Shown one piece after another: positions 1 through 64,000 of a DNA stretch of 64,000 nucleotides. The notes below the pieces were generated by a model. The model worked only from the letters and a program-made list of their open reading frames with translations. It had not been told where the DNA came from and made no database searches. Origin of the DNA: Crocinitomicaceae bacterium (lineage in GTDB: Bacteria > Bacteroidota > Bacteroidia > Flavobacteriales_D > Crocinitomicaceae); assembly GCA_021325675.1 (NCBI GenBank), contig JAJTCM010000001.1, positions 620,001-684,000 on the forward strand, given 5' to 3'. A program made the translations under genes and the position numbers. The number at the start of each line of letters is the position of its first letter. Within the stretch, counting starts at the first letter, position 1.

Positions 1-810
1 TTTCACCGGTTCGATGAAGGGGCTGTCTTCCTGGCCCATGAGCACTGAACGGTAATAGAGATACGTTTCTTTATTCATGGTGATCAGCCTGTAAGTATAG
101 ATCGGGTCTTCGGCAGGCGTCATTCCTTTATAGGTCATGAATTCGATTTCCAGCTGCTTTTGTTCCCCGTCAAAAAGCTCATCTGTGAACAGCAGGTCAT
201 CGAAAGTTGGTTTATCAGATGAAAGCGGGTCTGCACCCTGGCCGCTGGTTACTTCATCATTGGACTGGAAAGTCATCTGGTAGAAATAATCATAGAGCGG
301 ATCAGCGTAAAACAGGCGCAGCATGTAGTAATTCTCTCCTGCCGGATCATTCCATTTCAGGACAGCCCTTTTGTGAAGCGACCCGTCTTTAGAAAAACCG
401 GATGTATCAACCGAAGTAAGCGTAACGTTTGGAACGGTTGTAATTTCACTGCTGACAGACGGGTATTCCGCATGGCTCACCTCGATTTTGTAGCGTGTTC
501 CCGGAGCTGTCACAAAAGGAAATTCATATACATTGTCATACGTAGACTGGTTCATGGTAAAAACCTCACCCGTGCTCACGTTCGTCACTTTCATGATGGC
601 GCCGGTTTCAATGTATTTGCTCTCTTCTCCTTCATTGCTCAGGAAAAAAGTAGTACGTTCCAGGTAGACTTTAAACGTGGAATCGTTTTGCTCAATGGCG
701 TTCACCACGAGCAGCGGGTCTTTACCTTCCCCTTTAAACTCGAGCTCTTTCTGGCAGGAAAACAGGAAAGCAAAGCCAAGCAATATTCCGAAGCATCTAT
801 TTGTTTTCAT
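1..810 (-). CDS. DUF4249-type outer-membrane lipoprotein, 3' end outside window
   Basis: The frame is open from an ATG at 810 down to base 1 (270 codons) without a stop, so the C-terminus lies outside the window. The N-terminus has a short hydrophobic signal and lipobox ending FLFSCQKE, which predicts lipidation at the Cys. The rest is beta-rich and resembles DUF4249, a Bacteroidota family regularly encoded right after a TonB-dependent receptor; that assignment rests on sequence character and context. The start overlaps the last 14 bases of the upstream receptor gene, so the two are probably translationally coupled. The likely role is surface or periplasmic partner of the receptor; the ligand is unknown. 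Confidence 0.75.
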   Translation of the reverse strand, partial: MKTNRCFGILLGFAFLFSCQKELEFKGEGKDPLLVVNAIEQNDSTFKVYLERTTFFLSNEGEESKYIETGAIMKVTNVSTGEVFTMNQSTYDNVYEFPFVTAPGTRYKIEVSHAEYPSVSSEITTVPNVTLTSVDTSGFSKDGSLHKRAVLKWNDPAGENYYMLRLFYADPLYDYFYQMTFQSNDEVTSGQGADPLSSDKPTFDDLLFTDELFDGEQKQLEIEFMTYKGMTPAEDPIYTYRLITMNKETYLYYRSVLMGQEDSPFIEPVK

Positions 811-3208
811 TTTCAGTATTTTTAGTTTCTTTATTTTTCTTTACTTTTTCAAAGTCAAACTGGAATTTCCAGCTGATCGACGGAATTAACGGGAAAAGCG
901 AAACCTGCATCAAAGCCGGGTCACCTGCGTTATTAATTCCCCTGTAGATCATGAACGGATTTTGACGGTTGTAGACATTGTAGACTGAGAATGAGATCAC
1001 GGAATGTCCCCATTTTTTGTCTTTCTTGTAATTCGCTCCTACATCCATCCGGTGGTAAGCCGGCATCCGGTAGCCGTTCAATTGATCGAAATTAGTGATC
1101 GAATTTCCATAATAATACGTGAAAAGCCCCGGTGCAACGGAATAGGTCTGCGATCCAAGCGTAACGGCATTTCCAGTCCCGAAAACGAAAACCATGCCCA
1201 CATCCCAGTAATCGTCGATCTGGTAAGTCATTGCCAGGCTGACATCGTGGCGACGGTCATAGCGGTAAAAGAATTTCTCGCCAAAATTAAGGTTGTCAAA
1301 CTGGCGCTCTGCCCAGCTCAGTGTGTAGCCCAGCCAGCCGGTTAATTTGCCTTTTTTCTTTTCCAGGAAGAATTCTCCCCCGTAGCTCCAGCCCTGCCCT
1401 GTTTCAACGCGGGACTGCCAGTCGTCGTTAATCGAAATAAAATCAGCGCCTTCCTTATACTGGATCAGGTTATTCATTTTTTTGTAGTAGCCCTCAACGG
1501 AAAAGTTGTAGCCTTTGCTCAATTCCCTGTAATAACCTAAGCTGACCTGGTTGGCCAATACAGGCTTGATTTTATCGGTTGCAGGAACCCATAAGTCCGT
1601 TGGCAGCCCGATCCCGCTGTTTGACAGCAAATGGAGGAACTGTGCCATGCGGCTCACACCAAACTTAACGCTTGATTTTTCGTCCAGCATAAAATTAGAG
1701 CTAAAGCGCGGCTGCAAAGCCTGGAGCACTTTTCCGTTCGTAAAGAAAATGGAATGGTGCAAACCGTAATTCAGCTTTAGCCTTTCGCTGATCTTGTGGT
1801 CATTTTCAAAATAGAGGTTCACTTCATGCGAATACTGAACATTGGAGCCAAAAGACGTGTCAATTGCTACTCCCTGGGCGTCTACGTCGATGTAAGAAAC
1901 ACCCGGCGTAAAGGTGTGGTAGGTTTCGGCAACCCCGAATTTGATGTTGTGGTTCGGGTTCGGGAAATACGTAAAGTCGGATTTCAGTCCCCAGTCGGTA
2001 ATCCCGGAATTATAGCCGATCTTGAATTCTTCCGTAGAGCCGGCGCCGCTTGTCGGTTTGATCTCGGTGATATCTTCCATCCCGATCAGGAATTTGTATT
2101 TCGAGAAAGTCGCCGTTGTATTCAGGAACAATTTTGGCCCCATCCGGTAGTTCCAGCGGACAACACCAATCGAGTTCCCCCATTGCAGGCGGGTTTTGAA
2201 CTTATTTTTGTATTCTGTTCCGTCATCGTCGTAAGAAGTGGTTTCTTTCATGTTAAAGAAAACCTTGTCAAGACCGAAGTAACCGCTGAAGAACAAGTGA
2301 TGCTTATCGTTGATCTTGTGGTGGATTTTCCCGTTGAAATCGTGGAAAAAATATCCTCCGTCATAGCCTTTCGCCAGCATAAACGGACGGTACAGCAAAT
2401 CCAGGTAAGTACGGCGCGCGCTGAAAGCAAAAGCGGTCCTGTCCTTTTTGATCGGGCCCTCCACAAGGATGCGACTGGAAAGAAGCCCAATGGAACCTTC
2501 GACGTTGTATTTCTTCAGGTTTCCTTCTTTCATACGCATGTCGAGCACAGATGAAACACGGCCGCCATAACGCGCCGGGAATCCGCCTTTAATCAGTGTA
2601 ACGTTGGATAAAGCATCCGAGTTAAAAATGGAAAAGAAACCGAATAAGTGCGAAGCGTTGTAAATCGGAACGCCGTCGAGTAAAATCAGGTTCTGGTCCG
2701 GTCCACCACCGCGCACATAAATCCCGCTGGAAGCCTCGCCCCCGGATTTCACGCCCGGCAGGAGCTGGATGACACGCATGACGTCTTTTTCGCCCAGGAT
2801 CATCGGCAATTTCTCCACTTTATCCAGCTGCAGCTCAATTGTTCCCGAGTTGGTGCTTTCAATGTCTTTCTTGGCACCTTCACTGCTGATCGTCACTTCG
2901 CCCAGGTTTTTCACGTCGCTCGTCAGGGAAATGTTAATTTCGCTTCGTCCCAGGGCACAAAACGTATATTTCGTCTGCAATCCGAAGTAAGAAACACGCA
3001 AATACGCATCTTTTGCCGGGACCGTCAAGCTGAAAAAGCCATACTCATTTGTCCCTGCCCCCTTCTTGGAAACAGTGTCATAAACAATCGCCCCGATGAG
3101 CTTTTCACCGGTTTGTTCATCTGTAATATAGCCCGAAATGGTGCGTTTTTCCTGTGAAAACGAAGTCGTTAAAGCGAAGCAGCTCAGGATGAAAAAGAAA
3201 ATTTTCAT
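797..3208 (-). CDS. TonB-dependent receptor with N-terminal carboxypeptidase-like domain
   Basis: 803 residues. A signal peptide (about 1-18, ending TTSFSQ) is followed by a carboxypeptidase-regulatory-like beta-sandwich (about 22-105), a plug domain (about 120-235, with VRGGGPDQNLILLDGVPIYN and the GGFPARYGGR segment) and a long outer-membrane beta-barrel to the end. This is the Bacteroidota TonB-dependent receptor architecture for active import of a large or chelated substrate across the outer membrane. No SusD gene is adjacent; the partner is the overlapping DUF4249 lipoprotein, a pairing seen with non-glycan receptors. The substrate cannot be read from sequence. The start is the ATG directly before the signal peptide. 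Confidence 0.9.
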   Translation of the reverse strand: MKIFFFILSCFALTTSFSQEKRTISGYITDEQTGEKLIGAIVYDTVSKKGAGTNEYGFFSLTVPAKDAYLRVSYFGLQTKYTFCALGRSEINISLTSDVKNLGEVTISSEGAKKDIESTNSGTIELQLDKVEKLPMILGEKDVMRVIQLLPGVKSGGEASSGIYVRGGGPDQNLILLDGVPIYNASHLFGFFSIFNSDALSNVTLIKGGFPARYGGRVSSVLDMRMKEGNLKKYNVEGSIGLLSSRILVEGPIKKDRTAFAFSARRTYLDLLYRPFMLAKGYDGGYFFHDFNGKIHHKINDKHHLFFSGYFGLDKVFFNMKETTSYDDDGTEYKNKFKTRLQWGNSIGVVRWNYRMGPKLFLNTTATFSKYKFLIGMEDITEIKPTSGAGSTEEFKIGYNSGITDWGLKSDFTYFPNPNHNIKFGVAETYHTFTPGVSYIDVDAQGVAIDTSFGSNVQYSHEVNLYFENDHKISERLKLNYGLHHSIFFTNGKVLQALQPRFSSNFMLDEKSSVKFGVSRMAQFLHLLSNSGIGLPTDLWVPATDKIKPVLANQVSLGYYRELSKGYNFSVEGYYKKMNNLIQYKEGADFISINDDWQSRVETGQGWSYGGEFFLEKKKGKLTGWLGYTLSWAERQFDNLNFGEKFFYRYDRRHDVSLAMTYQIDDYWDVGMVFVFGTGNAVTLGSQTYSVAPGLFTYYYGNSITNFDQLNGYRMPAYHRMDVGANYKKDKKWGHSVISFSVYNVYNRQNPFMIYRGINNAGDPALMQVSLFPLIPSISWKFQFDFEKVKKNKETKNTENENK

Positions 3209-3395
3209 AAGTTGAATTTTCGAAAAATAGTCAAAGGCTAAACGCCCGGTTTGTCAAAAAAGTATACAATTATAGTAATAAAATTAAGAATGTAAAGTGT
3301 AGAATTTAAAATCAGGGGTACACAAATGTGGGATAATTAGATTTTTGGAAGAAATATCGATTTTTCATTGGCTGCGTTGCTGCCTTCGGCGGTCT

Positions 3396-4307
3396 TCATT
3401 GTTTGTTCTTCATGTTCCGTGGGTGAAAGCTCATAATCGCTTCGCGCAGGAAACGCTGGTCGAGGTGCGTATATATTTCCGTAGTCGTGATGGATTCGTG
3501 GCCAAGCATTTCCTGTATGGCACGCAGGTTCGCACCGCCTTCGATCAGGTGGGTCGCAAAAGAATGCCGGAACGTGTGCGGGCTGATGTTTTTCTGCAGT
3601 TTGATTTCGTCTGCCAGCCGCTGGATAATAATGAAGATCATATTGCGGGTCAGCTTGCTTCCGAGACGGTTGAGGAAAACGTAAGCTTCCTGTCCGGGTT
3701 TGATATCCAGGTGATTGCGTGTGTGATTGACGTACAGCCCGATTTCCTTTTCAACCTGCGGGCTAACCGGCACCAGGCGCTGTTTGTTCCCTTTTCCCAA
3801 TACACGGATAAAACCCTGGTCAAAATGCAGGTCGGCGAATTTGAGGTTCACCAGCTCCGAAACGCGCAAGCCGCAGCTGTACAAGGTTTCAAGGATTGCC
3901 CGGTTGCGGTGTCCTTCCGCTTTGCTGAGATCAACGGCGTTAATCAGGCTTTCGATTTCTTCGAGCTCAAGCACTTCCGGGAGCTTCATCCCGATTTTAG
4001 GCATTTCAAGCAATTCGCAGGGATCGTTTTCGATTTCGTTCTCCAGGATCAGGAACATGAAAAACTGCTTGATCCCCGAAATAATCCGTGCCTGGCTGCG
4101 TGCGGCGAGACCGAGATCGTGCAATTGGGCAAGGAACTGCTGCAAATCGCCGAGCCGTATATTTTTCGGTTCAAGGCGGTTACTCTCAGCAAAATCATTT
4201 AGTTTCAGCACATCACGCTCGTAGGCTTCCACCGAGTTCCCCGACAGGCCTTTTTCAATTTTCAAATAAGAAATAAAATGCTTAATATAGCGATCCCAAA
4301 CAGTCAT
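3396..4307 (-). CDS. xerD: Tyrosine recombinase XerD
   Basis: 303 residues, the usual length for XerC/XerD. An N-terminal SAM-like core-binding domain (about 5-95) precedes the catalytic domain. All expected catalytic residues are visible: Arg148 (GLRVSEL), Lys172 (GKGNKQR), His244 and Arg247 (SPHTFRHSFATHL), His270 (LGHES) and nucleophile Tyr279 (EIYTHLD). The protein is expected to resolve chromosome dimers at dif with a XerC partner not in this window. No recombination site, transposon or phage gene is nearby, so it looks like the housekeeping enzyme rather than an island integrase. Its start codon is 2 bases from the start of the divergent aroQ, so its promoter must lie inside aroQ. XerC cannot be fully excluded. 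Confidence 0.88.
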   Translation of the reverse strand: MTVWDRYIKHFISYLKIEKGLSGNSVEAYERDVLKLNDFAESNRLEPKNIRLGDLQQFLAQLHDLGLAARSQARIISGIKQFFMFLILENEIENDPCELLEMPKIGMKLPEVLELEEIESLINAVDLSKAEGHRNRAILETLYSCGLRVSELVNLKFADLHFDQGFIRVLGKGNKQRLVPVSPQVEKEIGLYVNHTRNHLDIKPGQEAYVFLNRLGSKLTRNMIFIIIQRLADEIKLQKNISPHTFRHSFATHLIEGGANLRAIQEMLGHESITTTEIYTHLDQRFLREAIMSFHPRNMKNKQ

Positions 4308-4309
4308 TG

Positions 4310-4711
4310 ATGAAAATTTTGATCCTCAACGGCCCTAACCTCAACCTGGTAGGAACCCGTGAACCGCAAATATACGGAAAGCAAACTTTCGAAGCCTATT
4401 TCGAAGAGCTAAAAACGCGCTCACCCCACGAATTGTCTTATTTCCAGTCCAATATCGAAGGCGAGCTGATCGATCAGATCCAACAAGCCAACGTAGACGG
4501 CATCATCCTCAACGCAGGCGGCTACACCCACACGAGCGTAGCCCTCCGCGATTGCATTGCCGCCGTGGAAACACCCGTAATCGAAGTACACATTTCCAAC
4601 ATCGCCGGACGGGAAGAGTTTCGCCATACTTCACTGATTTCGCCGGTTTGTGCGGGTTGTGTGTTTGGCTTTGGAATGAAGGGCTATGAAGTGGCATTGG
4701 GAGGATTTTAA
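4310..4711 (+). CDS. aroQ: Type II 3-dehydroquinate dehydratase
   Basis: 133 residues from the ATG at 4310; a TTG three bases earlier is a weaker alternative. It dehydrates 3-dehydroquinate to 3-dehydroshikimate, the third step of chorismate synthesis, as a cytosolic dodecamer in this family. Visible signatures: NGPNLNLVGTREPQIYG at the N-terminus with catalytic Tyr22 and Arg17, QSNIEGELID, NAGGYTHTSVALRD, and PVIEVHISN (Glu92, His94) followed by REEFR. The protein is slightly short but complete. It is divergent from xerD with a 2-base gap and is followed 8 bases later by an unrelated-looking AT-rich gene. Confidence 0.93.
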   Translation: MKILILNGPNLNLVGTREPQIYGKQTFEAYFEELKTRSPHELSYFQSNIEGELIDQIQQANVDGIILNAGGYTHTSVALRDCIAAVETPVIEVHISNIAGREEFRHTSLISPVCAGCVFGFGMKGYEVALGGF

Positions 4712-4719
4712 AATATAAT

Positions 4720-5409
4720 ATGGAAGCTAAGAAGAAAGAAATACCAAGTAATGTACATGAGGCACTAGCCGCTTTTTCTAAATTTAAAAGTGATAAGTTT
4801 GAATTAGCTCCTCCTGCTAAATCTTTAGTCAAGGTAATCGATATTGATCCTGAATCAGATTTTTATTTTGAAGTTAAGAACTATGAAGTTATAGTAAATA
4901 CGATTTCTTTTTTGATCGAGTACAAACCTAAAGATGGTTTTAGAACAGAAAAAAAAGAAACAAAAGTTGAGTCTAACCAGGTTATGAATGTTTTCAATAC
5001 ATGGATGGAACGAGTAAAGAAATACGATCAGTTTGAGCCAATTTATCAAGATACTGTTTTGAAAGCGTACGAAGAACAATTTTATTCACAACTGAAGTTT
5101 GTTGATGAAGATGCAGACATTCCTTTTGATCTTAATCAACAATTATTTTTAGAAAAGTATTTAAATGATACAAAAAACAAGTTAATAGAACTCAAGGAAG
5201 GAAAAACAGAAGATGAAATAGTAGAACTAGAAATATTAGTGTTTGAAACTGATGAAATAAAAAGCGTATTAACAAAAGAAACCAAAACAAAAATTTTAAA
5301 ACGATTGACTAAACTTTGGGCTAAAGCTCAAAAAACAGGATTGCATGTAATCAAAGAAATTCTTATTAATATGGGATCAGACTTTATGACTAAGTTAATT
5401 ACCGGTTAA
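4720..5409 (+). CDS. Uncharacterised AT-rich orphan gene
   Basis: 229 residues; no family recognised. The protein is highly charged and predicted mostly alpha-helical after an N-terminal half with beta character (DFYFEVKNYEVIVNTISFLIEY, about 46-67). There is no signal peptide or obvious membrane segment. The C-terminus has an amphipathic stretch (TKLWAKAQKTGLHVIKEIL, about 198-216). The DNA is visibly more AT-rich than aroQ and the GNAT gene on either side and prefers A/T third positions (gaa, aaa, att, tta), unlike most of the window, which suggests recent acquisition. It starts 8 bases after aroQ, so it may be read from the aroQ transcript. An accessory or defence role is possible but unsupported. 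Confidence 0.7.
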   Translation: MEAKKKEIPSNVHEALAAFSKFKSDKFELAPPAKSLVKVIDIDPESDFYFEVKNYEVIVNTISFLIEYKPKDGFRTEKKETKVESNQVMNVFNTWMERVKKYDQFEPIYQDTVLKAYEEQFYSQLKFVDEDADIPFDLNQQLFLEKYLNDTKNKLIELKEGKTEDEIVELEILVFETDEIKSVLTKETKTKILKRLTKLWAKAQKTGLHVIKEILINMGSDFMTKLITG

Positions 5410-5428
5410 TCTGAACTAAAGTTATTTC

Positions 5429-6007
5429 ATGATCTTACTTGAAACAAATCGTCTCCTCCTCCGCCCGCTCGAAGCTTCAGACTGGGAACATTTATTGCCT
5501 TTTGCACTCAACGAGCCAGAAACCTGGCAATATTCACTTATTTCAGCCGCCGGTGAAGAGAACCTCAAAAACTACATTCGCATTGCACTCGAAGCCAGAG
5601 ACGCCGGGAAAGAATTGCCTTTCATCGTGTTTGACAAGCAAACGCAGCGTTACGCCGGGAGTACGCGTTTTTACGATATTCAGCCCGAAAACAAAAGCCT
5701 GCAGCTCGGCTATACGTGGTACGGCAAGGATTTTCGGGGCACGGGCCTGAACAAGCATTGCAAGTTCCTTTTATTGGAATACGCTTTCGAAACCCTCGGC
5801 ATGGAACGCGTTGAATTCCGCGCGGATAACGACAACAAACGGAGCATCGCCGCCATGAAAAACATCGGCTGTACGGTAGAAGGTGTTTTGCGCCACAATG
5901 GCTTGAAGCCCGATGGTACCTGGCGCGACAGCATCGTATTGAGCATTCTCAGTGATGAATGGTTTGCTTCTGTGAAGGAAAATTTAAAATTGAGAATGGA
6001 AAGTTGA
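5429..6007 (+). CDS. GNAT acetyltransferase, RimJ/RimL-like
   Basis: 192 residues. It opens with the RimJ/RimL-type pattern (NRLLLRPLEASDWEHLLPF) and carries the GNAT core: a beta4 strand (LQLGYTWYG), an acetyl-CoA loop (RGTGLNKHCKFLLLEYAF) and the FRADNDNKRSIAAMKNIGC segment typical of this subfamily. Such proteins acetylate N-terminal or side-chain amines of proteins or small molecules using acetyl-CoA; the substrate here is unknown. Start at ATG 5429, 19 bases after the preceding gene. Base composition returns to the local norm. Confidence 0.85.
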   Translation: MILLETNRLLLRPLEASDWEHLLPFALNEPETWQYSLISAAGEENLKNYIRIALEARDAGKELPFIVFDKQTQRYAGSTRFYDIQPENKSLQLGYTWYGKDFRGTGLNKHCKFLLLEYAFETLGMERVEFRADNDNKRSIAAMKNIGCTVEGVLRHNGLKPDGTWRDSIVLSILSDEWFASVKENLKLRMES

Positions 6008-6115
6008 AAATGATGAGTGATCAATAGTATTCATCACTCCTTCGCTTTCTTTGCCCAACTCAAAAAAAACTTAGCGCTCCCGGTAGCAATCGTAATTGCG
6101 AAAAACTTTGTAAAC

Positions 6116-6147
6116 TTTGCGATCCAAAATAAACTTCGATATCTTTA
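6116..6147 (+). promoter_or_regulatory. Candidate Bacteroidota-type promoter
   Basis: TTTG at 6116-6119, then a 20-base spacer, then TATCTTTA at 6140-6147, close to the TTTG-N19..21-TAnnTTTG consensus. The -7 element ends 5 bases before the ATG at 6153, so the transcript would be leaderless or nearly so. This supports 6153 over the upstream in-frame ATG at 6117. Confidence 0.45.
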
Positions 6148-6152
6148 CACCA

Positions 6153-6971
6153 ATGATCCTAAAAGCTTTTCTTATTGCAATCCTTTTGTTAGGCATTCAA
6201 ACGCCCGACGAAAGCCCCTGCACAGAAATCTCCTCCTGGAAAAGCCTTTTAAATCACCAGATCTCCAAACCAGTCAGCGACAAAATCGAGTCCCTCCAAA
6301 AAGAGGGGGATTTCGAAATTCAAACCTTGAAAAATGCCGGCGGCAAAATCATCAACCTGGATTATTTCCCGGTAACGATCAAAGCTTTTCCGAACAACCC
6401 GGAGACAGGAAGGGTTTTTACACCAGAGACCTTTTTGACTTACCTTCGCCTGCATTTCAACGACTTCGTCAATCCGAAATATGCCGTTTTCAGTCCTTCG
6501 AAAAAAACAGGCTTCGATGAGAAAGCGTTGTGGGAATCCGCTAACCCTGTCGGTTCCGTGATCCATATCCACATTCCACTTCCTGCCGGCGACGGCTCGG
6601 TGATCTGTACGGAATTTGCTTCCGACCATTGGGTTTACGCAACCCTCAAAACTCCCTGGCGTCCGTTTTCAACCGGCTACGACGGCAAGCACCCTGTAAG
6701 CGGTTTCCGGCAGATGGGCTTCACCAGAAACAACGACGGAACATTTACGTATTACACGAAAGGCGTAGATAAAATGACCGCCAAAATGCAGGCAAAAGCC
6801 GCTGAAACGTTCCTGAAAAACCCGTTCAAAGAAGCGGACAAATTATGGGAAAGCCTCCGGAAAGGAATCTATGACTTTGTTGTGAAAAACGGCGGCTTCG
6901 CTGCCCCTTTAGATGCCAGTCCCGCAGAGATCCATCACTTGAAATGGAAGGAAGTGAAGACCTGTCTGTAA
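6153..6971 (+). CDS. Exported protein of unknown function
   Basis: 272 residues from the ATG at 6153, chosen because it directly precedes a hydrophobic signal sequence (MILKAFLIAILLLG) and a promoter-like site sits just upstream; a longer frame from 6117 adds 12 residues with no support. The mature part is soluble, with no repeats, no membrane segment and no motif I recognise. Landmarks are the HIHIPLPAGDGSV segment (about 145-160) and SDHWVYATLKTPWRPFSTG (about 167-187), which read like a globular beta-rich domain. It stands alone between the GNAT gene and uvrA. I assign no function. Confidence 0.7.
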   Translation: MILKAFLIAILLLGIQTPDESPCTEISSWKSLLNHQISKPVSDKIESLQKEGDFEIQTLKNAGGKIINLDYFPVTIKAFPNNPETGRVFTPETFLTYLRLHFNDFVNPKYAVFSPSKKTGFDEKALWESANPVGSVIHIHIPLPAGDGSVICTEFASDHWVYATLKTPWRPFSTGYDGKHPVSGFRQMGFTRNNDGTFTYYTKGVDKMTAKMQAKAAETFLKNPFKEADKLWESLRKGIYDFVVKNGGFAAPLDASPAEIHHLKWKEVKTCL

Positions 6972-6984
6972 TTATCTCCTGCAG

Positions 6985-7085
6985 ACTTCGCTGATTTTAC
7001 TTCTTAGTAATTTAACTAACATACAATACTCCTCCGCGGAGTCTGCGAAATCTGCGGAAAAAATATAGCATTCTCTGCGGGACTA
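6985..7085. repeat. Degenerate intergenic repeat with TCTGCGAAATCTGCGGA motif
   Basis: Between the exported unknown and uvrA. It has two outward-facing related segments, GCAGACTTCGCTGATTT and CCGCGGAGTCTGCGAAATCTGC, plus a third partial copy near TCTCTGCGGGACT. It looks like a decayed dispersed palindromic element; no gene fits here. Confidence 0.4.
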
Positions 7086-7116
7086 AAGACAAAATTTCCT
7101 TAATTTTACAGGTTCA

Positions 7117-9879
7117 ATGCAAGACAAAGTTATTCATATCAAAGGGGCGCGTGTTCACAATCTCAAAAACATCGACGTCAAGATCAAACACGGCAAAATC
7201 ACAGTAATTACAGGTGTTTCGGGATCCGGTAAATCTTCCCTGGCTTTCGATACGCTTTACGCCGAAGGCCAGCGCCGCTACGTGGAAAGCTTGTCTTCCT
7301 ATGCCCGCCAGTTTTTGGGTAAGCTCGACAAACCCGAAACGGATTTCATCAAAGGGATTTCACCGGCGATCGCTATTGAACAAAAAGTAATTTCCTCCAA
7401 CCCGCGCTCAACTGTCGGAACTGTAACCGAGATTTACGATTACCTCAAGCTGCTTTTTGCCCGTATTGGCCGCACATACTCTCCTGTTTCAGGGAACGAA
7501 GTTAAGAAGCACACTGTGACCGACGTGGTCAATTACCTGCAGCACCAGGACGAAGGAGAAAAAGCCTACATCCTGGCCCCCCTGACTAATTTTGAAAAAT
7601 ATGGCTTTGACCGCCAGCTTTCCCTGCTGAAAGACCAGGGTTACGCCCGGATCCTGATTGACGGCGAAATTTACGAGCTGGACGATAAGGAAATCATCAA
7701 TAAAGATTACGTGCACGCTTTCCTCGTTGTCGACCGGATCAAAACGGCCAGTGAGTTTGACGCCCGCGTCAGTGATTCTATTTCGCTGGCCTTCGGTGAA
7801 AGCGGCGGTACCTGCGTGATCCATTTCCCGGACGAAAACCGCTACGAGGAATTCAACAACCGCTTTGAGCTGGACGGCATCGAATTCGTGGAGCCAAGCG
7901 AGCATTTTTTCACCTTCAACAATCCTTTCGGGGCATGTAAAACCTGTGAAGGCTTCGGTTCCGTGATCGGGATCGACCACCGTTTGGTAATCCCTGACCC
8001 GAGCCTTAGTGTTTACGAAGGGGCAGTTGCGGCCTGGAAAGGCGAAAGCATGAGCGAATACCAGCGGAAATTCATGTACCAGGCATCTAAATATGATTTT
8101 CCGATCCACCGCCCGGTGATGGAGCTCAACGACAAAGAAATGGCTTTGCTCTGGGAAGGAAACAGTAAAGTTGACGGTTTAAATGATTTCTTTAAATTCA
8201 TTGAAAGCCAGACCTATAAAATCCAATACCGCGTCATGCTTTCACGCTACCGCGGTAAAACGATCTGCCCGGACTGCAGGGGGACGAAGCTGCGCAAAGA
8301 CGCCAATTACGTGAAGATCAACGGGAAAACGATCACCGATATCGTACTCACCCCGATCAAAGAGGTTTTGCCGTTTTTCCAGACATTGGAACTCGAAGTG
8401 CACGATCAGCAGGTTGCCAAGCGTTTGCTGCCGGAAATCACGAACCGTTTGTTTTTCCTCAGCGAAGTGGGACTGGATTATTTAACGCTCAACCGCCAGG
8501 CGAATTCCCTGTCCGGGGGCGAATCCCAGCGCATCAACCTGTCAACTTCCCTCGGAAGCAGTTTGGTCGGATCGATGTACATCCTGGATGAGCCGAGCAT
8601 CGGTTTACATCCGCGTGATACGAACCGCCTGATTACCGTTCTCAAAAACCTGCGGGATTTGGGCAACACCGTGATTATCGTGGAGCACGAAGAAGAAATT
8701 ATGCGGGCGGCTGATGAAATTATCGATATCGGGCCGAAAGCGGGCATTTACGGCGGCGAAGTCGTTTTCCAGGGAAACCACAGCGAATTGCGCAACCAAA
8801 GCCGCAGCTTAACAGCCAATTACCTGACGGGCGAGCGCAGCATTGACTTCGTGGCGCAGAACAAAACTTCCAAAAACAAGCTGAAGCTCTTCGGGGCCAA
8901 TGAAAATAACCTCAAAAACGTAGACGTTGAAATTCCGCTGAACCGCATTGTGTGCGTAACCGGCGTTTCAGGATCGGGAAAATCTTCGCTGATCAAAGGC
9001 GTGCTCTACCCTGCCCTGCGATATCATTTAGGTCAGTTTACCGAAACCAAGCGCAATTACCGTTCGCTCGAAGGCGACCTGAAATGCGTGCAGCAGGTAG
9101 AATTTGTTGATCAGAACCCGATCGGGAAATCTTCGCGAAGCAACCCGGCGACTTACGTGAAGGCTTACGATGATATCCGTGAGCTCTTTGCCCGTCTGCC
9201 ATTAGCGAAAACCCGCGGCTACAAACCCGGTTTTTTCAGTTTTAACGTTGAAGGCGGTCGCTGTGAAATGTGTGAAGGCGAAGGCGAAGTAACGATTGGG
9301 ATGCAGTTCATGGCCGACGTTCACCTCGAATGCGAAGCCTGTGAAGGTAAAAAATTCAAGCAGGAAACGCTCGAAGTGGAATACCGCGGCAAAAATATTT
9401 CCGAAATCCTCGACATGGATATTGCGGAAGCCCACGCTTTTTTCAATGAAGGAAAAGACAAGCTCGAAGAGAAAATCGCGTTTAAATTGCTGCCTTTGGT
9501 GGAAATCGGGCTGGGTTACCTCAAAATGGGACAATCTTCCAGCACGCTTTCCGGCGGTGAAGCCCAGCGGATTAAGCTCGCCTCTTTCCTTGCAAAAGGA
9601 AGCTCTGCGCAAACAACTTTGTTCATTTTCGATGAGCCGACAACTGGCCTGCATTTTTACGATATTGAAAAGCTTCTCATCGCGTTCCAGAAATTAGTTG
9701 ACGCCGGGAATTCCATTCTCATCATTGAGCACAACCAGGACGTAATCCGTGCTTCCGACTGGCTCATCGACATCGGCCCCGAAGGAGGAAATGAAGGTGG
9801 GAACGTTGTTTTCCAGGGAAGCCCGAAAGATATTGTGAACTGCAAAGAAAGCTACACCGGACAATATCTGAAGAAATGA
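7117..9879 (+). CDS. uvrA: Excinuclease ABC subunit A
   Basis: 920 residues, slightly shorter than E. coli UvrA (about 940). This is the damage-sensing ATPase of nucleotide excision repair, acting as a dimer with UvrB. Two ABC ATPase halves are visible: Walker A GVSGSGKSS at about 33-41 with signature LSGGESQR near 466, and a second Walker A GVSGSGKSS near 617 with LSGGEAQR near 812. Zinc-binding CxxC pairs lie in both halves (CKTCEGFG and CPDCRGT; CEMCEGEG and CEACEGKKF). The start is ATG 7117 before the conserved IxIKGARVHNLKN segment. It is monocistronic; palindromic repeats follow the stop. No sign of a duplicated uvrA2. Confidence 0.97.
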   Translation: MQDKVIHIKGARVHNLKNIDVKIKHGKITVITGVSGSGKSSLAFDTLYAEGQRRYVESLSSYARQFLGKLDKPETDFIKGISPAIAIEQKVISSNPRSTVGTVTEIYDYLKLLFARIGRTYSPVSGNEVKKHTVTDVVNYLQHQDEGEKAYILAPLTNFEKYGFDRQLSLLKDQGYARILIDGEIYELDDKEIINKDYVHAFLVVDRIKTASEFDARVSDSISLAFGESGGTCVIHFPDENRYEEFNNRFELDGIEFVEPSEHFFTFNNPFGACKTCEGFGSVIGIDHRLVIPDPSLSVYEGAVAAWKGESMSEYQRKFMYQASKYDFPIHRPVMELNDKEMALLWEGNSKVDGLNDFFKFIESQTYKIQYRVMLSRYRGKTICPDCRGTKLRKDANYVKINGKTITDIVLTPIKEVLPFFQTLELEVHDQQVAKRLLPEITNRLFFLSEVGLDYLTLNRQANSLSGGESQRINLSTSLGSSLVGSMYILDEPSIGLHPRDTNRLITVLKNLRDLGNTVIIVEHEEEIMRAADEIIDIGPKAGIYGGEVVFQGNHSELRNQSRSLTANYLTGERSIDFVAQNKTSKNKLKLFGANENNLKNVDVEIPLNRIVCVTGVSGSGKSSLIKGVLYPALRYHLGQFTETKRNYRSLEGDLKCVQQVEFVDQNPIGKSSRSNPATYVKAYDDIRELFARLPLAKTRGYKPGFFSFNVEGGRCEMCEGEGEVTIGMQFMADVHLECEACEGKKFKQETLEVEYRGKNISEILDMDIAEAHAFFNEGKDKLEEKIAFKLLPLVEIGLGYLKMGQSSSTLSGGEAQRIKLASFLAKGSSAQTTLFIFDEPTTGLHFYDIEKLLIAFQKLVDAGNSILIIEHNQDVIRASDWLIDIGPEGGNEGGNVVFQGSPKDIVNCKESYTGQYLKK

Positions 9880-9958
9880 TATGCTAATGTTAATAGGGTA
9901 AAGTGCTAATTAACTACTCCATTAGCACATTAACTCATTATCAAATTAGCACATTAAA
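9880..9958. repeat. Dispersed palindromic repeat, ATTAGCACATTA family
   Basis: Immediately after the uvrA stop. The core is GTGCTAAT-N10-ATTAGCAC followed by a second ATTAGCACATTA. Related copies lie at 29570-29607, 53910-53937 and 54996-55085, all intergenic. As RNA this would form a hairpin and could protect or end the uvrA transcript. Confidence 0.6.
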
Positions 9959-9985
9959 CTCCTTAACACTTCTTAACAGGAAAAA

Positions 9986-10018
9986 TTTGTACTTTTTTAT
10001 CTGATCGCGTTATAATTG
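9986..10018 (+). promoter_or_regulatory. Candidate promoter of the HtrA gene
   Basis: TTTG at 9986-9989, a 21-base spacer, then TATAATTG at 10011-10018 (one mismatch to TAnnTTTG). The predicted transcript start near 10024 leaves a leader of about 26 bases before ATG 10050. Confidence 0.5.
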
Positions 10019-10049
10019 CACAATAAATCAAAATTTACAACAGACAGAT

Positions 10050-11525
10050 ATGAATACAACATTTAAAACCTTAGCGCTCGGGCTCGTGGGAGGTTTGATT
10101 CCCCTCGGCTCCTATCTCTTCGTTCAGCATGCCGGATCCGGCTCACTTTCAGACCAGGTGATCGATGGGAATGAGAAAAATTTCGCAAAAATGGTCAACA
10201 TGCCGAGCTTCAACCCGGCGATGACTGAAAACTTTGTGGAAGCATCCGAAGCTTCTATCAATTCCGTCGTTCACGTAACCACAAAAACAGTACGTACTCA
10301 TATCCAGCGGGACCCGTTTTATGAGTTCTTTTACGGACCGGGAACAGGAAACCGTGAATTTAAGCAATATGGGGCCGGATCGGGTTCGGGCGTAATTGTT
10401 TCTTCGGAAGGATATATTGTGACCAACAACCACGTAATCTCTGATGCCAACGAAATTGAAGTTATCCTCAACGATAACAGTAAATACACGGCCACTGTAA
10501 TTGGTGCCGATCCTTCGACAGACATCGCCGTATTGAAAATTGACGCTAAAAACCTGCAGCCGATTTCGCTCGGAAACTCCGACGACCTGCGCGTTGGCGA
10601 ATGGGTACTCGCAGTGGGTAACCCGTTCAACCTGACTTCTACTGTAACGGCAGGAATTGTCAGCGCAAAAGCACGGAACATCAATATCCTGGGCGACCCT
10701 ACTTCCTCCAGCATTGTTCCCATCGAATCGTTTATCCAGACGGATGCAGCTGTGAACCCGGGAAACAGCGGCGGTGCACTGGTTAACACTAAAGGCGAGC
10801 TCGTAGGGATCAATACAGCCATTGCCTCACAAACAGGAAGTTATGCCGGGTATTCATTTGCTGTTCCGGTAAACCTGATGCAAAAAGTAATGCGCGACCT
10901 CATTGATTACGGGGTCGTACAGCGTGGTTACCTGGGCGTACAAATTGCCGACATCAGCCAGGAATTGAAAGAAACCAACGATTTACCAAATACACGTGGG
11001 GTTTTTGTTTCCAAAGTCCTTGAAGACGGCGGTGCACAGGATGCCGGGTTAAAAGACGGCGACGTGATCCTCAAAATCGGTTCAAGAGATGTGAATTCCG
11101 TAGCCAGCCTGCAGGAAGAAATCGGAAAACGCCGTCCTGGTGATAAAGTAACAGTAACTGTCCGCCATAAAAAAGGCACGGAGGAAATTGTAGATATCGT
11201 TCTCCACAACAGCGAGGGCGACACCAAGCTTCTTTCTAAAAGTGAAATTTCCAAAAACACGGCCCTGGGCGCAGTATTTGTTGCCCTGACAGATAAAGAG
11301 AAAAAAGAGCTGAATGTAGGTTACGGTGTGAAAATCAAAACATTAAATACCGGAAAATTGAAATCTATCGGCTTTGAAGAAGGCATGATCATTACCAAAG
11401 TAGATAATGAAACCATTGAAACCGCCGAAGAATTGACGGGTAAGCTGTCACAAACCGGCAAGGGAATTTTGGTTGAATACATGACCCGAAGCGGTAAAAA
11501 AGACTACATCGGTATCGGACTTTAA
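10050..11525 (+). CDS. Do/HtrA-family periplasmic serine protease
   Basis: 491 residues. The N-terminal hydrophobic segment (about 7-27) is a signal peptide or anchor that places the enzyme in the periplasm. The trypsin-like domain has a full triad: His128 (TNNHVI), Asp158 (STDIAVLKID) and Ser240 (NPGNSGGAL). Two PDZ-like regions follow (about 285-385 and 400-490); the second is divergent, and the protein ends at GIGL. The family degrades or refolds misfolded envelope proteins (DegP/DegQ). It has its own promoter-like site and a strong intrinsic terminator, so it is monocistronic. DegP versus DegQ cannot be decided from this alone. Confidence 0.93.
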   Translation: MNTTFKTLALGLVGGLIPLGSYLFVQHAGSGSLSDQVIDGNEKNFAKMVNMPSFNPAMTENFVEASEASINSVVHVTTKTVRTHIQRDPFYEFFYGPGTGNREFKQYGAGSGSGVIVSSEGYIVTNNHVISDANEIEVILNDNSKYTATVIGADPSTDIAVLKIDAKNLQPISLGNSDDLRVGEWVLAVGNPFNLTSTVTAGIVSAKARNINILGDPTSSSIVPIESFIQTDAAVNPGNSGGALVNTKGELVGINTAIASQTGSYAGYSFAVPVNLMQKVMRDLIDYGVVQRGYLGVQIADISQELKETNDLPNTRGVFVSKVLEDGGAQDAGLKDGDVILKIGSRDVNSVASLQEEIGKRRPGDKVTVTVRHKKGTEEIVDIVLHNSEGDTKLLSKSEISKNTALGAVFVALTDKEKKELNVGYGVKIKTLNTGKLKSIGFEEGMIITKVDNETIETAEELTGKLSQTGKGILVEYMTRSGKKDYIGIGL

Positions 11526-11554
11526 TCAGCTGTTACTGGTTGTTTATTTTGCAT

Positions 11555-11587
11555 AAACCGTTCTCATTCTTTGAGAGCGGTTTTTTT
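11555..11587 (+). terminator. Rho-independent terminator after the HtrA gene
   Basis: Inverted repeat AAACCGTTCTC (11555-11565) and GAGAGCGGTTT (11573-11583), one G-U pair, short loop, followed by a run of T to 11587. It lies 30 bases after the stop. Confidence 0.85.
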
Positions 11588-11649
11588 GTTTACAAAGCGA
11601 ACGATTATCGGATTAATTTATTATATTCGTCAAACTGATAAACAATCTT

Positions 11650-13155
11650 ATGAAAATCTCCTGCTTACTTACTATTGCGCTCAGCGCATTTTCTTTTCAT
11701 TTTTTCGCGGCCATTCATCATGTCACCCCTTCCGGGGCAGGTTTGATGGACGGAACTTCCTGGTCAAATGCTTTTCCGGGCGAACAGCTGCAAACAGTAA
11801 TTGACAACGCGATTCCCGGCGATCAGCTTTGGGTGGCTTGCGGCGTTTATTATACAACGGCGACAATTGACAGGGAAATTGCCTTCCACATGAAAAACAA
11901 CGTCGAAATTATCGGCAGTTTCCAGGGAACTGAAACACTTTTATCAGAACGTGTTTTCACTTGTGGGGCCTGTAGTATTCTCAGTGGCTCTATCGGCGAT
12001 GTGAATATAGATGACAACAGCTACCATGTAATTTCAAACGGTACGGGGATCGACAATTCGGCGGTACTTGATGGTTTTGTAATTGAGGATGCCAACGATA
12101 ACCGGTCGGCGGGAATGGATGAAGGTTTGGGCGGCGGCGTCTTCAACAACGGCGGTTACCCGGGCAATAGCTGCAATCCCAGCTTCAGGAACTGTGTCAT
12201 CCGTAATAATTTCGCCCAGTTCGGTGCCGGAATGTTCAACAGCGGACATACGCAAGGGATCGCAAGCCCTGATCTGTTGAATTGCATCATCATCGACAAT
12301 CATGCTTACATCGGCGGAGGAGGAATGGATAATTTCGGGTTAAACGGGAATGCCAGTCCCAGCCTGACAAATACGATCGTTTACGGTAATGTTGCTGAAG
12401 GGCGTGCGGGCGGTATGTACAACTGGGCCGGAAATGAAGGCACCACAACGCCTAAGATCACAAATTGCGTTTTCGCCCACAACTCTGCAACTGACGGCGG
12501 CGGGCTCGTAAGCGACCAACTGAACTCCGGGACAGGAAGCTCAGGCACGAGCAACCCGATGTTATTGAATACCATTTTCTGGGGTAACACTGCATCCGGC
12601 GAAGGACCACAGTTTTTCCTGCTCGGCGACGCTTCATTTACAGCAAGTGTATCTGACATTGATCTTACAGGACAGGACTTTCCGCATGTAATCACCACAG
12701 GCCTCAACAACCTGGAAGCTGATCCGCTCTTTATTAACATCAACAACCCGATCGGCGATGACAACTGCTGGCTGACAGAGGATGACGGGTTGCGCCTGCA
12801 GCACCTGAGCACGCTAATTAATATGGGCTCAGCAGACGACGCTCCGTCAACGGACATTACAGGAACAGAACATATTCTTAACCCGGAAATCGGGGCGTAT
12901 GAATATATTGACAATACGGGCTTCAAAGCTGTTTCAAACCACGCTGAGCTTTCTGTTTCGCCTAATCCGGCACGGGATCTTATTCTCGTAAAAGGCTTTA
13001 CCGGCCAAAATATCGAATCCCGCGTTTTTAACTCCTTAGGACAAGAAATTGCGAAGATTAACCTGAAAGACAATCAGCTGAACGTAAGCGAGCTCCCTTC
13101 CGGTGTTTATTTCCTCGAAATTCAGGCTTCAGTACTTCGTTTCGTGAAAGACTGA
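11650..13155 (+). CDS. T9SS-sorted right-handed beta-helix surface protein
   Basis: 501 residues. A signal peptide (about 1-20) leads into a beta-helix region. Repeated turns have the form NC-hydrophobic-x-NN-x-A-x-x-GGG-hydrophobic: NCVIRNNFAQFGAGMFN, NCIIIDNHAYIGGGGMDN, NTIVYGNVAEGRAGGMYN and NCVFAHNSATDGGGL. This matches choice-of-anchor/polymorphic-outer-membrane-type beta-helices. The last 70 residues (LSVSPNPARD ... LPSGVYFLEIQ) are a type A T9SS sorting domain, so the protein is expected to cross the outer membrane by the type IX system and be released or attached at the surface. It is probably an adhesin or structural protein; the helix could also hold a polysaccharide-acting site, but no catalytic residues are apparent. 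Monocistronic. Confidence 0.82.
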   Translation: MKISCLLTIALSAFSFHFFAAIHHVTPSGAGLMDGTSWSNAFPGEQLQTVIDNAIPGDQLWVACGVYYTTATIDREIAFHMKNNVEIIGSFQGTETLLSERVFTCGACSILSGSIGDVNIDDNSYHVISNGTGIDNSAVLDGFVIEDANDNRSAGMDEGLGGGVFNNGGYPGNSCNPSFRNCVIRNNFAQFGAGMFNSGHTQGIASPDLLNCIIIDNHAYIGGGGMDNFGLNGNASPSLTNTIVYGNVAEGRAGGMYNWAGNEGTTTPKITNCVFAHNSATDGGGLVSDQLNSGTGSSGTSNPMLLNTIFWGNTASGEGPQFFLLGDASFTASVSDIDLTGQDFPHVITTGLNNLEADPLFININNPIGDDNCWLTEDDGLRLQHLSTLINMGSADDAPSTDITGTEHILNPEIGAYEYIDNTGFKAVSNHAELSVSPNPARDLILVKGFTGQNIESRVFNSLGQEIAKINLKDNQLNVSELPSGVYFLEIQASVLRFVKD

Positions 13156-13219
13156 AGGAATTGAAATGTAGAATGAAGAATTAAAAATTAACTCAACTCA
13201 ACCATTCTACATTCTTAAT
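13156..13219. repeat. Dispersed AT-rich palindrome, GAATTGAAAATGGAGAATT family
   Basis: Arms AAATGTAGAATGAAGAATTA and CATTCTACATTCTTAATTT face each other between two convergent genes. Similar elements occur at 15221-15290, 22212-22303, 25249-25345, 39544-39636, 41494-41560 and 59531-59618. It could act as a bidirectional terminator here. Confidence 0.5.
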
Positions 13220-15220
13220 TTACTCCAGGTAAAGGATCATTCCTTTCTGATAATCAATCGTATAATCAAAAGTAAATGATTTCGACTGGTTTTTCGGAAG
13301 TACCGTTTCCCAGGTAAGGATTCCTGTTTTATCGTCTAGTTTGGCGCCGCTGTACTCGCCGCGTTTCACTTTGATATCGTTGTCCGTTGAAACCGGGAAC
13401 TGGTCTTTGATTAGCAAAGGGATTTCAGCGCCGCCATTGTTCTTCACCTTGATTTCCCAGGCCACTTCGAATTTCTGGCGTGAGCCGATCGCGCGGTTTT
13501 TACTTTTTTCCGTGATCCTTGTCCGCAAAGCCTGCAATTTCGCATCTTTCCCCATAGAGAAAGAAAGTGTGTCTTTCGTGGAATTCACATCTACGTAGGA
13601 TTTTCCGATAAACGTACCGTCAAAGTAAATGTTGGACTCGCCGCTCAGCAAATTGAGCTTTTCCCAGCCCGAAACCTGCGCTACGAGGTAAACCGCCGGA
13701 TCGATTTTAGGAACGGTGTGATATTCGTAGTTCGAGGGCAATTCGTAAGTCGCGATCTGCACGCGCTGGTCGATCCCGTCGCTGGCAAGGGAAAACTTAG
13801 ACTGGATCTGGTATTCAACCCGCAAATCTTTTTGCACCACTTGTGTAGCCACATTTGCAGCATAAAGGCCCGTGTTTCCGTCTACAGCCAGTTTATTCTC
13901 ATTCTTCCACCGGGATTTGCGCTTGCTGCCAAAAACAGCCGTTTGTTCTTTCGTTGCCAGGGCATCAACGGTATAGGAAGGCATCGTATAATTATACATC
14001 GTGGCGCCGGTATTCGTCTGCGTCGTCATTTGGGAAATCGCAAGTGGGTTGTTCACTGTTTGCAGCACGAGCTCGTTCGGAACAAGGAAAAACTTCATGT
14101 AAGGCGCGTTAACGTATTGCTGCACATTACCGTAGCCGATATAGCTTGCGTTCAGGTATTGCTGTCCTTTCGGAACGGTAATCTCAAATTTGCCGTCAAA
14201 ATCGGTCACCACGTTCAGGTTCGGAAAAGACGAAAAATAAACTTTCGCAAAAGGCATGGATTCACCCGTGGAAGCATCAATCACCTCTCCCCTGATTTTC
14301 TGTCCGGAATAATCGAAATTCGGAATGGTGCGTGCCTGCGTGTAGGTCGTTTGCGGATAATTATTGTAATTGAGGTACCACGGCTGCAGCTCGGTTTCCC
14401 TTGAATTCTGGTAAGGATCATTGGTAGAAAGCACCAAATCAATGTCTTTCCATTCGATCCCGGTCGTTTGGTTCACGAAAGCTTTAGCTTCGAGCTTAAC
14501 AGGCATTCCAATCCCATTGCTGCGCATGTCGTAATAGGGCTTCCAGGTAGCGTTGGGGGAAATGTAGGAGATAAAAAACTCTGATTCCGTAGCTTCAGCC
14601 ACATCAATTTCCACGATCATTTCTGAGTAATTGATCACCGGCTTGCTGCGCTGGGCGTCGATTTCCTGTGCAATTTTATTGATCTGCTTGTTTAAATCTT
14701 CGAGCTGGCGCTCAATTTCCGTTTCGCGTTTGGAAATCTCGACCATCCGCGCATGAATGAAGGAGTACGCTTCTTTCAATTCGGAAACAACCACGCCTTT
14801 TTCATTCCCGCGCAGCTGGCTGTTCATTGTCAGCAGGTTTTTGTCTGTCTGTAAAATCAAATGCTCATCGCGCAGCATTTCATCCTGGATATACAACTGG
14901 TCCAATTTCGCATTCAGCTCCTTCAGTTCCTGGTTGGAAATCCGTTTGTCTTCGTAGTTCTTGCGCAGGCTCACAGACAAAATCGTCAGGTTTCCGGTAG
15001 CTTTTACCTGCATCGTATTCGGATCAAGGAAATCCGTCAGCTTTTCGAAAACGAGCGTTTGCTTGCCGGCTTTTACGCTTTGTTTTTTACTGTGTTCCAG
15101 CTGTGCTCCCTGGAAGAAAACAGTCACTTTATCCAGTTTGGACGACACAATGCTTTCTTTTTGTGCAAAAACGTTTGTTGCAAAGCAAAGTGCTGCGGTG
15201 ATGAAAATTAATTTATTCAT
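13220..15220 (-). CDS. MuiA/DUF4139 family protein, downstream copy
   Basis: 666 residues with a cleavable signal peptide (about 1-19, ending NVFAQ). An N-terminal DUF4140-like strand region (VTVFFQGAQLEHSK, about 32-45) is followed by a long coiled coil (about 95-190) and a DUF4139-type domain to the end. A carboxypeptidase-regulatory-like domain (about 305-375, GQKIRGEVIDASTGESMPFA) is inserted in it. This is the mucoidy-inhibitor A family, whose biochemical role is unknown. It is nearly identical to the gene immediately upstream except for the signal peptide and an island at about residues 385-455, marking a tandem duplication. Both copies end in the same residues, GMILYLE. Confidence 0.85.
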   Translation of the reverse strand: MNKLIFITAALCFATNVFAQKESIVSSKLDKVTVFFQGAQLEHSKKQSVKAGKQTLVFEKLTDFLDPNTMQVKATGNLTILSVSLRKNYEDKRISNQELKELNAKLDQLYIQDEMLRDEHLILQTDKNLLTMNSQLRGNEKGVVVSELKEAYSFIHARMVEISKRETEIERQLEDLNKQINKIAQEIDAQRSKPVINYSEMIVEIDVAEATESEFFISYISPNATWKPYYDMRSNGIGMPVKLEAKAFVNQTTGIEWKDIDLVLSTNDPYQNSRETELQPWYLNYNNYPQTTYTQARTIPNFDYSGQKIRGEVIDASTGESMPFAKVYFSSFPNLNVVTDFDGKFEITVPKGQQYLNASYIGYGNVQQYVNAPYMKFFLVPNELVLQTVNNPLAISQMTTQTNTGATMYNYTMPSYTVDALATKEQTAVFGSKRKSRWKNENKLAVDGNTGLYAANVATQVVQKDLRVEYQIQSKFSLASDGIDQRVQIATYELPSNYEYHTVPKIDPAVYLVAQVSGWEKLNLLSGESNIYFDGTFIGKSYVDVNSTKDTLSFSMGKDAKLQALRTRITEKSKNRAIGSRQKFEVAWEIKVKNNGGAEIPLLIKDQFPVSTDNDIKVKRGEYSGAKLDDKTGILTWETVLPKNQSKSFTFDYTIDYQKGMILYLE

Positions 15221-15290
15221 AGTTTCTATTTAATTGAAAATGGAGAATTAAAAATAAACTCAACCAAATTCTACATGTTTCATTCTTAAT
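15221..15290. repeat. Palindromic repeat between the tandem MuiA copies
   Basis: Contains AATTGAAAATGGAGAATT and, near 15280-15290, the opposing CATTCTTAATTT. The sequence after the upstream gene's stop repeats the one after the downstream gene's stop (near 13200), so the duplicated unit included its 3' flank. Confidence 0.5.
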
Positions 15291-17303
15291 TTACTCCAGG
15301 TAAAGGATCATTCCTTTCTGATAATCAATCGTATAATCAAAAGTAAATGATTTTGACTGGTTTTTCGGAAGAACGGTTTCCCAGGTAATGATACCGGTAT
15401 TGTCGTCCAGCTTTCCTCCGCTGTAATCGCCGCGCTTCACCTTGATATCATCGTTGGTTGAAACCGGGAACTGGTCTTTGATCAGCAAAGGAATTTCCGC
15501 GCCACCATTGTTTTTGACCTTGATTTCCCAGGCAACCTCGAATTTTTGGCGTGAGCCGATCGCGCGGTTTTTACTTTTTTCTGTGATCCGTGTCCGCAAA
15601 GCCTGCAATTTAGCATCTTTCCCCATAGAGAAAGAAAGCGTATCTTTCGTGGAATTGACATCTACATAAGATTTCCCGATAAACGTGCCGTCAAAGTAAA
15701 TGTTGGATTCCCCGCTCAGTAAATTTAGCTTCTCCCAGCCCGAAACCTGCGCAACGAGATAAACCGCCGGATCGATTTTCGGAACTGTGTGGTATTCGTA
15801 GCTGGATGGCAGCTCATAGGTGGAAATCTGCACCCGCTGGTCAATTCCGTCGCTGGCTATCGAGAATTTAGACTGGATCTGGTATTCGACACGTAAATCT
15901 TTTTGAACTACCTGTGTTGCAACATTGGCAGCAAAATCAGCTTCTGTGGCTGCACCTCCAATCGTTTGGTACAGTTCTTCCTTGCTTTTGCGCTTCTCCC
16001 CTTTTTTGCGGATGGATTTCGTATCCATCACCATCACTTCCTCCAGGGCAACGTTTTGGCTTTCTTCATAACCACTATAATATTCCGCATCCTGCGACAT
16101 GATCTCACCATTGACCGTATTCATATCGTATACTGATTGAGGTCTTTCAAACACAAGGTCATTCGGCATCAGGAAAAACTTGATGTACGGAGCATTTACG
16201 TATTGCTGTACACCGCTGTAACCAACGTAGCTCGCATTAAGGTAATATTCGCCTTTCGGAACGGTAATCTCGAATTTACCATCAAAATCGGTCACCACAT
16301 TCATGTTCGGAAAAGACGAAAAGTAAACTTTCGCAAAAGGCATGGATTCACCCGTGGAAGCGTCGATCACCTCTCCCCTGATTTTCTGTCCGGAATAATC
16401 AAAATTCGGGATAGTGCGTGCCTGTGTGTAGGCCGTTTGCGGATAATTATTGTAATTGAGGTACCACGGCTGCAATTCGATTTCCCGTGAATTCTGATAA
16501 GGATCGTTGGTAGAAAGCACTAAATCAATGTCTTTCCATTCAATTCCGGTCGTTTGGTTTACGAAAGCTTTCGCTTCGAGTTTTACCGGCATACCGATCC
16601 CATTGCTGCGCATGTCGTAATAAGGCGTCCAGGTTGCATTTGGTGTAATATAGGAAAGTGAAAAAGTGGCTTCGGTCGCAGCGGCAACATCCACTTCCAC
16701 GATCATTTCGGAGTAATTGATCACCGGCTTGCTGCGCTGGGCATCGATTTCCTGCGCAATTTTATTGATTTGCTTGTTCAGGTCTTCGAGCTGGCGCTCG
16801 ATTTCCGTTTCCCGCTTGGAAATCTCGACCATCCGCGCATGAATAAAGGAGTACGCTTCTTTCAATTCAGCAACAACCACGCCTTTTTCGTTTCCGCGCA
16901 GCTGGCTGTTCATTGTCAGCAGGTTTTTGTCTGTCTGCAAAATCAAATGTTCATCCCGCAGCATTTCGTCCTGGATGTAGAGCTTATCCAGCTTTGCGTT
17001 CAGCTCTCTCAGCTCCTGGTTTGAAATCCGTTTGTCTTCGTAGTTTTTACGCAGGCTTACCGACAAAATCGTCAGGTTTCCCGTAGCTTTCACCTGCATC
17101 GTATTCGGATCAAGAAAATCTGTCAGCTTTTCGAAAACAAGTGTTTGCTTGCCTGGTTTCAGGCTTTGCTTTTTGCTGTGTTCCAGCTGCGCACCCTGGA
17201 AAAACACGGTTGCTTTTTCAAGCGTAGAGGAAAGTGTGATCTCTTTTTGTGCAAAAAATACAAAAGGGCTGCACAAAGCCAAAAAAATAACGGATTTTAT
17301 CAT
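15291..17303 (-). CDS. MuiA/DUF4139 family protein, upstream copy
   Basis: 670 residues, the paralogue of the gene at 13220-15220 with the same order: signal peptide (about 1-18), DUF4140-like segment, coiled coil (about 95-190), inserted carboxypeptidase-regulatory-like domain (about 305-375) and DUF4139-type C-terminus. The two differ strongly only in the signal peptide and in a linker at about residues 385-455. Here the linker is acidic then basic (MSQDAEYYSGYEESQN, then RKKGEKRKSKEE) and carries VALEEVMVMDTK, similar to the segment after carboxypeptidase-like domains in TonB receptors. The signal peptide predicts an envelope location. Function unknown; the pair may form hetero-oligomers through the coiled coil (inference). 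Confidence 0.85.
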   Translation of the reverse strand: MIKSVIFLALCSPFVFFAQKEITLSSTLEKATVFFQGAQLEHSKKQSLKPGKQTLVFEKLTDFLDPNTMQVKATGNLTILSVSLRKNYEDKRISNQELRELNAKLDKLYIQDEMLRDEHLILQTDKNLLTMNSQLRGNEKGVVVAELKEAYSFIHARMVEISKRETEIERQLEDLNKQINKIAQEIDAQRSKPVINYSEMIVEVDVAAATEATFSLSYITPNATWTPYYDMRSNGIGMPVKLEAKAFVNQTTGIEWKDIDLVLSTNDPYQNSREIELQPWYLNYNNYPQTAYTQARTIPNFDYSGQKIRGEVIDASTGESMPFAKVYFSSFPNMNVVTDFDGKFEITVPKGEYYLNASYVGYSGVQQYVNAPYIKFFLMPNDLVFERPQSVYDMNTVNGEIMSQDAEYYSGYEESQNVALEEVMVMDTKSIRKKGEKRKSKEELYQTIGGAATEADFAANVATQVVQKDLRVEYQIQSKFSIASDGIDQRVQISTYELPSSYEYHTVPKIDPAVYLVAQVSGWEKLNLLSGESNIYFDGTFIGKSYVDVNSTKDTLSFSMGKDAKLQALRTRITEKSKNRAIGSRQKFEVAWEIKVKNNGGAEIPLLIKDQFPVSTNDDIKVKRGDYSGGKLDDNTGIITWETVLPKNQSKSFTFDYTIDYQKGMILYLE

Positions 17304-17341
17304 AAGGAAATTGTTTTATTTCAAAAGCCTAAAGGTACTAT

Positions 17342-18154
17342 TTAGTGTTTTACCACCAACTGTTCGGTGTAAAATTTGCCTCCCGCATTTACTTTGACGA
17401 AATAGATACCTGTTTTGTACGAAGACACGTCGATACGCGTACGCTCACTGTCAAATGCACTTTCACTGAATACGTTTTTACCGGTCGCGTCCCTGATTTC
17501 CACTTCTGTGATTTCGCTTCCGTTGCTCGTCTTTAATTGAATAAAATCAGATGAAGGATTTGGAAATACGTTTAATGAAACAGGGCTTACAGCAACAACA
17601 GGTGGCTCGGTCACATAAATGTTCTTGCAACCGATATTACAGCGGGTTATTGTGCGACAAGGTAAAATCGTCACTTCTTCCAGTTCCTCGATTTTTGCCG
17701 GGGCTTCGGTAACGGCGAGTTTATTGGTGATGTTCAGGTTTCCTGTCGCAATGTTCGTTTTGCTTGGGTTGTAGTTTGGATTATAATTTGTCAGCTCGTC
17801 CCCCGTTATCGGATCAAAGGAACGTTCACCGGTTATTAAAATGTTCGTCTGGGGCTCCCCGGCAACAACTATGCTTGGCTCTAGCGGCTTGACAGGTTTT
17901 TCACAATCTATGATACGGACAAGTTTACAGCCAATGATGGAATCGGTAAGAACAGCCGTTTTCTCTTGTTCTGTTACAGTTTTGTCCCAGCATTTAACGA
18001 CCGTAATCCCTGGCGTTTTTGTAACATCTGCTTCGTTGGTGTTTGTTTCGGTCTTATTCAGTCCACACGTAAGTATAGCAGCAGAACATTTCTGAGAAAA
18101 GGAAAGGCTTGTTACGGCACAAAATGCTACCGGGAGTAAAATTTTTGTTTTCAT
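17342..18154 (-). CDS. Small T9SS-sorted Cys-rich protein
   Basis: 270 residues. The signal peptide (about 1-20) is followed by a low-complexity region rich in Cys, Thr and Pro with paired-Cys segments (IIGCKLVRIIDCEKP; LPCRTITRCNIGCKN). The C-terminal 75 residues are a type A T9SS sorting domain (NVFPNPSSDFIQLKTSNG ... YKTGIYFVKVNAGG). No catalytic domain is seen, so it may be a structural or adhesive surface protein held by disulfides. It lies upstream of the two MuiA genes on the same strand with a gap of only 38 bases, so co-transcription is likely. Confidence 0.75.
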   Translation of the reverse strand: MKTKILLPVAFCAVTSLSFSQKCSAAILTCGLNKTETNTNEADVTKTPGITVVKCWDKTVTEQEKTAVLTDSIIGCKLVRIIDCEKPVKPLEPSIVVAGEPQTNILITGERSFDPITGDELTNYNPNYNPSKTNIATGNLNITNKLAVTEAPAKIEELEEVTILPCRTITRCNIGCKNIYVTEPPVVAVSPVSLNVFPNPSSDFIQLKTSNGSEITEVEIRDATGKNVFSESAFDSERTRIDVSSYKTGIYFVKVNAGGKFYTEQLVVKH

Positions 18155-18219
18155 ACGCTAAGAATTTAAGTTCAGGATAATGATGCTTGATACAGCCCAT
18201 TTCCATAAACGTTCAATCC

Positions 18220-18441
18220 TTATTTTTGAATGAGGGGATAAATTAGTTTTTCAAGACCGTTGATTTTGATCTCCAGCATTTGTTCCAGCTGCCTTCCCAG
18301 TGTTCCCGGGGGAAAGCCTTTTTGCTTAAACCAAACGAGATAATCTTCGGGTAAATGAATTAAAAAATGCCCCTGGTATTTTCCAAAGGGCATTTTCGCA
18401 TTCGCTAATTTGACTAATTCCACTCTTGCTTCTTCGTTCAC
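18220..18441 (-). CDS. DUF3820 family small protein
   Basis: 73 residues with GTG start at 18441, 4 bases after the stop of the upstream lysyl oxidase-like gene; no in-frame ATG gives a full-length domain. The core MPFGKYQGHFLIHLPEDYL and the following YLVWFKQKGFPPG match DUF3820, a small cytosolic family in many bacteria sometimes annotated as a quorum-sensing-regulated factor; the biochemical role is unknown. No signal peptide. Tight spacing suggests an operon with the T9SS-exported protein upstream, though the functions seem unrelated. Confidence 0.8.
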   Translation of the reverse strand: MNEEARVELVKLANAKMPFGKYQGHFLIHLPEDYLVWFKQKGFPPGTLGRQLEQMLEIKINGLEKLIYPLIQK

Positions 18442-18445
18442 GGAA

Positions 18446-20785
18446 TTAATGTTTTACGATGATTTTTTTAGTCATTTTTACGTCTCCGGTGGAAAGGATC
18501 ACGTTGTAGAAACCATTGGTAAGGTTTGTTACATCAAATTCGATCCCTGTTTCCATTGCGTTGATTTCTTTCTCCAACACTTTTCTGCCTAAGGCATCCG
18601 TAACGCTTACGCTCACTTTTTCGTCGATTTTGGATTTCAACTCAATTGCTACCGTGTTTGAAGCCGGGTTTGGCTTAACCGCGAACCCTGGCATTCCTCT
18701 TTCTTCAACTCCGGCAAGGCTCACACAACCTTCGAGCAGGTTAGCGTTTACAGGCTGGGCGTTGTTGTTCAGTAAATGAACGATAGATTCAAGGCAAATA
18801 TCGTCCCCATTCACTTCGCTGAAATAAACCCGCAGCAATGGCGTGTTCTGGAAGTTTTTCGGGATCATGCTGTCTACATAAGAAAGACCGATCACTTTTG
18901 TGCCGCCATTCTGGAACTGGGGTACGATCGGGTAAGACGCCGGATCGATCAGGTTTTCAACGTCTGCAATTTCAATTCCTGAGAAATTCAATTCGTAGCC
19001 GAGCACCCTGTTTTCAGGATTTTTGATAAATACGTCCAGGTAAGACTGGTCCATGTGCAGCTCAATGTATCCTACTTCAGCATACTGATCAAGGTTTTGA
19101 GCCGATTTCGGGAATTCGCAGGCATTGGAAGTTTGTCCCAGTGCACATTTATTGATTACAGCTGCATCCCAAACGCTGAGCATACCGTCAGCCGTTACTT
19201 CGTTGCAGCTTGTTGAAGGCAGTGAAGCAGCGAGGATCCCTGTTGTGTAAAGCCCGGCATCAGCAGACTGGACAACTAAATCCGTATTCAGGTCACCCCT
19301 GATCGCTGAACCGCCGCAATCGCCGTTGCAGTCAATCACAGAGTTTCCGTATGGGGTTCCGGCGCAATCAACGTAAGGCTCACAATCATCGAGCATTTCA
19401 TATCCTTTGTTTCCGAATTCATCCATTGTGATGCGCACACAAGCCTGTCCCCAGTTGTTCGTATAGTTTGTTTCGTAGCGGCCCAAAGCATCCGGAGACT
19501 GGTCCCAGTTTACTTTTACTGCCATGATGTATTCACCTGTGTCTACGTCTGTAATATCAATCCACTGGCAGTCAAGCCCGCTGTTGTAAATATCGCCGCA
19601 CTGCTTGGAAATCCCCATGTTGCCGCAGCTGTACTGAGGAATTCCGCCGTCGTTGCATTCCAGATCGAGTACGCAAAACCCGTTTTTATGACCGATCGGA
19701 ATGGAAGTTCCGTTTGGCTTGTATAAAATATAGTCGGCATAACCTTCATAATGGGCATGTCCGTGGCAATTCTGGAAAGTAAACTGGTCCGGGTTGTTTG
19801 TCGGGTCACCGATATAGTAATCCATGTCGCCGATATTTTTGATATGCGTATCAAATGCGAGGATCGTACGCTGGCCATAACCGGCCATACAACCTTCTTC
19901 CACCATACAGTTCGTTGCTTCCTGCTGGCGGATGTTGAGTGAATTTACAATTGCCGGCTCAACAATCATCAGGTCGGGGCCGCCTGTGCAATCCGGGCTT
20001 GGGAAATACACACAGGAATTATCGGATACGGTTGCCAGCGGGTTGTAGTTACACGCCGTAGGGTCCATGCAGCCAACTACCGGGCCTTCGTAGGATAATT
20101 CAAAATCAATTCCGCCGCCGCACATTGCGCCTGTTGCGAGACCAATACGGATCAAATATTCTGTTCCTGCCTGGAAGTAACCGTGAACAACGGCCTGGTT
20201 TCCGCAGCCCCCTTCGTTATCATCAAAAAATAAAGTACCAACGTTTGTTTCGGAAGTAATCATTCCGTTGCATTCTCCGTAGATCCAGATTTTAGTATCG
20301 CAAGCGCTTAATCCACAGGTTGAAATGTCATACATTCCGTTTTCTGCCGGTGTGAATGAATACCAGTAATTCTGCTGGGGAGCAGTGTATGTTCCTTCCG
20401 TTATAACAAGCGGCTCAGAGCAAAAAGCGCCCGGCGCACAACCGTTTGTAATCGTTGTGGACGTTGTGTACTGTCCTCCCGAGCCAATGGAAACACCATC
20501 TACCAGGACGTTAAACGACCCCTCTCCGTAAGTGCAGCAAATCCCGTCTCCATAAGAGTCAGAAATTATAAACTGCAGGCAGGCGTCTTCCGGAACACAG
20601 ATTTGGTCACTATTGAAAGTACCGCTTAAAACGGTAATCCCGTCGGCGTTTAACACCCAGGAAATTTCATCGGGATAACTATCCGGAACGATTTGAACTT
20701 CAACGAGCTTTTCACCGGCGCCGCATTGGGCCTGCAATGTTAAAGCAAAACACAGGGATAGAAAAGAGAATAGAATTTTTTTCAT
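18446..20785 (-). CDS. T9SS-sorted lysyl oxidase-like protein
   Basis: 779 residues from ATG 20785; a TTG at 20797 would add four residues ahead of the clear signal peptide (MKKILFSFLSLCFALTLQAQ). Domains in order: N-terminal Cys-rich beta domain (about 21-115), a second beta domain (about 120-233), a short GCMDPTACNYNPLA repeat (about 238-258), a lysyl oxidase domain (about 271-453), a dockerin-like EF-hand pair (about 496-548), a cohesin-like beta domain (about 570-685) and a T9SS type A sorting domain. The oxidase domain keeps the copper-binding His341-x-His343-x-His345 (CHGHAH), Lys367 (GHKNGFC) and Tyr400 (CGDIYNSGLDCQWIDITDV), the residues that form the LTQ cofactor in animal lysyl oxidase, and the YTNNW segment. 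Likely an exported copper amine oxidase acting on lysines or other primary amines at the surface; the substrate is unknown. Confidence 0.85.
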   Translation of the reverse strand: MKKILFSFLSLCFALTLQAQCGAGEKLVEVQIVPDSYPDEISWVLNADGITVLSGTFNSDQICVPEDACLQFIISDSYGDGICCTYGEGSFNVLVDGVSIGSGGQYTTSTTITNGCAPGAFCSEPLVITEGTYTAPQQNYWYSFTPAENGMYDISTCGLSACDTKIWIYGECNGMITSETNVGTLFFDDNEGGCGNQAVVHGYFQAGTEYLIRIGLATGAMCGGGIDFELSYEGPVVGCMDPTACNYNPLATVSDNSCVYFPSPDCTGGPDLMIVEPAIVNSLNIRQQEATNCMVEEGCMAGYGQRTILAFDTHIKNIGDMDYYIGDPTNNPDQFTFQNCHGHAHYEGYADYILYKPNGTSIPIGHKNGFCVLDLECNDGGIPQYSCGNMGISKQCGDIYNSGLDCQWIDITDVDTGEYIMAVKVNWDQSPDALGRYETNYTNNWGQACVRITMDEFGNKGYEMLDDCEPYVDCAGTPYGNSVIDCNGDCGGSAIRGDLNTDLVVQSADAGLYTTGILAASLPSTSCNEVTADGMLSVWDAAVINKCALGQTSNACEFPKSAQNLDQYAEVGYIELHMDQSYLDVFIKNPENRVLGYELNFSGIEIADVENLIDPASYPIVPQFQNGGTKVIGLSYVDSMIPKNFQNTPLLRVYFSEVNGDDICLESIVHLLNNNAQPVNANLLEGCVSLAGVEERGMPGFAVKPNPASNTVAIELKSKIDEKVSVSVTDALGRKVLEKEINAMETGIEFDVTNLTNGFYNVILSTGDVKMTKKIIVKH

Positions 20786-20984
20786 AATCTTTAGCAATTG
20801 GTCGTTAAATATAATGCTTTTTTGTTAGAAAGCATCGTGAGCTGATGAATTTATAACTCAAAAAATCCATTTAGGTTGCCTTCCTAAAGTAAAAAACAGT
20901 TAAGCTTTTCTTTTAAAAGGATTTACATAAACAGCTATCTTTATGTCGAAAAATAAACTTAATTTCACGGCACAATTTCCCTGC

Positions 20985-22211
20985 ATGAAACGGAACAAAC
21001 TATTTATCGCAATTATTACCGGCCTGATCCTCGGGATTGTGCTAGGCGGCGTAATTTATTACTATTACCCGGATTCCAAAGAAGGTTTCTCGAAAAACAT
21101 CAAATTACTGGGTACGATATTTATCCGCCTGGTGCAGATGATTATTGCCCCGCTTGTATTTTCAACACTGGTTGTGGGGATTGCAAAAATGGGTGATATG
21201 AAAATGGTTGGCCGCGTGGGATTAAAAGCTATGGGCTGGTTCATTACGGCGTCCCTGGTTTCGCTTTTGCTTGGACTCCTGCTTGTAAATATTATGAAAC
21301 CGGGGGTTGGCTTGGATATTGACATGACGGACACTTCAAGCGCGAAAGACCTGATTGAAAAAACGCAGGCCTTTTCCCTGGAGGAATTTGTGAAGCATAT
21401 TGTACCGAAAAGCATTGTCGAATCCATGGCAACGAACGAAATCCTGCAAATCGTGGTGTTTTCCATCCTCTTTGGTATTGCGCTTTCTTCTATCGGTGAA
21501 ATCGGCAAGCCACTGATTAACGGACTTGACACAGTTTCACATGTGGTTTTAAAAATGGTAGGCTATGTCATGTGGGTCGCCCCGATCGGCGTTTTAGGCT
21601 CTGTGGCAGCTGCCGTGGCCACTCATGGTTTCGGGATATTTTCCATGTATGCCAATTATCTCATCGCCTTTGTGATAGGGATCATTGCTTTATGGATCAT
21701 CCTGCTTTCTGTGGGTTACGCAATCCTCAAAAACAGGTTGTGGACTTTACTGCGCCGGATTCAAAGTCCCTTGCTGATTGCTTTTTCAACTACGAGCAGC
21801 GAAGCCGTATTCCCGAAATTAACAGAAGAACTGGAACGTTTCGGCTGCGACAATAAAATTGTGTCTTTTACCCTGCCCCTCGGGTATTCGTTCAACCTCG
21901 ACGGAAGTATGATGTACATGACCTTTGCCAGCGTGTTCATCGCCCAGGTGTATGGAATCGATATGCCGATAGAAAAACAACTGACGATGCTCCTTGTATT
22001 GATGCTCACAAGTAAAGGTGTTGCAGGAGTGCCGCGTGCTTCTCTGATTGTCGTTGTCGCTACCTGCTCGATGTTCGGGATCCCGCCGGAAGGCATTGCG
22101 CTCATCCTCCCAATTGACCATTTTTGTGATATGGCGCGCAGTATGACGAATGTTGTCGGTAACGCCCTCGCTACAAGTGCCGTGAGTAAATGGGAAGGGA
22201 AATTAAATTAG
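20985..22211 (+). CDS. Dicarboxylate/amino acid:cation symporter
   Basis: 408 residues from ATG 20985. An upstream in-frame ATG at 20943 would add 14 hydrophilic residues, but family members start with a short basic segment before the first helix as here (MKRNKLFIAIITGLILG), and a TATCTTTA -7-like box overlaps 20936-20943. The inner-membrane protein has about eight helices plus two hairpins. The family serine-rich hairpin shows as AFSTTSSEAVFPKL (about residues 265-278), and the substrate/sodium region as YSFNLDGSMMYMTFASVFIAQ and GVAGVPRAS. It imports C4-dicarboxylates or Glu/Asp with Na+ or H+ (DctA/GltP group); substrate not resolved. Monocistronic. Confidence 0.9.
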   Translation: MKRNKLFIAIITGLILGIVLGGVIYYYYPDSKEGFSKNIKLLGTIFIRLVQMIIAPLVFSTLVVGIAKMGDMKMVGRVGLKAMGWFITASLVSLLLGLLLVNIMKPGVGLDIDMTDTSSAKDLIEKTQAFSLEEFVKHIVPKSIVESMATNEILQIVVFSILFGIALSSIGEIGKPLINGLDTVSHVVLKMVGYVMWVAPIGVLGSVAAAVATHGFGIFSMYANYLIAFVIGIIALWIILLSVGYAILKNRLWTLLRRIQSPLLIAFSTTSSEAVFPKLTEELERFGCDNKIVSFTLPLGYSFNLDGSMMYMTFASVFIAQVYGIDMPIEKQLTMLLVLMLTSKGVAGVPRASLIVVVATCSMFGIPPEGIALILPIDHFCDMARSMTNVVGNALATSAVSKWEGKLN

Positions 22212-22303
22212 AATTGAAAATGTAAAATGAAGAATGTTGGTTTAATTTTCCATTCTCACCGCGAAGCAGCACCGAGGGTAATTCTTCATTCTCAATTATA
22301 AAA
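22212..22303. repeat. Dispersed palindromic repeat with GC-rich centre
   Basis: AT-rich arms (GAATTGAAAATGTAAAATGAAGAAT and ATTCTTCATTCTCAATT) flank a centre TCACCGCGAAGCAGCACCGA. Same family as 25249-25345, 39544-39636 and 59531-59618. It lies between the symporter stop and the FISUMP start. Confidence 0.55.
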
Positions 22304-22305
22304 TC

Positions 22306-23343
22306 ATGAAGTCATTTTTAAGCATACTCGCCCTGTTTTTATTGATCGCTTCCTGCAAGGAGAACGATGAAATCCCGAACCCCAATCCACAGGTGCTCAG
22401 CTTGTTTGCCGGAGAAGCACATGGCATTACCTGTACTTCTGCTATTATTGACGTAACGATCGCTAACCCGGGTGGAGCGGAATTGGGTAACCGGGGAATT
22501 TGCTGGAGCACCTCACCTATCCCGTCAATAGCCGACAGCGTTCAGCTTTGGGGCATGGGCGAAGGCTCCTTCTCTGTTTTGCTTGACAGCTTGCTAAGCA
22601 ATACGATCTACTATGCACGGCCTTTTGTAGTTGAAGACGAAACAACATATTACGGCAATCAAATGGTATTCACAACCAGTACGGAAAACTGCGCCCAGGA
22701 TTTTTTCAACACAAACCTAACTTACGGAACTGTATCGGATATTGACGGACACATTTACAAAACGATCCAGATCGGGAACCAGCGCTGGATGGCGGAAAAC
22801 CTGAGAACAAGCCGTTATGCGAATGGTGATGAAATCCCGGTTTATGTGGAAAACGCCGATTGGGGTAGTCAAACAGGCGGCGCAGGGATCAGCTATAACA
22901 ATCAGCCACAGCAGGATTGTTCTTACGGAAGATTGTATAACTGGTACACAACAACCGATACCCGCAATGTTTGTCCGGCAGGCTGGCACGTACCGGACTC
23001 CAACGATTGGAGAAACCTGACGATACACCTCGATCCGGCGGCTGATCTCACAAACGGCAACAATAATGCAGGTATTAAGCTGAAAACGGCAAATAATGCC
23101 TACTGGACCGAATTCCCTGAAAACCCGACTAACAGCAGTGGTTTTTCAGCCGTTACGGCCCCGGCCAGGCTGGAAGGCGGCCCATATTCCTTACCTACTG
23201 ACGCTGCCTATTACTGGTCAAGCGATGAACGCACCAATGACCGGGGCTACCAAGTTGTGTTGAACGCCGGAAGCACCAGTTTACACGTTCCGTATGCCTT
23301 TCCTAAAACAAACGGTTTATCCGTTCGCTGTATCCAGGATTAA
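22306..23343 (+). CDS. FISUMP-domain lipoprotein
   Basis: 345 residues. The N-terminal signal has a lipobox (LLIASCKEN, Cys17), so the protein is probably an outer-membrane lipoprotein. Residues about 30-125 form a fibronectin-like beta domain (YYARPFVVEDETTYYGNQ). Residues about 143-345 are the Fibrobacter succinogenes major paralogous domain: GHIYKTIQIGNQRWMAENL, CSYGRLYNWYT, CPAGWHVPDSNDW, AYYWSSDE and GLSVRCIQD. The domain is common in Bacteroidota surface proteins; it has a C-type-lectin-like fold in predictions (inference) and no proven activity. Stand-alone gene. Confidence 0.88.
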   Translation: MKSFLSILALFLLIASCKENDEIPNPNPQVLSLFAGEAHGITCTSAIIDVTIANPGGAELGNRGICWSTSPIPSIADSVQLWGMGEGSFSVLLDSLLSNTIYYARPFVVEDETTYYGNQMVFTTSTENCAQDFFNTNLTYGTVSDIDGHIYKTIQIGNQRWMAENLRTSRYANGDEIPVYVENADWGSQTGGAGISYNNQPQQDCSYGRLYNWYTTTDTRNVCPAGWHVPDSNDWRNLTIHLDPAADLTNGNNNAGIKLKTANNAYWTEFPENPTNSSGFSAVTAPARLEGGPYSLPTDAAYYWSSDERTNDRGYQVVLNAGSTSLHVPYAFPKTNGLSVRCIQD

Positions 23344-23371
23344 CTTTCGCTGATTTTTTTCTGAAAAAATA

Positions 23372-23400
23372 TTGCCGAATCAAAAAAAAGCGTAATATTG
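23372..23400 (+). promoter_or_regulatory. Candidate rho promoter
   Basis: TTG at 23372-23374 and TAATATTG at 23393-23400 (one mismatch to TAnnTTTG), spacer 18 bases, slightly short. The inferred start near 23406 would give a leader of about 80 bases before the rho ATG at 23485, long for this window. Confidence 0.35.
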
Positions 23401-23484
23401 CATCACGAAACAATCCTGTTTTGTTCAATTTCCCCCAAACGATTAACATTCAATTGTTCTTTACTTAAACCACATATTTTATTT

Positions 23485-25248
23485 ATGGATCTTAAAGATT
23501 TAGAATCTAAAAAAATCGGCGATTTACGCCAAATTGCAACTACAGCCGGCATACCTAATGCAGAAAACCTCAAAAAAGCAGAGCTACTCGGGGAATTCGC
23601 AAAACTTTCAGGGGGTGAACCTGCTGAGAGAGCACCAAAAGCCAAAAAAACGGTAAAAGAAACTGCTACGGAAGCTATCACTGAAGCTCCATCTGAAGCA
23701 AAAAAAGAAAAAAGGGCACGGATCATAAAAACCCGTCCTGCTGAAGCGGCACCAACACCGGCGGCAGATCTTTTTTCAACCGAAGAAAAAACAGCTTCTC
23801 CTGCAATGGAAAGTCCAAAAGACGAAATCCAGAAGGAAGAAAGCCCGAAACAACAAACTACAAATGAAATTTCCGAGCCAATGCGCAAAGGCCGCGACCT
23901 GGTAAAACGGAATTTCGGAAAAGATAAAGAAAAAGCACCGGAACAAAAACCCGCTGCAGCTGTAGCAGAAGAGTCAACCATTGAGCGTGGCAACATGACC
24001 CCGGAAGAACTCGAGCAGGCAAAACGCAACGAACAGCGCAACCGCGACCGTGAAGCCCATCGTTTACGCATGCTGGAGCAGCAAAAGCAACAGCATAACG
24101 AAAAGCAGAGCGAAGAAGAAATTTTTGACCTGGCCGGGATTGTGAGCGCTGAAGGTGTTCTTGAAGTGATCCAGGAAGGTTTTGGTTTCCTGCGTTCTTC
24201 TGACTACAACTATTTGCCTTCACCGGATGATGTATACGTTTCCCAAAGCCAGATCAAATTATTCGGTCTGAAAACCGGTGATACGGTAAAAGGAACGATC
24301 CGTCCGCCAAAAGAAGGCGAGAAATTTTTCCCGCTGGTAAAAGTTGATTCGATCAACGGAAGACACCCGTCTTACATCCGTGACCGTGTTCCTTTCCAGT
24401 ACCTTACGCCTTTGTTCCCGAATGAAAAGTTTAAGCTCACAGGACACAAGGACGAAAGCATGTCGACCCGGATCATGGACCTCTTTGCCCCGATCGGTAA
24501 AGGCCAGCGCGGTATGATCGTTGCCCAGCCGAAAACCGGTAAAACAATGCTCCTCAAAGATGTTGCAAATGCAATCGCAGCCAATCACCCGGAAGTTTAC
24601 CTGATCGTCTTGCTGATCGATGAGCGCCCGGAAGAGGTAACCGATATGGCCCGCAGCGTAAAAGCTGAAGTAATTGCTTCGACCTTTGACGAACCGGCTG
24701 AAAGACACGTAAAAGTGGCGAATATTGTACTCGAAAAAGCAAAACGCATGGTAGAATGCGGCCATGATGTGTGTATCCTCCTGGATTCCATCACCCGCCT
24801 CGCCCGTGCTTACAATACAGTTTCACCTGCTTCCGGAAAAGTACTCTCCGGTGGTGTGGATGCCAACGCCCTGCACAAGCCGAAACGTTTCTTCGGTTCA
24901 GCGCGTAAAATTGAAAACGGCGGCTCACTTTCCATCATTGCAACAGCATTAACGGAAACAGGCTCGAAAATGGATGAAGTGATCTTCGAAGAATTTAAAG
25001 GTACAGGTAACATGGAATTGCAGCTCGACCGCAAGATTTCCAACCGCCGGATCTTCCCTGCAATCGACATCACGGCTTCCAGCACCCGCCGCGACGACCT
25101 GCTTGTCAGCAAAGATGTATTGCAGCGCGTTTACCTGCTCCGTCGCCATATCGCCGACATGAACCCGGTAGAAGCCATGGAATTCCTCAAAGGACAAATG
25201 GACCATACAATCTCCAATGAAGAGTTTTTGGTCTCTATGAATAAATAA
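23485..25248 (+). CDS. rho: Transcription termination factor Rho
   Basis: 587 residues from ATG 23485, chosen because [18 protein letters not shown] is the conserved Rho N-terminal helical domain; the frame opens earlier at 23398 with no homologous sequence. A long Lys/Glu/Ala-rich, low-complexity extension (about 45-210) separates this domain from the RNA-binding cold-shock-like domain (about 210-280, [21 protein letters not shown]). The hexameric ATPase core follows: Walker A AQPKTGKT near residue 350, [15 protein letters not shown], and the Q/R-loop region. Compared with E. coli Rho (419 residues) the insertion is the main difference and is typical of Bacteroidota. Rho terminates RNA synthesis by ATP-driven translocation. 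Confidence 0.96.
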
Positions 25249-25345
25249 TTAGGAATGGAGATTTGAGAATGAAAATGTAGGTTTATGCGTTTTTAATTTT
25301 CAATTCTCCATTCTCCATTTTCACCGCCGCAGGCAGCAATGCAAT
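25249..25345. repeat. Dispersed palindromic repeat with GC-rich centre
   Basis: Arms GGAATGGAGATTTGAGAATG and TTCAATTCTCCATTCTCCAT, then the centre TCACCGCCGCAGGCAGCAA and AATTAATTCTA. It directly follows the rho stop and may be a transcribed hairpin. Confidence 0.55.
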
Positions 25346-25355
25346 TAATTCTAAT

Positions 25356-25919
25356 ATGAAAATCACCGTTAAAACAGGACTCATCTGTGCGCTCACCTGG
25401 ATCATCATCAAAATGGCTTATCATTTGATCTGGCCGCAGGCAACTTCGCTGACGCCGATGATCCTGAGCAATTTGTTTTTCCTGATGTGCTCCGTTTCTA
25501 TGGGGCTTTATCTCCACAAAAAACAAGAAGGCTTTACCCAGGGAAATGCGATGAGTGACATCAAAGCGGGAATGACCTCCGGCGTGCCTTACGCTGTAAT
25601 CGTGGCGTTGTTCCTGTTTTTTTATTACAACAACATCAACCCGCAGTTTGTCGAGAACATCAAAAAACCGATGATTGAGCAGCTGGATAAAGAATTGTCA
25701 ACTGAAAAATCAGTTCAACGGCTCAAAAACCAAAACCCGGAGCTGGAAACCAAATCCCGCGATGAAATTTACAAAATGGGACTAGAAAACATTAATTTTA
25801 AAGCAAGCCCTAAATTCACATCAATTCTTTCCGTTCTCGGGATGATCATCATGTCGACGCTATATTCAATTTTCATTATGGTTGTTTACCGCAAAGTGCT
25901 GGTGAAAGCTATTCGCTAA
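25356..25919 (+). CDS. DUF4199 family inner-membrane protein
   Basis: 187 residues with four predicted membrane segments: about 5-22, 30-50, 72-92 (YAVIVALFLFFYYNNI) and 155-180 (ILSVLGMIIMSTLYSIFIMVV). A soluble Lys/Glu-rich helical segment (about 95-150) lies between the third and fourth. This layout and the second-helix GLYLHKK segment fit DUF4199, a Bacteroidota/Flavobacteria family without known function. Start ATG 25356 after a palindromic repeat. No operon partner; valS is downstream after another repeat. Confidence 0.7.
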   Translation: MKITVKTGLICALTWIIIKMAYHLIWPQATSLTPMILSNLFFLMCSVSMGLYLHKKQEGFTQGNAMSDIKAGMTSGVPYAVIVALFLFFYYNNINPQFVENIKKPMIEQLDKELSTEKSVQRLKNQNPELETKSRDEIYKMGLENINFKASPKFTSILSVLGMIIMSTLYSIFIMVVYRKVLVKAIR

Positions 25920-25920
25920 C

Positions 25921-26031
25921 GCGAAATTCATAGATTTCCCTGCTTCGCAGGATTCGAAAATTCGAAGATTGAACTATTTCACCGAATTCCGCGAAGCGGA
26001 TGAATTTTGAATCTTCGAATTCCTTAAAATT
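25921..26031. repeat. Dispersed repeat with TTCGAAT arms and GCGAAGCGGA centre
   Basis: Segments TTCGAAAATTCGAAGATTGAA and TGAATTTTGAATCTTCGAATT face each other around ACCGAATTCCGCGAAGCGGA. Fragments of the same family lie at 33883-33910 (ATCTTCGAATCCGCGCAGCGGA) and 41613-41640. Intergenic, ending just before a possible valS -7 box. Confidence 0.5.
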
Positions 26032-26034
26032 TCC

Positions 26035-26042
26035 TATTTTTG
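26035..26042 (+). promoter_or_regulatory. Candidate -7 element for valS
   Basis: TATTTTTG, a perfect TAnnTTTG match, 26 bases before ATG 26069. No convincing -33 TTTG at standard spacing. Supports the shorter valS start. Confidence 0.4.
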
Positions 26043-26068
26043 TCAAAATTCAAGTAATAGACAAAAAA

Positions 26069-28696
26069 ATGGAAACTCCGAAAACGTATGAACCGCTGCA
26101 GGCTGAATCAAAATGGTATAGCTACTGGATGGATAAAGGGTATTTTTACTCGAAACCCGATCACAGGGAAGCTTATACTGTCGTCATTCCGCCGCCGAAC
26201 GTAACCGGGGTTTTACACATGGGCCACATGCTCAACAATACGATCCAGGATGTACTGGTTCGCCGTGCACGTATGCTGGGCAAAAATGCCTGCTGGGTAC
26301 CGGGAACGGACCACGCATCCATTGCAACGGAAGCGAAAGTGGTTCAGAAACTGCGCAAGGAAGGGATTAAAAAATCTGATTTATCGCGCGAAGAATTCCT
26401 GAAACACGCTTTTGAATGGAAAGACAAGCATGGCGGGATCATTCTCGAACAATTGAAAAAACTGGGCTGCTCCTGCGATTGGGAACGTACTTCTTTCACG
26501 ATGGACCCCTCCTACTCGGAATCCGTTTTGGACGTATTCATCGACTTATACAAAAAAGGCAAAATTTACCGCGGGGTACGCATGGTAAACTGGGACCCGG
26601 AAGCTTTGACCGCTTTGTCGGATGAAGAAGTACTGCACAAGGAAGTGAATTCCAAGCTTTTCTATGTACGCTATAAAATTGCCGGATCGGAAGATGAATG
26701 GCTGACAATCGCTACTACCCGCCCGGAAACAATTTTAGGCGATACTGCGATCTGCATTAACCCGACTGACGAGCGCTACAAGCATTTGCACGGGAAACAG
26801 GCCGTTGTTCCACTGGCGAACCGCAGCATCCCGATTATCCTGGATGAATACGTAGATACGGAATTTGGTACGGGCTGCTTAAAAGTGACCCCGGCACACG
26901 ATACCAATGACTACGAGCTGGGTAAAAAGCACAACCTGGAAACATTGGATATTTTCAATGCCAACGGAACGCTTAACGAACTTGGTTTGCATTACGCCGG
27001 AAAAGACCGTTTTGAAGTGCGCAAGGCGATTGAAAAAGAATTGTACGACAAAGGATATCTGGTAAAAACCGAAGACCATATCAATAAAATCGGGTATTCC
27101 GAGCGTACCGACGCAGTAATCGAGCCACGCTTGTCCCTGCAATGGTTTGTAAGCATGAAAGAGCTAGCGCAGCCTGCTTTGGATAATGTTATGAACGGCA
27201 ATATTAAATTCCACCCGGACAAGTTCAAAAACACTTACCGTCACTGGATGGAAAACGTAAAAGACTGGTGTATTTCGCGCCAGCTGTGGTGGGGACATCA
27301 AATCCCGGCCTGGTATTTCGGTGAAGGTCCGGATGATTACGTTGTTGCGAAAACGCGGGAAGAAGCGCAGAAACTTGTGGCTGAAAAAACCGGCAAGACA
27401 ATTGATTTATCTGCTTTAAAACAAGACGAAGACGTATTAGACACCTGGTTTTCTTCCTGGCTCTGGCCGATTTCCGTTTTTGACGGTTTAACGAAGCCGG
27501 GCAACGACGAAATTAAATATTACTATCCGACGAATGACCTCGTTACGGCGCCTGAAATTATGTTTTTCTGGGTAGCCCGGATGATTATTGCGGGTTATGA
27601 ATATTTGGGTGATTTACCGTTCAAAAACGTATATTACACGGGGATCGTGCGCGATAAGCTGGGACGTAAAATGTCAAAATCACTGGGGAATTCGCCTGAT
27701 CCGATCGATTTGATCGAGAAATACGGCGCTGACGGCGTACGCGTGGGAATTTTGATTTCCTCGCCTGCCGGGAACGATTTGCCTTTTGACACAAGCCAAT
27801 GTGAGCAGGGACGTAATTTCAGCAATAAGATCTGGAACGCTTTCCGTTTGATCGACGGCTGGGAAGTGAAAGATCTCGAACAGCCGAAATCAGCTCAAAA
27901 AGCAATCGCCTGGTTTGAAGCAAAATTCAACAGTGAGCTGGCTGAAATCAACGATTTGTTTGACAAATTCAAGATCTCGGAAGCCTTGATGGCGATTTAC
28001 AAGCTGGTGTGGGATGATTTTTGCAGCTGGTACCTCGAAATGGTGAAACCCGGCTACGAACAGCCAATTGACGCTAAAACACTGGAAAGCACGAAGGTTT
28101 TCTTTGAAGACATCCTTAAAATGGTTCAGCCCTTCATGCCGTTTATTGCTGAAGAATTGTGGCACCAGGTGCGCGAACGCCAGGAAGGTGATGATGTTAT
28201 CATTGCCAGCTGGCCGGAAGTTAAAAAAGTAGACCAGGCTGTCCTCAAAGGCTTTGAGCTCGCGCAGGAAACGATCACGCATATCCGGAACGTCAGGAAA
28301 CAAAACAACATTGCCAACAAGGTGAAAATGGACATGTTCCTGAAGAAAAACGCAGGGTATAATGATGAATTTGAGCCTGTTGTCATCAAGTTAGGCAATC
28401 TTTCCCAGTTTGAGAACACGACAGATAAAATTCCGAACGCGAACTCCTTTATTGTACAAGGAAACGAATATTTCATTCCTTTTGGTGATTCCATTGATAT
28501 CGAAGCGGAACGCAAAAAACTGGAAGAAGAGCTGGAATACACGAAAGGCTTCCTTAACTCGGTGAACAAAAAGCTGCAAAACGAAAAATTTGTGGCCGGT
28601 GCACCGGAACAGGTTTTAGCAAGCGAACGTAAAAAAGAAGCAGACGCTTTGCAGAAGATCGCCCTGCTGGAAGAAAAGCTCGCAAGCCTCGTATAA
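26069..28696 (+). CDS. valS: Valyl-tRNA synthetase
   Basis: 875 residues from ATG 26069; an upstream in-frame ATG at 26000 lies inside a repeat and before the -7 box. The class I synthetase charges tRNA-Val and edits mischarged Thr. Seen: HIGH-type motif [15 protein letters not shown] (about 41-55), an editing domain (about 195-330, [12 protein letters not shown]), KMSKS motif (RKMSKSLGN near 533), anticodon-binding helices and a C-terminal coiled coil (about 810-875, [18 protein letters not shown]). Length is normal. Monocistronic, with a hairpin downstream. Confidence 0.96.
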
Positions 28697-28712
28697 TACA
28701 CCTTACTATTTT

Positions 28713-28779
28713 AGCCACGAATGGCACGAATTTGCACGAAATATTATTAGTGGAAATTGGTGAAATTCGTGGCTTTCTT
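28713..28779 (+). terminator. Hairpin/terminator after valS
   Basis: AGCCACGAAT (28713-28722) pairs perfectly with ATTCGTGGCT (28765-28774); the interior has further GCACGAA copies and TTCTTTTT follows the stem. The form (cacgaa repeats) is that of a dispersed intergenic element and could end valS transcription. Confidence 0.6.
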
Positions 28780-28854
28780 TTTCTAACAAAAACTTGTAAC
28801 ATTTTTGAAATTTTATAAAAGAATAAGCTTTATCTTCCTGCTAAATTTACCGCG

Positions 28855-29478
28855 ATGAAAACTGACGATATCCAATACAGGGAGCCTTCATCCCGGCAGG
28901 AGCTGGAAAGCTTGTTTGAGCTGCGCTACACCGTTTACAAGGAAGATCACGCCCTGAAAAACATGCTTTCTGCACCCGATCACGATTTTAATGCTTACGA
29001 TTTGAACGCCCTTCATTACGGCGCTTTCAGGAATGGAGAAGCGATAGCTTACATGCGGCTCGCCGTTCAGGAAGAAACCCACCACACACAGTTTATCCGG
29101 GAAATCCTTGATCAGAATGAAATAAACTTGCGGGAAAAAGAACATGCCTTTCCTTTTCAGCATTATTATCCAAACCCAAATTGGGCGGGAAACTTCCTGG
29201 ATCAGTTAAAAGGCAAGAAAATCGGTGAGGTTGGACGTTTGGCAATTCATTCGGAATATCGCCAGGGAGGAGAGGTTTTGGATGATTTATTTTTAGCTTT
29301 CATTAAGTATTGCCGCAACGACCAAAAAATAAACACAGGTTTCGGTTCCTGTACCTTGTTGTTGGAACGTTATTACCGGAAGTTCGGCTTTCGGCGCGCA
29401 GAGAACTGTGAGCCTTTCGTACATAAAAACCTGCCTGAAGCGGTAATTGTGCGCTTCGATGATGATTTCAGTGTGTAA
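28855..29478 (+). CDS. LuxI/FeeM-like N-acyltransferase (GNAT fold)
   Basis: 207 residues. The N-terminal ELRYTVYKEDHAL (about 22-34) resembles the RY-x-VY entry motif of acyl-homoserine-lactone and N-acyl amino acid synthases. The core IGEVGRLAIHSEYRQGGEV (about 123-141) matches the GNAT beta4/alpha3 acyl-CoA-binding part, and YYRKFGFRRA (about 177-186) the C-terminal GNAT hallmark. These proteins join an acyl chain from acyl-ACP or acyl-CoA to an amine, producing signal molecules or lipo-amino acids; the product here cannot be told. A plain GNAT acetyltransferase is the alternative. Start ATG 28855. No regulator of LuxR type is adjacent. Stand-alone gene. Confidence 0.65.
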   Translation: MKTDDIQYREPSSRQELESLFELRYTVYKEDHALKNMLSAPDHDFNAYDLNALHYGAFRNGEAIAYMRLAVQEETHHTQFIREILDQNEINLREKEHAFPFQHYYPNPNWAGNFLDQLKGKKIGEVGRLAIHSEYRQGGEVLDDLFLAFIKYCRNDQKINTGFGSCTLLLERYYRKFGFRRAENCEPFVHKNLPEAVIVRFDDDFSV

Positions 29479-29569
29479 TTTTCGGCTCGCTTTTTTTTGG
29501 ATCGCAAAGCTAGCAAAGTTAGGCGCAAAATTCGCTAAGTAAAAGTGAGCAGGATTGAAAGTAATGTCA

Positions 29570-29607
29570 ATTAGCACATTATCTCATTAAGATATTAGCA
29601 CATTAAA
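29570..29607. repeat. ATTAGCACATTA-family repeat, partial copy
   Basis: ATTAGCACATTATCTCATTA followed by ATATTAGCACATTAAAC. Intergenic between convergent genes; same family as 9880-9958 and 54996-55085. Confidence 0.55.
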
Positions 29608-29610
29608 CCA

Positions 29611-30006
29611 TCATCGCTCCATACAACGAAAGAAATATAGTTGTAAAGCAATCAGCGTAACTGTTAACAAAGCGGGTACGGCCTGCACATAAAAAATCTT
29701 CGGATCTGCTGTAACAGAACCGTAAATCCCGGCAATGGCAACACACGAGGTGAAAAACAAAGCCACATTTAAATGCCAGAACGGATCACAAATAAATAAG
29801 CTCCAGATCAGGCCTGCAGCCAGAAAACCGTTATACAAACCCTGGTTGGCAGCTAAAGCTTTCGTAGGCTCAAACAATTCTGCCGGGAACTTTTTAAAGG
29901 TCTTTCTGCCGCGCGTAGTCCAGGCGAACATTTCGAGCCAGAGAATATAGATGTGGATCAGCGCTATTAAGCCGATCAATACGTTGATGATAATCCCGAT
30001 AACCAT
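29611..30006 (-). CDS. DUF1304 family membrane protein
   Basis: 131 residues from ATG 30006. The frame extends 16 residues upstream, but MVIGIIINVLIGLIALIHIYI is the usual DUF1304 beginning. Four predicted helices. The family signatures are IHIYILWLEMFAWTTRGRKTF, ANQGLYNGFLAAGL and the VAIAGIYGSVT segment. This small inner-membrane family (YqjF-like) has no established function. Divergent from the membrane-protein/regulator unit at 30251, with a large inverted repeat in the shared upstream region. Confidence 0.85.
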   Translation of the reverse strand: MVIGIIINVLIGLIALIHIYILWLEMFAWTTRGRKTFKKFPAELFEPTKALAANQGLYNGFLAAGLIWSLFICDPFWHLNVALFFTSCVAIAGIYGSVTADPKIFYVQAVPALLTVTLIALQLYFFRCMER

Positions 30007-30031
30007 ACATGTAATTTTAAAACGAATATAG

Positions 30032-30187
30032 TTTTTTTGAACCACATAAAACATATAAGTTATTTGAGTTTTTTATTCCCGGAGAATATATAAGCTTTTG
30101 CAATTCTTTTTTACGTAAACTTCTATGCTCTTTTCAAGTATTCTCTTTAATGTTCTTATATACCTTATATGGTTCAAAATAAAAAAA
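30032..30187. repeat. Long imperfect inverted repeat in a divergent promoter region
   Basis: The left arm, about 30034-30059 (TTTTTGAACCACATAAAACA then TATAAG), matches the reverse complement of the right arm, about 30155-30181 (CTTATATACCTTATATGGTT then CAAAATA), at most positions. The arms are about 95 bases apart. No coding potential in between. It could be a decayed mobile element or a large RNA hairpin. Confidence 0.5.
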
Positions 30188-30199
30188 TAATGCAAAATG

Positions 30200-30230
30200 T
30201 TTGTTCAATTGAAAATTAAGTTTAACTTTG
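30200..30230 (+). promoter_or_regulatory. Promoter of the membrane-protein/regulator operon
   Basis: TTTG at 30200-30203, 19-base spacer, TAACTTTG at 30223-30230: a full match to the Bacteroidota consensus. The inferred transcript start near 30236 lies inside the adjacent palindromic operator, so a bound protein would block it. Confidence 0.65.
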
Positions 30231-30241
30231 TGTTTCAAAGT
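30225..30241 (+). promoter_or_regulatory. Palindromic operator 1 (ACTTTG-N5-CAAAGT)
   Basis: ACTTTG-TGTTT-CAAAGT overlaps the -7 element and predicted transcript start of the operon at 30251. The surrounding 26 bases are almost identical to operator 2 at 31210-31226. It is the probable binding site of the winged-helix protein encoded at 30886. Confidence 0.6.
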
Positions 30242-30250
30242 ACTTTAATT

Positions 30251-30889
30251 ATGTCGTCATCAAAAGAACAATTAGAAGCTTTACAGGACATCCGGAAGAT
30301 GATGCAGGAATCCTCCAAATTCCTTTCCCTGAGCGGGTTTTCAGGTGTTTTTGCCGGGATTTACGCCCTGCTGGGTGCGTGGGTTGGCAAGCTGATTTTC
30401 GGGCAGTTCATGAACCAGGAACAATTGCTGGGCTCTATTACGCCGAGCTATAAAAACATGCTTGTCACCGTTACGTTGCTCTGTTTACTGGTTTTAGTGC
30501 TTTCTATTGTGACTGCCTTTATTTTTTCGAAGCAAAAAGCCCATAAAAACGGGGCAAAGCTGTTTGATAAAACCACTAATAAATTACTGTTCAACATGGC
30601 TGTGCCGCTTTTAGCCGGCGGGATTTTTTGCTCAGCAATGATTTACCACGGGGAAACGTTTATATACCTTGTAAGCCCCGCAATGCTTTTGTTTTACGGA
30701 ATCGCACTAATCAACGGGAGCAAATACACGTATCACGAAATCAAGGCCTTGGGGCTGCTGGAAATTGTTTTGGGAATACTGGCGCTCTTCTTCCTCGGCC
30801 ACGGCTTGCTTTTTTGGGCTATCGGTTTTGGCGCCCTTCACATAATTTATGGTATTTTAGTGTGGTATAAGCACGATCGCCAGGCATGA
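30251..30889 (+). CDS. Four/five-helix membrane protein of unknown function
   Basis: 212 residues from ATG 30251; the frame opens 18 residues earlier but that part overlaps the promoter and operator. A short cytosolic N-terminus (SSSKEQLEALQDIRKMMQES) is followed by predicted membrane segments at about 26-46, 65-87, 112-132, 138-158 and 165-200. Not a family I can name; the N-terminal helix plus membrane bundle resembles small Bacteroidota proteins that sit next to winged-helix regulators. The stop overlaps the regulator start (ATGA), so the two are translationally coupled and the regulator may respond to or control this protein. Confidence 0.7.
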   Translation: MSSSKEQLEALQDIRKMMQESSKFLSLSGFSGVFAGIYALLGAWVGKLIFGQFMNQEQLLGSITPSYKNMLVTVTLLCLLVLVLSIVTAFIFSKQKAHKNGAKLFDKTTNKLLFNMAVPLLAGGIFCSAMIYHGETFIYLVSPAMLLFYGIALINGSKYTYHEIKALGLLEIVLGILALFFLGHGLLFWAIGFGALHIIYGILVWYKHDRQA

Positions 30890-31191
30890 ATAAAATCCCC
30901 AACATACAGGACCTGAACAAGGCGTTTGAAAACCGGGTGCGCCTTGGGATCATGAGCATTCTTATGGTCAACGACAGCGTGGATTTTAACCGCATGAAGG
31001 AATTATTGAACGTAACCGACGGAAACCTCGCCAGCCATGTGTCAGCGCTAGAAAAAGAAGGTTTTATCCATGTAAAAAAAGAATTTGTTGGTAAAAAGCC
31101 GCTCACCACCTACTCCGTGACAAAAATCGGGATGAAAGCTTTTGAAGATCACCTCAATGCCCTGGAAAAGTTAATCCGGATGAACCAGTAA
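30886..31191 (+). CDS. Winged helix-turn-helix transcriptional regulator
   Basis: 101 residues, one winged-helix domain: helices around 10-26 and 33-43, recognition helix in NVTDGNLASHVSALEKEGFI (about 42-61), wing VKKEFVGKKPLTTYSVTKIG (about 62-82), then a dimerisation helix. This is the compact MarR/ArsR-like type (HTH_27-like) common in Bacteroidota. No metal-binding Cys pairs, so sensing is not obviously metal-based. Its start overlaps the preceding stop by 4 bases. Twin palindromes upstream of its own operon and of the next one suggest that it represses both; the ligand or signal is unknown. Confidence 0.85.
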   Translation: MNKIPNIQDLNKAFENRVRLGIMSILMVNDSVDFNRMKELLNVTDGNLASHVSALEKEGFIHVKKEFVGKKPLTTYSVTKIGMKAFEDHLNALEKLIRMNQ

Positions 31192-31209
31192 CTATTTTTT
31201 TGTATTTAA

Positions 31210-31226
31210 ACTTTGAGTTTCAAAGT
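31210..31226 (+). promoter_or_regulatory. Palindromic operator 2 (ACTTTGA-GTT-TCAAAGT)
   Basis: A perfect 7-base inverted repeat with a 3-base spacer, 17 bases before ATG 31244. The sequence TTTCAAAGTACTTT is shared exactly with operator 1. The left half doubles as a weak -7 box (AAACTTTG); no -33 is visible at normal spacing. Confidence 0.65.
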
Positions 31227-31243
31227 ACTTTTAATAATCAAAT

Positions 31244-31711
31244 ATGAAACAAAAAACCAACACCCAAATCACACTGATTGCCTTCATGACGATACTAATT
31301 CTGAGCGGAGTTACCGCTTTCCCGATTGACAGCGAAATGAACTGGTTGTACATGAACCGTTCTTTCTTCCCCGACAATATTTCTGACTGGATCTTTAGCA
31401 TTTGGCGGGACATTCAAAACACGCCGGACACACTGTTTTACGGTACGGATTGGCTGGCTTTTGCACACATCATTATTTCGCTATTTTTCATCCCGGTTTA
31501 CCGCAACCCGGTAAAGCACCAGGTCAACTTGCATATTGGAATGATCGCCTGCCTGGCGGTTTTCCCGTTGGCTTTTATTTGCGGCCCGATACGGGGGATT
31601 CCATTTGCGCATCAACTGATTGACTGCTCTTTTGGGGTGATCGGCTTTGCAGTTCTTTTTTTTATCAATAATCAAATCAATCGTTTAAAACATGAAAGCA
31701 CAAACGCATAA
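31244..31711 (+). CDS. Small membrane protein of unknown function
   Basis: 155 residues with four predicted helices (about 10-28, 62-85, 97-113, 125-145), the first possibly a signal anchor. Between helices 1 and 2 is a hydrophilic region (DSEMNWLYMNRSFFPDN, WRDIQNTPDTLFYGTDW). No recognised family. First gene of a three-gene unit with overlapping ends, directly downstream of operator 2. Overlaps the next gene by 20 bases. Confidence 0.7.
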   Translation: MKQKTNTQITLIAFMTILILSGVTAFPIDSEMNWLYMNRSFFPDNISDWIFSIWRDIQNTPDTLFYGTDWLAFAHIIISLFFIPVYRNPVKHQVNLHIGMIACLAVFPLAFICGPIRGIPFAHQLIDCSFGVIGFAVLFFINNQINRLKHESTNA

Positions 31712-32417
31712 CCTGTTTATTGCCGTCGGGATTTTCGCCGTCGCAATGGGCCTGCTGGAAAGCAGTGTCGTGATCTACCTCCGGGAATTGTATTATCCCG
31801 AAGGCTTTAATTTCCCTATCAAACGGATTCCATACAATGTTTCTGTCGTTGAGATCTGGCGGGAAGCAGCAACCATCGTCATGCTCATCGGTGTCGGTTA
31901 TATCGCCGGGAAAAACGTGCTCGAGCGTTTTGCGTTTCTATGCTACGCCTTTGCGATCTGGGATTTGTTTTACTATGTTTTTCTCTACGTTTTTATCGCC
32001 TGGCCCGAAAGCATTTTCACCTGGGATTTACTATTCCTTCTCCCCTTTCCATGGGTTGGCCCGGTTTGGGCGCCTTGCCTGATCGCTTTACTGATGATTG
32101 TGGGCTCCATCCTGGCGGTACGCAAAAAACAGCGTGAACCGGAGTTTCGCGTAAAGCCTTTCTGGTGGATTGTCCTGATCCTGGGTGCGCTGAACTGTAT
32201 CCTGGCTTTTATGATGGATTTTTTCCGCATCTACGATTTCAGCGCTACTCTCGGCGAGCTTTTGTCCGATCCTGAAAAATCAGCTTTCATTTATCACTAT
32301 GTGCCCCAAAAGTTTGACCTGGCGCTTTTTCTCCTCGGCTTCGGTATGATGCTGACAACTGTTATTGCACAATTATTAATTCACCCTAAAAAACAAATGT
32401 CTTATGAAAAGAAATGA
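31692..32417 (+). CDS. Multi-helix membrane protein of unknown function
   Basis: 241 residues with six to seven predicted helices (about 8-28, 52-72, 80-105, 112-140, 153-175, 208-230). Conserved-looking polar loops: LRELYYPEGFNFPIKRIPYN after helix 1 and a Lys/Arg-rich loop near 143-150 (RKKQREPEFR). No family recognised. The start lies within the end of the previous gene and its own end overlaps the next gene by 14 bases, so the three are translated together. Confidence 0.7.
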   Translation: MKAQTHNLFIAVGIFAVAMGLLESSVVIYLRELYYPEGFNFPIKRIPYNVSVVEIWREAATIVMLIGVGYIAGKNVLERFAFLCYAFAIWDLFYYVFLYVFIAWPESIFTWDLLFLLPFPWVGPVWAPCLIALLMIVGSILAVRKKQREPEFRVKPFWWIVLILGALNCILAFMMDFFRIYDFSATLGELLSDPEKSAFIYHYVPQKFDLALFLLGFGMMLTTVIAQLLIHPKKQMSYEKK

Positions 32418-33801
32418 TCTCCTCATCGCCCTCGCCGCGATTTCCTTCCCTGTTTTGTTTTACGACCAGGACACGGGAATTAATTTCATCTTGTATTCGC
32501 TGGTTCTTGGCGGGATGAACATCCTAATAAACAAAGAAACACTACCGAAAAGATGGTATGTTTACCTTGGAATTAACCTGCTCATGGCCTGGAATGTTTT
32601 CTTTATCCATTCGGGGCTTTCGGTTTTCGCCTGGGTGATCAGCTATATCTGGATGATCGGATCAAGTGTGCATAGCAGTAACTCCGCTATACTTAGCTTT
32701 TTCTCTTCCTTTTTGTCACCGGTTAATGCTTTCATTGTCCTGATCCAAAAGCTCAGGAACCGTTCAGAATCGGAAGGCCGTCCGAAAAAACTGGTTTACC
32801 TGGCTTCGATCTGCGTTGCGCTGGTGATGATGCTCGTTTTCTTCGCTTTATACAAAGGCGCAAATCCTTTATTTGACCGTTATACAGATAAAATTGATCT
32901 CTCCTGGATTAACGGCGTTGTTGTCTATATGATTTTCCTGGGCTTTGTTTTTGTAACCAGTCTTTTGTATCCTTTCAGAAAGGAAAATATCGCCGCCTGG
33001 GACAGCAAACAATTGGAAAATATGGTAACCCGGGAGCAGCAAAATTCAGGACCGGCGGTTTTTGCAAAAATGAGCGGGAACCTCGTTTTCGGTGGACTTA
33101 ACCTTATGCTTTTATTGCTTAACGTACTGGATGTCAACTATATTTTTATCGAACAAAAGCTTCCAAAAGGGATCAATCTTTCTGATTTTGTACATACTTC
33201 GGTCACAGCGATTGTTTTTTCCATCTTATTGGCCGTGAGCATTATTTTACTGACCCGCCGCGCTGCTTCCGAAAATAAAGTGTACCGCTTTTTGGTTTAC
33301 GGCTGGATAATCCAAAGCTTAATTATGCTTTTCCATACTTTCGTGCGCAACTCCTGGTATATCAGCGAATATCAAATGACTTACCTTCGGATCGGGGTTT
33401 ACGTTTTCCTGTGCCTGTCGGTTTTAGGTCTCATCTTTACAACGTATATCCTCCGGGAAAAACGCAGTACCTTGTTTCTTTTCGATATGAACATAAAAAG
33501 CTGGCTGCTGGTACTTTTTCTCTCTGCTTTTTTAAACTGGGACGGAATGATAAGTAATTACAACCTGGCGAAAAGCAGCCCGGACAAAGTGGATCTCAAC
33601 TATTTATTTAGCTTGTCGGAAAACAACACCCCGGTTTTGTATGAATATTACCTCAAGCACACGGAAAACCTTGACTCCGTCCAGGTGGATTTGCTTATGG
33701 AACGCAAAAGGCAATTGTACAAACGGGTAAAACACACGGATTGGCAGAGCTATTCACTCGGGAGACATTTGCAGTATATGAGAATTAAGAGTGTAAAATA
33801 A
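32404..33801 (+). CDS. DUF4173-like polytopic membrane protein
   Basis: 465 residues with about ten predicted helices up to residue 385 and a cytosolic or periplasmic tail. The C-terminal NWDGMISNYNLAKSSPDKVD and DLNYLFSLSENNTPVLYEY (about 379-415) are typical of DUF4173 (related to DUF4153), membrane proteins often encoded beside two-component or winged-helix regulators. Function unknown. Last gene of the operator-2 unit, with no clear terminator after it. The overlap with its neighbour and the shared operator tie it to the regulator at 30886. Confidence 0.75.
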   Translation: MKRNDLLIALAAISFPVLFYDQDTGINFILYSLVLGGMNILINKETLPKRWYVYLGINLLMAWNVFFIHSGLSVFAWVISYIWMIGSSVHSSNSAILSFFSSFLSPVNAFIVLIQKLRNRSESEGRPKKLVYLASICVALVMMLVFFALYKGANPLFDRYTDKIDLSWINGVVVYMIFLGFVFVTSLLYPFRKENIAAWDSKQLENMVTREQQNSGPAVFAKMSGNLVFGGLNLMLLLLNVLDVNYIFIEQKLPKGINLSDFVHTSVTAIVFSILLAVSIILLTRRAASENKVYRFLVYGWIIQSLIMLFHTFVRNSWYISEYQMTYLRIGVYVFLCLSVLGLIFTTYILREKRSTLFLFDMNIKSWLLVLFLSAFLNWDGMISNYNLAKSSPDKVDLNYLFSLSENNTPVLYEYYLKHTENLDSVQVDLLMERKRQLYKRVKHTDWQSYSLGRHLQYMRIKSVK

Positions 33802-33882
33802 AGACTAGAATAGGCGCTAGCACAAGAAAGTGATTGGGAAGATGAGGGCAAAAAGTCACCCCTCAAGTGGAGAAAAAAACAA

Positions 33883-33910
33883 CGAATCTTCGAATCCGCG
33901 CAGCGGAATT
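33883..33910. repeat. Fragment of the TTCGAAT/GCAGCGGA repeat
   Basis: ACGAATCTTCGAATCCGCGCAGCGGAAT-type fragment just beyond the stop of the phosphatase gene; the same family as 25921-26031. Confidence 0.35.
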
Positions 33911-34856
33911 ACTCAAACATCTCTTTCAAAACGCGTCCCTTGCTGGTAGGCATCTCGAATTTCATCATGCAGGAAATTGTTTTACTGATGTCTATCAGCT
34001 CGCCGGGTGTAGAAATGCGAACGTTCTTTTTGAAATCCGGGCCCAGGGCGAGTAAGCTGATGTGTTTGCAGCCTTCACATTTGTCCCCGTGGGAAACGAA
34101 ACCGTCTTTGCGCCCGTCGAGGTGGCGGCCGTGATCATTCGTGATAAACAAAGCGGTTTTGTCTTTCATTTCCGGGTTGTCCTGGATCAGTTTCCACAAT
34201 TTGAAAGCGTATTCGTCACAGTCGCGCAGCGCAGCTTTGTAGCCTTCCCAATCGTTGGCGTGTCCGTTTACGTCAACTGCGAGGAGGTTGATAAGCGTTA
34301 GTTTCGGAGCGCCGCTTGTAAATACAGACTGGATCTTTTTCCAGGTTTCGGCGTCACCAACATAATCAGCGCCATTTCCGTGCGGTCCGCAATAAGCAGA
34401 AGGCATGTACATGTTCCACCATTTTTTGTGCTTTGTATTCGCTAAAACCTGGAGCTTTCCTTTGCTGGAAATCAGCCAGGCATCCTTTTTATCGGCTGCC
34501 TTTTCTTTCAGGTAATATTGAAAAATGGAAGGCATTTTCGGCAAAACGCTGCCATTGTTCGGAATAGACTGGTAAATACCGGTTGTTATGGCGGTGTGTC
34601 CCGGCGTGGTATGTGTCACCCCGTTGTTCATGAATTGGGTGTATAAAACGCCTTCTTTCACCATTTCTTTTCCCATGAGGGGAATATAAGTGCAGTTTGG
34701 ATCTCCGAAAGTCTCCGTATAGCGCGGACCGTCAATTACAAGGATAACAATATGTTTTGTTTTGAGCGCTTTATTGACTTCCAGGTCATCCGGCCTAAAA
34801 GAAAACTGGATAAACAGGAATGTGAAAATACCTGAAAATAAAAGAAAGTGTCTCAT
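33909..34856 (-). CDS. Exported alkaline-phosphatase-superfamily hydrolase
   Basis: 315 residues with a signal peptide (about 1-19). The alkaline phosphatase/phosphodiesterase fold shows in VILVIDGPRYTETFG (metal-binding Asp42), the nucleophile region GVTHTTPGHTAITTG (Thr83 or Thr84) and the metal site TNDHGRHLDGR near residue 240. A Cys pair (GDKCEGCKHIS) may form a disulfide. Likely a periplasmic or surface phosphohydrolase; sulfatase activity is unlikely because there is no CxPxR motif. The substrate is unknown. It lies 28 bases from lpxH on the same strand. Confidence 0.82.
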   Translation of the reverse strand: MRHFLLFSGIFTFLFIQFSFRPDDLEVNKALKTKHIVILVIDGPRYTETFGDPNCTYIPLMGKEMVKEGVLYTQFMNNGVTHTTPGHTAITTGIYQSIPNNGSVLPKMPSIFQYYLKEKAADKKDAWLISSKGKLQVLANTKHKKWWNMYMPSAYCGPHGNGADYVGDAETWKKIQSVFTSGAPKLTLINLLAVDVNGHANDWEGYKAALRDCDEYAFKLWKLIQDNPEMKDKTALFITNDHGRHLDGRKDGFVSHGDKCEGCKHISLLALGPDFKKNVRISTPGELIDISKTISCMMKFEMPTSKGRVLKEMFE

Positions 34857-34884
34857 GTTGTGTGCATTAATTCTATCAAAAACC

Positions 34885-35643
34885 TTATTTCCCCCACGTT
34901 TTCAGTTCAAAACCGCTTTCACTCAACACACCATATGTATAGTATTTGATCCAGTCTCCTAAGTTGTAGTACATGGCTTTTTCACCGATTTGAATCTGAA
35001 GGGGTAAATGCCGGTGCCCAAAGATAAACAAATCATACGGTTTTTCCTTTATTTTTTCCCGGCAGTAGATCACCAGCCATTCTTTATCTTCCCCGTGAAA
35101 AATCTCATCTGCTGTACCTGTTGACTTGCGGCTGGAGCGTGAAGACCAGTTAGCAAGCCCGATCCCGAAATTGGGATGTAGACGGGCAAAAAGCCATTGA
35201 CACAATTTACTGGCAAAAAAACGTTTCAGGAATTTGTATTTCAGATCACCGGGACCAAGGCCGTCACCGTGACCGATCAGCGCTAATTTTCCGAAAAAAT
35301 TGCGTTCAACAGGCTCGCGGTGGAGTGTTACGCCTAATTCTTTCGGGAGATAATCGAAAATCCACATGTCGTGGTTTCCTGTAAATAAATGAACCGGGAT
35401 GCCGGCGTCGGTAAAGGATGCTATTTTGCCCTGGAGCCGCACAAAACCTTTTGGAATGGCCTGTTTGTATTCAAACCAGAAATCGAAGATATCGCCTACC
35501 AGGAAAAGCTCTTCACAATCCGGACGGATTTCGTCCATCCAGTCGCAGATTTTTTTTTCCCGCTCCAGGCTGCGTTCATAGTCCGGGGCGCCTAAATGAA
35601 AATCGGATGCAAAGTATATTTTCTTGGAAGGGCTCTCCTGCAT
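34885..35643 (-). CDS. lpxH: UDP-2,3-diacylglucosamine diphosphatase
   Basis: 252 residues. The calcineurin-like metallophosphatase motifs are complete: SDFHLG (Asp14, His16), GDIFDFW (Asp51), GNHDMW (Asn90, His91), GHGDG and FGHRHLPL. LpxH splits UDP-2,3-diacylglucosamine into lipid X and UMP in lipid A synthesis at the inner membrane. lpxK of the same pathway is about 5 kb away on the same strand. The start is 2 bases after the stop of the upstream thioredoxin-like gene, so the two are co-transcribed. Confidence 0.92.
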   Translation of the reverse strand: MQESPSKKIYFASDFHLGAPDYERSLEREKKICDWMDEIRPDCEELFLVGDIFDFWFEYKQAIPKGFVRLQGKIASFTDAGIPVHLFTGNHDMWIFDYLPKELGVTLHREPVERNFFGKLALIGHGDGLGPGDLKYKFLKRFFASKLCQWLFARLHPNFGIGLANWSSRSSRKSTGTADEIFHGEDKEWLVIYCREKIKEKPYDLFIFGHRHLPLQIQIGEKAMYYNLGDWIKYYTYGVLSESGFELKTWGK

Positions 35644-35645
35644 AA

Positions 35646-36758
35646 TCAGAATCCAAAAATAGCCTTCAGGGTGTTCTCCAGGTCGGCGCCGCGCAGGTTT
35701 TTATTGATGATCTTGCCTTCCTTATCCAGCAAAACCGTAAAAGGAATGCCGGTAACGCGGTATAATTTCGCCACTTCATTTTTCCAGCCTAAAAGATCAC
35801 TCACGTGGTTTGGCCAGGAAAGCTTGTCTTTCTCAATTGCTTTGAGCCAGTTGGCCTGGTTGTTATCCAGCGAAACGCTCATGACCGTAAAGCCGGCGTC
35901 TTTGTATTTTTCGTATAAGCGAACAACATTCGGGTTTTCCTGGCGGCATGGACCGCACCACGAAGCCCAGAAATCCACTAAAACAACCATACCGCGCAGG
36001 TCAGACAGTTTTAACGGCGTTCCATCGGATTTATTCTGGGTGAAATCAGGCGCTTCTTTGCCCGGATCAAGAAAGCTCAGGGCTTGCTTTTTCGCCAGCA
36101 TTTGTTCGTACTGAAGCTTTGTTTGCTGAATAGACGGTGAATCTGCAAAACCAACAAGCAGGTTTTGAACTACTTTTTCGTAGAACGGGAATTCCTTCTC
36201 CGGGTCAACCTCGCTCAATATTGGCAATAAAGCCGCTGAATTCGGGTTTTCTTCCAGGAAACGCTCTTTGTATGTTTTGAATTCAAGGTAAACCAAATAA
36301 AACGATTCGTTGATCGCCTTTTCCTGTTCCGGGTGAAGGCGTAAATATTGTGTGGCTGAATCTTTTTTGTAATTGTACAAGCGCATCTGGTCCACAAACT
36401 CGTTCAGCTTTACGGTTTCGTCCGAATTAACGATGTTGTGGAATTGGGCGAATTTCTGTGCGTCCCCGTAGATTTTCAGATCGGCGTTATTTCTCAGTAC
36501 AATGTTAATGCTGTGTGTGCCAATGCGAAAAACGTAATAATCCGGGGCAGGAATTTTGCCTTCGAGCACGAAGTTCCCTTTTTTGTCCAGCTTGCCTTTG
36601 AGGTGGTCCAGGTACTTATTTCCGTTGATCTGGGAAACGTAAACGCTGTCGCCGGTCCCGTTGAATATTTCACCCGAAACCTTGACCTTAACCTGGGCGT
36701 TTACACTCCATAAACATCCGAAAAACAATATTGTAATAAGTCCTTTGATACACTTCAT
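35646..36758 (-). CDS. TlpA-like thioredoxin with DUF4369-type N-terminus, copy 1
   Basis: 370 residues. Signal peptide (about 1-21, ending SVNAQ), beta-rich DUF4369-like domain (about 25-115), helical linker, then a TlpA/ResA thioredoxin domain (about 225-370) with active site WASWCGPCRQEN and the cis-Pro segment VTGIPFTVLLDKEG. It is expected to be periplasmic and to reduce disulfides, for example in cytochrome c maturation or oxidative defence. A lipoprotein paralogue lies just upstream. Its stop is 2 bases from the lpxH start. Confidence 0.9.
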   Translation of the reverse strand: MKCIKGLITILFFGCLWSVNAQVKVKVSGEIFNGTGDSVYVSQINGNKYLDHLKGKLDKKGNFVLEGKIPAPDYYVFRIGTHSINIVLRNNADLKIYGDAQKFAQFHNIVNSDETVKLNEFVDQMRLYNYKKDSATQYLRLHPEQEKAINESFYLVYLEFKTYKERFLEENPNSAALLPILSEVDPEKEFPFYEKVVQNLLVGFADSPSIQQTKLQYEQMLAKKQALSFLDPGKEAPDFTQNKSDGTPLKLSDLRGMVVLVDFWASWCGPCRQENPNVVRLYEKYKDAGFTVMSVSLDNNQANWLKAIEKDKLSWPNHVSDLLGWKNEVAKLYRVTGIPFTVLLDKEGKIINKNLRGADLENTLKAIFGF

Positions 36759-36768
36759 AATAGCAAAT

Positions 36769-37971
36769 TTACAAAACTTCCTTCAATTTTTGTTCCAAAC
36801 TTGCACCGCGAAGGTTTGTACCCAGTATTTTTCCGTCTTTTCCAACCAAAACCGTGTAAGGAATGGAGTTAAACCCGTAAACATCCAGCAGTGGCGTTTT
36901 CCACTCCAGGAGGTCGCTTACGTGGTTCGGCCAAACCAATCCATCCGCTTTGATCGCCCTTTTCCAGGCTTCCGGATCTTTATCCAGGGAAACGCTGTAC
37001 ACTGTAAAACCGCGGTCTTTGTACTTGTTGTACATTTTCACCACATTCGGGTTTTCGTGACGGCAAGGCCCACACCAGGATGCCCAGAAATCAACCAGGA
37101 CAACCTTTCCGCGCAGGGACGACAATTTAATTACTTTGCCTTCAGGGTTTTTTAATGCAATTTCCGGGGCTACTTTTTTACCGGATTTCGCCAGCTTGTA
37201 GTCTGCTAATCCTGCTTCCATCTGTTTCACCTGGTTCAGCATGGATTCTGCAATCGGCGAATCTTTGTATTTTACTTTGTAAGCATTGGCAACTTTCTTA
37301 AATACATCGAGAAAGCTCTCGTCCCAGTATTCATAGCCCATCGCCGGCGTTAAAGAAGTTGTCAGTACAATATTTGCCGGGTTTGCCGGATCTTTCAGCA
37401 TCGTAGCTTTTGCAAAATCATCCAAAGGCTTGCGCAGCTTGAGAAATTCCACAATTTGCTGCTCCTGTGTCAATTTTAATTTTTCAGCTGATTTGGCTAA
37501 TTCTACCTGTTTTACTGCAAAATCGTTGAACCTCGCCATGTATTCTGTTAAAGGCCCGGCCCAGGAAGTTCCGCTCCAAACCGGCAGCAGTTCATACGTT
37601 TCATAGGAAGCATTCAGCGTCACTTTTTCTTTCGGGGATAAGGTCAGCGGGATTACTTTCGTATCCAGCAAACCGAGGCGCAGCTGGTACATTCCCATTC
37701 CCTGGATATTTCCTTTTAAAACAAAACGTCCGTCTTGTCCAACAGTTGTTGAAGCGAGCTGGATCGTTCCTTTGCTGCTCACTGCTTCCAGGGTCAGCGG
37801 CTGGTTAACCGCGCCTGAAATTTGGCCAGTAATCTCAAAATTATCCGGCAGGTTTTGATTTATTTCAGAACCTTCTTCGCTGTTTTCATCTGCAATTGGC
37901 TCTTCCGTAGAAGAATTCCCGCAGGAAAACAAGGCGACACTCAGGCCAAACAGGAAAATCAGTTTTTTCAT
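36769..37971 (-). CDS. TlpA-like thioredoxin lipoprotein, copy 2
   Basis: 400 residues, paralogue of the downstream gene with the same order: DUF4369-like domain (about 45-140), helical linker (about 150-245) and TlpA domain (about 260-400) with WASWCGPCRHEN and NSIPYTVLVGKDG. It differs in having a lipobox (SVALFSCGNSS), so it is membrane-tethered rather than soluble. The linker is longer and acidic near the N-terminus (EEPIADENSEEGSE). The two copies suggest division of labour between anchored and free reductases (inference). The gap to copy 1 is 10 bases. Confidence 0.9.
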   Translation of the reverse strand: MKKLIFLFGLSVALFSCGNSSTEEPIADENSEEGSEINQNLPDNFEITGQISGAVNQPLTLEAVSSKGTIQLASTTVGQDGRFVLKGNIQGMGMYQLRLGLLDTKVIPLTLSPKEKVTLNASYETYELLPVWSGTSWAGPLTEYMARFNDFAVKQVELAKSAEKLKLTQEQQIVEFLKLRKPLDDFAKATMLKDPANPANIVLTTSLTPAMGYEYWDESFLDVFKKVANAYKVKYKDSPIAESMLNQVKQMEAGLADYKLAKSGKKVAPEIALKNPEGKVIKLSSLRGKVVLVDFWASWCGPCRHENPNVVKMYNKYKDRGFTVYSVSLDKDPEAWKRAIKADGLVWPNHVSDLLEWKTPLLDVYGFNSIPYTVLVGKDGKILGTNLRGASLEQKLKEVL

Positions 37972-38001
37972 CTTTATTATTTTATGGATCGTTAGATCTT
38001 A

Positions 38002-38051
38002 GGTTATTGGATTTTCAGCGTGTTTCTAATAATCTAAAAATCCAATAATCC
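38002..38051 (-). terminator. Hairpin downstream of gatB
   Basis: GGTTATTGGATTTT (38002-38015) and AAAAATCCAATAATCC (38036-38051) pair with one bulge. On the minus strand it follows the gatB stop by about 44 bases. No strong T-run, so it may be a processing hairpin rather than a terminator. Confidence 0.45.
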
Positions 38052-38094
38052 GGCCATCTCAATTACCTTCGCTGCTACTTGCAACGCTTCAATT

Positions 38095-39543
38095 TCATGC
38101 TTCCTCCAACAAATTCCGCATCAATTGGTTCGCTTGTTTAGGGTCAGCCTTGCCTTGTGAAACTTTCATTAATTGTCCCATGAAAAAGCCTACAAGCTGC
38201 TTTTCACCGCCGCGGTACCTTTCCACTTCAGTCGGGTTTTGGGAGATCACCTGCTCAATGTATGCTTTCAGGCTTCCTTCATCCGATTCCTGGATCAGGT
38301 TCAAACGGGTAGCAATTGCCAAAGGATTTTCCGCCGGGTTGCTGACCATTTCCGGGAAAATGCGCTGGTTTGCCACCGAGGTCGAAATTTTTCCGGCATC
38401 GATGAGCTTGATCAATTCAGACAATTGCGCCGGCTTTAACGGGAAATCCGTTATTTCAAGGCCATTTTGGTTCAGGTAGGATTTTACTTCCCCCATCATC
38501 AGGTTGGCAGCTGCCTTATAATTCGTTATCGAGCTAATCAATTCCTCAAAATAAAGTGCGATATACTTCTGATCTGTAAGGTTGTACGCATCGTATTCTG
38601 AAAGAGAAAGCTCTTTTGTGTATTTTTCAAATAATTCTTTCGGAAGCGCAGGCATTTCAGCTTTGATCGCTTCGATTTGCTTTTCGGTTACGCTGATCGG
38701 CTGTAAATCCGGCTCCGGGAAATAACGGTAATCGTTGGCTGCTTCCTTGGAGCGCATCGAAATCGTAATTCCTTTCAAGGCATCAAACGAGCGCGTTTCC
38801 TGCGTCAGCTTCCCTCCTGTTTCCAGTACTTCGATCTGGCGGCCGATCTCGAATTCAATGGCGCGCTGTACATTGCGGATGGAGTTCATGTTCTTCACTT
38901 CAACCTTTGTACCGAATTCAGAAGCGTCTTTCAGCATCACAGAAATATTGGCATCACAGCGCATCGAGCCTTCTTCCATGTTCCCGTCGCAGATTTCGAG
39001 ATAACGCAGCAGCTTACGCACTTCCACCAGGTAATTGTAGGCTTCCGCAGATGAACGCAGGTCCGGCTCAGAAACAATCTCCAGGAGCGGTACACCAGCA
39101 CGGTTCAAATCCACCAGCGTATCGTAAACGTCCACGTCGTGAATGCTTTTACCGGCGTCTTCTTCCATGTGGATCCGTGTAATTCCAATATTGCGGGCTG
39201 TTCCGTTCTCGTCTTTGATCTCAATATGTCCCCCGGTGCAGATCGGTGTTTTGTCCTGCGTAATCTGGTAGCCTTTCGGTAAATCGGGGTAAAAATAGTT
39301 TTTGCGGGCAAAATACTGGTTTTCCGCAATGTGGCAATTGCACGCCAGGCCTAATTTGATGGCGTATTCAATTGTTTTTTTGTTCATCACGGGAAGTGTA
39401 CCCGGATGCCCTAAAGTAATCACACTGACATTGGTGTTCGGCATGGCACCAAACTCATTCACGTCACTGGAGTACGCTTTGGATTTGGTGAGCATCTGTG
39501 CGTGCACTTCCAAACCGATTACTACCTGGTATTTGTCTCTCAT
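38095..39543 (-). CDS. gatB: Asp-tRNA(Asn)/Glu-tRNA(Gln) amidotransferase subunit B
   Basis: 482 residues, normal length. Catalytic cradle: YQVVIGLEVHAQM at the N-terminus, QITQDKTPICTGG, RIHMEEDAGKSIHD, and DLNRAGVPLLEIVSEPDLRS. The C-terminal YqeY-like tail domain runs from about 330 to the end. GatB binds and activates the mischarged tRNA so that Asn-tRNA and Gln-tRNA are made by transamidation with GatA and GatC, which are not in this window. Stand-alone on the minus strand between palindromic elements. Confidence 0.96.
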   Translation of the reverse strand: MRDKYQVVIGLEVHAQMLTKSKAYSSDVNEFGAMPNTNVSVITLGHPGTLPVMNKKTIEYAIKLGLACNCHIAENQYFARKNYFYPDLPKGYQITQDKTPICTGGHIEIKDENGTARNIGITRIHMEEDAGKSIHDVDVYDTLVDLNRAGVPLLEIVSEPDLRSSAEAYNYLVEVRKLLRYLEICDGNMEEGSMRCDANISVMLKDASEFGTKVEVKNMNSIRNVQRAIEFEIGRQIEVLETGGKLTQETRSFDALKGITISMRSKEAANDYRYFPEPDLQPISVTEKQIEAIKAEMPALPKELFEKYTKELSLSEYDAYNLTDQKYIALYFEELISSITNYKAAANLMMGEVKSYLNQNGLEITDFPLKPAQLSELIKLIDAGKISTSVANQRIFPEMVSNPAENPLAIATRLNLIQESDEGSLKAYIEQVISQNPTEVERYRGGEKQLVGFFMGQLMKVSQGKADPKQANQLMRNLLEEA

Positions 39544-39636
39544 TTAGAATGGAAAATTAACTGCGTTGCTGCCTGTGGCGGTGAGAATGGAGAATTGAGA
39601 AAGAGTTTTTTCATTTTCAATTCTCCATTTTAATTT
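39544..39636. repeat. Dispersed palindromic repeat with GC-rich centre
   Basis: GAATGGAAAATTAACTGCG, TTGCTGCCTGTGGCGGTGA, GAATGGAGAATTGAGAA and the opposing TTTTCAATTCTCCATTTTAA. Same family as 22212-22303 and 25249-25345. It separates the purine nucleoside phosphorylase stop from the gatB start. Confidence 0.6.
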
Positions 39637-39638
39637 AT

Positions 39639-40451
39639 TTAAAGTCTGGAAATCAGCTCTTTCATAATCAGGGTCATCTTTGGCTCCTGGCGTTCTGCTA
39701 TGCGCTGAACATCTTCGTGCGTAACTTCCACGATTTTGCCCGGAACACCCAGGTCTGTAATGATGGAAACTGCAAAACACGGGATTTGCATGTGGCGGGC
39801 AACGATCACTTCCGGAACGGTCGACATACCAACAGCATCAGCGCCTGTGTTGCGGATATACTGGTATTCTGCCGGTGTTTCCAATGAAGGTCCTGTTAAT
39901 CCTGCATACGTCCCTGTTGAAACGCGGATATTGTTTTCAGCTGCAATTTGCTGTGCAAGTGCGATCATGCTGTGATCATACGGCTGGCTCATATCCGGGA
40001 AACGTGTTCCGAATTCTTCGATGTTCGGGCCGGTCAGCGGATGCTCAGGGAAAAGGTTGATGTGATCGTTCTGGATCATGATCTCACCGATCTCAAAATC
40101 AGGGTTTACACCTCCGGAAGCATTGCTCACGAATAGTTTCTCAATCCCCATTAATTTCATGATACGAACCGGGAAAGTAACCTGCTTCATATCGTAGCCT
40201 TCGTAATAATGAAAACGGCCCTGCATAGCGATCACAGATTTGCCACCTAGTTTACCGAAAATCAAGCGGCCATGGTGACCTTTCACGGTAGAAACCGGGA
40301 AATTCGGGATGGATTCGTAAGGAATTTCATCAATGATTTCAATTTCTTTTACCAGGCCACCTAAACCGGTGCCTAAAATAATCCCGATCGTAGGCTGAAC
40401 CTGCGTTTTGCTTTTCAAGTAGCTTACCGTTTCATTAAATTTTTCCAACAT
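39639..40451 (-). CDS. Purine-nucleoside phosphorylase
   Basis: 270 residues. The trimeric PNP family is recognised by GIILGTGLGGL (phosphate loop), ESIPNFPVSTVKGHHGRL, MQGRFHYYEGYD, VSNASGGVNPDF, the purine-binding ETPAEYQYIRNTGADAVGMS, and PGKIVEVTHEDV. It cleaves guanosine and inosine (and deoxy forms) with phosphate in purine salvage, in the cytosol. It overlaps the end of lpxK by 17 bases, so it is translated from the lpxK transcript. Confidence 0.94.
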   Translation of the reverse strand: MLEKFNETVSYLKSKTQVQPTIGIILGTGLGGLVKEIEIIDEIPYESIPNFPVSTVKGHHGRLIFGKLGGKSVIAMQGRFHYYEGYDMKQVTFPVRIMKLMGIEKLFVSNASGGVNPDFEIGEIMIQNDHINLFPEHPLTGPNIEEFGTRFPDMSQPYDHSMIALAQQIAAENNIRVSTGTYAGLTGPSLETPAEYQYIRNTGADAVGMSTVPEVIVARHMQIPCFAVSIITDLGVPGKIVEVTHEDVQRIAERQEPKMTLIMKELISRL

Positions 40452-41463
40452 ATGTTTTTATTTTATTTAAAAATGCTTCATTCCGGTCGATTTTCACCGA
40501 AATCTCCTGATAATACCACGGTTTTTCAGAAATGAAAGAAGCAAATTCAGGTGCAACTAACCTGACGTAGTCCTTTTCGGTTGTAACGATGGCTTTTTTA
40601 TCAGGAGCAAAAGTATCAAATTTTTTATGAATTTTCTCCATATCCGCCAAAGAAAATTGATAATGATCCTTAAAACGAAGCGTTTCCACGCGGTATTTTT
40701 TCCGGAGATAGTCTTCGAGCGGTTTGGGGTTAGCAATCCCGGTTACAAGCAGGATGTTTTCAGGGGCTTCACACTTGCTTTCGGAGAAGGAAACCAAATC
40801 CCCGTAAGCAATTGAAGAAAAGAATACGTTTCCGGGTTGAAAAGCTACGTTTTTGACAAACTCTTTTTTCGTTTGTTCCGTCAGGCTTTCAGGTGATTTC
40901 GTTACCAGTAAAATGTCCGCCCGCTTTGCCCCGGCACGTGATTCGCGCAAACGCCCCACAGGAAACAGGTAATCCTCAAAGTAAGGCGCATTGAACTCCG
41001 TGAGCAGGATTGAAAACCCGGCCTGTACTTTCCGGTGCTGAAAAGCGTCATCGAGGATCAGTACATCGGGCGTGCCGCTTTGCAAAATACGTTCAATGCC
41101 TTCTTTGCGCGATTCGCATACAGCGACAGCAACTTCCCTGCCCATTTTTTTGTGGTACATCAGCGGTTCATCACCGACTTCCGTTGCCTGCGATTGATCG
41201 TTTAAGACGAAGAAACCTTTTGTTTTCCGGCCATAACCGCGGCTCAGGACCTGGACTTTGTTTTCCTGCTTTAATTCATTTGCCAGAAAAGCCACTAAAG
41301 GCGATTTTCCGGTTCCTCCCAGGCTCAGGTTTCCCACACAAATTGATTTGAGCGGAATGTCGTACACCGCTTTGATCCGTCGGTCATACAAATAATTGCG
41401 GATCCCGGAAATTAACCGGAAAACCAGGGCAAAAGGAAACAAAAGAAAACGGATAATTTTCAA
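40435..41463 (-). CDS. lpxK: Tetraacyldisaccharide 4'-kinase
   Basis: 342 residues with TTG start at 41463 (TTGAAAATTATCCG); no in-frame ATG exists near the conserved N-terminus. Signatures: membrane-facing N-terminal helix (FLLFPFALVFRLISGIRNYLYD), SICVGNLSLGGTGKSPLVAF (Walker A, about 42-61), and DDAFQHRKV (Asp-Asp-x-x-Gln-His, about 137-145). It phosphorylates the 4'-position of the lipid A disaccharide at the inner membrane. Arranged with purine nucleoside phosphorylase (17-base overlap). Confidence 0.93.
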   Translation of the reverse strand: MKIIRFLLFPFALVFRLISGIRNYLYDRRIKAVYDIPLKSICVGNLSLGGTGKSPLVAFLANELKQENKVQVLSRGYGRKTKGFFVLNDQSQATEVGDEPLMYHKKMGREVAVAVCESRKEGIERILQSGTPDVLILDDAFQHRKVQAGFSILLTEFNAPYFEDYLFPVGRLRESRAGAKRADILLVTKSPESLTEQTKKEFVKNVAFQPGNVFFSSIAYGDLVSFSESKCEAPENILLVTGIANPKPLEDYLRKKYRVETLRFKDHYQFSLADMEKIHKKFDTFAPDKKAIVTTEKDYVRLVAPEFASFISEKPWYYQEISVKIDRNEAFLNKIKTYVGKI

Positions 41464-41493
41464 GTATTTTAATTTTCTTCAAATATATAAAAG

Positions 41494-41560
41494 AATGAAG
41501 AATTGAAAATGAAGAATGGAGAATTAACTATACAGCTGCCTTCGGCGGCGAAAACGGAGA
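41494..41560. repeat. Dispersed palindromic repeat
   Basis: AGAATGAAGAATTGAAAATG and GAATGGAGAATTAAC, then the GC-rich CAGCTGCCTTCGGCGGCGAAA. Located between the lpxK start and the downstream lipoprotein gene. Confidence 0.5.
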
Positions 41561-41612
41561 TGGAAGAATTGGTTTCGTTATTGTCTGCGGTTGGAAAGAC
41601 ATTTGAATCAAG

Positions 41613-41640
41613 CTTAATCTTCGAATAGCGCAGCGATCAA
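41613..41640. repeat. Fragment of the TTCGAAT/GCGCAGCGA repeat
   Basis: AATCTTCGAATAGCGCAGCGA, directly past the stop of the lipoprotein gene at 41641; same family as 25921-26031. Confidence 0.35.
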
Positions 41641-42231
41641 TCAACGCATCGTAATCCGCACATCGCGGCAGCTGTTGGCGATCAGCTGAGTGAGGCTCGT
41701 TTTCACAACAACTTTGCTATTGGTTTGCACAAGCGTATCGCAGCCTGTAAACGCTTCGCGGACCGGTCCTTCGGTTTCGATTTCCAGGTTATAGAAAAAG
41801 AGATCGCCCATTCCCAGGTCGTCTGAGCCCATTTCTTCCTGGTTGGGAAAAGAGAAGAAAAGTTCGTTATTCTCAACTTTAAAAAACGTTGTTTTCATGT
41901 AGTCGACATCGTTATACAGCAGGTTACCGCTCAGGTTCAGGGCTTCGAGGTTTTTAAACTTATAGCTGAGCACCGTGACGTATCTTCCCCGGGATTCAAC
42001 TTTTACTTTCGAAATGCCCTTGATTCGTTTAAGTCGGTCCATTTTCCGGATATTGGAGGTGTCTTCCATCAAAGTGGGAGAAGGCTCATCGCCCATCGTT
42101 TTATATAAATCGGTAAAGTCAACGGTCGTTTCTACGCTGCCGGACCAGTTTTTATTGAATTTCACTTTCTGGTTGGCAGTACAGGACGCGAATAGCAGCA
42201 GTAAAAGGCTAGTGTAAAAGGCGTTCTTCAT
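41641..42231 (-). CDS. Lipoprotein of unknown function
   Basis: 196 residues with lipobox LLLLLFASCTANQ (Cys17), so it is an anchored envelope protein. The mature part is beta-rich (VESRGRYVTVLSYKFKNLEAL, about 83-103) and contains Gly/Asp-rich acidic stretches (NQEEMGSDDLGMGDLFF). Two conserved-looking Cys near the C-terminus (TGCDTL and NSCRDV) could form a disulfide. No family recognised. Stand-alone; the divergent neighbour is the Nif3-like gene. Confidence 0.7.
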   Translation of the reverse strand: MKNAFYTSLLLLLFASCTANQKVKFNKNWSGSVETTVDFTDLYKTMGDEPSPTLMEDTSNIRKMDRLKRIKGISKVKVESRGRYVTVLSYKFKNLEALNLSGNLLYNDVDYMKTTFFKVENNELFFSFPNQEEMGSDDLGMGDLFFYNLEIETEGPVREAFTGCDTLVQTNSKVVVKTSLTQLIANSCRDVRITMR

Positions 42232-42376
42232 GAGATTGTTTTTACCGAAGATAAGAAATCCTGAGCAGCAATCAGTTGAAGAATTCCCGGAGATTGTTGT
42301 AAAAAAAGAATTTAGAATTGAAAATGGAGAGTGAAAAATTCGAATAAAAAAGTATTTTTGAACTCAATTCAATCAC

Positions 42377-43471
42377 ATGAAAATAAAAGAACTGACTTCC
42401 TTCCTGGAGCAAAAATACCCGCTGGGATCGCAGGCTGATTTTGACAATTGCGGCTTGATTACCGGCGATTCCGAGAATGAAATCACATCCGTTTTGGTGA
42501 GCCTGGACTGTACGGAAGAAATAATTGAAGAAGCGATTACACTGGGCGCGAACGTCATTGTTTCCCACCACCCGATCGTTTTCAAAGGCTTAAAAAAAAT
42601 TACCGGCAAAAACTACGTGGAGCGCACGATCATCAAAGCGATCCAGAATAACATTGCTATTTACGCCGTCCATACGAATTTAGACCATCATATTTCGGGT
42701 GTGAATGCGGAAATTGCGTCGCGTTTGGAGCTTGAAAACGTTCAAATTCTGGACCCGGTACAAAACAGCCTGTATAAATTATGTGTTTTTGTTCCGCAAG
42801 ACCATGTTTCCCAGGTGGAGCGCTCTATGTTCCATGCAGGTGCCGGTAAAATCGGGAATTATGCCGAATGCAGCTTTGAGTCCGCAGGAATAGGCAGTTT
42901 TAAGCCGCTGGAAGGAGCAGATCCGTTTGAAGGCAAGATCGGGAGCCGCACCAAAGCTTCGGAAAGCAAAATTGAGGTTTTGGTCAGCAAACATAAATTG
43001 GCTGCCGTACTGCACGCCATGAACGACGCCCATCCTTACGAAGAAGTCGCTCACGATATTTTACCGCTTCATAACAGCAACCAGGAAGAAGGATCCGGTA
43101 TGATCGGTGAGCTGAAAAACCCGGTAGACACCCTGACTTTCCTGGCGAAAATTAAGCAGGTTTTCCATTGTGGTGTCATCCGCCACACCGATATTGTGAA
43201 GCAAAAAATCCGGACAGTAGCTGTTTGCGGCGGTTCAGGCAGCTTTTTACTGAATAAGGCAATTGCCCGGAAAGCGGATTTGTTTATTACTGCAGATTTC
43301 AAATACCACGAATTCTTTGATGCGGAAGACAAAATTGTCATTGCTGACATCGGGCATTATGAAAGCGAACAATTCACAATTAATTTAATCCAGCGTGAAA
43401 TATCAAATAATTTTGCTAAATTTGCGGTTCATTTGACAGGAATTAATACAAATCCTATAAATTATTTTTAG
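42377..43471 (+). CDS. Nif3-like dinuclear metal-centre protein
   Basis: 364 residues, the long form with an inserted PII/CutA-like domain (about 130-235). Metal ligands are visible in VIVSHHPIVF (about 60-69), AVHTNLDHHISGVN (about 98-111) and DIGHYESEQF (about 329-338). The Nif3/YbgI (DUF34) family forms toroidal hexamers; the activity is unsettled, although some members are annotated as GTP cyclohydrolase 1 type 2. It is 3 bases from the next gene, a zinc-ribbon coiled-coil protein, a pairing that recurs across bacteria and hints at joint function. Confidence 0.9.
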   Translation: MKIKELTSFLEQKYPLGSQADFDNCGLITGDSENEITSVLVSLDCTEEIIEEAITLGANVIVSHHPIVFKGLKKITGKNYVERTIIKAIQNNIAIYAVHTNLDHHISGVNAEIASRLELENVQILDPVQNSLYKLCVFVPQDHVSQVERSMFHAGAGKIGNYAECSFESAGIGSFKPLEGADPFEGKIGSRTKASESKIEVLVSKHKLAAVLHAMNDAHPYEEVAHDILPLHNSNQEEGSGMIGELKNPVDTLTFLAKIKQVFHCGVIRHTDIVKQKIRTVAVCGGSGSFLLNKAIARKADLFITADFKYHEFFDAEDKIVIADIGHYESEQFTINLIQREISNNFAKFAVHLTGINTNPINYF

Positions 43472-43474
43472 CAC

Positions 43475-44218
43475 ATGGCTGCAACAGCATCTAAAAAAGA
43501 AGTATCAGTAGCGGACAAATTGGACGCATTATATGAATTACAAAAGATTGATTCTGAAATCGATAGAATCCGTACCATCCGTGGTGAGCTGCCATTGGAA
43601 GTTCAGGACCTGGAGGACGAATTGACCGGTTTGGATACCCGTTTGAAAAAACTGGCTGATGAAATCAAAGAACTGGAACAAGAGGTTTCCGATCGTAAAA
43701 ATGCAGTAAAAGACGCTGAAAACGCTATTGCCAAATACAAAGAGCAGCAAAAAAATGTCCGCAATAACCGTGAATACGAATCTTTGGACAAAGAGATCGA
43801 ATTCCAGGGGCTGGAGATCAAGCTGCACGAAAAGCGTTCAAAAGAAGCGAAGATCAACATCTCTAACAAAAAAGAAATTTACGACGAAGCGAAAATCCGT
43901 TTCGATTTAAGAAAAGGTGATTTAACTACCAAGCAAGGCGAGCTCGACGAAATCGTAAGCGAAACGCGCAAAGAGGAAGACACTTTACTTGAAAAATCAG
44001 ATAAAGCGAAAGCCCTGATTGACGAGCGTCTTGTTACTGCTTACAACCGTTTGCGTAACAATGCTAAGAACGGATTGGCAGTTGTACCGGTTGACCGTGA
44101 TTCTTGCGGTGGCTGCTTCAACAAGATCCCGCCTCAGCGCCAATTGGATATTCAATCCAAGAAGAAAGTGATCGTTTGCGAGCACTGCGGAAGGATTCTC
44201 GTTCCAAACGAAGAGTAA
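43475..44218 (+). CDS. Zinc-ribbon coiled-coil protein
   Basis: 247 residues. A long antiparallel coiled coil (about 15-185, LYELQKIDSEIDRIRTIRGE, then Lys/Glu heptads) ends in a C4 zinc ribbon (about 207-240: CGGCFNKI and CEHCGRIL). This matches the C4-type zinc-ribbon family associated with Nif3 (zf-RING_7). Known members may act in RNA or translation quality control, but the role is not established. The gene starts 3 bases after the Nif3-like stop and is followed by an intrinsic terminator, so these two form a closed operon. Confidence 0.88.
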   Translation: MAATASKKEVSVADKLDALYELQKIDSEIDRIRTIRGELPLEVQDLEDELTGLDTRLKKLADEIKELEQEVSDRKNAVKDAENAIAKYKEQQKNVRNNREYESLDKEIEFQGLEIKLHEKRSKEAKINISNKKEIYDEAKIRFDLRKGDLTTKQGELDEIVSETRKEEDTLLEKSDKAKALIDERLVTAYNRLRNNAKNGLAVVPVDRDSCGGCFNKIPPQRQLDIQSKKKVIVCEHCGRILVPNEE

Positions 44219-44240
44219 ATACAAGCTTATTATATAGAAG

Positions 44241-44268
44241 AAGGCGCTCCGAAACGGGCGTCTTTTTT
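44241..44268 (+). terminator. Rho-independent terminator of the Nif3/zinc-ribbon operon
   Basis: AAGGCGCTC (44241-44249), loop CGAAAC, GGGCGTCTT (44256-44264) with two G-U pairs, followed by T6. It is 22 bases after the stop. Confidence 0.85.
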
Positions 44269-44280
44269 ATTATATGATAT

Positions 44281-44438
44281 CGCCGCGAAGACACTAAGTC
44301 TCAAAGTTACACGAAGATATTTCAGTAATATCGGGACACTGATTATAACGCAGAAATCGCAAAAAAGCTTTTTAAAATTTGGCGTCAGAATAGGAAAAAT
44401 TCGCGACCTTCGCGAAACCTTTGCTTACTTTGCGATCC
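44281..44438. repeat. Decayed repeat region between convergent genes
   Basis: Contains CGCGAAGACACTAAGTCTC, GTTACACGAAGA and CGCGACCTTCGCGAAACC. Fragments similar to those at 6052-6125 and 29500-29540 suggest worn copies of a dispersed element. No ORF fits. Confidence 0.35.
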
Positions 44439-44441
44439 TAT

Positions 44442-46640
44442 CTAAATCCGCACACCGATTACACAAACATCATCCACTTGCTCAAGCTCCTGTTTCCAGT
44501 TTTCAAAAACGCTGTCGATGTGCCCTTTCTTTTCATCCATTGCTTTCTCACCCAGCGACAGGAGCAGCTCTTTCATCTGGCTCGCTTTGAACTTCTTGCC
44601 TTTCGGCCCTCCGAACTGGTCCTGGAACCCGTCTGTAGAGATGTAAATCTCATCTCCGGGCATCAGCTCAATTTCATGGTTTGTGAAGGCTTGCGCATAG
44701 GCGTATTTGCCGATAGGCTGTTTGTCGGCTTTGTATTCGATCACCTGGTTTTCGCGGATGATCCACAAAGGATTGTGTGCGCCGGACCATTGAAGCAGGT
44801 TTCCGTCGAGCTTCATTGCGCAAAGTGAAATATCCATTCCGTCTTTTACGTCTTCGTCGGATTTTTCAAATTCTGCAATAACGATTTCGCGGGTTTTGTC
44901 CAGGATGTCTGACGGCTTTTTCAGAGAGAATTCTTTAACGCTCCGATTCAGGGCGTTGTGGCACACCACTGAAACCATCGCCCCGGGAACGCCGTGGCCT
45001 GTGCAATCAGCAGCAGCAAAAAAAACCATGTCGCCGATCACCTCAAACCAGTAAAAATCACCGGCAACAATGTCTTTTGGTTTGTAAAGGATAAACGAAT
45101 CCTTGAAGTATTCACGCACAAGCTTCGGTTGTGGTAAAATGGCCGACTGGATCCGTTTTGCATACGTGATCGAATCCGTGATTTCACGGTTTTTCTCTTC
45201 TACGAGGTGTTTTTGATCTTCAATAATTGCTTTCTGCTTTTGCGTTACCCGGAAGCGGTTGACGATCAGCCCGAGAAAAATAATCACGAATACCAGGATC
45301 CCCAAAGCGAAGTAAAGGATCAGGCGTTGTTTTTCTTTTTCCTGGCGGGAAATCGCCATCTTTTTTTCGTGCTCTTCCTGGGCCTTCACCCGTTCTTTTT
45401 CAAATTCATGTGTCAAACCCTGCGTCAGCGCTTCCTTATGGTTGTTCTGGTTCAGCACTTTGTCGCGCATACTGAAAAAAAGCGTTTGCATTTCGTACGC
45501 TTTGTCCCACTTGCCCCAGGCCTTGTAAATATCCCTGAGCACGCCATAAGCTGATTCCTTGTGTTCCGGTGAATCAATCTCCTCCCCGATCTTGAGCGCT
45601 TTCAATCCGTAAATTTCGGCCTCGGCAAGATCTCGTGACCTTAAATAAAGGTCTGCGATATGAATATAGCCCATCGCAATTCCATCCTTATTATTGGCTT
45701 CCAGGTCCAGGGCCAGGCTTTCCTTCGAGTATTGCAGCGCTTTTTCCGTTTCCCCGGTTTCAAAATAAACCTTCCCGATATTACCCAGCGCTGTAGCAAC
45801 GCCGATTTTATCACCTTCAGATTCATAATACCGGCGTGACATTTCGTAATATTCAATGGCTTTCTCTTTGCGGTCCAGCTTACTGTTAATGAAACCAATG
45901 TTATTATACGTGGTCGCCATACCGATCTTGTCGTTGATCTCTTCCTGGATTTTCAGGCTTTTATCGTAATAGACAAGTGCCTGCTCGTAATCCTGCTGTT
46001 CATCGAATGCTACGCCAATATTGCCGTAAATCGTAGCCATCGCTTCCGGTTCATTCGCTTTATCGGCGATCCGCAGACCTTTGAAATAATATTTAAGGGC
46101 TTTCGGTACATTTCCCCGGCTATGGGAAACACTTCCGAGATTGTTGTAATACAACGCTATACCGGCCTGATCGCCAATTTCCCGGTAAACCGGAAGACTT
46201 TTGTTGTAATAATAAACCGCCATTTTGTTATTGCCTTGCCCATTAACGAAAAAACCGGCGTTATTGAGCGCGTCAGCATAATATTTGGAGACAATCTTAC
46301 GTCCTTTCTTATTGTCTTTATTTTCAAGCCATTTTTCGCACAAGGAAATAATCAGGCTGTTGTAGCGGGGCCAGATCAGGTTTTCCTGGGATGTCTCAGA
46401 AATCACAGCGAGATAAGTGATCTTTTCAGGAAAGCTTTTTGTTTGGTGGTACTTTTCGAGGTTCACTTTGAGCAAACCGATCTCTACTTTCTCTACTCCT
46501 TCCAGGTCAAGTGAATCCAGCAGGTAAAACTTTTTGTCGGCGAATTTTTGGGAATACGTATTGTTAGCTAAAACCAGGAGACCGAACAGAAATAAAAGCC
46601 TTATTTTATACAGTAAAAAACAGTGGATCGATCTTTTCAT
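44442..46640 (-). CDS. TPR sensor with SpoIIE-type PP2C phosphatase, copy 1
   Basis: 732 residues. Signal peptide or anchor (about 10-30), helical N-domain, at least six TPR repeats (about 135-395, such as ALYYNNLGSVSHSRGNVPKALKYYF), one membrane segment (about 441-462, LILYFALGILVFVIIFLGLI), coiled coil (about 465-500) and a SpoIIE/PP2C domain (about 510-732) with VAGDFYWFE, AADCTGHGVPGAMVS and VKDGMDISL. The phosphatase Asp residues are present. Likely a periplasmic TPR sensor controlling a cytosolic Ser/Thr phosphatase that acts on STAS or anti-sigma partners. It points away from copy 2 (47072-49066), which has the STAS-like partner gene. Confidence 0.88.
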   Translation of the reverse strand: MKRSIHCFLLYKIRLLFLFGLLVLANNTYSQKFADKKFYLLDSLDLEGVEKVEIGLLKVNLEKYHQTKSFPEKITYLAVISETSQENLIWPRYNSLIISLCEKWLENKDNKKGRKIVSKYYADALNNAGFFVNGQGNNKMAVYYYNKSLPVYREIGDQAGIALYYNNLGSVSHSRGNVPKALKYYFKGLRIADKANEPEAMATIYGNIGVAFDEQQDYEQALVYYDKSLKIQEEINDKIGMATTYNNIGFINSKLDRKEKAIEYYEMSRRYYESEGDKIGVATALGNIGKVYFETGETEKALQYSKESLALDLEANNKDGIAMGYIHIADLYLRSRDLAEAEIYGLKALKIGEEIDSPEHKESAYGVLRDIYKAWGKWDKAYEMQTLFFSMRDKVLNQNNHKEALTQGLTHEFEKERVKAQEEHEKKMAISRQEKEKQRLILYFALGILVFVIIFLGLIVNRFRVTQKQKAIIEDQKHLVEEKNREITDSITYAKRIQSAILPQPKLVREYFKDSFILYKPKDIVAGDFYWFEVIGDMVFFAAADCTGHGVPGAMVSVVCHNALNRSVKEFSLKKPSDILDKTREIVIAEFEKSDEDVKDGMDISLCAMKLDGNLLQWSGAHNPLWIIRENQVIEYKADKQPIGKYAYAQAFTNHEIELMPGDEIYISTDGFQDQFGGPKGKKFKASQMKELLLSLGEKAMDEKKGHIDSVFENWKQELEQVDDVCVIGVRI

Positions 46641-46746
46641 TCTTATAATTCCCTCAGCTAAACAGACTTACTTAGTAAAGCCTTTTTATAATTTAAATAA
46701 AACCGCTTAAAAGTAACAAAATTCCATTTTATTTTTCGTTTTGTTC

Positions 46747-46775
46747 AAAAAAATAGCCGGTACAAGACCGGCTAT
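46747..46775 (-). terminator. Terminator of the 69-residue gene
   Basis: ATAGCCGGT (46753-46761), loop ACAAG, ACCGGCTAT (46767-46775): a perfect 9-base stem. On the minus strand it is followed by a T-run (46753-46747). It separates this small gene from the TPR-SpoIIE gene downstream. Confidence 0.88.
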
Positions 46776-46813
46776 AATATAGAAACTGTCCTAAAGACAA
46801 CTTTCGTTCTTTT

Positions 46814-47023
46814 TTATTTTTTGATGATTTGCTTAACTATTTTTCTGCCACTTGGAGTTGTTATGGTTACAAAACGTACCTTTTCATTCACAAGGAATTC
46901 CACGTGAGCGCCTTGTTTTGCGAAATCAAAATCACCATCTGTTACATCTTCTTTGATGCGACCTGTATCCTCATCGTAAAACTCTGCGATGAATCCTTCT
47001 CTTTCTGTTTCTACTACTGACAT
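46814..47023 (-). CDS. Small protein of unknown function between two SpoIIE genes
   Basis: 69 residues with its own promoter-like site and terminator, so a genuine gene rather than a chance frame. It is predicted all-beta (GFIAEFYDEDTGRIKEDV, HVEFLVNEKVRFVTITTPSG) like a small OB- or cold-shock-like barrel, ending in Lys (RKIVKQIIKK). No signal peptide. A nucleic-acid-binding role is possible from the barrel-like pattern and basic tail, but that is inference. Not a named family to me. Confidence 0.7.
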   Translation of the reverse strand: MSVVETEREGFIAEFYDEDTGRIKEDVTDGDFDFAKQGAHVEFLVNEKVRFVTITTPSGRKIVKQIIKK

Positions 47024-47052
47024 TTTTTATATATTTACAAAGTTTAAGTAGC

Positions 47053-47085
47053 CAAATATAAAACTATTTTTGTGAAAATAACAAA
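47053..47085 (-). promoter_or_regulatory. Promoter of the 69-residue gene
   Basis: On the minus strand TTTG (47085-47082), 21-base spacer, TATATTTG (47060-47053): a full consensus match. The leader would be about 23 bases. The -33 box lies inside the divergent SpoIIE gene's first codons. Confidence 0.6.
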
Positions 47086-49066
47086 ATACCTGTTTTTTTT
47101 ATTCCTCATTCATCTATCTAATAGTTGCCTTAGTCAAACAAATGAAGGTTCTTATCTTAATAAGATTAGATCTGCAAAAAACGATACAACAAAAATTAAT
47201 TTATATATTGAGCTCATCGGCAAACTAATTGACTCTGACCCAAATAAAGCATTAAAATACAGTTTGCAGGCGGAAAAGCTTGCTCTCCCTAACAATCATA
47301 AATTACCTAAAATTTATTACTTTATTGCTGCCTGCCACTCCTATTTGTCATCTTATAAAGAGGCGACAGATTATGCTTTTGAAGTAATTAAGGCTTCTAA
47401 GAAAATTAAAGGTCCTGAAAAATATGATTATGAAGGTCAGGCATTAGAGCTTTTGGCAGGAATTAATTCCCAATTGGGTGACAATGAAATGGCTATTCAA
47501 AACCAGATTGATGCTATATCTGCATATAAGAAAATTCCAGGTGATAATTATTATTTTGTGGCTTATGTCAATTTAGCTAATCTTTTTCTTGAGCAAAAGA
47601 AATATGAATCCTCTTTATATTATTACCGCTTTGTTGAAGATAATATTGAAAATGAAGGTCTTCAAGAATATTACCCTTATGTCTATAACGGAATAGCTGT
47701 TAGTTACAGTGGTCAAAAAAAGATAAAAAAGGCACTGGAATATTATGAAAAATCAAAAGATGCGATTTTAAAGTACACTTCTAACGATTTGTCTTCTCTT
47801 GCTATTTCATATAACAATATTGGAGATTTGCAAAATGAAACTGGACAGTATACTTCAGCTATCCTGAACTTATCAGAAGCGGAAGAATTATTTAAAAGTC
47901 TCAAGGATAAACAAAACCTAAGTGATGTGTATTACAATTTATCCCTGGCATATAAAAATTTAAACCAATTTGAGAAATCCAATGAGTACATGCTCAAATA
48001 CATGCAACTCAAGGATTCAATTTTTGACGAAGAAACCCGCCAAAGCATCCACGATCTTTCCATTAAATACGAATCGGAAAAGAAGGAGCAGCAAAACAAA
48101 ATCCTGGCGAAGGATAACGAAAAGAAACAGCTGTCGATTTATTTTTCATTGGCAGGATTGGTGCTCGTTTTCTTCATCCTGCTGATTATTTTCAGGAACA
48201 ACCGGGTGAAGGCGCGGATCAACCGCAAGCTGGAGGAACAAAACCAGCTGATCGAGCAGCAAAAAGCCGTTGTTGTGGAGCAGCATCTTTTACTGGAAGA
48301 AAAAAACACCGAAATTACGGATAGCATCAAGTACGCCAAACGCATCCAGGGGGCGATCCTGCCGCCGGAACAGAAATGGAAAGCGATTTTGCCGCAGTCA
48401 TTTGTGCTCAATAAACCAAAGGATATCCTGAGCGGGGATTTTTTCTGGATTGCTGAAAATGACAAATTTATTTTTGTGGCGGCCGCTGATTGCACGGGAC
48501 ATGGCGTTCCCGGCGCCCTGATTTCAATTGTGAATTTCAACCTGCTGAACAAAGCCGTATTGGAGCGCGGACTGGAGCAGCCCTCAGAAATTATCGATGC
48601 CGTAAACATCTGGCTGACCGAAAGCCTTAACCAGGCAAGTGATGAAGGAACGATTAAAGACGGGATGGATATCGCCCTGATCTCCATACACAAAGCGAGT
48701 GGAAAAGTCTTGTATTCCGGGGCAAACAACCCGCTCTACATTTTCCATGACGACGAGCTGACAGAATACAAAAGCGATAAATTCCCGGTGGGCGCTTTCC
48801 TGGGCGAAAACCCGCAGCGCTTTACAACAAAAGAAATTACGGCTTCGAAAGGCGATCATATTTATTTGTTTTCCGATGGCTTTGCAGATCAGTTCGGCGG
48901 GCCTCATGGTAAAAAATACAAGTACAAGCAATTTAAGGAAACTTTGCTTGAAGCAACAAAACTTCCGGTTGACCGTCAGCGGGATTTTCTCAATGAAGCT
49001 CACAGCGCCTGGTGCGGCCCCCTCGAACAAACGGACGATGTACTTGTTATAGGTATACAGCTTTAG
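47072..49066 (+). CDS. TPR sensor with SpoIIE-type PP2C phosphatase, copy 2
   Basis: 664 residues with GTG start at 47072 before a signal peptide (KITKYLFFLFLIHLSNSCLSQ). TPR-like helices occupy about 30-310, the membrane segment is about 353-374 (LSIYFSLAGLVLVFFILLII), then coiled coil (about 378-415) and a SpoIIE domain (about 430-664: LSGDFFWIAEN, AADCTGHGVPGALIS, IKDGMDIAL, SDGFADQFGGP). The DNA for residues 1 to about 305 is visibly AT-rich and then switches to the local composition, so the sensor half looks imported. It stands 2 bases before a STAS-like gene, the probable target. Related to copy 1 in the output domain but with different TPR sequence. Confidence 0.88.
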   Translation: MKITKYLFFLFLIHLSNSCLSQTNEGSYLNKIRSAKNDTTKINLYIELIGKLIDSDPNKALKYSLQAEKLALPNNHKLPKIYYFIAACHSYLSSYKEATDYAFEVIKASKKIKGPEKYDYEGQALELLAGINSQLGDNEMAIQNQIDAISAYKKIPGDNYYFVAYVNLANLFLEQKKYESSLYYYRFVEDNIENEGLQEYYPYVYNGIAVSYSGQKKIKKALEYYEKSKDAILKYTSNDLSSLAISYNNIGDLQNETGQYTSAILNLSEAEELFKSLKDKQNLSDVYYNLSLAYKNLNQFEKSNEYMLKYMQLKDSIFDEETRQSIHDLSIKYESEKKEQQNKILAKDNEKKQLSIYFSLAGLVLVFFILLIIFRNNRVKARINRKLEEQNQLIEQQKAVVVEQHLLLEEKNTEITDSIKYAKRIQGAILPPEQKWKAILPQSFVLNKPKDILSGDFFWIAENDKFIFVAAADCTGHGVPGALISIVNFNLLNKAVLERGLEQPSEIIDAVNIWLTESLNQASDEGTIKDGMDIALISIHKASGKVLYSGANNPLYIFHDDELTEYKSDKFPVGAFLGENPQRFTTKEITASKGDHIYLFSDGFADQFGGPHGKKYKYKQFKETLLEATKLPVDRQRDFLNEAHSAWCGPLEQTDDVLVIGIQL

Positions 49067-49068
49067 CA

Positions 49069-49509
49069 ATGACGGGGCCCGGACTACATAAGGTGAAGTG
49101 TGACATTTCGGAAGTTACTCTGCTAACGGAAGATATCCTGCTGATCGAGATCCAGCCCGAAAAAGAGTTCAAACTCAGGGATTTTAACCAATTATTTGAA
49201 GCAGCCAAACAAATCGGCGGCGGGCGAAAATTCTACAACCTGTGTATCGTAGGCGCGCACACGCTTCCCTCCCACAAAGCACGCGAAGCATCAACGAGCA
49301 AGGAGGGCTGCATTTATAAAAAGGCGGATGCTTTTGTGATTCATTCTGCTGCCCAAAAGTTCGTTGGTAACGTTTACCTGAAATTTCATAAGCCCTGCGT
49401 CCCCACTAAATTTTTCACCAACCGCGAAAAAGCGGAAAAATGGCTGCGGGAAATGATAAAAGCTGAAAAACAGCAAGCTGATGAATTCCTTTCTTATCCT
49501 GCGAGATAA
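49069..49509 (+). CDS. STAS/SpoIIAA-like partner of the SpoIIE phosphatase
   Basis: 146 residues from ATG 49069, 2 bases after the SpoIIE stop; the frame extends upstream into that gene without support. Alternating strands and helices (VTLLTEDILLIEIQPEKEF, LRDFNQLFEAAKQI, YNLCIVGAHTLPSH, ADAFVIHSAAQKFVGNVYL) fit a STAS-like alpha/beta fold of the DUF7793 type that is recurrently linked to SpoIIE proteins in Bacteroidota. The classic phospho-acceptor Ser of SpoIIAA is not obvious. Probably the regulatory target or output of the phosphatase (context inference). Its end overlaps the end of the convergent dltA-like gene by 16 bases. Confidence 0.65.
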   Translation: MTGPGLHKVKCDISEVTLLTEDILLIEIQPEKEFKLRDFNQLFEAAKQIGGGRKFYNLCIVGAHTLPSHKAREASTSKEGCIYKKADAFVIHSAAQKFVGNVYLKFHKPCVPTKFFTNREKAEKWLREMIKAEKQQADEFLSYPAR

Positions 49510-50966
49510 ATCTCCTGTAATTTCTTTTTGTCCGCCTTACCGTTTTGGTTGAGCGGCATTTTATCCAGGACCCTGATATCTGAAGGAACCATATAATGGG
49601 GAATGGAAAGCTCCAGCCTGTTCAGGATATCATGGCGTGCATCCAGGCTTGTTCCTGGTTTTAATTCCACGAGGCTCACGATTTTTTTTACTTCATCATT
49701 CCTGCGAAGGGCGATCGTTTCCGACTTGACAACATACTCAATCTCATCAATTTTCGCCGTGATCTCATTCAGCTCGATCCTGTAGCCATGGAGCTTCACC
49801 TGGTCGTCATTGCGTCCTTTGCAAAACAGCATACCGTCTTTCATATACCCGTTATCACCGGTGCGAAAAGCGCGCTCGCCATCAATTTGAATGAATTTTT
49901 GTTCGTTCAGGTCCGGGCGGTTCAAATAGCCGATCGAAACATTTTTTCCGGCGATAATAATCTCATCGCCATCGATCAGTATCCGGCTTTCTGCTTTGGG
50001 GTAGCCCACAGGCAGCGGGTTGTACTCATTGATCTCTTTTTCCGTGATTTCGATGAGCGTTGTTGCCACAGTTGCTTCCGTTGGCCCGTAAGTATTATAA
50101 ATCCTGGTGTTACTGTAATTTTCCTTCAGGGATTTAGCCAAAATATTAGGGAGCATTTCGCCGCAAAAAAGGAAATACTTTAAACCTGAAGCCAGCTTGG
50201 GATCAGACATCCTGGAGTAAATAAATGCAAAGGAAGGTGTTGAAACCCAAACGGTTCCCCCGTGCTGAGCGATCCGCTCCAGGAAAACATCCGGCTGCTC
50301 GGTAATTTCTTTCGAATTCAGCAAAAGCGTTGCCCCAAGCGCCGAAAAAGTCATTAATTCATAGACAGAAAGGTCAAAGCTGAACAAGGCGACATTGATA
50401 AATACATCCGAAGCTGAAAAACCAAAATCGCTTGTCATCCAGCGCACGAAGGACTGTACGGCTTCCGTAGAAATCTGTACTCCTTTTGGTTCGCCGGTGC
50501 TACCCGAGGTAAAAATCGTATAAACGAGCGGATCATTTGCTTTTTCAGCAGCGTAAGGCATTTCTTTTTGTGTAATCAGCCTGCAGTTATTTTCTTTCAG
50601 GTGAATTTCCGCCGTTCCTTCCAGGTTGAGCGGTCCTTCAGAACAATTGATAACCAGGTCAACGGACGCAATGCTTACAACTGATTCGATACGCTGGCGC
50701 GGATACACCACATCAACCGGTATATAGCTCATTTCCAGCTTCATGCAGGCGTAAACGGCTACAATCATTTCCGCTTCCTTATGCCCATAAATGATCACCG
50801 GGTTTTGGAGTGAAGTCAGCTTATTTTCGGTTAAAAATTCACAAAAGCGATCCACTTCCTGCTGAAAATCAAGCCAGCTTAAGGTGCGCGATTCGCTGAT
50901 AACTGCCGCTTTTCCGGGCTGAATATCCAACTCTGTAAACTCTTTTTGACTGAATGAGAACTTCAT
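49494..50966 (-). CDS. dltA: DltA-like amino acid:carrier-protein ligase
   Basis: 490 residues. Adenylation-domain motifs: FTSGSTGEPKGVQIS (phosphate loop), FCGEMLPN, YNTYGPTEATVA, FRTGDNGYMKDG, GRNDDQVKLHGYRIEL and the catalytic Lys motif PLNQNGKADKKK near the C-terminus. FCGE and LPVGYPK are the form seen in DltA, D-alanine:carrier ligases, where the Cys lines the D-Ala pocket. It should activate an amino acid (D-Ala by analogy) and load it on the carrier encoded at 53524. Last gene of a five-gene operon, 2 bases after the MBOAT gene. A different amino acid cannot be excluded. Confidence 0.85.
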   Translation of the reverse strand: MKFSFSQKEFTELDIQPGKAAVISESRTLSWLDFQQEVDRFCEFLTENKLTSLQNPVIIYGHKEAEMIVAVYACMKLEMSYIPVDVVYPRQRIESVVSIASVDLVINCSEGPLNLEGTAEIHLKENNCRLITQKEMPYAAEKANDPLVYTIFTSGSTGEPKGVQISTEAVQSFVRWMTSDFGFSASDVFINVALFSFDLSVYELMTFSALGATLLLNSKEITEQPDVFLERIAQHGGTVWVSTPSFAFIYSRMSDPKLASGLKYFLFCGEMLPNILAKSLKENYSNTRIYNTYGPTEATVATTLIEITEKEINEYNPLPVGYPKAESRILIDGDEIIIAGKNVSIGYLNRPDLNEQKFIQIDGERAFRTGDNGYMKDGMLFCKGRNDDQVKLHGYRIELNEITAKIDEIEYVVKSETIALRRNDEVKKIVSLVELKPGTSLDARHDILNRLELSIPHYMVPSDIRVLDKMPLNQNGKADKKKLQEIYLAG

Positions 50967-50968
50967 AC

Positions 50969-52204
50969 TTAAATCAATTTTCCGCTAAATATATAAATGG
51001 AGAAGGCTACGGCGTGGAAGAAAATAAAAATGGAAAGGTAACGCACGGCAACCGGGTTTAATTTGCCGAAAACGATATCCCTGCCCTGCTTCTTACATTG
51101 GTAGCTGTAATAATTATGAACGACCGAATAAAGCCCGAATAAAACCCCGCTCAGGATGAAATGCAGCTCAAAGCCGTTCCAGAAACCCATCAGCGTAAAG
51201 GTCAGCAGTAAAGCCGCACTTTGCCGTTGAATGGACGTTTTGAATGTTTTTTTCGTGGTGAAATGCTTGAAAATCGGCTTAAAAAAGTAATCGTTGAGCC
51301 AATCGCCCAATGTTTTATGCCAGCGGTGCCAGAATTCCTTGGGGTTCTCCGCCAGGAAAGGCAATCTGAAGTTATAAGGCACTTTAATCCCGAGCATGTG
51401 ACCAAAGCCCATCGCCAGGAGCGAATATCCTGCAAAATCAAAAAACAAATAAAACAGGTAAGAATACATATAAGCCAGGTGATAGCCCAGGCCATGCAGT
51501 TGCCCGAGGTGTTCCAGCACTAAATCATGAATGGCCGTCGCCAGGATATATTTGTAAAGCAATCCGCGGATGAAGTAATCACAGCCCGCCAGGAAACTTT
51601 CTGAATTAAGACTGCTGAACCCTGCATCGAGATCGCTGCGAAAGCGCCTGTAACGGTCAATCGGACCGATCAGCAAGGTAGCAGGAAAAGCCATGAAACT
51701 GAAATAGCTGATCAAGCTTACGTCGTCATTTTCGGCTTCGTCATAATGCACCTGGATCATTTTAAAAGTTGCGTAAGAAATCCCCGCGATCTGGAAAAGA
51801 GAGGTTATATTTTTGATTTCCGGCAACACGTTGAACAGCTTCATGAAAAACAAGGGCAGAATGTACAGGATAATCATTTTCAACCCGCCGGCTTTCCTTT
51901 TTTGGGACAGCTGCCTGAACAGAACATAGCCATACAGGATAAACAAAATAATGTGGAACGGCTTCGTAAATAAAAGGAAAATATAAAGCAGGGAAATCCC
52001 GAAAATCAAAGCAGTGTAAGTCTTTGAAGCGTTTTGACGAAATTTCAGCTTAAAGAGAAGCGCAACTGCAACCACCAGGAAAATAAACACGTAAAACTGC
52101 ATGTTTGAAAAAGGCAGGGTTGCATGAAAATCTTTAAAGCTATTGGTGAGGCTTTGCAAACTAAAAGATAAATATTCAGGAATATGGATGGAAAGTATCT
52201 GCAT
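50969..52204 (-). CDS. dltB: DltB-like MBOAT acyltransferase with altered WHG motif
   Basis: 411 residues, about eleven membrane helices. MBOAT motifs: LLIGPIDRYRRF (about 177-188), GFGHMLGIKVPYNFRLPFLA, and EFWHRWHKTLGDWLNDYFF with His293/His296. In the region where DltB and other MBOATs carry the catalytic His (GxWHG), this protein reads GFWNGFELHF: Asn343 replaces it, and a His stands five residues later (His348). The nucleotides (tgg aac ggc) are clear. It should move an acyl/aminoacyl group across the inner membrane from the carrier to the microprotein or final acceptor. Preceded 8 bases upstream by the DltX-like gene. Confidence 0.87.
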   Translation of the reverse strand: MQILSIHIPEYLSFSLQSLTNSFKDFHATLPFSNMQFYVFIFLVVAVALLFKLKFRQNASKTYTALIFGISLLYIFLLFTKPFHIILFILYGYVLFRQLSQKRKAGGLKMIILYILPLFFMKLFNVLPEIKNITSLFQIAGISYATFKMIQVHYDEAENDDVSLISYFSFMAFPATLLIGPIDRYRRFRSDLDAGFSSLNSESFLAGCDYFIRGLLYKYILATAIHDLVLEHLGQLHGLGYHLAYMYSYLFYLFFDFAGYSLLAMGFGHMLGIKVPYNFRLPFLAENPKEFWHRWHKTLGDWLNDYFFKPIFKHFTTKKTFKTSIQRQSAALLLTFTLMGFWNGFELHFILSGVLFGLYSVVHNYYSYQCKKQGRDIVFGKLNPVAVRYLSIFIFFHAVAFSIYIFSGKLI

Positions 52205-52212
52205 GCTTTTTC

Positions 52213-52362
52213 TTAAAATTGTTGGTACACAAAGTCTACTTTCGACCTGGACTCACTTGGTGTTTCAGGGTAAATAACATGCTCGATATCAATTACGTAT
52301 ATCAAAATATAGCCCACAAGCAACAGCAGGTAAATGATGCCGTTCCTGAAAAATTTATTCAT
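52213..52362 (-). CDS. dltX: DltX-like membrane microprotein
   Basis: 49 residues, ATG at 52362, TAA at 52213. One N-terminal membrane helix (FFRNGIIYLLLLVGYILIYV, about 4-23) is followed by an extracytoplasmic tail ending in DFVYQQF. The end F-V-Y-Q-Q-F resembles the C-terminal FIYNEF motif of Gram-positive DltX, whose Tyr is an acyl-transfer site according to reported work; the equivalent here is Tyr46. The ATG overlaps the dltD stop by 8 bases, and the stop is 8 bases before dltB. That position, immediately upstream of the MBOAT gene, fits co-translation. Length and topology also match DltX (about 47-50 residues). Confidence 0.8.
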   Translation of the reverse strand: MNKFFRNGIIYLLLLVGYILIYVIDIEHVIYPETPSESRSKVDFVYQQF

Positions 52363-53527
52363 AATATGTCGTGTATAAAAAACGGTTCATTTTCAGCCAG
52401 CCCACGTCGCCCATGTGCATGACATCATTGAGCGTTCCCGGTTTGTATTCTTTTTTATTGCTGACAAACAGGTTCAGGAAGGGGAAGTTATTTTTTTCAA
52501 GGAGGGCAGTAATTTCTTTCAGTACCGGATCAAAACGGTCAAGGTGCTGGTAATGATGCGGGTTCATGCCCTGCATGATAAAACACGGCTCGGCGCCCGA
52601 TTTTTTAAGCAAATCAACCAAAAGATACAAATCCTGCAGCTCGCGGTTGTTTTTGGTATTTAATTCCGTAAACTCGGGGCTGAGCAGGGTCCCGTCAGCT
52701 TGCTTGACGTAGAGCTTGAAATACTCGTCATTGATGAAGCGCGAATTGCTTTTTACGGAGGCAACGAATTTTTCCTCCAAAAACCGGATATTTTTGTCCC
52801 AGGAATAAGAAGTTTTTTTGGCAGGAAGCTGCTTATTAGCTGTCAGGACATAATTTACCCGGTCGCATGTCGCAGCGCGTTCCTTGAAATAGTTTCCTAA
52901 TACAGGAAGATCGGCGTATTTGTAAAAATCGGTCAGGTACCGGATTTCGCTGCTTGGGCTGTCAATCAGGTCGTACTGCAACGAAAGGAATTTGCCGATT
53001 TCTTTTTTCGCGTTGTCCGGCACCGCTTTATCACTGATGATTTTTTTCAGGAAATTGGGCCTGACGAATTCCAGGAAAGCTTCAATATTAGTTCCCTCCG
53101 ATTCATACCATCCCGGGCTTAATAAAATACAAACCTTCGCACCTTTCAACTCTTCACGCATAGCCAAAAGCTGGCAGTAAATCGCAAAAGTCTGGTGGTG
53201 CGCATGCCCGAAAGCGTTCAAACGGATTCCCAGGCTGTCCGGCATAAAAGTGTATGGAATATACGCACTTTCCGTCGTAAGCTCGGATGAGCCCATGAGC
53301 GTGATCCCGTTTTTGTCCCGGAGTGAGCCCAGCAGCTCAAGCTCCTGCTGCACGCTGTCCCGGAGATTAACCAGTAAACCGCGCTCGCTTATTTTCCCGC
53401 CGCGAACAGTGATTGTTTTGCCCCCACCGGAATTAACCGCAAATTTCAGCACAAGGCTGCAAAGCAGCAGCGCAAGGATCAATGCAGCTAAAAACGGGAG
53501 AAAGTGATATGCCAGGATTTTTCTCAA
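52355..53527 (-). CDS. dltD: DltD-like protein
   Basis: 390 residues with TTG start at 53527; the codon overlaps the carrier gene stop (TTGA), there is an in-frame stop just upstream and the next Met is far inside the domain. One N-terminal membrane anchor (about 7-30) and an SGNH-like hydrolase domain: GITLMGSSELTTES (Ser80/81, catalytic region), GHAHHQTFAIYCQ, ILLSPGWYES, and LNDVMHMGDVGWLKMN with the Asp/His pair. This follows the Gram-positive DltD pattern (GSSE, FQ, SPQWF, DxxH-x-GxxGW). DltD is thought to aid transfer of D-Ala to the final acceptor outside the membrane. Confidence 0.85.
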   Translation of the reverse strand: MRKILAYHFLPFLAALILALLLCSLVLKFAVNSGGGKTITVRGGKISERGLLVNLRDSVQQELELLGSLRDKNGITLMGSSELTTESAYIPYTFMPDSLGIRLNAFGHAHHQTFAIYCQLLAMREELKGAKVCILLSPGWYESEGTNIEAFLEFVRPNFLKKIISDKAVPDNAKKEIGKFLSLQYDLIDSPSSEIRYLTDFYKYADLPVLGNYFKERAATCDRVNYVLTANKQLPAKKTSYSWDKNIRFLEEKFVASVKSNSRFINDEYFKLYVKQADGTLLSPEFTELNTKNNRELQDLYLLVDLLKKSGAEPCFIMQGMNPHHYQHLDRFDPVLKEITALLEKNNFPFLNLFVSNKKEYKPGTLNDVMHMGDVGWLKMNRFLYTTYYE

Positions 53528-53748
53528 TTCAGCTTATTTTGGATGTATTTTACGATCAGGTCAACCGTTTCAAAGTTCTCCAGGGTAATGTCGTTCATCG
53601 GGATTTTAATAGCGTATTCGCTCTCAATTTCAACAACCAGCTCAACAATAGTAATGGAATCCAATATTTTATCCGTCCAAAGTAAATCGTCATTCTTCAC
53701 TTTTACGAAGGCAATTTCCTGTATTTTTTCCTTGATGAATTCTTCCAT
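53524..53748 (-). CDS. dltC: DltC-like acyl/aminoacyl carrier protein
   Basis: 74 residues, ATG 53748, first gene of the operon. The four-helix carrier fold has the phosphopantetheine site Ser31 in DKILDSITIVELVVEIE, in the LLDS form of DltC rather than the DSL form of AcpP. It is acidic. It should receive the activated amino acid from the DltA-like ligase and pass it to the MBOAT. The stop overlaps the dltD start. A -7-like TATATTTG lies 10 bases upstream of its ATG. Confidence 0.88.
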   Translation of the reverse strand: MEEFIKEKIQEIAFVKVKNDDLLWTDKILDSITIVELVVEIESEYAIKIPMNDITLENFETVDLIVKYIQNKLN

Positions 53749-53758
53749 GTTTTTTGTG

Positions 53759-53766
53759 CAAATATA
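53759..53766 (-). promoter_or_regulatory. Candidate -7 element of the dlt-like operon
   Basis: On the minus strand TATATTTG (perfect TAnnTTTG), 10 bases before the dltC ATG, implying a very short leader. No clear -33 box at standard spacing. Confidence 0.4.
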
Positions 53767-53909
53767 TTAAAATTGAATGGAGAAAGCAGAATGAGAATGG
53801 AAAATTGGGTTTCCGTACTTAATTAATATCTTGTATAGCAAAGTTTATAAAGTTATCCGCCAAGTTCGCGAAGAAAAGTGGATTAAGGTGGGCAAAGTAA
53901 TTATTAGCC

Positions 53910-53937
53910 ATTAGCACATATCATATTCCCACATTAA
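53910..53937. repeat. ATTAGCACATTA-family repeat, partial copy
   Basis: ATTAGCACATATCATATTCC followed by CACATTAAA in the gap between dltC and trxB; a degraded family member. Confidence 0.4.
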
Positions 53938-54000
53938 AAGAATAGAGATTTTCAATCAAACAATAATTTTAATCTATCCGGTCAAATTAGAATTAATCCT

Positions 54001-54008
54001 TAATTTTG
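54001..54008 (+). promoter_or_regulatory. Candidate -7 element of trxB
   Basis: TAATTTTG, a perfect TAnnTTTG match, 31 bases before ATG 54040. The -33 box is not evident. Confidence 0.4.
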
Positions 54009-54039
54009 CCGCACAAACTTGAATAAAACAGAAAACACT

Positions 54040-54990
54040 ATGAATAGTCCGGAAAAAGTAACATGCTTAATTATAGGATCAGGGCCTGCGGGCTACACAG
54101 CAGCAATTTATGCGGCACGCGCCGATATGAAACCGGTTATGTATCAGGGAATGCAGCCCGGCGGACAGCTTACAACGACGAATGAAGTAGAGAATTTCCC
54201 GGGTTACCCGCATGGGATTTCCGGGCCTGAAATGATGGTGCAGCTCGAAGAACAGGCTAAGCGTTTTGAGACAGATGTACGTTTTGGCTTCATCACGAAA
54301 GTTGATTTTTCAGGCGAAGTACATAAATGCTGGACGGAAGACGGACATGAGATCCACGCGGATACCGTGATTATTTCTACCGGCGCTTCCGCGAAATACT
54401 TAGGCTTGCCTTCCGAACAAAAATATTTGCAAATGGGCGGCGGTGTTTCCGCTTGTGCCGTATGCGACGGTTTTTTCTACCGCGGCCAGGAAACAGTGAT
54501 CGTTGGTGCCGGTGACTCAGCCTGTGAAGAAGCGCATTACCTTTCCAAATTGTGCACGAAAGTGACGATGCTGGTGCGTAAAGACGATTTTCGTGCTTCC
54601 AAAATCATGGCTGAACGTGTAAAACATACACCGAACATTGAAATTTTGTTCAACACGGAAACAGTTGAGGTGCTGGGCGACGGAAACGGCGTAACAGGCG
54701 CTCATGTAAGAAATAACGTGACAGGTGAAGAAAGAACGATTCCATGTACAGGTTTCTTCGTAGCTATCGGTCACCAGCCGAACACGGAAATTTTCAAAGA
54801 TTACATCAACCTGGACGAAACAGGCTATATTAAATACGAGCAGCCCGGAAGCAGTAAAACCAACGTTCCAGGGGTTTTTGTGGCAGGTGATGCCGCTGAT
54901 AAAACTTACCGCCAGGCGATTACCGCTGCAGGCACGGGATGTATGGCCGCTCTGGACGCTGAGCGTTACCTGGCAGCTAAAGGACATTGA
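54040..54990 (+). CDS. trxB: Thioredoxin-disulfide reductase
   Basis: 316 residues from ATG 54040; an upstream TTG at 54019 would add seven residues without support. FAD motif IIGSGPAGYTAAIYAARA, redox site ACAVCDGFF (about 138-146), NADPH motif VGAGDSACEEAHYLS, and C-terminal FAD segment GVFVAGDAADKTYRQAITAAG. It reduces thioredoxin with NADPH in the cytosol. Stand-alone, followed by a palindromic repeat. Confidence 0.95.
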   Translation: MNSPEKVTCLIIGSGPAGYTAAIYAARADMKPVMYQGMQPGGQLTTTNEVENFPGYPHGISGPEMMVQLEEQAKRFETDVRFGFITKVDFSGEVHKCWTEDGHEIHADTVIISTGASAKYLGLPSEQKYLQMGGGVSACAVCDGFFYRGQETVIVGAGDSACEEAHYLSKLCTKVTMLVRKDDFRASKIMAERVKHTPNIEILFNTETVEVLGDGNGVTGAHVRNNVTGEERTIPCTGFFVAIGHQPNTEIFKDYINLDETGYIKYEQPGSSKTNVPGVFVAGDAADKTYRQAITAAGTGCMAALDAERYLAAKGH

Positions 54991-54995
54991 TCTTT

Positions 54996-55085
54996 TAATG
55001 TGCTGATATGCTAATGAATTTAATATGTTAATGCGGTTTCTTTACCGCCAATTAGCACATTATCACATTAAAGTATTAGCACATT
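54996..55085. repeat. Full-length ATTAGCACATTA-family palindromic element
   Basis: AATGTGCTGATATGCTAATG on the left and ATTAGCACATT twice on the right surround a central GCGGT-TTCTTT-ACCGC hairpin. It is the best-preserved copy and lies directly after the trxB stop, as the copy at 9880 does after uvrA. Confidence 0.65.
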
Positions 55086-55236
55086 TTTCATATTTTCATT
55101 TCTCGTTTACGGTTCATCACTAAATAAGCGGCTTTTAACGGTTAAAAACCGTTCCCTGTTGAAAACTTATCCCGGTCGTCCCTCTTTTTTTTGTAATTTT
55201 ACATAAATTTAGGGTAAACTTTATTTGTTGAAATAT

Positions 55237-56637
55237 ATGTTTGAAGACGAAGATGAAGAGAATAATGATGGGAATTTCAACGAATATCTGGATCGCTTTG
55301 AGCGTTCGCTGAAAGGCGAGCCAATCGGTTTTGTCGACAGCGACCAAATTGAGATTTTAATAGACCATTACCTGATGAACGGCATGTACTCCAAAGCGAG
55401 CAGCTGTGCCGACCTCGGAATCCAGCTTTTTCCGTTTAACAACCTGTTTTACCTGCGCAAAGCGCAAGCGATCTCCGCACAGGGGTTGCTGCGTGAAGCT
55501 TTGGAATTACTGTCCCAAATCGAAAAAACAGAAACCGCCAGCTGTGAGTTTTTCCTGACGAAAGCTGCAATTTTCAGCCAGCTGCGGGATTCCAAGCGCG
55601 CCATCAAATATTTCAAGGAGGCTTTGTCTTTGTCTGAAAAAGAAGACCGTGACGAGATTTACCTCGACCTGGCCATGGAATACGAGAGCCAGAATGATTT
55701 TCAGTCTGCAATTGGTATTTTACTGGAAGCCGTGCGTCTCAACCCGCAGAATGAAGGCGCCATTTACGAGCTTGCCTATTGCTACGACCAGATTTCGGAT
55801 TTTGAGCGTGCAATTGAATGCTATTCCAACTTTATTGATGAAAACCCCTACTCTTTCACGGCCTGGTATAACCTCGGAAACGCGTATTCCAAGCTTGAGA
55901 ATTATGAAAAGGCGATCTGGGCTTATGATTACTGCCTGATCATCAACGAAGAGTTCTCCCCTGCTTACTTTAACCTCGGGAACGCCTATCTTTCGACGGA
56001 AAAGTATAACCTGGCGATCGAAAATTTCGAGAAATGCATGGAAATCGACGGTGAAGACGGACTGGCGCTATGCTACGTTGGCGAATGCTACGAACAGCTG
56101 GAAAACTACGATCTCGCCAAGCATTATTATTACCGCAGTATCGAGTTTATCCCTGATCTTCCTGAAGCCTGGCTTGGTTTGGGCATTGTTGCCGACCTGG
56201 AAGAAAATACAATCGAAGGGATCCGCCTGATTGAAAAAGCAATTGCCCTTGATCCGGAGAACAGCTCTTTTTACCATGTTCTCGCAGGCGCTTTCGAAAA
56301 AATCGAAGCGGTTGACAAAGCAAATGAAGCTTATCTGCAATCACTCGAGCTGGATAACAGCAACGATGAAGTTTTTACGGATTACATCGATTTCCTGATC
56401 GAATCCACCTTTATAAAAGAAGCGTACAGCTTTGCTGAAACATTCCCCGTTGATCCAAAAATCGAGTTTGAGAAAAACCTTGCTTTGGTGAACCTGAACT
56501 TGCTTACAGGGCGCAAAGAAGAAGCCGTGCTGCTCCTGATTGCCTGCATTGAAGAGGATGCTGAACGCGCCAAAAAAATATTTTCTTTGTATCCCGATCT
56601 TGAAAATGATCAAAATATCGTACATTTGTTCCCTTAA
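55237..56637 (+). CDS. TPR repeat protein
   Basis: 466 residues from ATG 55237 (a TTG at 55225 would add four). An acidic N-terminus (MFEDEDEENNDGNFNEYLD) is followed by ten or more TPR units: NPQNEGAIYELAYCYDQISD, PYSFTAWYNLGNAYSKLENY, PAYFNLGNAYLSTEKYNLAI and similar up to about residue 390. No signal peptide or membrane helix, so it is a cytosolic scaffold or adaptor. First gene of an apparent operon with the phosphosulfolactate synthase-like gene (8-base gap) and a WD40 gene. Confidence 0.85.
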   Translation: MFEDEDEENNDGNFNEYLDRFERSLKGEPIGFVDSDQIEILIDHYLMNGMYSKASSCADLGIQLFPFNNLFYLRKAQAISAQGLLREALELLSQIEKTETASCEFFLTKAAIFSQLRDSKRAIKYFKEALSLSEKEDRDEIYLDLAMEYESQNDFQSAIGILLEAVRLNPQNEGAIYELAYCYDQISDFERAIECYSNFIDENPYSFTAWYNLGNAYSKLENYEKAIWAYDYCLIINEEFSPAYFNLGNAYLSTEKYNLAIENFEKCMEIDGEDGLALCYVGECYEQLENYDLAKHYYYRSIEFIPDLPEAWLGLGIVADLEENTIEGIRLIEKAIALDPENSSFYHVLAGAFEKIEAVDKANEAYLQSLELDNSNDEVFTDYIDFLIESTFIKEAYSFAETFPVDPKIEFEKNLALVNLNLLTGRKEEAVLLLIACIEEDAERAKKIFSLYPDLENDQNIVHLFP

Positions 56638-56645
56638 TTTAAAAT

Positions 56646-57470
56646 ATGAACTTCGAACTTCCCTACATTCCCCAAAGAGACGAAAAACCACGCAACAAAG
56701 GAATTACCATGATGATGGACAAAGGCCTCGGCCTTCGTGAAGCCGAACATTTCATTGAAGCGAACGGACATTTGACTGATATCGTGAAATTCGGCTTTGG
56801 GACTTCTTACATCACCAACAACCTGGAAGAAAAAATCCAGCTTTATAAAGATCATAACATTACTCCATATTTCGGCGGAACATTATTTGAAGCATTTTAT
56901 GCCCGCGGTAAATTTGAAGATTACCTGCGCGTACTCGATAAATACAAGCTGGGCATGGCGGAAATCTCTGACGGTTCAATTATCATTAACCACGATGAGA
57001 AGTGTGAGCTGATCCACCGCCTTTCCAAGGAGAAAATAGTTTTATCCGAAGTTGGATCAAAAGATTCAGGTATCCTGATCAGCCCGAACCGCTGGATTAA
57101 AATGATGAAAAGCGAACTCGAAGCCGGTTCCTGGAAAGTGATCGCCGAAGGCCGTGAAGCCGGAAACGTCGGTGTTTTTCGCCCGAACGGAACTGCGCAC
57201 ACGATGCTTATCAATAAAATTATCGCCAAAGTAAAACCGGAAGATATTTTATGGGAAGCGCCGCAGAAAAACCAGCAGGTTTGGTTCATTAAGCTGTTTG
57301 GCGCCAATGTCAACCTCGGAAATATTGCCCCGAACGAAGTTATTCCCCTGGAGTGCCTGCGCTTAGGCTTACGCGGCGACACATTCTTCGATTTCCTTCC
57401 GAAAGATTACGCTGAACGCCTGAAACAAGTGAGCAGCGACGAAGACGTTGAAGTTCACGAAGAAGAGTAA
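56646..57470 (+). CDS. Phosphosulfolactate synthase (ComA)-like protein
   Basis: 274 residues. The ComA family pattern is clear: KPRNKGITMMMDKGLGLREA at the N-terminus, VKFGFGTSYITNNLEEKI, PYFGGTLFEAF, and KLGMAEISDGSI. ComA joins sulfite to phosphoenolpyruvate to give (2R)-3-phosphosulfolactate, the first step of coenzyme M synthesis in methanogens. A Bacteroidota member is more likely to feed sulfolactate, cysteate or sulfonolipid metabolism (inference); no ComB or ComC is adjacent. Second gene of the TPR-ComA-WD40 operon. Confidence 0.85.
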   Translation: MNFELPYIPQRDEKPRNKGITMMMDKGLGLREAEHFIEANGHLTDIVKFGFGTSYITNNLEEKIQLYKDHNITPYFGGTLFEAFYARGKFEDYLRVLDKYKLGMAEISDGSIIINHDEKCELIHRLSKEKIVLSEVGSKDSGILISPNRWIKMMKSELEAGSWKVIAEGREAGNVGVFRPNGTAHTMLINKIIAKVKPEDILWEAPQKNQQVWFIKLFGANVNLGNIAPNEVIPLECLRLGLRGDTFFDFLPKDYAERLKQVSSDEDVEVHEEE

Positions 57471-57484
57471 ATCCTTATTTCATT

Positions 57485-58381
57485 ATGCATCTGATCAAGC
57501 GGCTTGAAATCAGCGCACATGCAGGTGCAGTTTATACTGTTGACGGTCACGGTCACTTTGTGTATACCGGCTCGGGCGACCAGTTCGTTGCCAAATGGAA
57601 CCTTGAAACCGGCCTGCAGGAAAAATTCAGTATCCGCGCCGAAAAAAGCGTGTATAAAATCCTGCTCATAGAAGAAGGCCAAAAACTGGTAATCGGAACG
57701 AGCGCAGGAGCTTTGCATATCATTGACCTGGCCGCCAGGAAGGAAATCAAACATTTTGTGCAGCACACGCAAGCCATTTTCTCCATGTGCGAAAACCGCA
57801 TCAAAAAGCACTTGTACTCGGGCGATGCTTCCGGGAACCTCGCTGTCTGGAATACCGGAAATTGGGAGCTGATCCTCTTTTTGCCTTTGGAATGCGGCAA
57901 GATCCGTTCTGTTACCTGTGACGAAAGCGGAAATCAGCTTTTCCTGGCTTGTCAGAGCGGGGAAATCAAAATCTTTGATACGGCAACGTTTAACGAAACG
58001 GCTTCTTTCTTTGCGCACGAAAACGGCACAAACACCTTCCATCTTTGGCCCGGCTTGCCTTCTACTTTGCTGAGCGCAGGAAAAGACGGCTATATCCGCG
58101 CCTGGAACCTGGAAAGTTTTGAAAAAATAATCGAAATTCCGGCGCACAATTTCGGGATTTACCAGCTTGCTTTTTTAAACGACGGACAAAATTTCGTCAG
58201 CGTCAGCCGGGATAAATCCATCAAGCTGTGGGACAGCAGCAATTTTAAGGTACTTCAAAAAATCGAGCGCAAGCACGGCGGGCATTCCCATGCAGTGAAC
58301 GCGATTTATAAGAAATCAGAAAACGAATTTGTGACTGTCGGTGACGATAAGCGGATTATTCACTGGGAACTATCATTCTAA
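57485..58381 (+). CDS. WD40-repeat protein
   Basis: 298 residues, seven blade-like repeats with the WD40 pattern: GHFVYTGSGDQFVAKWNLET (about 20-39), LYSGDASGNLAVWNTGNW, LLSAGKDGYIRAWNLESF, FVSVSRDKSIKLWDSSNF and FVTVGDDKRIIHWEL at the C-terminus. No signal peptide, so cytosolic. A beta-propeller scaffold, probably binding partner proteins; the TPR protein two genes upstream is a candidate. It starts 14 bases after the ComA-like stop and ends overlapping the convergent PLP enzyme by 9 bases. Confidence 0.88.
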   Translation: MHLIKRLEISAHAGAVYTVDGHGHFVYTGSGDQFVAKWNLETGLQEKFSIRAEKSVYKILLIEEGQKLVIGTSAGALHIIDLAARKEIKHFVQHTQAIFSMCENRIKKHLYSGDASGNLAVWNTGNWELILFLPLECGKIRSVTCDESGNQLFLACQSGEIKIFDTATFNETASFFAHENGTNTFHLWPGLPSTLLSAGKDGYIRAWNLESFEKIIEIPAHNFGIYQLAFLNDGQNFVSVSRDKSIKLWDSSNFKVLQKIERKHGGHSHAVNAIYKKSENEFVTVGDDKRIIHWELSF

Positions 58382-59302
58382 GTAGAAACCCGAAGCCTGC
58401 AAGCCGCCTGTGTGCAGGAAAACAATTTTCTCTCCTTCCAGGTCATCAGAATTTTCCACCCATTTGTACAAAGCATAAAATGCCTTTCCTGTATAGACGT
58501 GATCCAGTGGCAGCCTGCATTCACGATAAATCATGCGGATAAATTCCAACAAACCGGTATCGTATTTCGCATAACCGCCAAAATGGGCATCCGGATGAAT
58601 GTGAACTTGTTCGAGGTATTCTGCACTTAAATCGCTGTCATACGTAAACCCGTCCAGGACCTTTTTCATTTCTGCCAACGCGTCAAAGCCTTTCAGCACA
58701 GGAACTACGTGGATTTCTGCTTTTTGCGTGTTCCCGGCCGCCAAACCGCAGCTTGTCGTCGTTGTTCCCTGCGCTGCGAATACATGATTGGCCTGAAAAG
58801 GGATTTCCCGCCAAATTTCCTGGCAGCCGATTACGCCGTAATAATTCGCGCCGCCTTCCGGAATAGCATAAAAATTCGGGTGCTCATTCTTAAGCTCTTT
58901 GATGTATTCAAAATCATGGCGCATGCCATATTCCAGGCGATCGAGAAAAATCAGCTCCATTCCCAGCTCACTGCATTTTCTGAGCGTATCATTTGAATCA
59001 GCGTTCAGCTCTTCGCCCCGCACAAAACCGATTGAACGGAATCCCGTTTCTTTACATGCAGCCGCAGTTGCCAGCAAATGATTGGAAAACGCCCCGCCAA
59101 ATGTAAATATCCCTTCCGCTTTGTTTTGCCTGGCCTGGGCGAGGTTGTATTTCAGCTTGCGCCATTTGTTGCCCGAAACCAGCTCGTGGATCAAATCATC
59201 ACGCTTGACGTAAACTTCAACCCCTTTTGCATCAAACAAAGGCAGCGAAATCCGCTCTAAAACAGACTTCGAAGTATCAAAAACATGATTTTCCACTGGC
59301 AC
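58373..59302 (-). CDS. D-cysteine desulfhydrase / ACC deaminase-like PLP enzyme
   Basis: 309 residues using GTG 59302; the frame opens upstream at 59380, but that would overlap the divergent DUF5522 gene and adds no conserved sequence. A -7 box sits 5 bases before the GTG. Fold type II PLP enzyme: VYVKRDDLIHELVSGNKWRKL (PLP Lys in GNKWRK), FGGAFSNHLLATAAA (phosphate and substrate site) and the LHTGGLQA segment at the C-terminus. The group deaminates 1-aminocyclopropane-1-carboxylate or splits D-cysteine to pyruvate, H2S and NH3; D-cysteine is more likely in bacteria of this type (inference). Confidence 0.85.
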   Translation of the reverse strand: MPVENHVFDTSKSVLERISLPLFDAKGVEVYVKRDDLIHELVSGNKWRKLKYNLAQARQNKAEGIFTFGGAFSNHLLATAAACKETGFRSIGFVRGEELNADSNDTLRKCSELGMELIFLDRLEYGMRHDFEYIKELKNEHPNFYAIPEGGANYYGVIGCQEIWREIPFQANHVFAAQGTTTTSCGLAAGNTQKAEIHVVPVLKGFDALAEMKKVLDGFTYDSDLSAEYLEQVHIHPDAHFGGYAKYDTGLLEFIRMIYRECRLPLDHVYTGKAFYALYKWVENSDDLEGEKIVFLHTGGLQASGFYLE

Positions 59303-59307
59303 GATGG

Positions 59308-59315
59308 CAAAAATA
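59308..59315 (-). promoter_or_regulatory. Candidate -7 element for the PLP enzyme gene
   Basis: On the minus strand TATTTTTG, perfect TAnnTTTG, 5 bases before GTG 59302. Implies a leaderless transcript. Confidence 0.4.
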
Positions 59316-59329
59316 CGCTTTATCTTGTG

Positions 59330-59530
<201 letters not shown>

Positions 59531-59618
59531 AAATTAAGAATGGAAAATTATTCTTTCATTCGATTCTCACCGCGCAGTAGCAACGAAGTTAATTCTACAT
59601 TTTTAATTCTTAATCCTA
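59531..59618. repeat. Dispersed palindromic repeat with GC-rich centre
   Basis: GAAAATTAAGAATGGAAAAT, centre TCTCACCGCGCAGTAGCAACG, then AATTCTACATTTTTAATTCTT. It sits between convergent genes and could act as a bidirectional terminator. Confidence 0.55.
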
Positions 59619-60158
59619 ACGAATCCCATTCTCCGGGAACCTGCCTTTGTATTGCTTTAAAATGTCCTTGATTTTCTGAATATCGGCATCAGCATCACCT
59701 GTAGGCGTGAATAACGAGTGAAAGCCTCCTGTTTTTTTGGAATAGTCAATATAAGCGATATAAATCGGGACGTTGGCTTTCAGGGCGATATAATAAAATC
59801 CTTTTTTCCAGTTGGGATTGTAGCTGCGTGTCCCTTCCGGGGTAAACACCATGAACATGGAGTCGTTGTTTTCGAAATAAGCCACCGCCTGCTCCGTAAA
59901 GTTATTGTTGGCTTTGCGGTCAACGGGAATTCCTCCCATCCAGCGAAGCAGCCATCCCATCGGCGGGGCAAAGAGCTCTTTTTTGATCAAAAGCCTGACT
60001 TTAATCCCGTAATTCGCAAAAGCGATCTTACCGATAACAAAGTCCCAGTTCGAAGTGTGCGGCCCCATTACGATAACCGCTTTTTTAACTCCTTCCGGCG
60101 ATTTCGGGTCGATTTTCCAGCCGAACATCTTCAATATGAACATTAAAAATTTTGCCAT
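59616..60158 (-). CDS. PlsC-like lysophospholipid acyltransferase
   Basis: 180 residues. HxxxxD motif VMGPHTSNWDF (His33, Asp38) and the second acyltransferase motif VFTPEGTRSYNPNW (about 104-117) are present, with GGIPVDRK between them. A short hydrophobic N-terminus suits a membrane-associated enzyme. Such enzymes acylate glycerophospholipid or other lipid intermediates; it is shorter than canonical PlsC (about 240), so the substrate may differ. Divergent from the membrane-anchored unknown at 60374. Confidence 0.85.
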   Translation of the reverse strand: MAKFLMFILKMFGWKIDPKSPEGVKKAVIVMGPHTSNWDFVIGKIAFANYGIKVRLLIKKELFAPPMGWLLRWMGGIPVDRKANNNFTEQAVAYFENNDSMFMVFTPEGTRSYNPNWKKGFYYIALKANVPIYIAYIDYSKKTGGFHSLFTPTGDADADIQKIKDILKQYKGRFPENGIR

Positions 60159-60204
60159 GGCGCAAAGTTATAAAACTTGTTGGCTGCCGGTATGGAAAAT
60201 AAAT

Positions 60205-60212
60205 TATATTTG
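60205..60212 (+). promoter_or_regulatory. Candidate -7 element upstream of the 60374 gene
   Basis: TATATTTG, perfect TAnnTTTG, with a TTG about 22 bases upstream. It would give a long leader of about 156 bases before ATG 60374. No other feature is seen in the 60159-60373 gap. Confidence 0.35.
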
Positions 60213-60373
60213 CACACAGAATCGCCTTTCTTTTTTGTCGCCGGACACCGACTACTACTGCTTATTAGTTTTGCTACTCATTTTCAGTGGATTATTCTTT
60301 TGTCTTTGCTAACGGAAAGTAAGGTAACAATATTTCGGTTTTTTCGTTAAAAGACTATACATAGAATCTATAC

Positions 60374-61723
60374 ATGCAGGTTTTTCATTTTATAAAACGA
60401 ACACTTCCCGTTTTCATCGGGATCCTGATCCTTTGGTTCGGGCTCTTTTTTTATGCGGCGATCCTCAACCAATCCAACAGGGGAACGACCCGCCTGGTGC
60501 CGAAAGATGCCAATTTTGTGTTCCAGGTCAATATCAAGGAGTTTGTTAAATCTTCGACTTACAGCCTTATTTTCAATTCCAAGGACCAGGCCCTGCTGAA
60601 CGCTTTTGAAATTTATCTTGAAAAACAGCGCAAAGGCGATCAGAACACGAACCGTTTCGGCGTGGATTTTACCCAGGACCTGACCATTTTCGGGCAGAAT
60701 TACAAAGGCGGTGAAGTGTATGTGATGGTCTTCAACCTTTTTAATCCGCATGATTTTGAAGAAAATACCCGCCCTTTACTGACAAGCAAGCAGGCTTTGC
60801 TGCGAAAAGACAATATTGGAATTGTGCTTACGTATTTCGGGAAAAGCAAAGTGTCCCAAAACGAGCTGAACGCTTATCTCGCGAAACTTGAGTTCACCAA
60901 AGAAGACAAAAAACAAACGATCGCTCCCCGCGAATTTTTCAACCTGGCGCTTTCGGATTTCAAAGTGAATGAGAAAATCCATGTTGAAAAAGGAGAAATC
61001 CGTTCGCAGGTGGACGAAAACCGCTTGCTGGTCAATGGTGAATTTACTACCCGGAAAAAGAGCTACGAAGTTTCACGCTGGACGCTGATCCCGAACGGGT
61101 TGCACATCGAAAACTCGCTAATCTCAAACGCCATGCAGGATACTATGCAAAAATACCTGCAGCAAATCGGGATTTCCATTGACCAGGTAGACCGTATTTC
61201 GATGAATTATTACGGAACAGAAATCCAGGAAACCGAAAGGGGAATCCTCTTCACCCCTATTTTTGATTTATTGCTGACTTTTAAGGAAGATTTCAGCCTG
61301 CAAAAAATGTTCAAAGATGTACATTTCCTCGAGGAACTGGGCTTTGAAAAAGAAAACAACATTATCCACGCCGGCAAGCTGGATTATTATATTGACTCCG
61401 TTGATCACAACACGCTGTTTATAGGAAACCAGCTGAAACAAGTGGTGCGCCGCCGAAGCAAAAACCTCTTTTCAGTAAGCGGTGATATCGCCAACCTGAC
61501 CTCAATCAAAGGCGGCGGGTTTATCTCCTCTTTTATTGAAATGCTCCCACCGTTCAGGGCTTCCAAAGGATTATTTCAAAATATTAAGACGATCAATTTC
61601 CAGGCTGTCCCTACCATTGACAATGATAAAGTTATTGTGAGCGGTGACATGACCTTTAAAGATAACTCCTACCTCTATAACGAGTTCCTGCGCTTCTTTT
61701 TGACGCTAAAGGGGGAAATGTGA
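60374..61723 (+). CDS. Membrane-anchored protein of unknown function
   Basis: 449 residues with one N-terminal membrane helix (about 8-31, LPVFIGILILWFGLFFYAAIL), the rest extracytoplasmic. The soluble part is an alternating beta/alpha pattern without repeats (VPKDANFVFQVNIKEFVKS at about 43-61; VDRISMNYYGTEIQETERG at about 275-293; RASKGLFQNIKTINFQAVP near 397-415). I recognise no catalytic motif or family. It might be a DUF-type envelope protein like those in cell-division or lipid-transport systems, but nothing shows it. Stand-alone. Confidence 0.7.
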   Translation: MQVFHFIKRTLPVFIGILILWFGLFFYAAILNQSNRGTTRLVPKDANFVFQVNIKEFVKSSTYSLIFNSKDQALLNAFEIYLEKQRKGDQNTNRFGVDFTQDLTIFGQNYKGGEVYVMVFNLFNPHDFEENTRPLLTSKQALLRKDNIGIVLTYFGKSKVSQNELNAYLAKLEFTKEDKKQTIAPREFFNLALSDFKVNEKIHVEKGEIRSQVDENRLLVNGEFTTRKKSYEVSRWTLIPNGLHIENSLISNAMQDTMQKYLQQIGISIDQVDRISMNYYGTEIQETERGILFTPIFDLLLTFKEDFSLQKMFKDVHFLEELGFEKENNIIHAGKLDYYIDSVDHNTLFIGNQLKQVVRRRSKNLFSVSGDIANLTSIKGGGFISSFIEMLPPFRASKGLFQNIKTINFQAVPTIDNDKVIVSGDMTFKDNSYLYNEFLRFFLTLKGEM

Positions 61724-61756
61724 GTTTGATGAAAGGAGGAGTGACAATTTAATTAC

Positions 61757-62530
61757 TTAATTAAATCCCCGTGATTTTTTGATGTTCTCGTAAGCGTCCT
61801 GGATTTTCTGAAATTTTTCTTTCGCTCCCTTCTGGAATTCTTCTCCCATGGAAGCAACTTTGTCCGGGTGGTATTTCACCGCCATCTGACGGTAAGCTTT
61901 TTTGATTTCTTCAGGAGTAGCTTCCGGTTCGATTTCAAGCACTTTGTAATCTGAGTTCACGTCGCGGTAGAACATGTTTTTCACACTTTCGAAATCAGCC
62001 GTGGAAACACGCAGGAGGTTCGCAATACGACGGATCGCTGTAAGCTCGGCATCAGAAACGTTCCCGTCGGATTTTGCAATACCGAAAAGATAATACATCA
62101 ATTGTACGCGGGCTTCTTCCTGGGTGCGCATGCGGATATCGTTGCATATCTGCTCCAGCGGAATATTGTCTGAATCCAAAAAGCGCTTCAACGTTTGCAG
62201 GTGCGAAGTCATAAACTGCTGGCCGAACTGCTGCGCAAAAAAGTTTTTCACGTAGTCGAGCTCCGCTTTCAGCACTTTGCCGTCAGCTTTCATAATCGAC
62301 GCCGACAAAGCGATCAGCATCGTTGGGAAATCACTTGTGCTTGTGCGCTGCTGGTAATAAGCAAACAGGTCTTCCGGTGACAGGCGCTGTCCCCCGCCCT
62401 GCTGACCCGCCATGGTTTTAATCTGCTGGTAATTGTCTACCAGGGTCCCGACAAAAAAGCCGAAAATCGCTCCGCCTATTGATCTTCCGAATAAAAAAAA
62501 TCCGGCTGCTGCTAAAATGAATTTAAACAA
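61757..62530 (-). CDS. TerB-like DnaJ-domain protein (DjlA-like)
   Basis: 257 residues using TTG at 62530; an ATG at 62599 gives 280 residues, but its first 23 come from a dispersed palindromic repeat ([14 protein letters not shown]) and are unlikely to be coding. The TTG start begins the membrane segment [17 protein letters not shown], as in DjlA proteins. A TerB-like helical domain (about 68-185: [20 protein letters not shown] and [20 protein letters not shown]) precedes a J domain (about 193-257, with HPD in [12 protein letters not shown]). It likely recruits DnaK at the inner membrane. The true start remains uncertain. Confidence 0.85.
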
Positions 62531-62540
62531 GGTACTTTTT

Positions 62541-62631
62541 TTAACTTCCTCTTTGGAGAGGGACTGGTGGAGGGCTCGGGGATGTTTACCCCAAGTCACC
62601 TCCCTCAGTCCCTCGTCAAGGAGGGAAACAT
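62541..62631. repeat. REP-like palindromic element between djlA-like gene and htpG
   Basis: CCTCTTTGGAGAGGGACTGG near 62549-62568 pairs imperfectly with CAGTCCCTCGTCAAGGAGGG near 62606-62625. The middle holds CTCGGGGATG and TACCCCAAGTC. This form is known from intergenic repeats in Bacteroidota. It covers the longer version of the djlA-like start. Confidence 0.65.
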
Positions 62632-64000
62632 TTATACTAATTCTATACTTCTTTCAATAAACTGGTTGAGTGCTTCACCTTTTAATAAACCTTGCGCGAG
62701 CAAAGCCAGGTCAGCCAGTTGTTTTACTTTTTCACTGCGGGCGCCCTCATCCGTAAGCTGCACTAAAGCGCCAACTTTCGGGTGGTTGCTGTTTACCACA
62801 AGTGAATACATTTCCGGGAAAGCGCCATAGAAACCGCCGCCGCCCATTTTCTGCTGCTCCATCATCCGGCGGATAAATTCCGGCTGCGTAATGATAATCG
62901 GTGCGTCAGACTCACTCATGCTTTCGAATTCTACGCGGAACTTGTCTTTCGTAACAGCCGCTTCAAACACCGGCTTGAGGCTTTCTTCCTCTTCTTTCGA
63001 TAACTTGGAAGGGATCTCATCCGTTTTTTTGATCAGCTTATCCAGCGTATCGGCATCCACACGGGCAAAAGAAATATTTTCAATTTCCTGCTCCATTTTG
63101 GAAATCCAGTGCGGAACCAACGGTCCATCAAGCTCAAGCACGTCGTAACCGCGATCTTTGGCAGCTTTCACAAAACGGAACTGGTTCTCCGGATCGTTTG
63201 TATAAAGGAAAACCGTTTTGCCGTCTTTATCTGTTTGGAGCGCTTTTACCTGCTCTTTGTATTCTTCTAAGGTAGAGTATTTGTTTTCCGTACTTTTCAA
63301 CAAGGTGAAACCTTTCGCTTTTTCTGCAAATTTCTCGTCAGAAAGCGTACCGTATTCCACGAAAATTTTCAGGTCAGGCCACTTCGCTTCGAAATCCGCC
63401 CGGTCTTTCTTGTACATTTCTGCCAATTTGTCAGCGACTTTCTTGGTGATATGTGTCGAGATCTTTTTCACGTTCCCGTCGCTCTGTAAATAAGAACGGG
63501 AAACGTTCAGCGGAATATCCGGCGAATCAATTACACCGTGGAGCAAGGTCAGGAATTCAGGAACGATTTCCGCAACGCTGTCCGTGATAAACACCTGGTT
63601 GCTGTACAAATTGATCTTGTTACGCTGAACCTCGACATTTTCCTTGATTTTCGGGAAATATAAAATCCCCGTCAGGTTAAACGGATAATCCACGTTCAAA
63701 TGAATATGGAAAAGCGGCTCTTCGAAAGTCATCGGGTACAATTCGCGGTAAAACGACTTGTAATCTTCGTCTTTCAGGTCAACCGGCGCTTTCGTCCAGG
63801 CCGGGCTAACGTTGTTTACCTGGTTTGGAACTTCAACAGCGACGCGCTTCACATTTCCTTTATCGTCTTTTTCCCCTTCCGGCGAATCGATATAATCGGT
63901 TTTATTTCCGAAGAACACAGGAATTGGCAGGAATTTGCAGTATTTGTCAAGAATTCCCTGGATCCGTGATTTTTCCAAAAACTCAACAGATTCTTCGTTG
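62632..64000 (-). CDS. htpG: Chaperone HtpG (Hsp90), C-terminal part
   Basis: The frame is open to the last base of the window (reading [12 protein letters not shown] at the edge), so the N-terminal ATPase domain is outside. About 456 codons are present: the start of the middle domain ([20 protein letters not shown], corresponding to the KYSxFLPxPI region), the middle-domain [19 protein letters not shown] and [24 protein letters not shown] segments, and the C-terminal dimerisation domain ending IERSIELV. HtpG folds client proteins with DnaK. A palindromic repeat lies just after its stop. Confidence 0.95.

Follow-up and report, generated by a model that had tools for sequence, protein, structure and literature searches.

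A candidate DltX-type shuttle microprotein encoded in dlt operons of Gram-negative bacteria

A 49-residue open reading frame in a dlt operon of a Crocinitomicaceae bacterium very probably encodes a Gram-negative branch of DltX, that is, a membrane microprotein acting as an acyl shuttle. The ORF (52213-52362, minus strand; MNKFFRNGIIYLLLLVGYILIYVIDIEHVIYPETPSESRSKVDFVYQQF) lies in the window, by which we mean the whole stretch of 64,000 nucleotides that was analysed. It starts with ATG, contains a single N-terminal hydrophobic stretch and ends in FVYQQF, in which Tyr46 (codon 52225-52227, minus strand) is the proposed acyl carrier, a role assigned from the literature on DltX and PatA. Its start overlaps the dltD-like gene by 8 bases, and the dltB-like gene starts (at 52204) 8 bases beyond its stop. 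The first-pass annotation had put this ORF forward as a DltX homologue; the 8-base overlap, the 8-base gap before the MBOAT gene and the position of Tyr46 that it gave agree exactly with the ORF coordinates. The 49 codons and the FVYQQF end were also as claimed, and the minus strand, which had been left unstated, completes the description.

Gram-positive bacteria attach D-alanine to their surface through the Dlt pathway, and the window carries a Gram-negative copy of the operon. The microprotein is encoded together with homologues of dltA, dltB, dltC and dltD in a five-gene operon, in which adjacent genes on the minus strand specify an acyl carrier protein (ACP), DltD, the microprotein (X), DltB and DltA, in this order. 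The ACP (74 aa; 53524-53748, minus strand) matches PF00550 and carries Ser31 in an LDSI motif. Its position in the operon suggests the role of DltC; several NCBIfam carrier families match it alike, the DltC model PRK05087.1 with 36.5 bits (cut-off 68) and the others with at most 39.6 bits. The carrier serine motif read LDSI, MDSI or IDSI in 33 of 37 operons and IESL in one, LSSI (two operons) and VDSM (one) being found by eye. The DltD-like SGNH protein (390 aa; 52355-53527, minus strand) matches PF04914 (E = 2.5e-46, 159.1 bits, cut-off 22.7), the DltB-like MBOAT (411 aa; 50969-52204, minus strand) matches PF03062 (E = 1.6e-20, 74.2 bits, cut-off 27) and the DltA-like adenylating ligase (490 aa; 49494-50966, minus strand) matches PRK04813.1 with 427.5 bits (cut-off 476). 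DltA, DltB and DltD of the window all score under the NCBIfam equivalog or subfamily cut-offs.

If the microprotein is a genuine component of the system, relatives should encode it in the gap between their dltD-like and MBOAT genes, as the first-pass annotation had implied. A survey of 240 Crocinitomicaceae genomes with a DltD model (E up to 1e-8) gave matches in 16 genomes, each over most of the model length. The ORF directly followed DltD and preceded DltB in all 16 of these genomes with full-length DltD, and all the encoded proteins ended in F[VI]YQQF. DltA came next in 15 of the 16 family loci (it is cut in L027 and lies in two frames in L051), and in L028 the contig ends inside DltB. L024 was set aside, and three loci with weak DltD matches (L036, L043 and L044), in which an MBOAT match was not found, were dropped. 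A genome collection was also scanned with a 79-residue DltB fragment; of 94 stretches that were confirmed, the 80 best were kept, and several genomes are common to the 16 family loci and the 80 scan loci. A tail-bearing ORF preceded DltB in 76 of these 80 loci (best 80 of 94), and in the remaining four (L074, L077, L093 and L119) the contig begins inside DltB. The hosts of the scan loci comprise Bacteroidota, Dickeya, Pectobacterium, Photorhabdus, Enterobacter, Candidimonas and others.

The gene order was D-X-B-A-C in 37 and C-D-X-B-A in 32 of the best 80 of 94 scan loci, hence one of the two in 69 of 80; three loci read D-X-B-A, four showed small deviations and four were cut by the contig. 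The system is uncommon: PF04914 matched in four of 395 genomes sampled from the phylum, two of them above the cut-off. Among 369 genomes of the class to which the Dickeya genome belongs, the single match was that Dickeya itself, a result uninformative on operons lacking X.

Both sets together contain 68 distinct microproteins, and all 68 end in [FY]-x-Y-[QA]-[QKN]-F, with Tyr at position -4 and the terminal Phe invariant and the first Phe replaced by Tyr in three. The commonest tails were FEYQKF (24), FVYQQF (19), FIYQQF (12) and FEYQQF (6), and the rarer ones YEYQQF (3), FVYQKF (2), FVYAQF (1) and FVYQNF (1). The predicted conservation of a C-terminal [FY]-x-Y-x-x-F and of its Tyr was thus borne out. 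The ORFs were recognised through a tail motif pattern, such that another tail would have registered as a missing ORF; every locus reaching far enough had a tail-bearing ORF, which demonstrates that the tail is constant. The microprotein gene is subject to purifying selection: when 27 Enterobacterales sequences were compared, 222 of 351 pairs showed a synonymous difference of 0.1-0.6 and gave a median dN/dS of 0.135, all usable values lying below 0.5, and the variable sites in the last 37 codons numbered 24, 10 and 34 at codon positions 1, 2 and 3, respectively.

Hydropathy predicts a single-pass membrane protein, the best 19-residue value being at least 1.6 in 67 of the 68 distinct microproteins. 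In 61 of 68, the segment preceding the hydrophobic stretch had a higher net charge than the segment following it, which fits an orientation with the N-terminus inside and the C-terminus outside. A PDB search with the microprotein gave chance-level matches only.

Several loci call for separate comment. In Symbiopectobacterium (L125:6692-7252), DltB is an open fragment of 186 codons and the microprotein frame is open, which looks like symbiont gene decay. The record names of L066, L075, L076, L081 and L103 (Kuenenia, Chryseobacterium, Glaciecola) conflict with the tree or the family, and these records are likely mislabelled or contaminated. A plasmid of Klebsiella electrica carries a complete D-X-B-A-C operon (L055:3565-7617) amid insertion sequences. 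All of this operon recurs on a plasmid of Enterobacter cloacae (100.0% identity) and 55% of it on one of Klebsiella pneumoniae, and a near copy of it was not found in E. coli genomes. A plasmid search with the window DltD (E 1e-3) gave no match, though DltD genes of this kind are present there.

We compared the microprotein with DltX of Firmicutes. The window protein had no Pfam match at E up to 10 and did not attain the gathering score (25 bits) of PF12459. This model was touched by 11 of 45 Gram-negative rows (best E = 7.5e-4, unrelated models appearing from 0.0039 on), and four Firmicute DltX controls from plasmid records all passed, with 57.6-72.6 bits. NCBIfam gave no DltX match for the window protein and likewise none for the Firmicute controls; its silence on the window protein therefore means little. 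The tails were alike, as the first-pass annotation had noted: the Firmicute DltX sequences that were fetched ended in FIYNEF (three of four) or YIYNDF (one of four).

Profile comparison did link the microproteins to Firmicute DltX. Aligned by hhalign, the 45 Gram-negative rows matched the four Firmicute DltX sequences with a probability of 93.5% (score 33.6), and with 90.7% (score 28.1) when the last 8 columns were cut from both profiles, with the caveat that short hydrophobic helices may align without common descent. Control scores were at most 13.9 in 40 shuffles of all columns, at most 16.0 in 40 shuffles of the body with the motif kept, and 13.8 with the body reversed; the probability of the shuffles did not exceed 9.9%. 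The helix region, beyond the motif, thus matches Firmicute DltX. The enterobacterial profile alone did not match Firmicute DltX (2.9%); it matched the Bacteroidota profile with 95.4%, though with only 57.1% after the motif had been cut. Because the full-set profile links to Firmicute DltX, yet most of the Pfam comparisons and the enterobacterial-only one fail, the microprotein is, as judged from these alignments, a divergent DltX branch mostly beyond the reach of the Pfam model. Together with the conserved locus, the profile comparison supports the earlier proposal that Gram-negative dlt systems contain a DltX-type microprotein. That it is easily missed by annotation is illustrated by the lack of a Pfam match for the window protein and by the label 'hypothetical protein' given to the Klebsiella electrica homologue. 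PMC5541007 describes two fully conserved residues of DltX, a Leu in the helix and a Tyr in the tail. The Tyr is kept; an invariant Leu was present neither in the 45 Gram-negative rows nor in the four Firmicute rows, and its position could not be placed. The literature matches listed include no report of DltX in a Gram-negative bacterium, and we make no claim to a first report.

The partner of the microprotein, DltB, proved unusual at its predicted active site. The window DltB covers nearly the whole of TIGR04091, the DltB equivalog model, with 265.2 bits (cut-off 375). Its AlphaFold2 model (pLDDT 91.6) displays the MBOAT fold; the nearest structures are those of DltB (8jem, TM 0.80; 6bug, TM 0.79), and its PDB matches are DltB, PORCN and HHAT. 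The site of S. thermophilus DltB contains His289 and His336, the latter called invariant (PMC11035591), and PMC12148441 speaks of a histidine universally conserved across all MBOAT proteins and required in DltB and PatA. At the position of His336 the window DltB has Asn343 (51176-51178, minus strand), which is Asn in 40 of 40 alignment rows, and at that of His289 it has His296 (51317-51319, minus strand), which is His in all 40 and is the proposed sole catalytic histidine. Asn occupied the His336 position in all 15 family DltBs covering the site, which were found through DltD. It did so in all 80 scan loci (best 80 of 94) as well, 72 of which match a search pattern demanding Asn, the other eight matching only another pattern and having Asn too. 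The alignment itself comprises the window and 39 scan-locus DltBs, most of them found via the Asn-requiring pattern, and all have Asn. The DltB of the Klebsiella electrica plasmid, found with the full-length protein, has Asn as well. In the same table, His stood at both positions in three Firmicute DltBs, five fused MBOATs, the Leptolinea MBOAT and the two MBOATs accompanied by a 37-residue protein. No further His was invariant across the 40 aligned DltBs. Asn343 replaces His336; therefore, His296 is the only invariant histidine left and is likely the base of these DltBs. DltB His363 was considered as a replacement base and rejected: it is His in 37 of 40 rows and Tyr in three, and the predicted secondary structure places it 16 residues along the following helix, probably distant from the site.

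In a DltB tree of 46 rows, the 30 Asn-type DltBs formed one group (99/97), which joined six Firmicute DltBs (99/93), and seven fused MBOATs stood apart (100/100); the tree is midpoint-rooted, Leptolinea and the 37-residue type are long branches of unsure placement, and Niallia is absent. Mammalian HHATL (GUP1) is said to lack the MBOAT histidine and to be inactive. The loss of the histidine itself is thus not unheard of in MBOATs, and what is new is Asn throughout a DltB group with an otherwise complete pathway. This natural MBOAT family without the supposed catalytic base makes the assignment of the base directly testable.

DltD and DltA of the window retain the residues expected of them. The window DltD model (pLDDT 93.5) is nearest to DltD structures, best 7dxm (TM 0.63), and Ser81, Asp368 and His371 are invariant in 39 of 39 rows; against TIGR04092 of NCBIfam, the protein scored 115.8 bits, below the cut-off of 150. 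Window DltA has Asp198 at the position assigned to the amino group in B. cereus DltA (Asp in 34 of 34 rows) and Cys268 at the position of B. cereus Cys269, which is reported to contribute to the preference for D- over L-alanine (PMC4176424). The 34 DltA rows, covering 28 of the 37 scan loci with DltA, had Cys in 16, Ile in 9, Ala in 5 and Met in 4 at this selectivity position, and the three Firmicute controls among these rows all had Cys. With such variety there, the cargo may therefore differ between branches. Unlike the DltA of its near relatives, that of L067 (7284-8798) has Ala in place of Cys and a weaker match to window DltA, and its X, B, D and C stay close; a replacement of the ligase with a change of cargo is possible at this locus.

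The operon, the motif and its conservation, the similarity to DltX, the DltD triad and the Asn in place of His are features read from the sequences, and they can be assembled into a relay. DltA would charge the ACP with an amino acid, in this case probably D-alanine, and DltB would transfer the acyl group to Tyr46 of the FVYQQF tail on the periplasmic side. This tail would then swing to DltD, whose Ser81-Asp368-His371 site would accept the acyl group and esterify a polymer of the envelope. The Gram-negative host of the window is not expected to have teichoic acids. For soft-rot bacteria, lipopolysaccharide has been suggested as the target (PMC5541007). According to PMC12148441, the Tyr of DltX receives the acyl group from DltB and passes it to DltD, and DltX forms a complex with both. 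We infer the acylation of Tyr46 from such published work on DltX and PatA, and a complex of B, X and D, the cargo and the polymer are likewise proposed by analogy.

We considered whether the tail might instead have arisen independently of Firmicute DltX, for instance by splitting from fused MBOATs. Fused MBOATs of the same phylum do bear F-I-Y-F-x-F tails, the enterobacterial profile misses Firmicute DltX, and its match to the Bacteroidota profile falls to 57.1% without the motif. Yet the similarity of the full set to Firmicute DltX persists with the motif removed (90.7%), and the Asn-type DltBs group with those of Firmicutes (99/93), apart from the seven fused MBOATs (100/100), in the midpoint-rooted tree. 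An independent origin of the shuttle appears improbable to us.

Slightly less probable again is that the microprotein is a structural subunit which holds DltB and DltD, Tyr46 carrying no acyl group and the acyl group taking another route since the usual His is gone. The chemistry of a DltB without the histidine required in MBOATs could indeed differ, and the motif could be conserved for binding in the DltB funnel; however, the parts of the relay are kept, namely DltB His296 (40/40), Tyr at -4 (68/68) and the DltD triad (39/39). A chance or relic frame in an intergenic gap would fit the small size of the ORF and the absence of a family match for the window protein, but all 16 family genomes and 76 of the 80 scan loci have the ORF, its median dN/dS is 0.135 and its tail is constant; that idea is left with a negligible probability, and we rejected it. 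A Gram-negative DltX acting as an acyl shuttle is the reading that we retain.

Other MBOATs carry the motif themselves. A fused C-terminal FxYxxF was found on the MBOATs of L037, L038, L041, L042 and L053. A shuttle motif fused to the window MBOAT was considered and rejected, this DltB ending in SIYIFSGKLI, without FxYxxF. The MBOAT of L053 (4511-6166) is the second MBOAT of the window's genome, with the fused tail RPFLYNNF and the usual WHG histidine.

A different arrangement was seen in L039 and L040, two loci with weak DltD matches, which encode an MBOAT, an SGNH protein and a 37-residue protein ending in FMYADF; a carrier or a ligase was not found within the 11-12 kb examined. The L040-type SGNH protein occurred in five of 34 genomes of the genus concerned, a related one within Bacteroidota, and a 37-residue ORF was present in all five (L039:5475-5588, L040:6226-6339, L150:2657-2770, L152:1383-1496 and L154:266-379), following the MBOAT-SGNH pair. 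The tail was FMYADF in four and FLYADF in one, the latter on a short separate contig that retains no more than the end of the SGNH gene. None of 296 genomes from the phylum gave a match to the L040 SGNH protein. The profile of the 37-residue type, made from two sequences, matched the Firmicute, Bacteroidota and enterobacterial DltX sets with 39.9%, 59.0% and 1.4%, respectively. By their sequence and gene context, these microproteins would constitute a second class of separate shuttle, whose profile similarity to DltX is not established. They bear on a statement in PMC12148441 according to which a DltX-like microprotein is absent from MBOAT-SGNH pathways outside Dlt. Finally, on a Chloroflexota (Leptolinea) plasmid, a 47-residue ORF ending in LWIYQGF (L064:3472-3615) immediately precedes an MBOAT that bears no fused tail; an SGNH gene was not seen by eye in the 9 kb around this MBOAT.

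On balance, we favour a broader reading in which Gram-negative Dlt is a branch with a separate DltX shuttle and a rewired MBOAT site (His to Asn), a single His activating the shuttle Tyr, and in which separate shuttles extend beyond Dlt. The 37-residue type would then serve MBOAT-SGNH pairs devoid of ligase and carrier, and the Leptolinea 47-residue protein would perhaps serve the MBOAT next to it. The rewired site, with Asn for the 'universal' His and the second-site His kept, would invert the Asn/His pair found in ACAT1, DGAT1 and PORCN. A DltX-type shuttle would supply Gram-negative Dlt with the component that explains the passage of the activated amino acid across the membrane. In soft-rot bacteria, Gram-negative Dlt systems have been linked to resistance against polymyxin; mutation of dltB in Dickeya dadantii resulted in 99% mortality when survival in polymyxin was assayed (PMC3544676). 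The comparison covered two other species of the genus, D. oryzae (L108) and D. undicola (L105), and both carry the microprotein and a DltB with Asn.

The microprotein resembles Firmicute DltX (PF12459) in its size of about 40-50 residues, its single N-terminal hydrophobic helix, its place in a dlt operon and its C-terminal F-x-Y-x-x-F with Tyr at -4. It differs in lying between dltD and dltB, whereas in L058, L060 and L061 DltX precedes dltA, in its tail, [FY][VIE]Y[QA][QKN]F as opposed to FIYNEF, in its Gram-negative hosts, and in its partner DltB, which has Asn for His336. With the fused MBOATs of the PatA type, which are paired with an SGNH protein, it would share the proposed Tyr relay from MBOAT to SGNH (PMC12148441). 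In the PatA type, as described there, the motif is on the MBOAT, the donor is acyl-CoA and no carrier protein takes part, whereas the window system has the motif on a separate microprotein and possesses a ligase and a carrier protein. The dlt genes of Dickeya, for which the main text of PMC3544676 names dltD and dltBAC and does not mention dltX, and those of Pectobacterium are reported to confer resistance to antimicrobial peptides including polymyxin (PMC5541007, PMC3544676), and they share with the window the same operon and the same DltB group.
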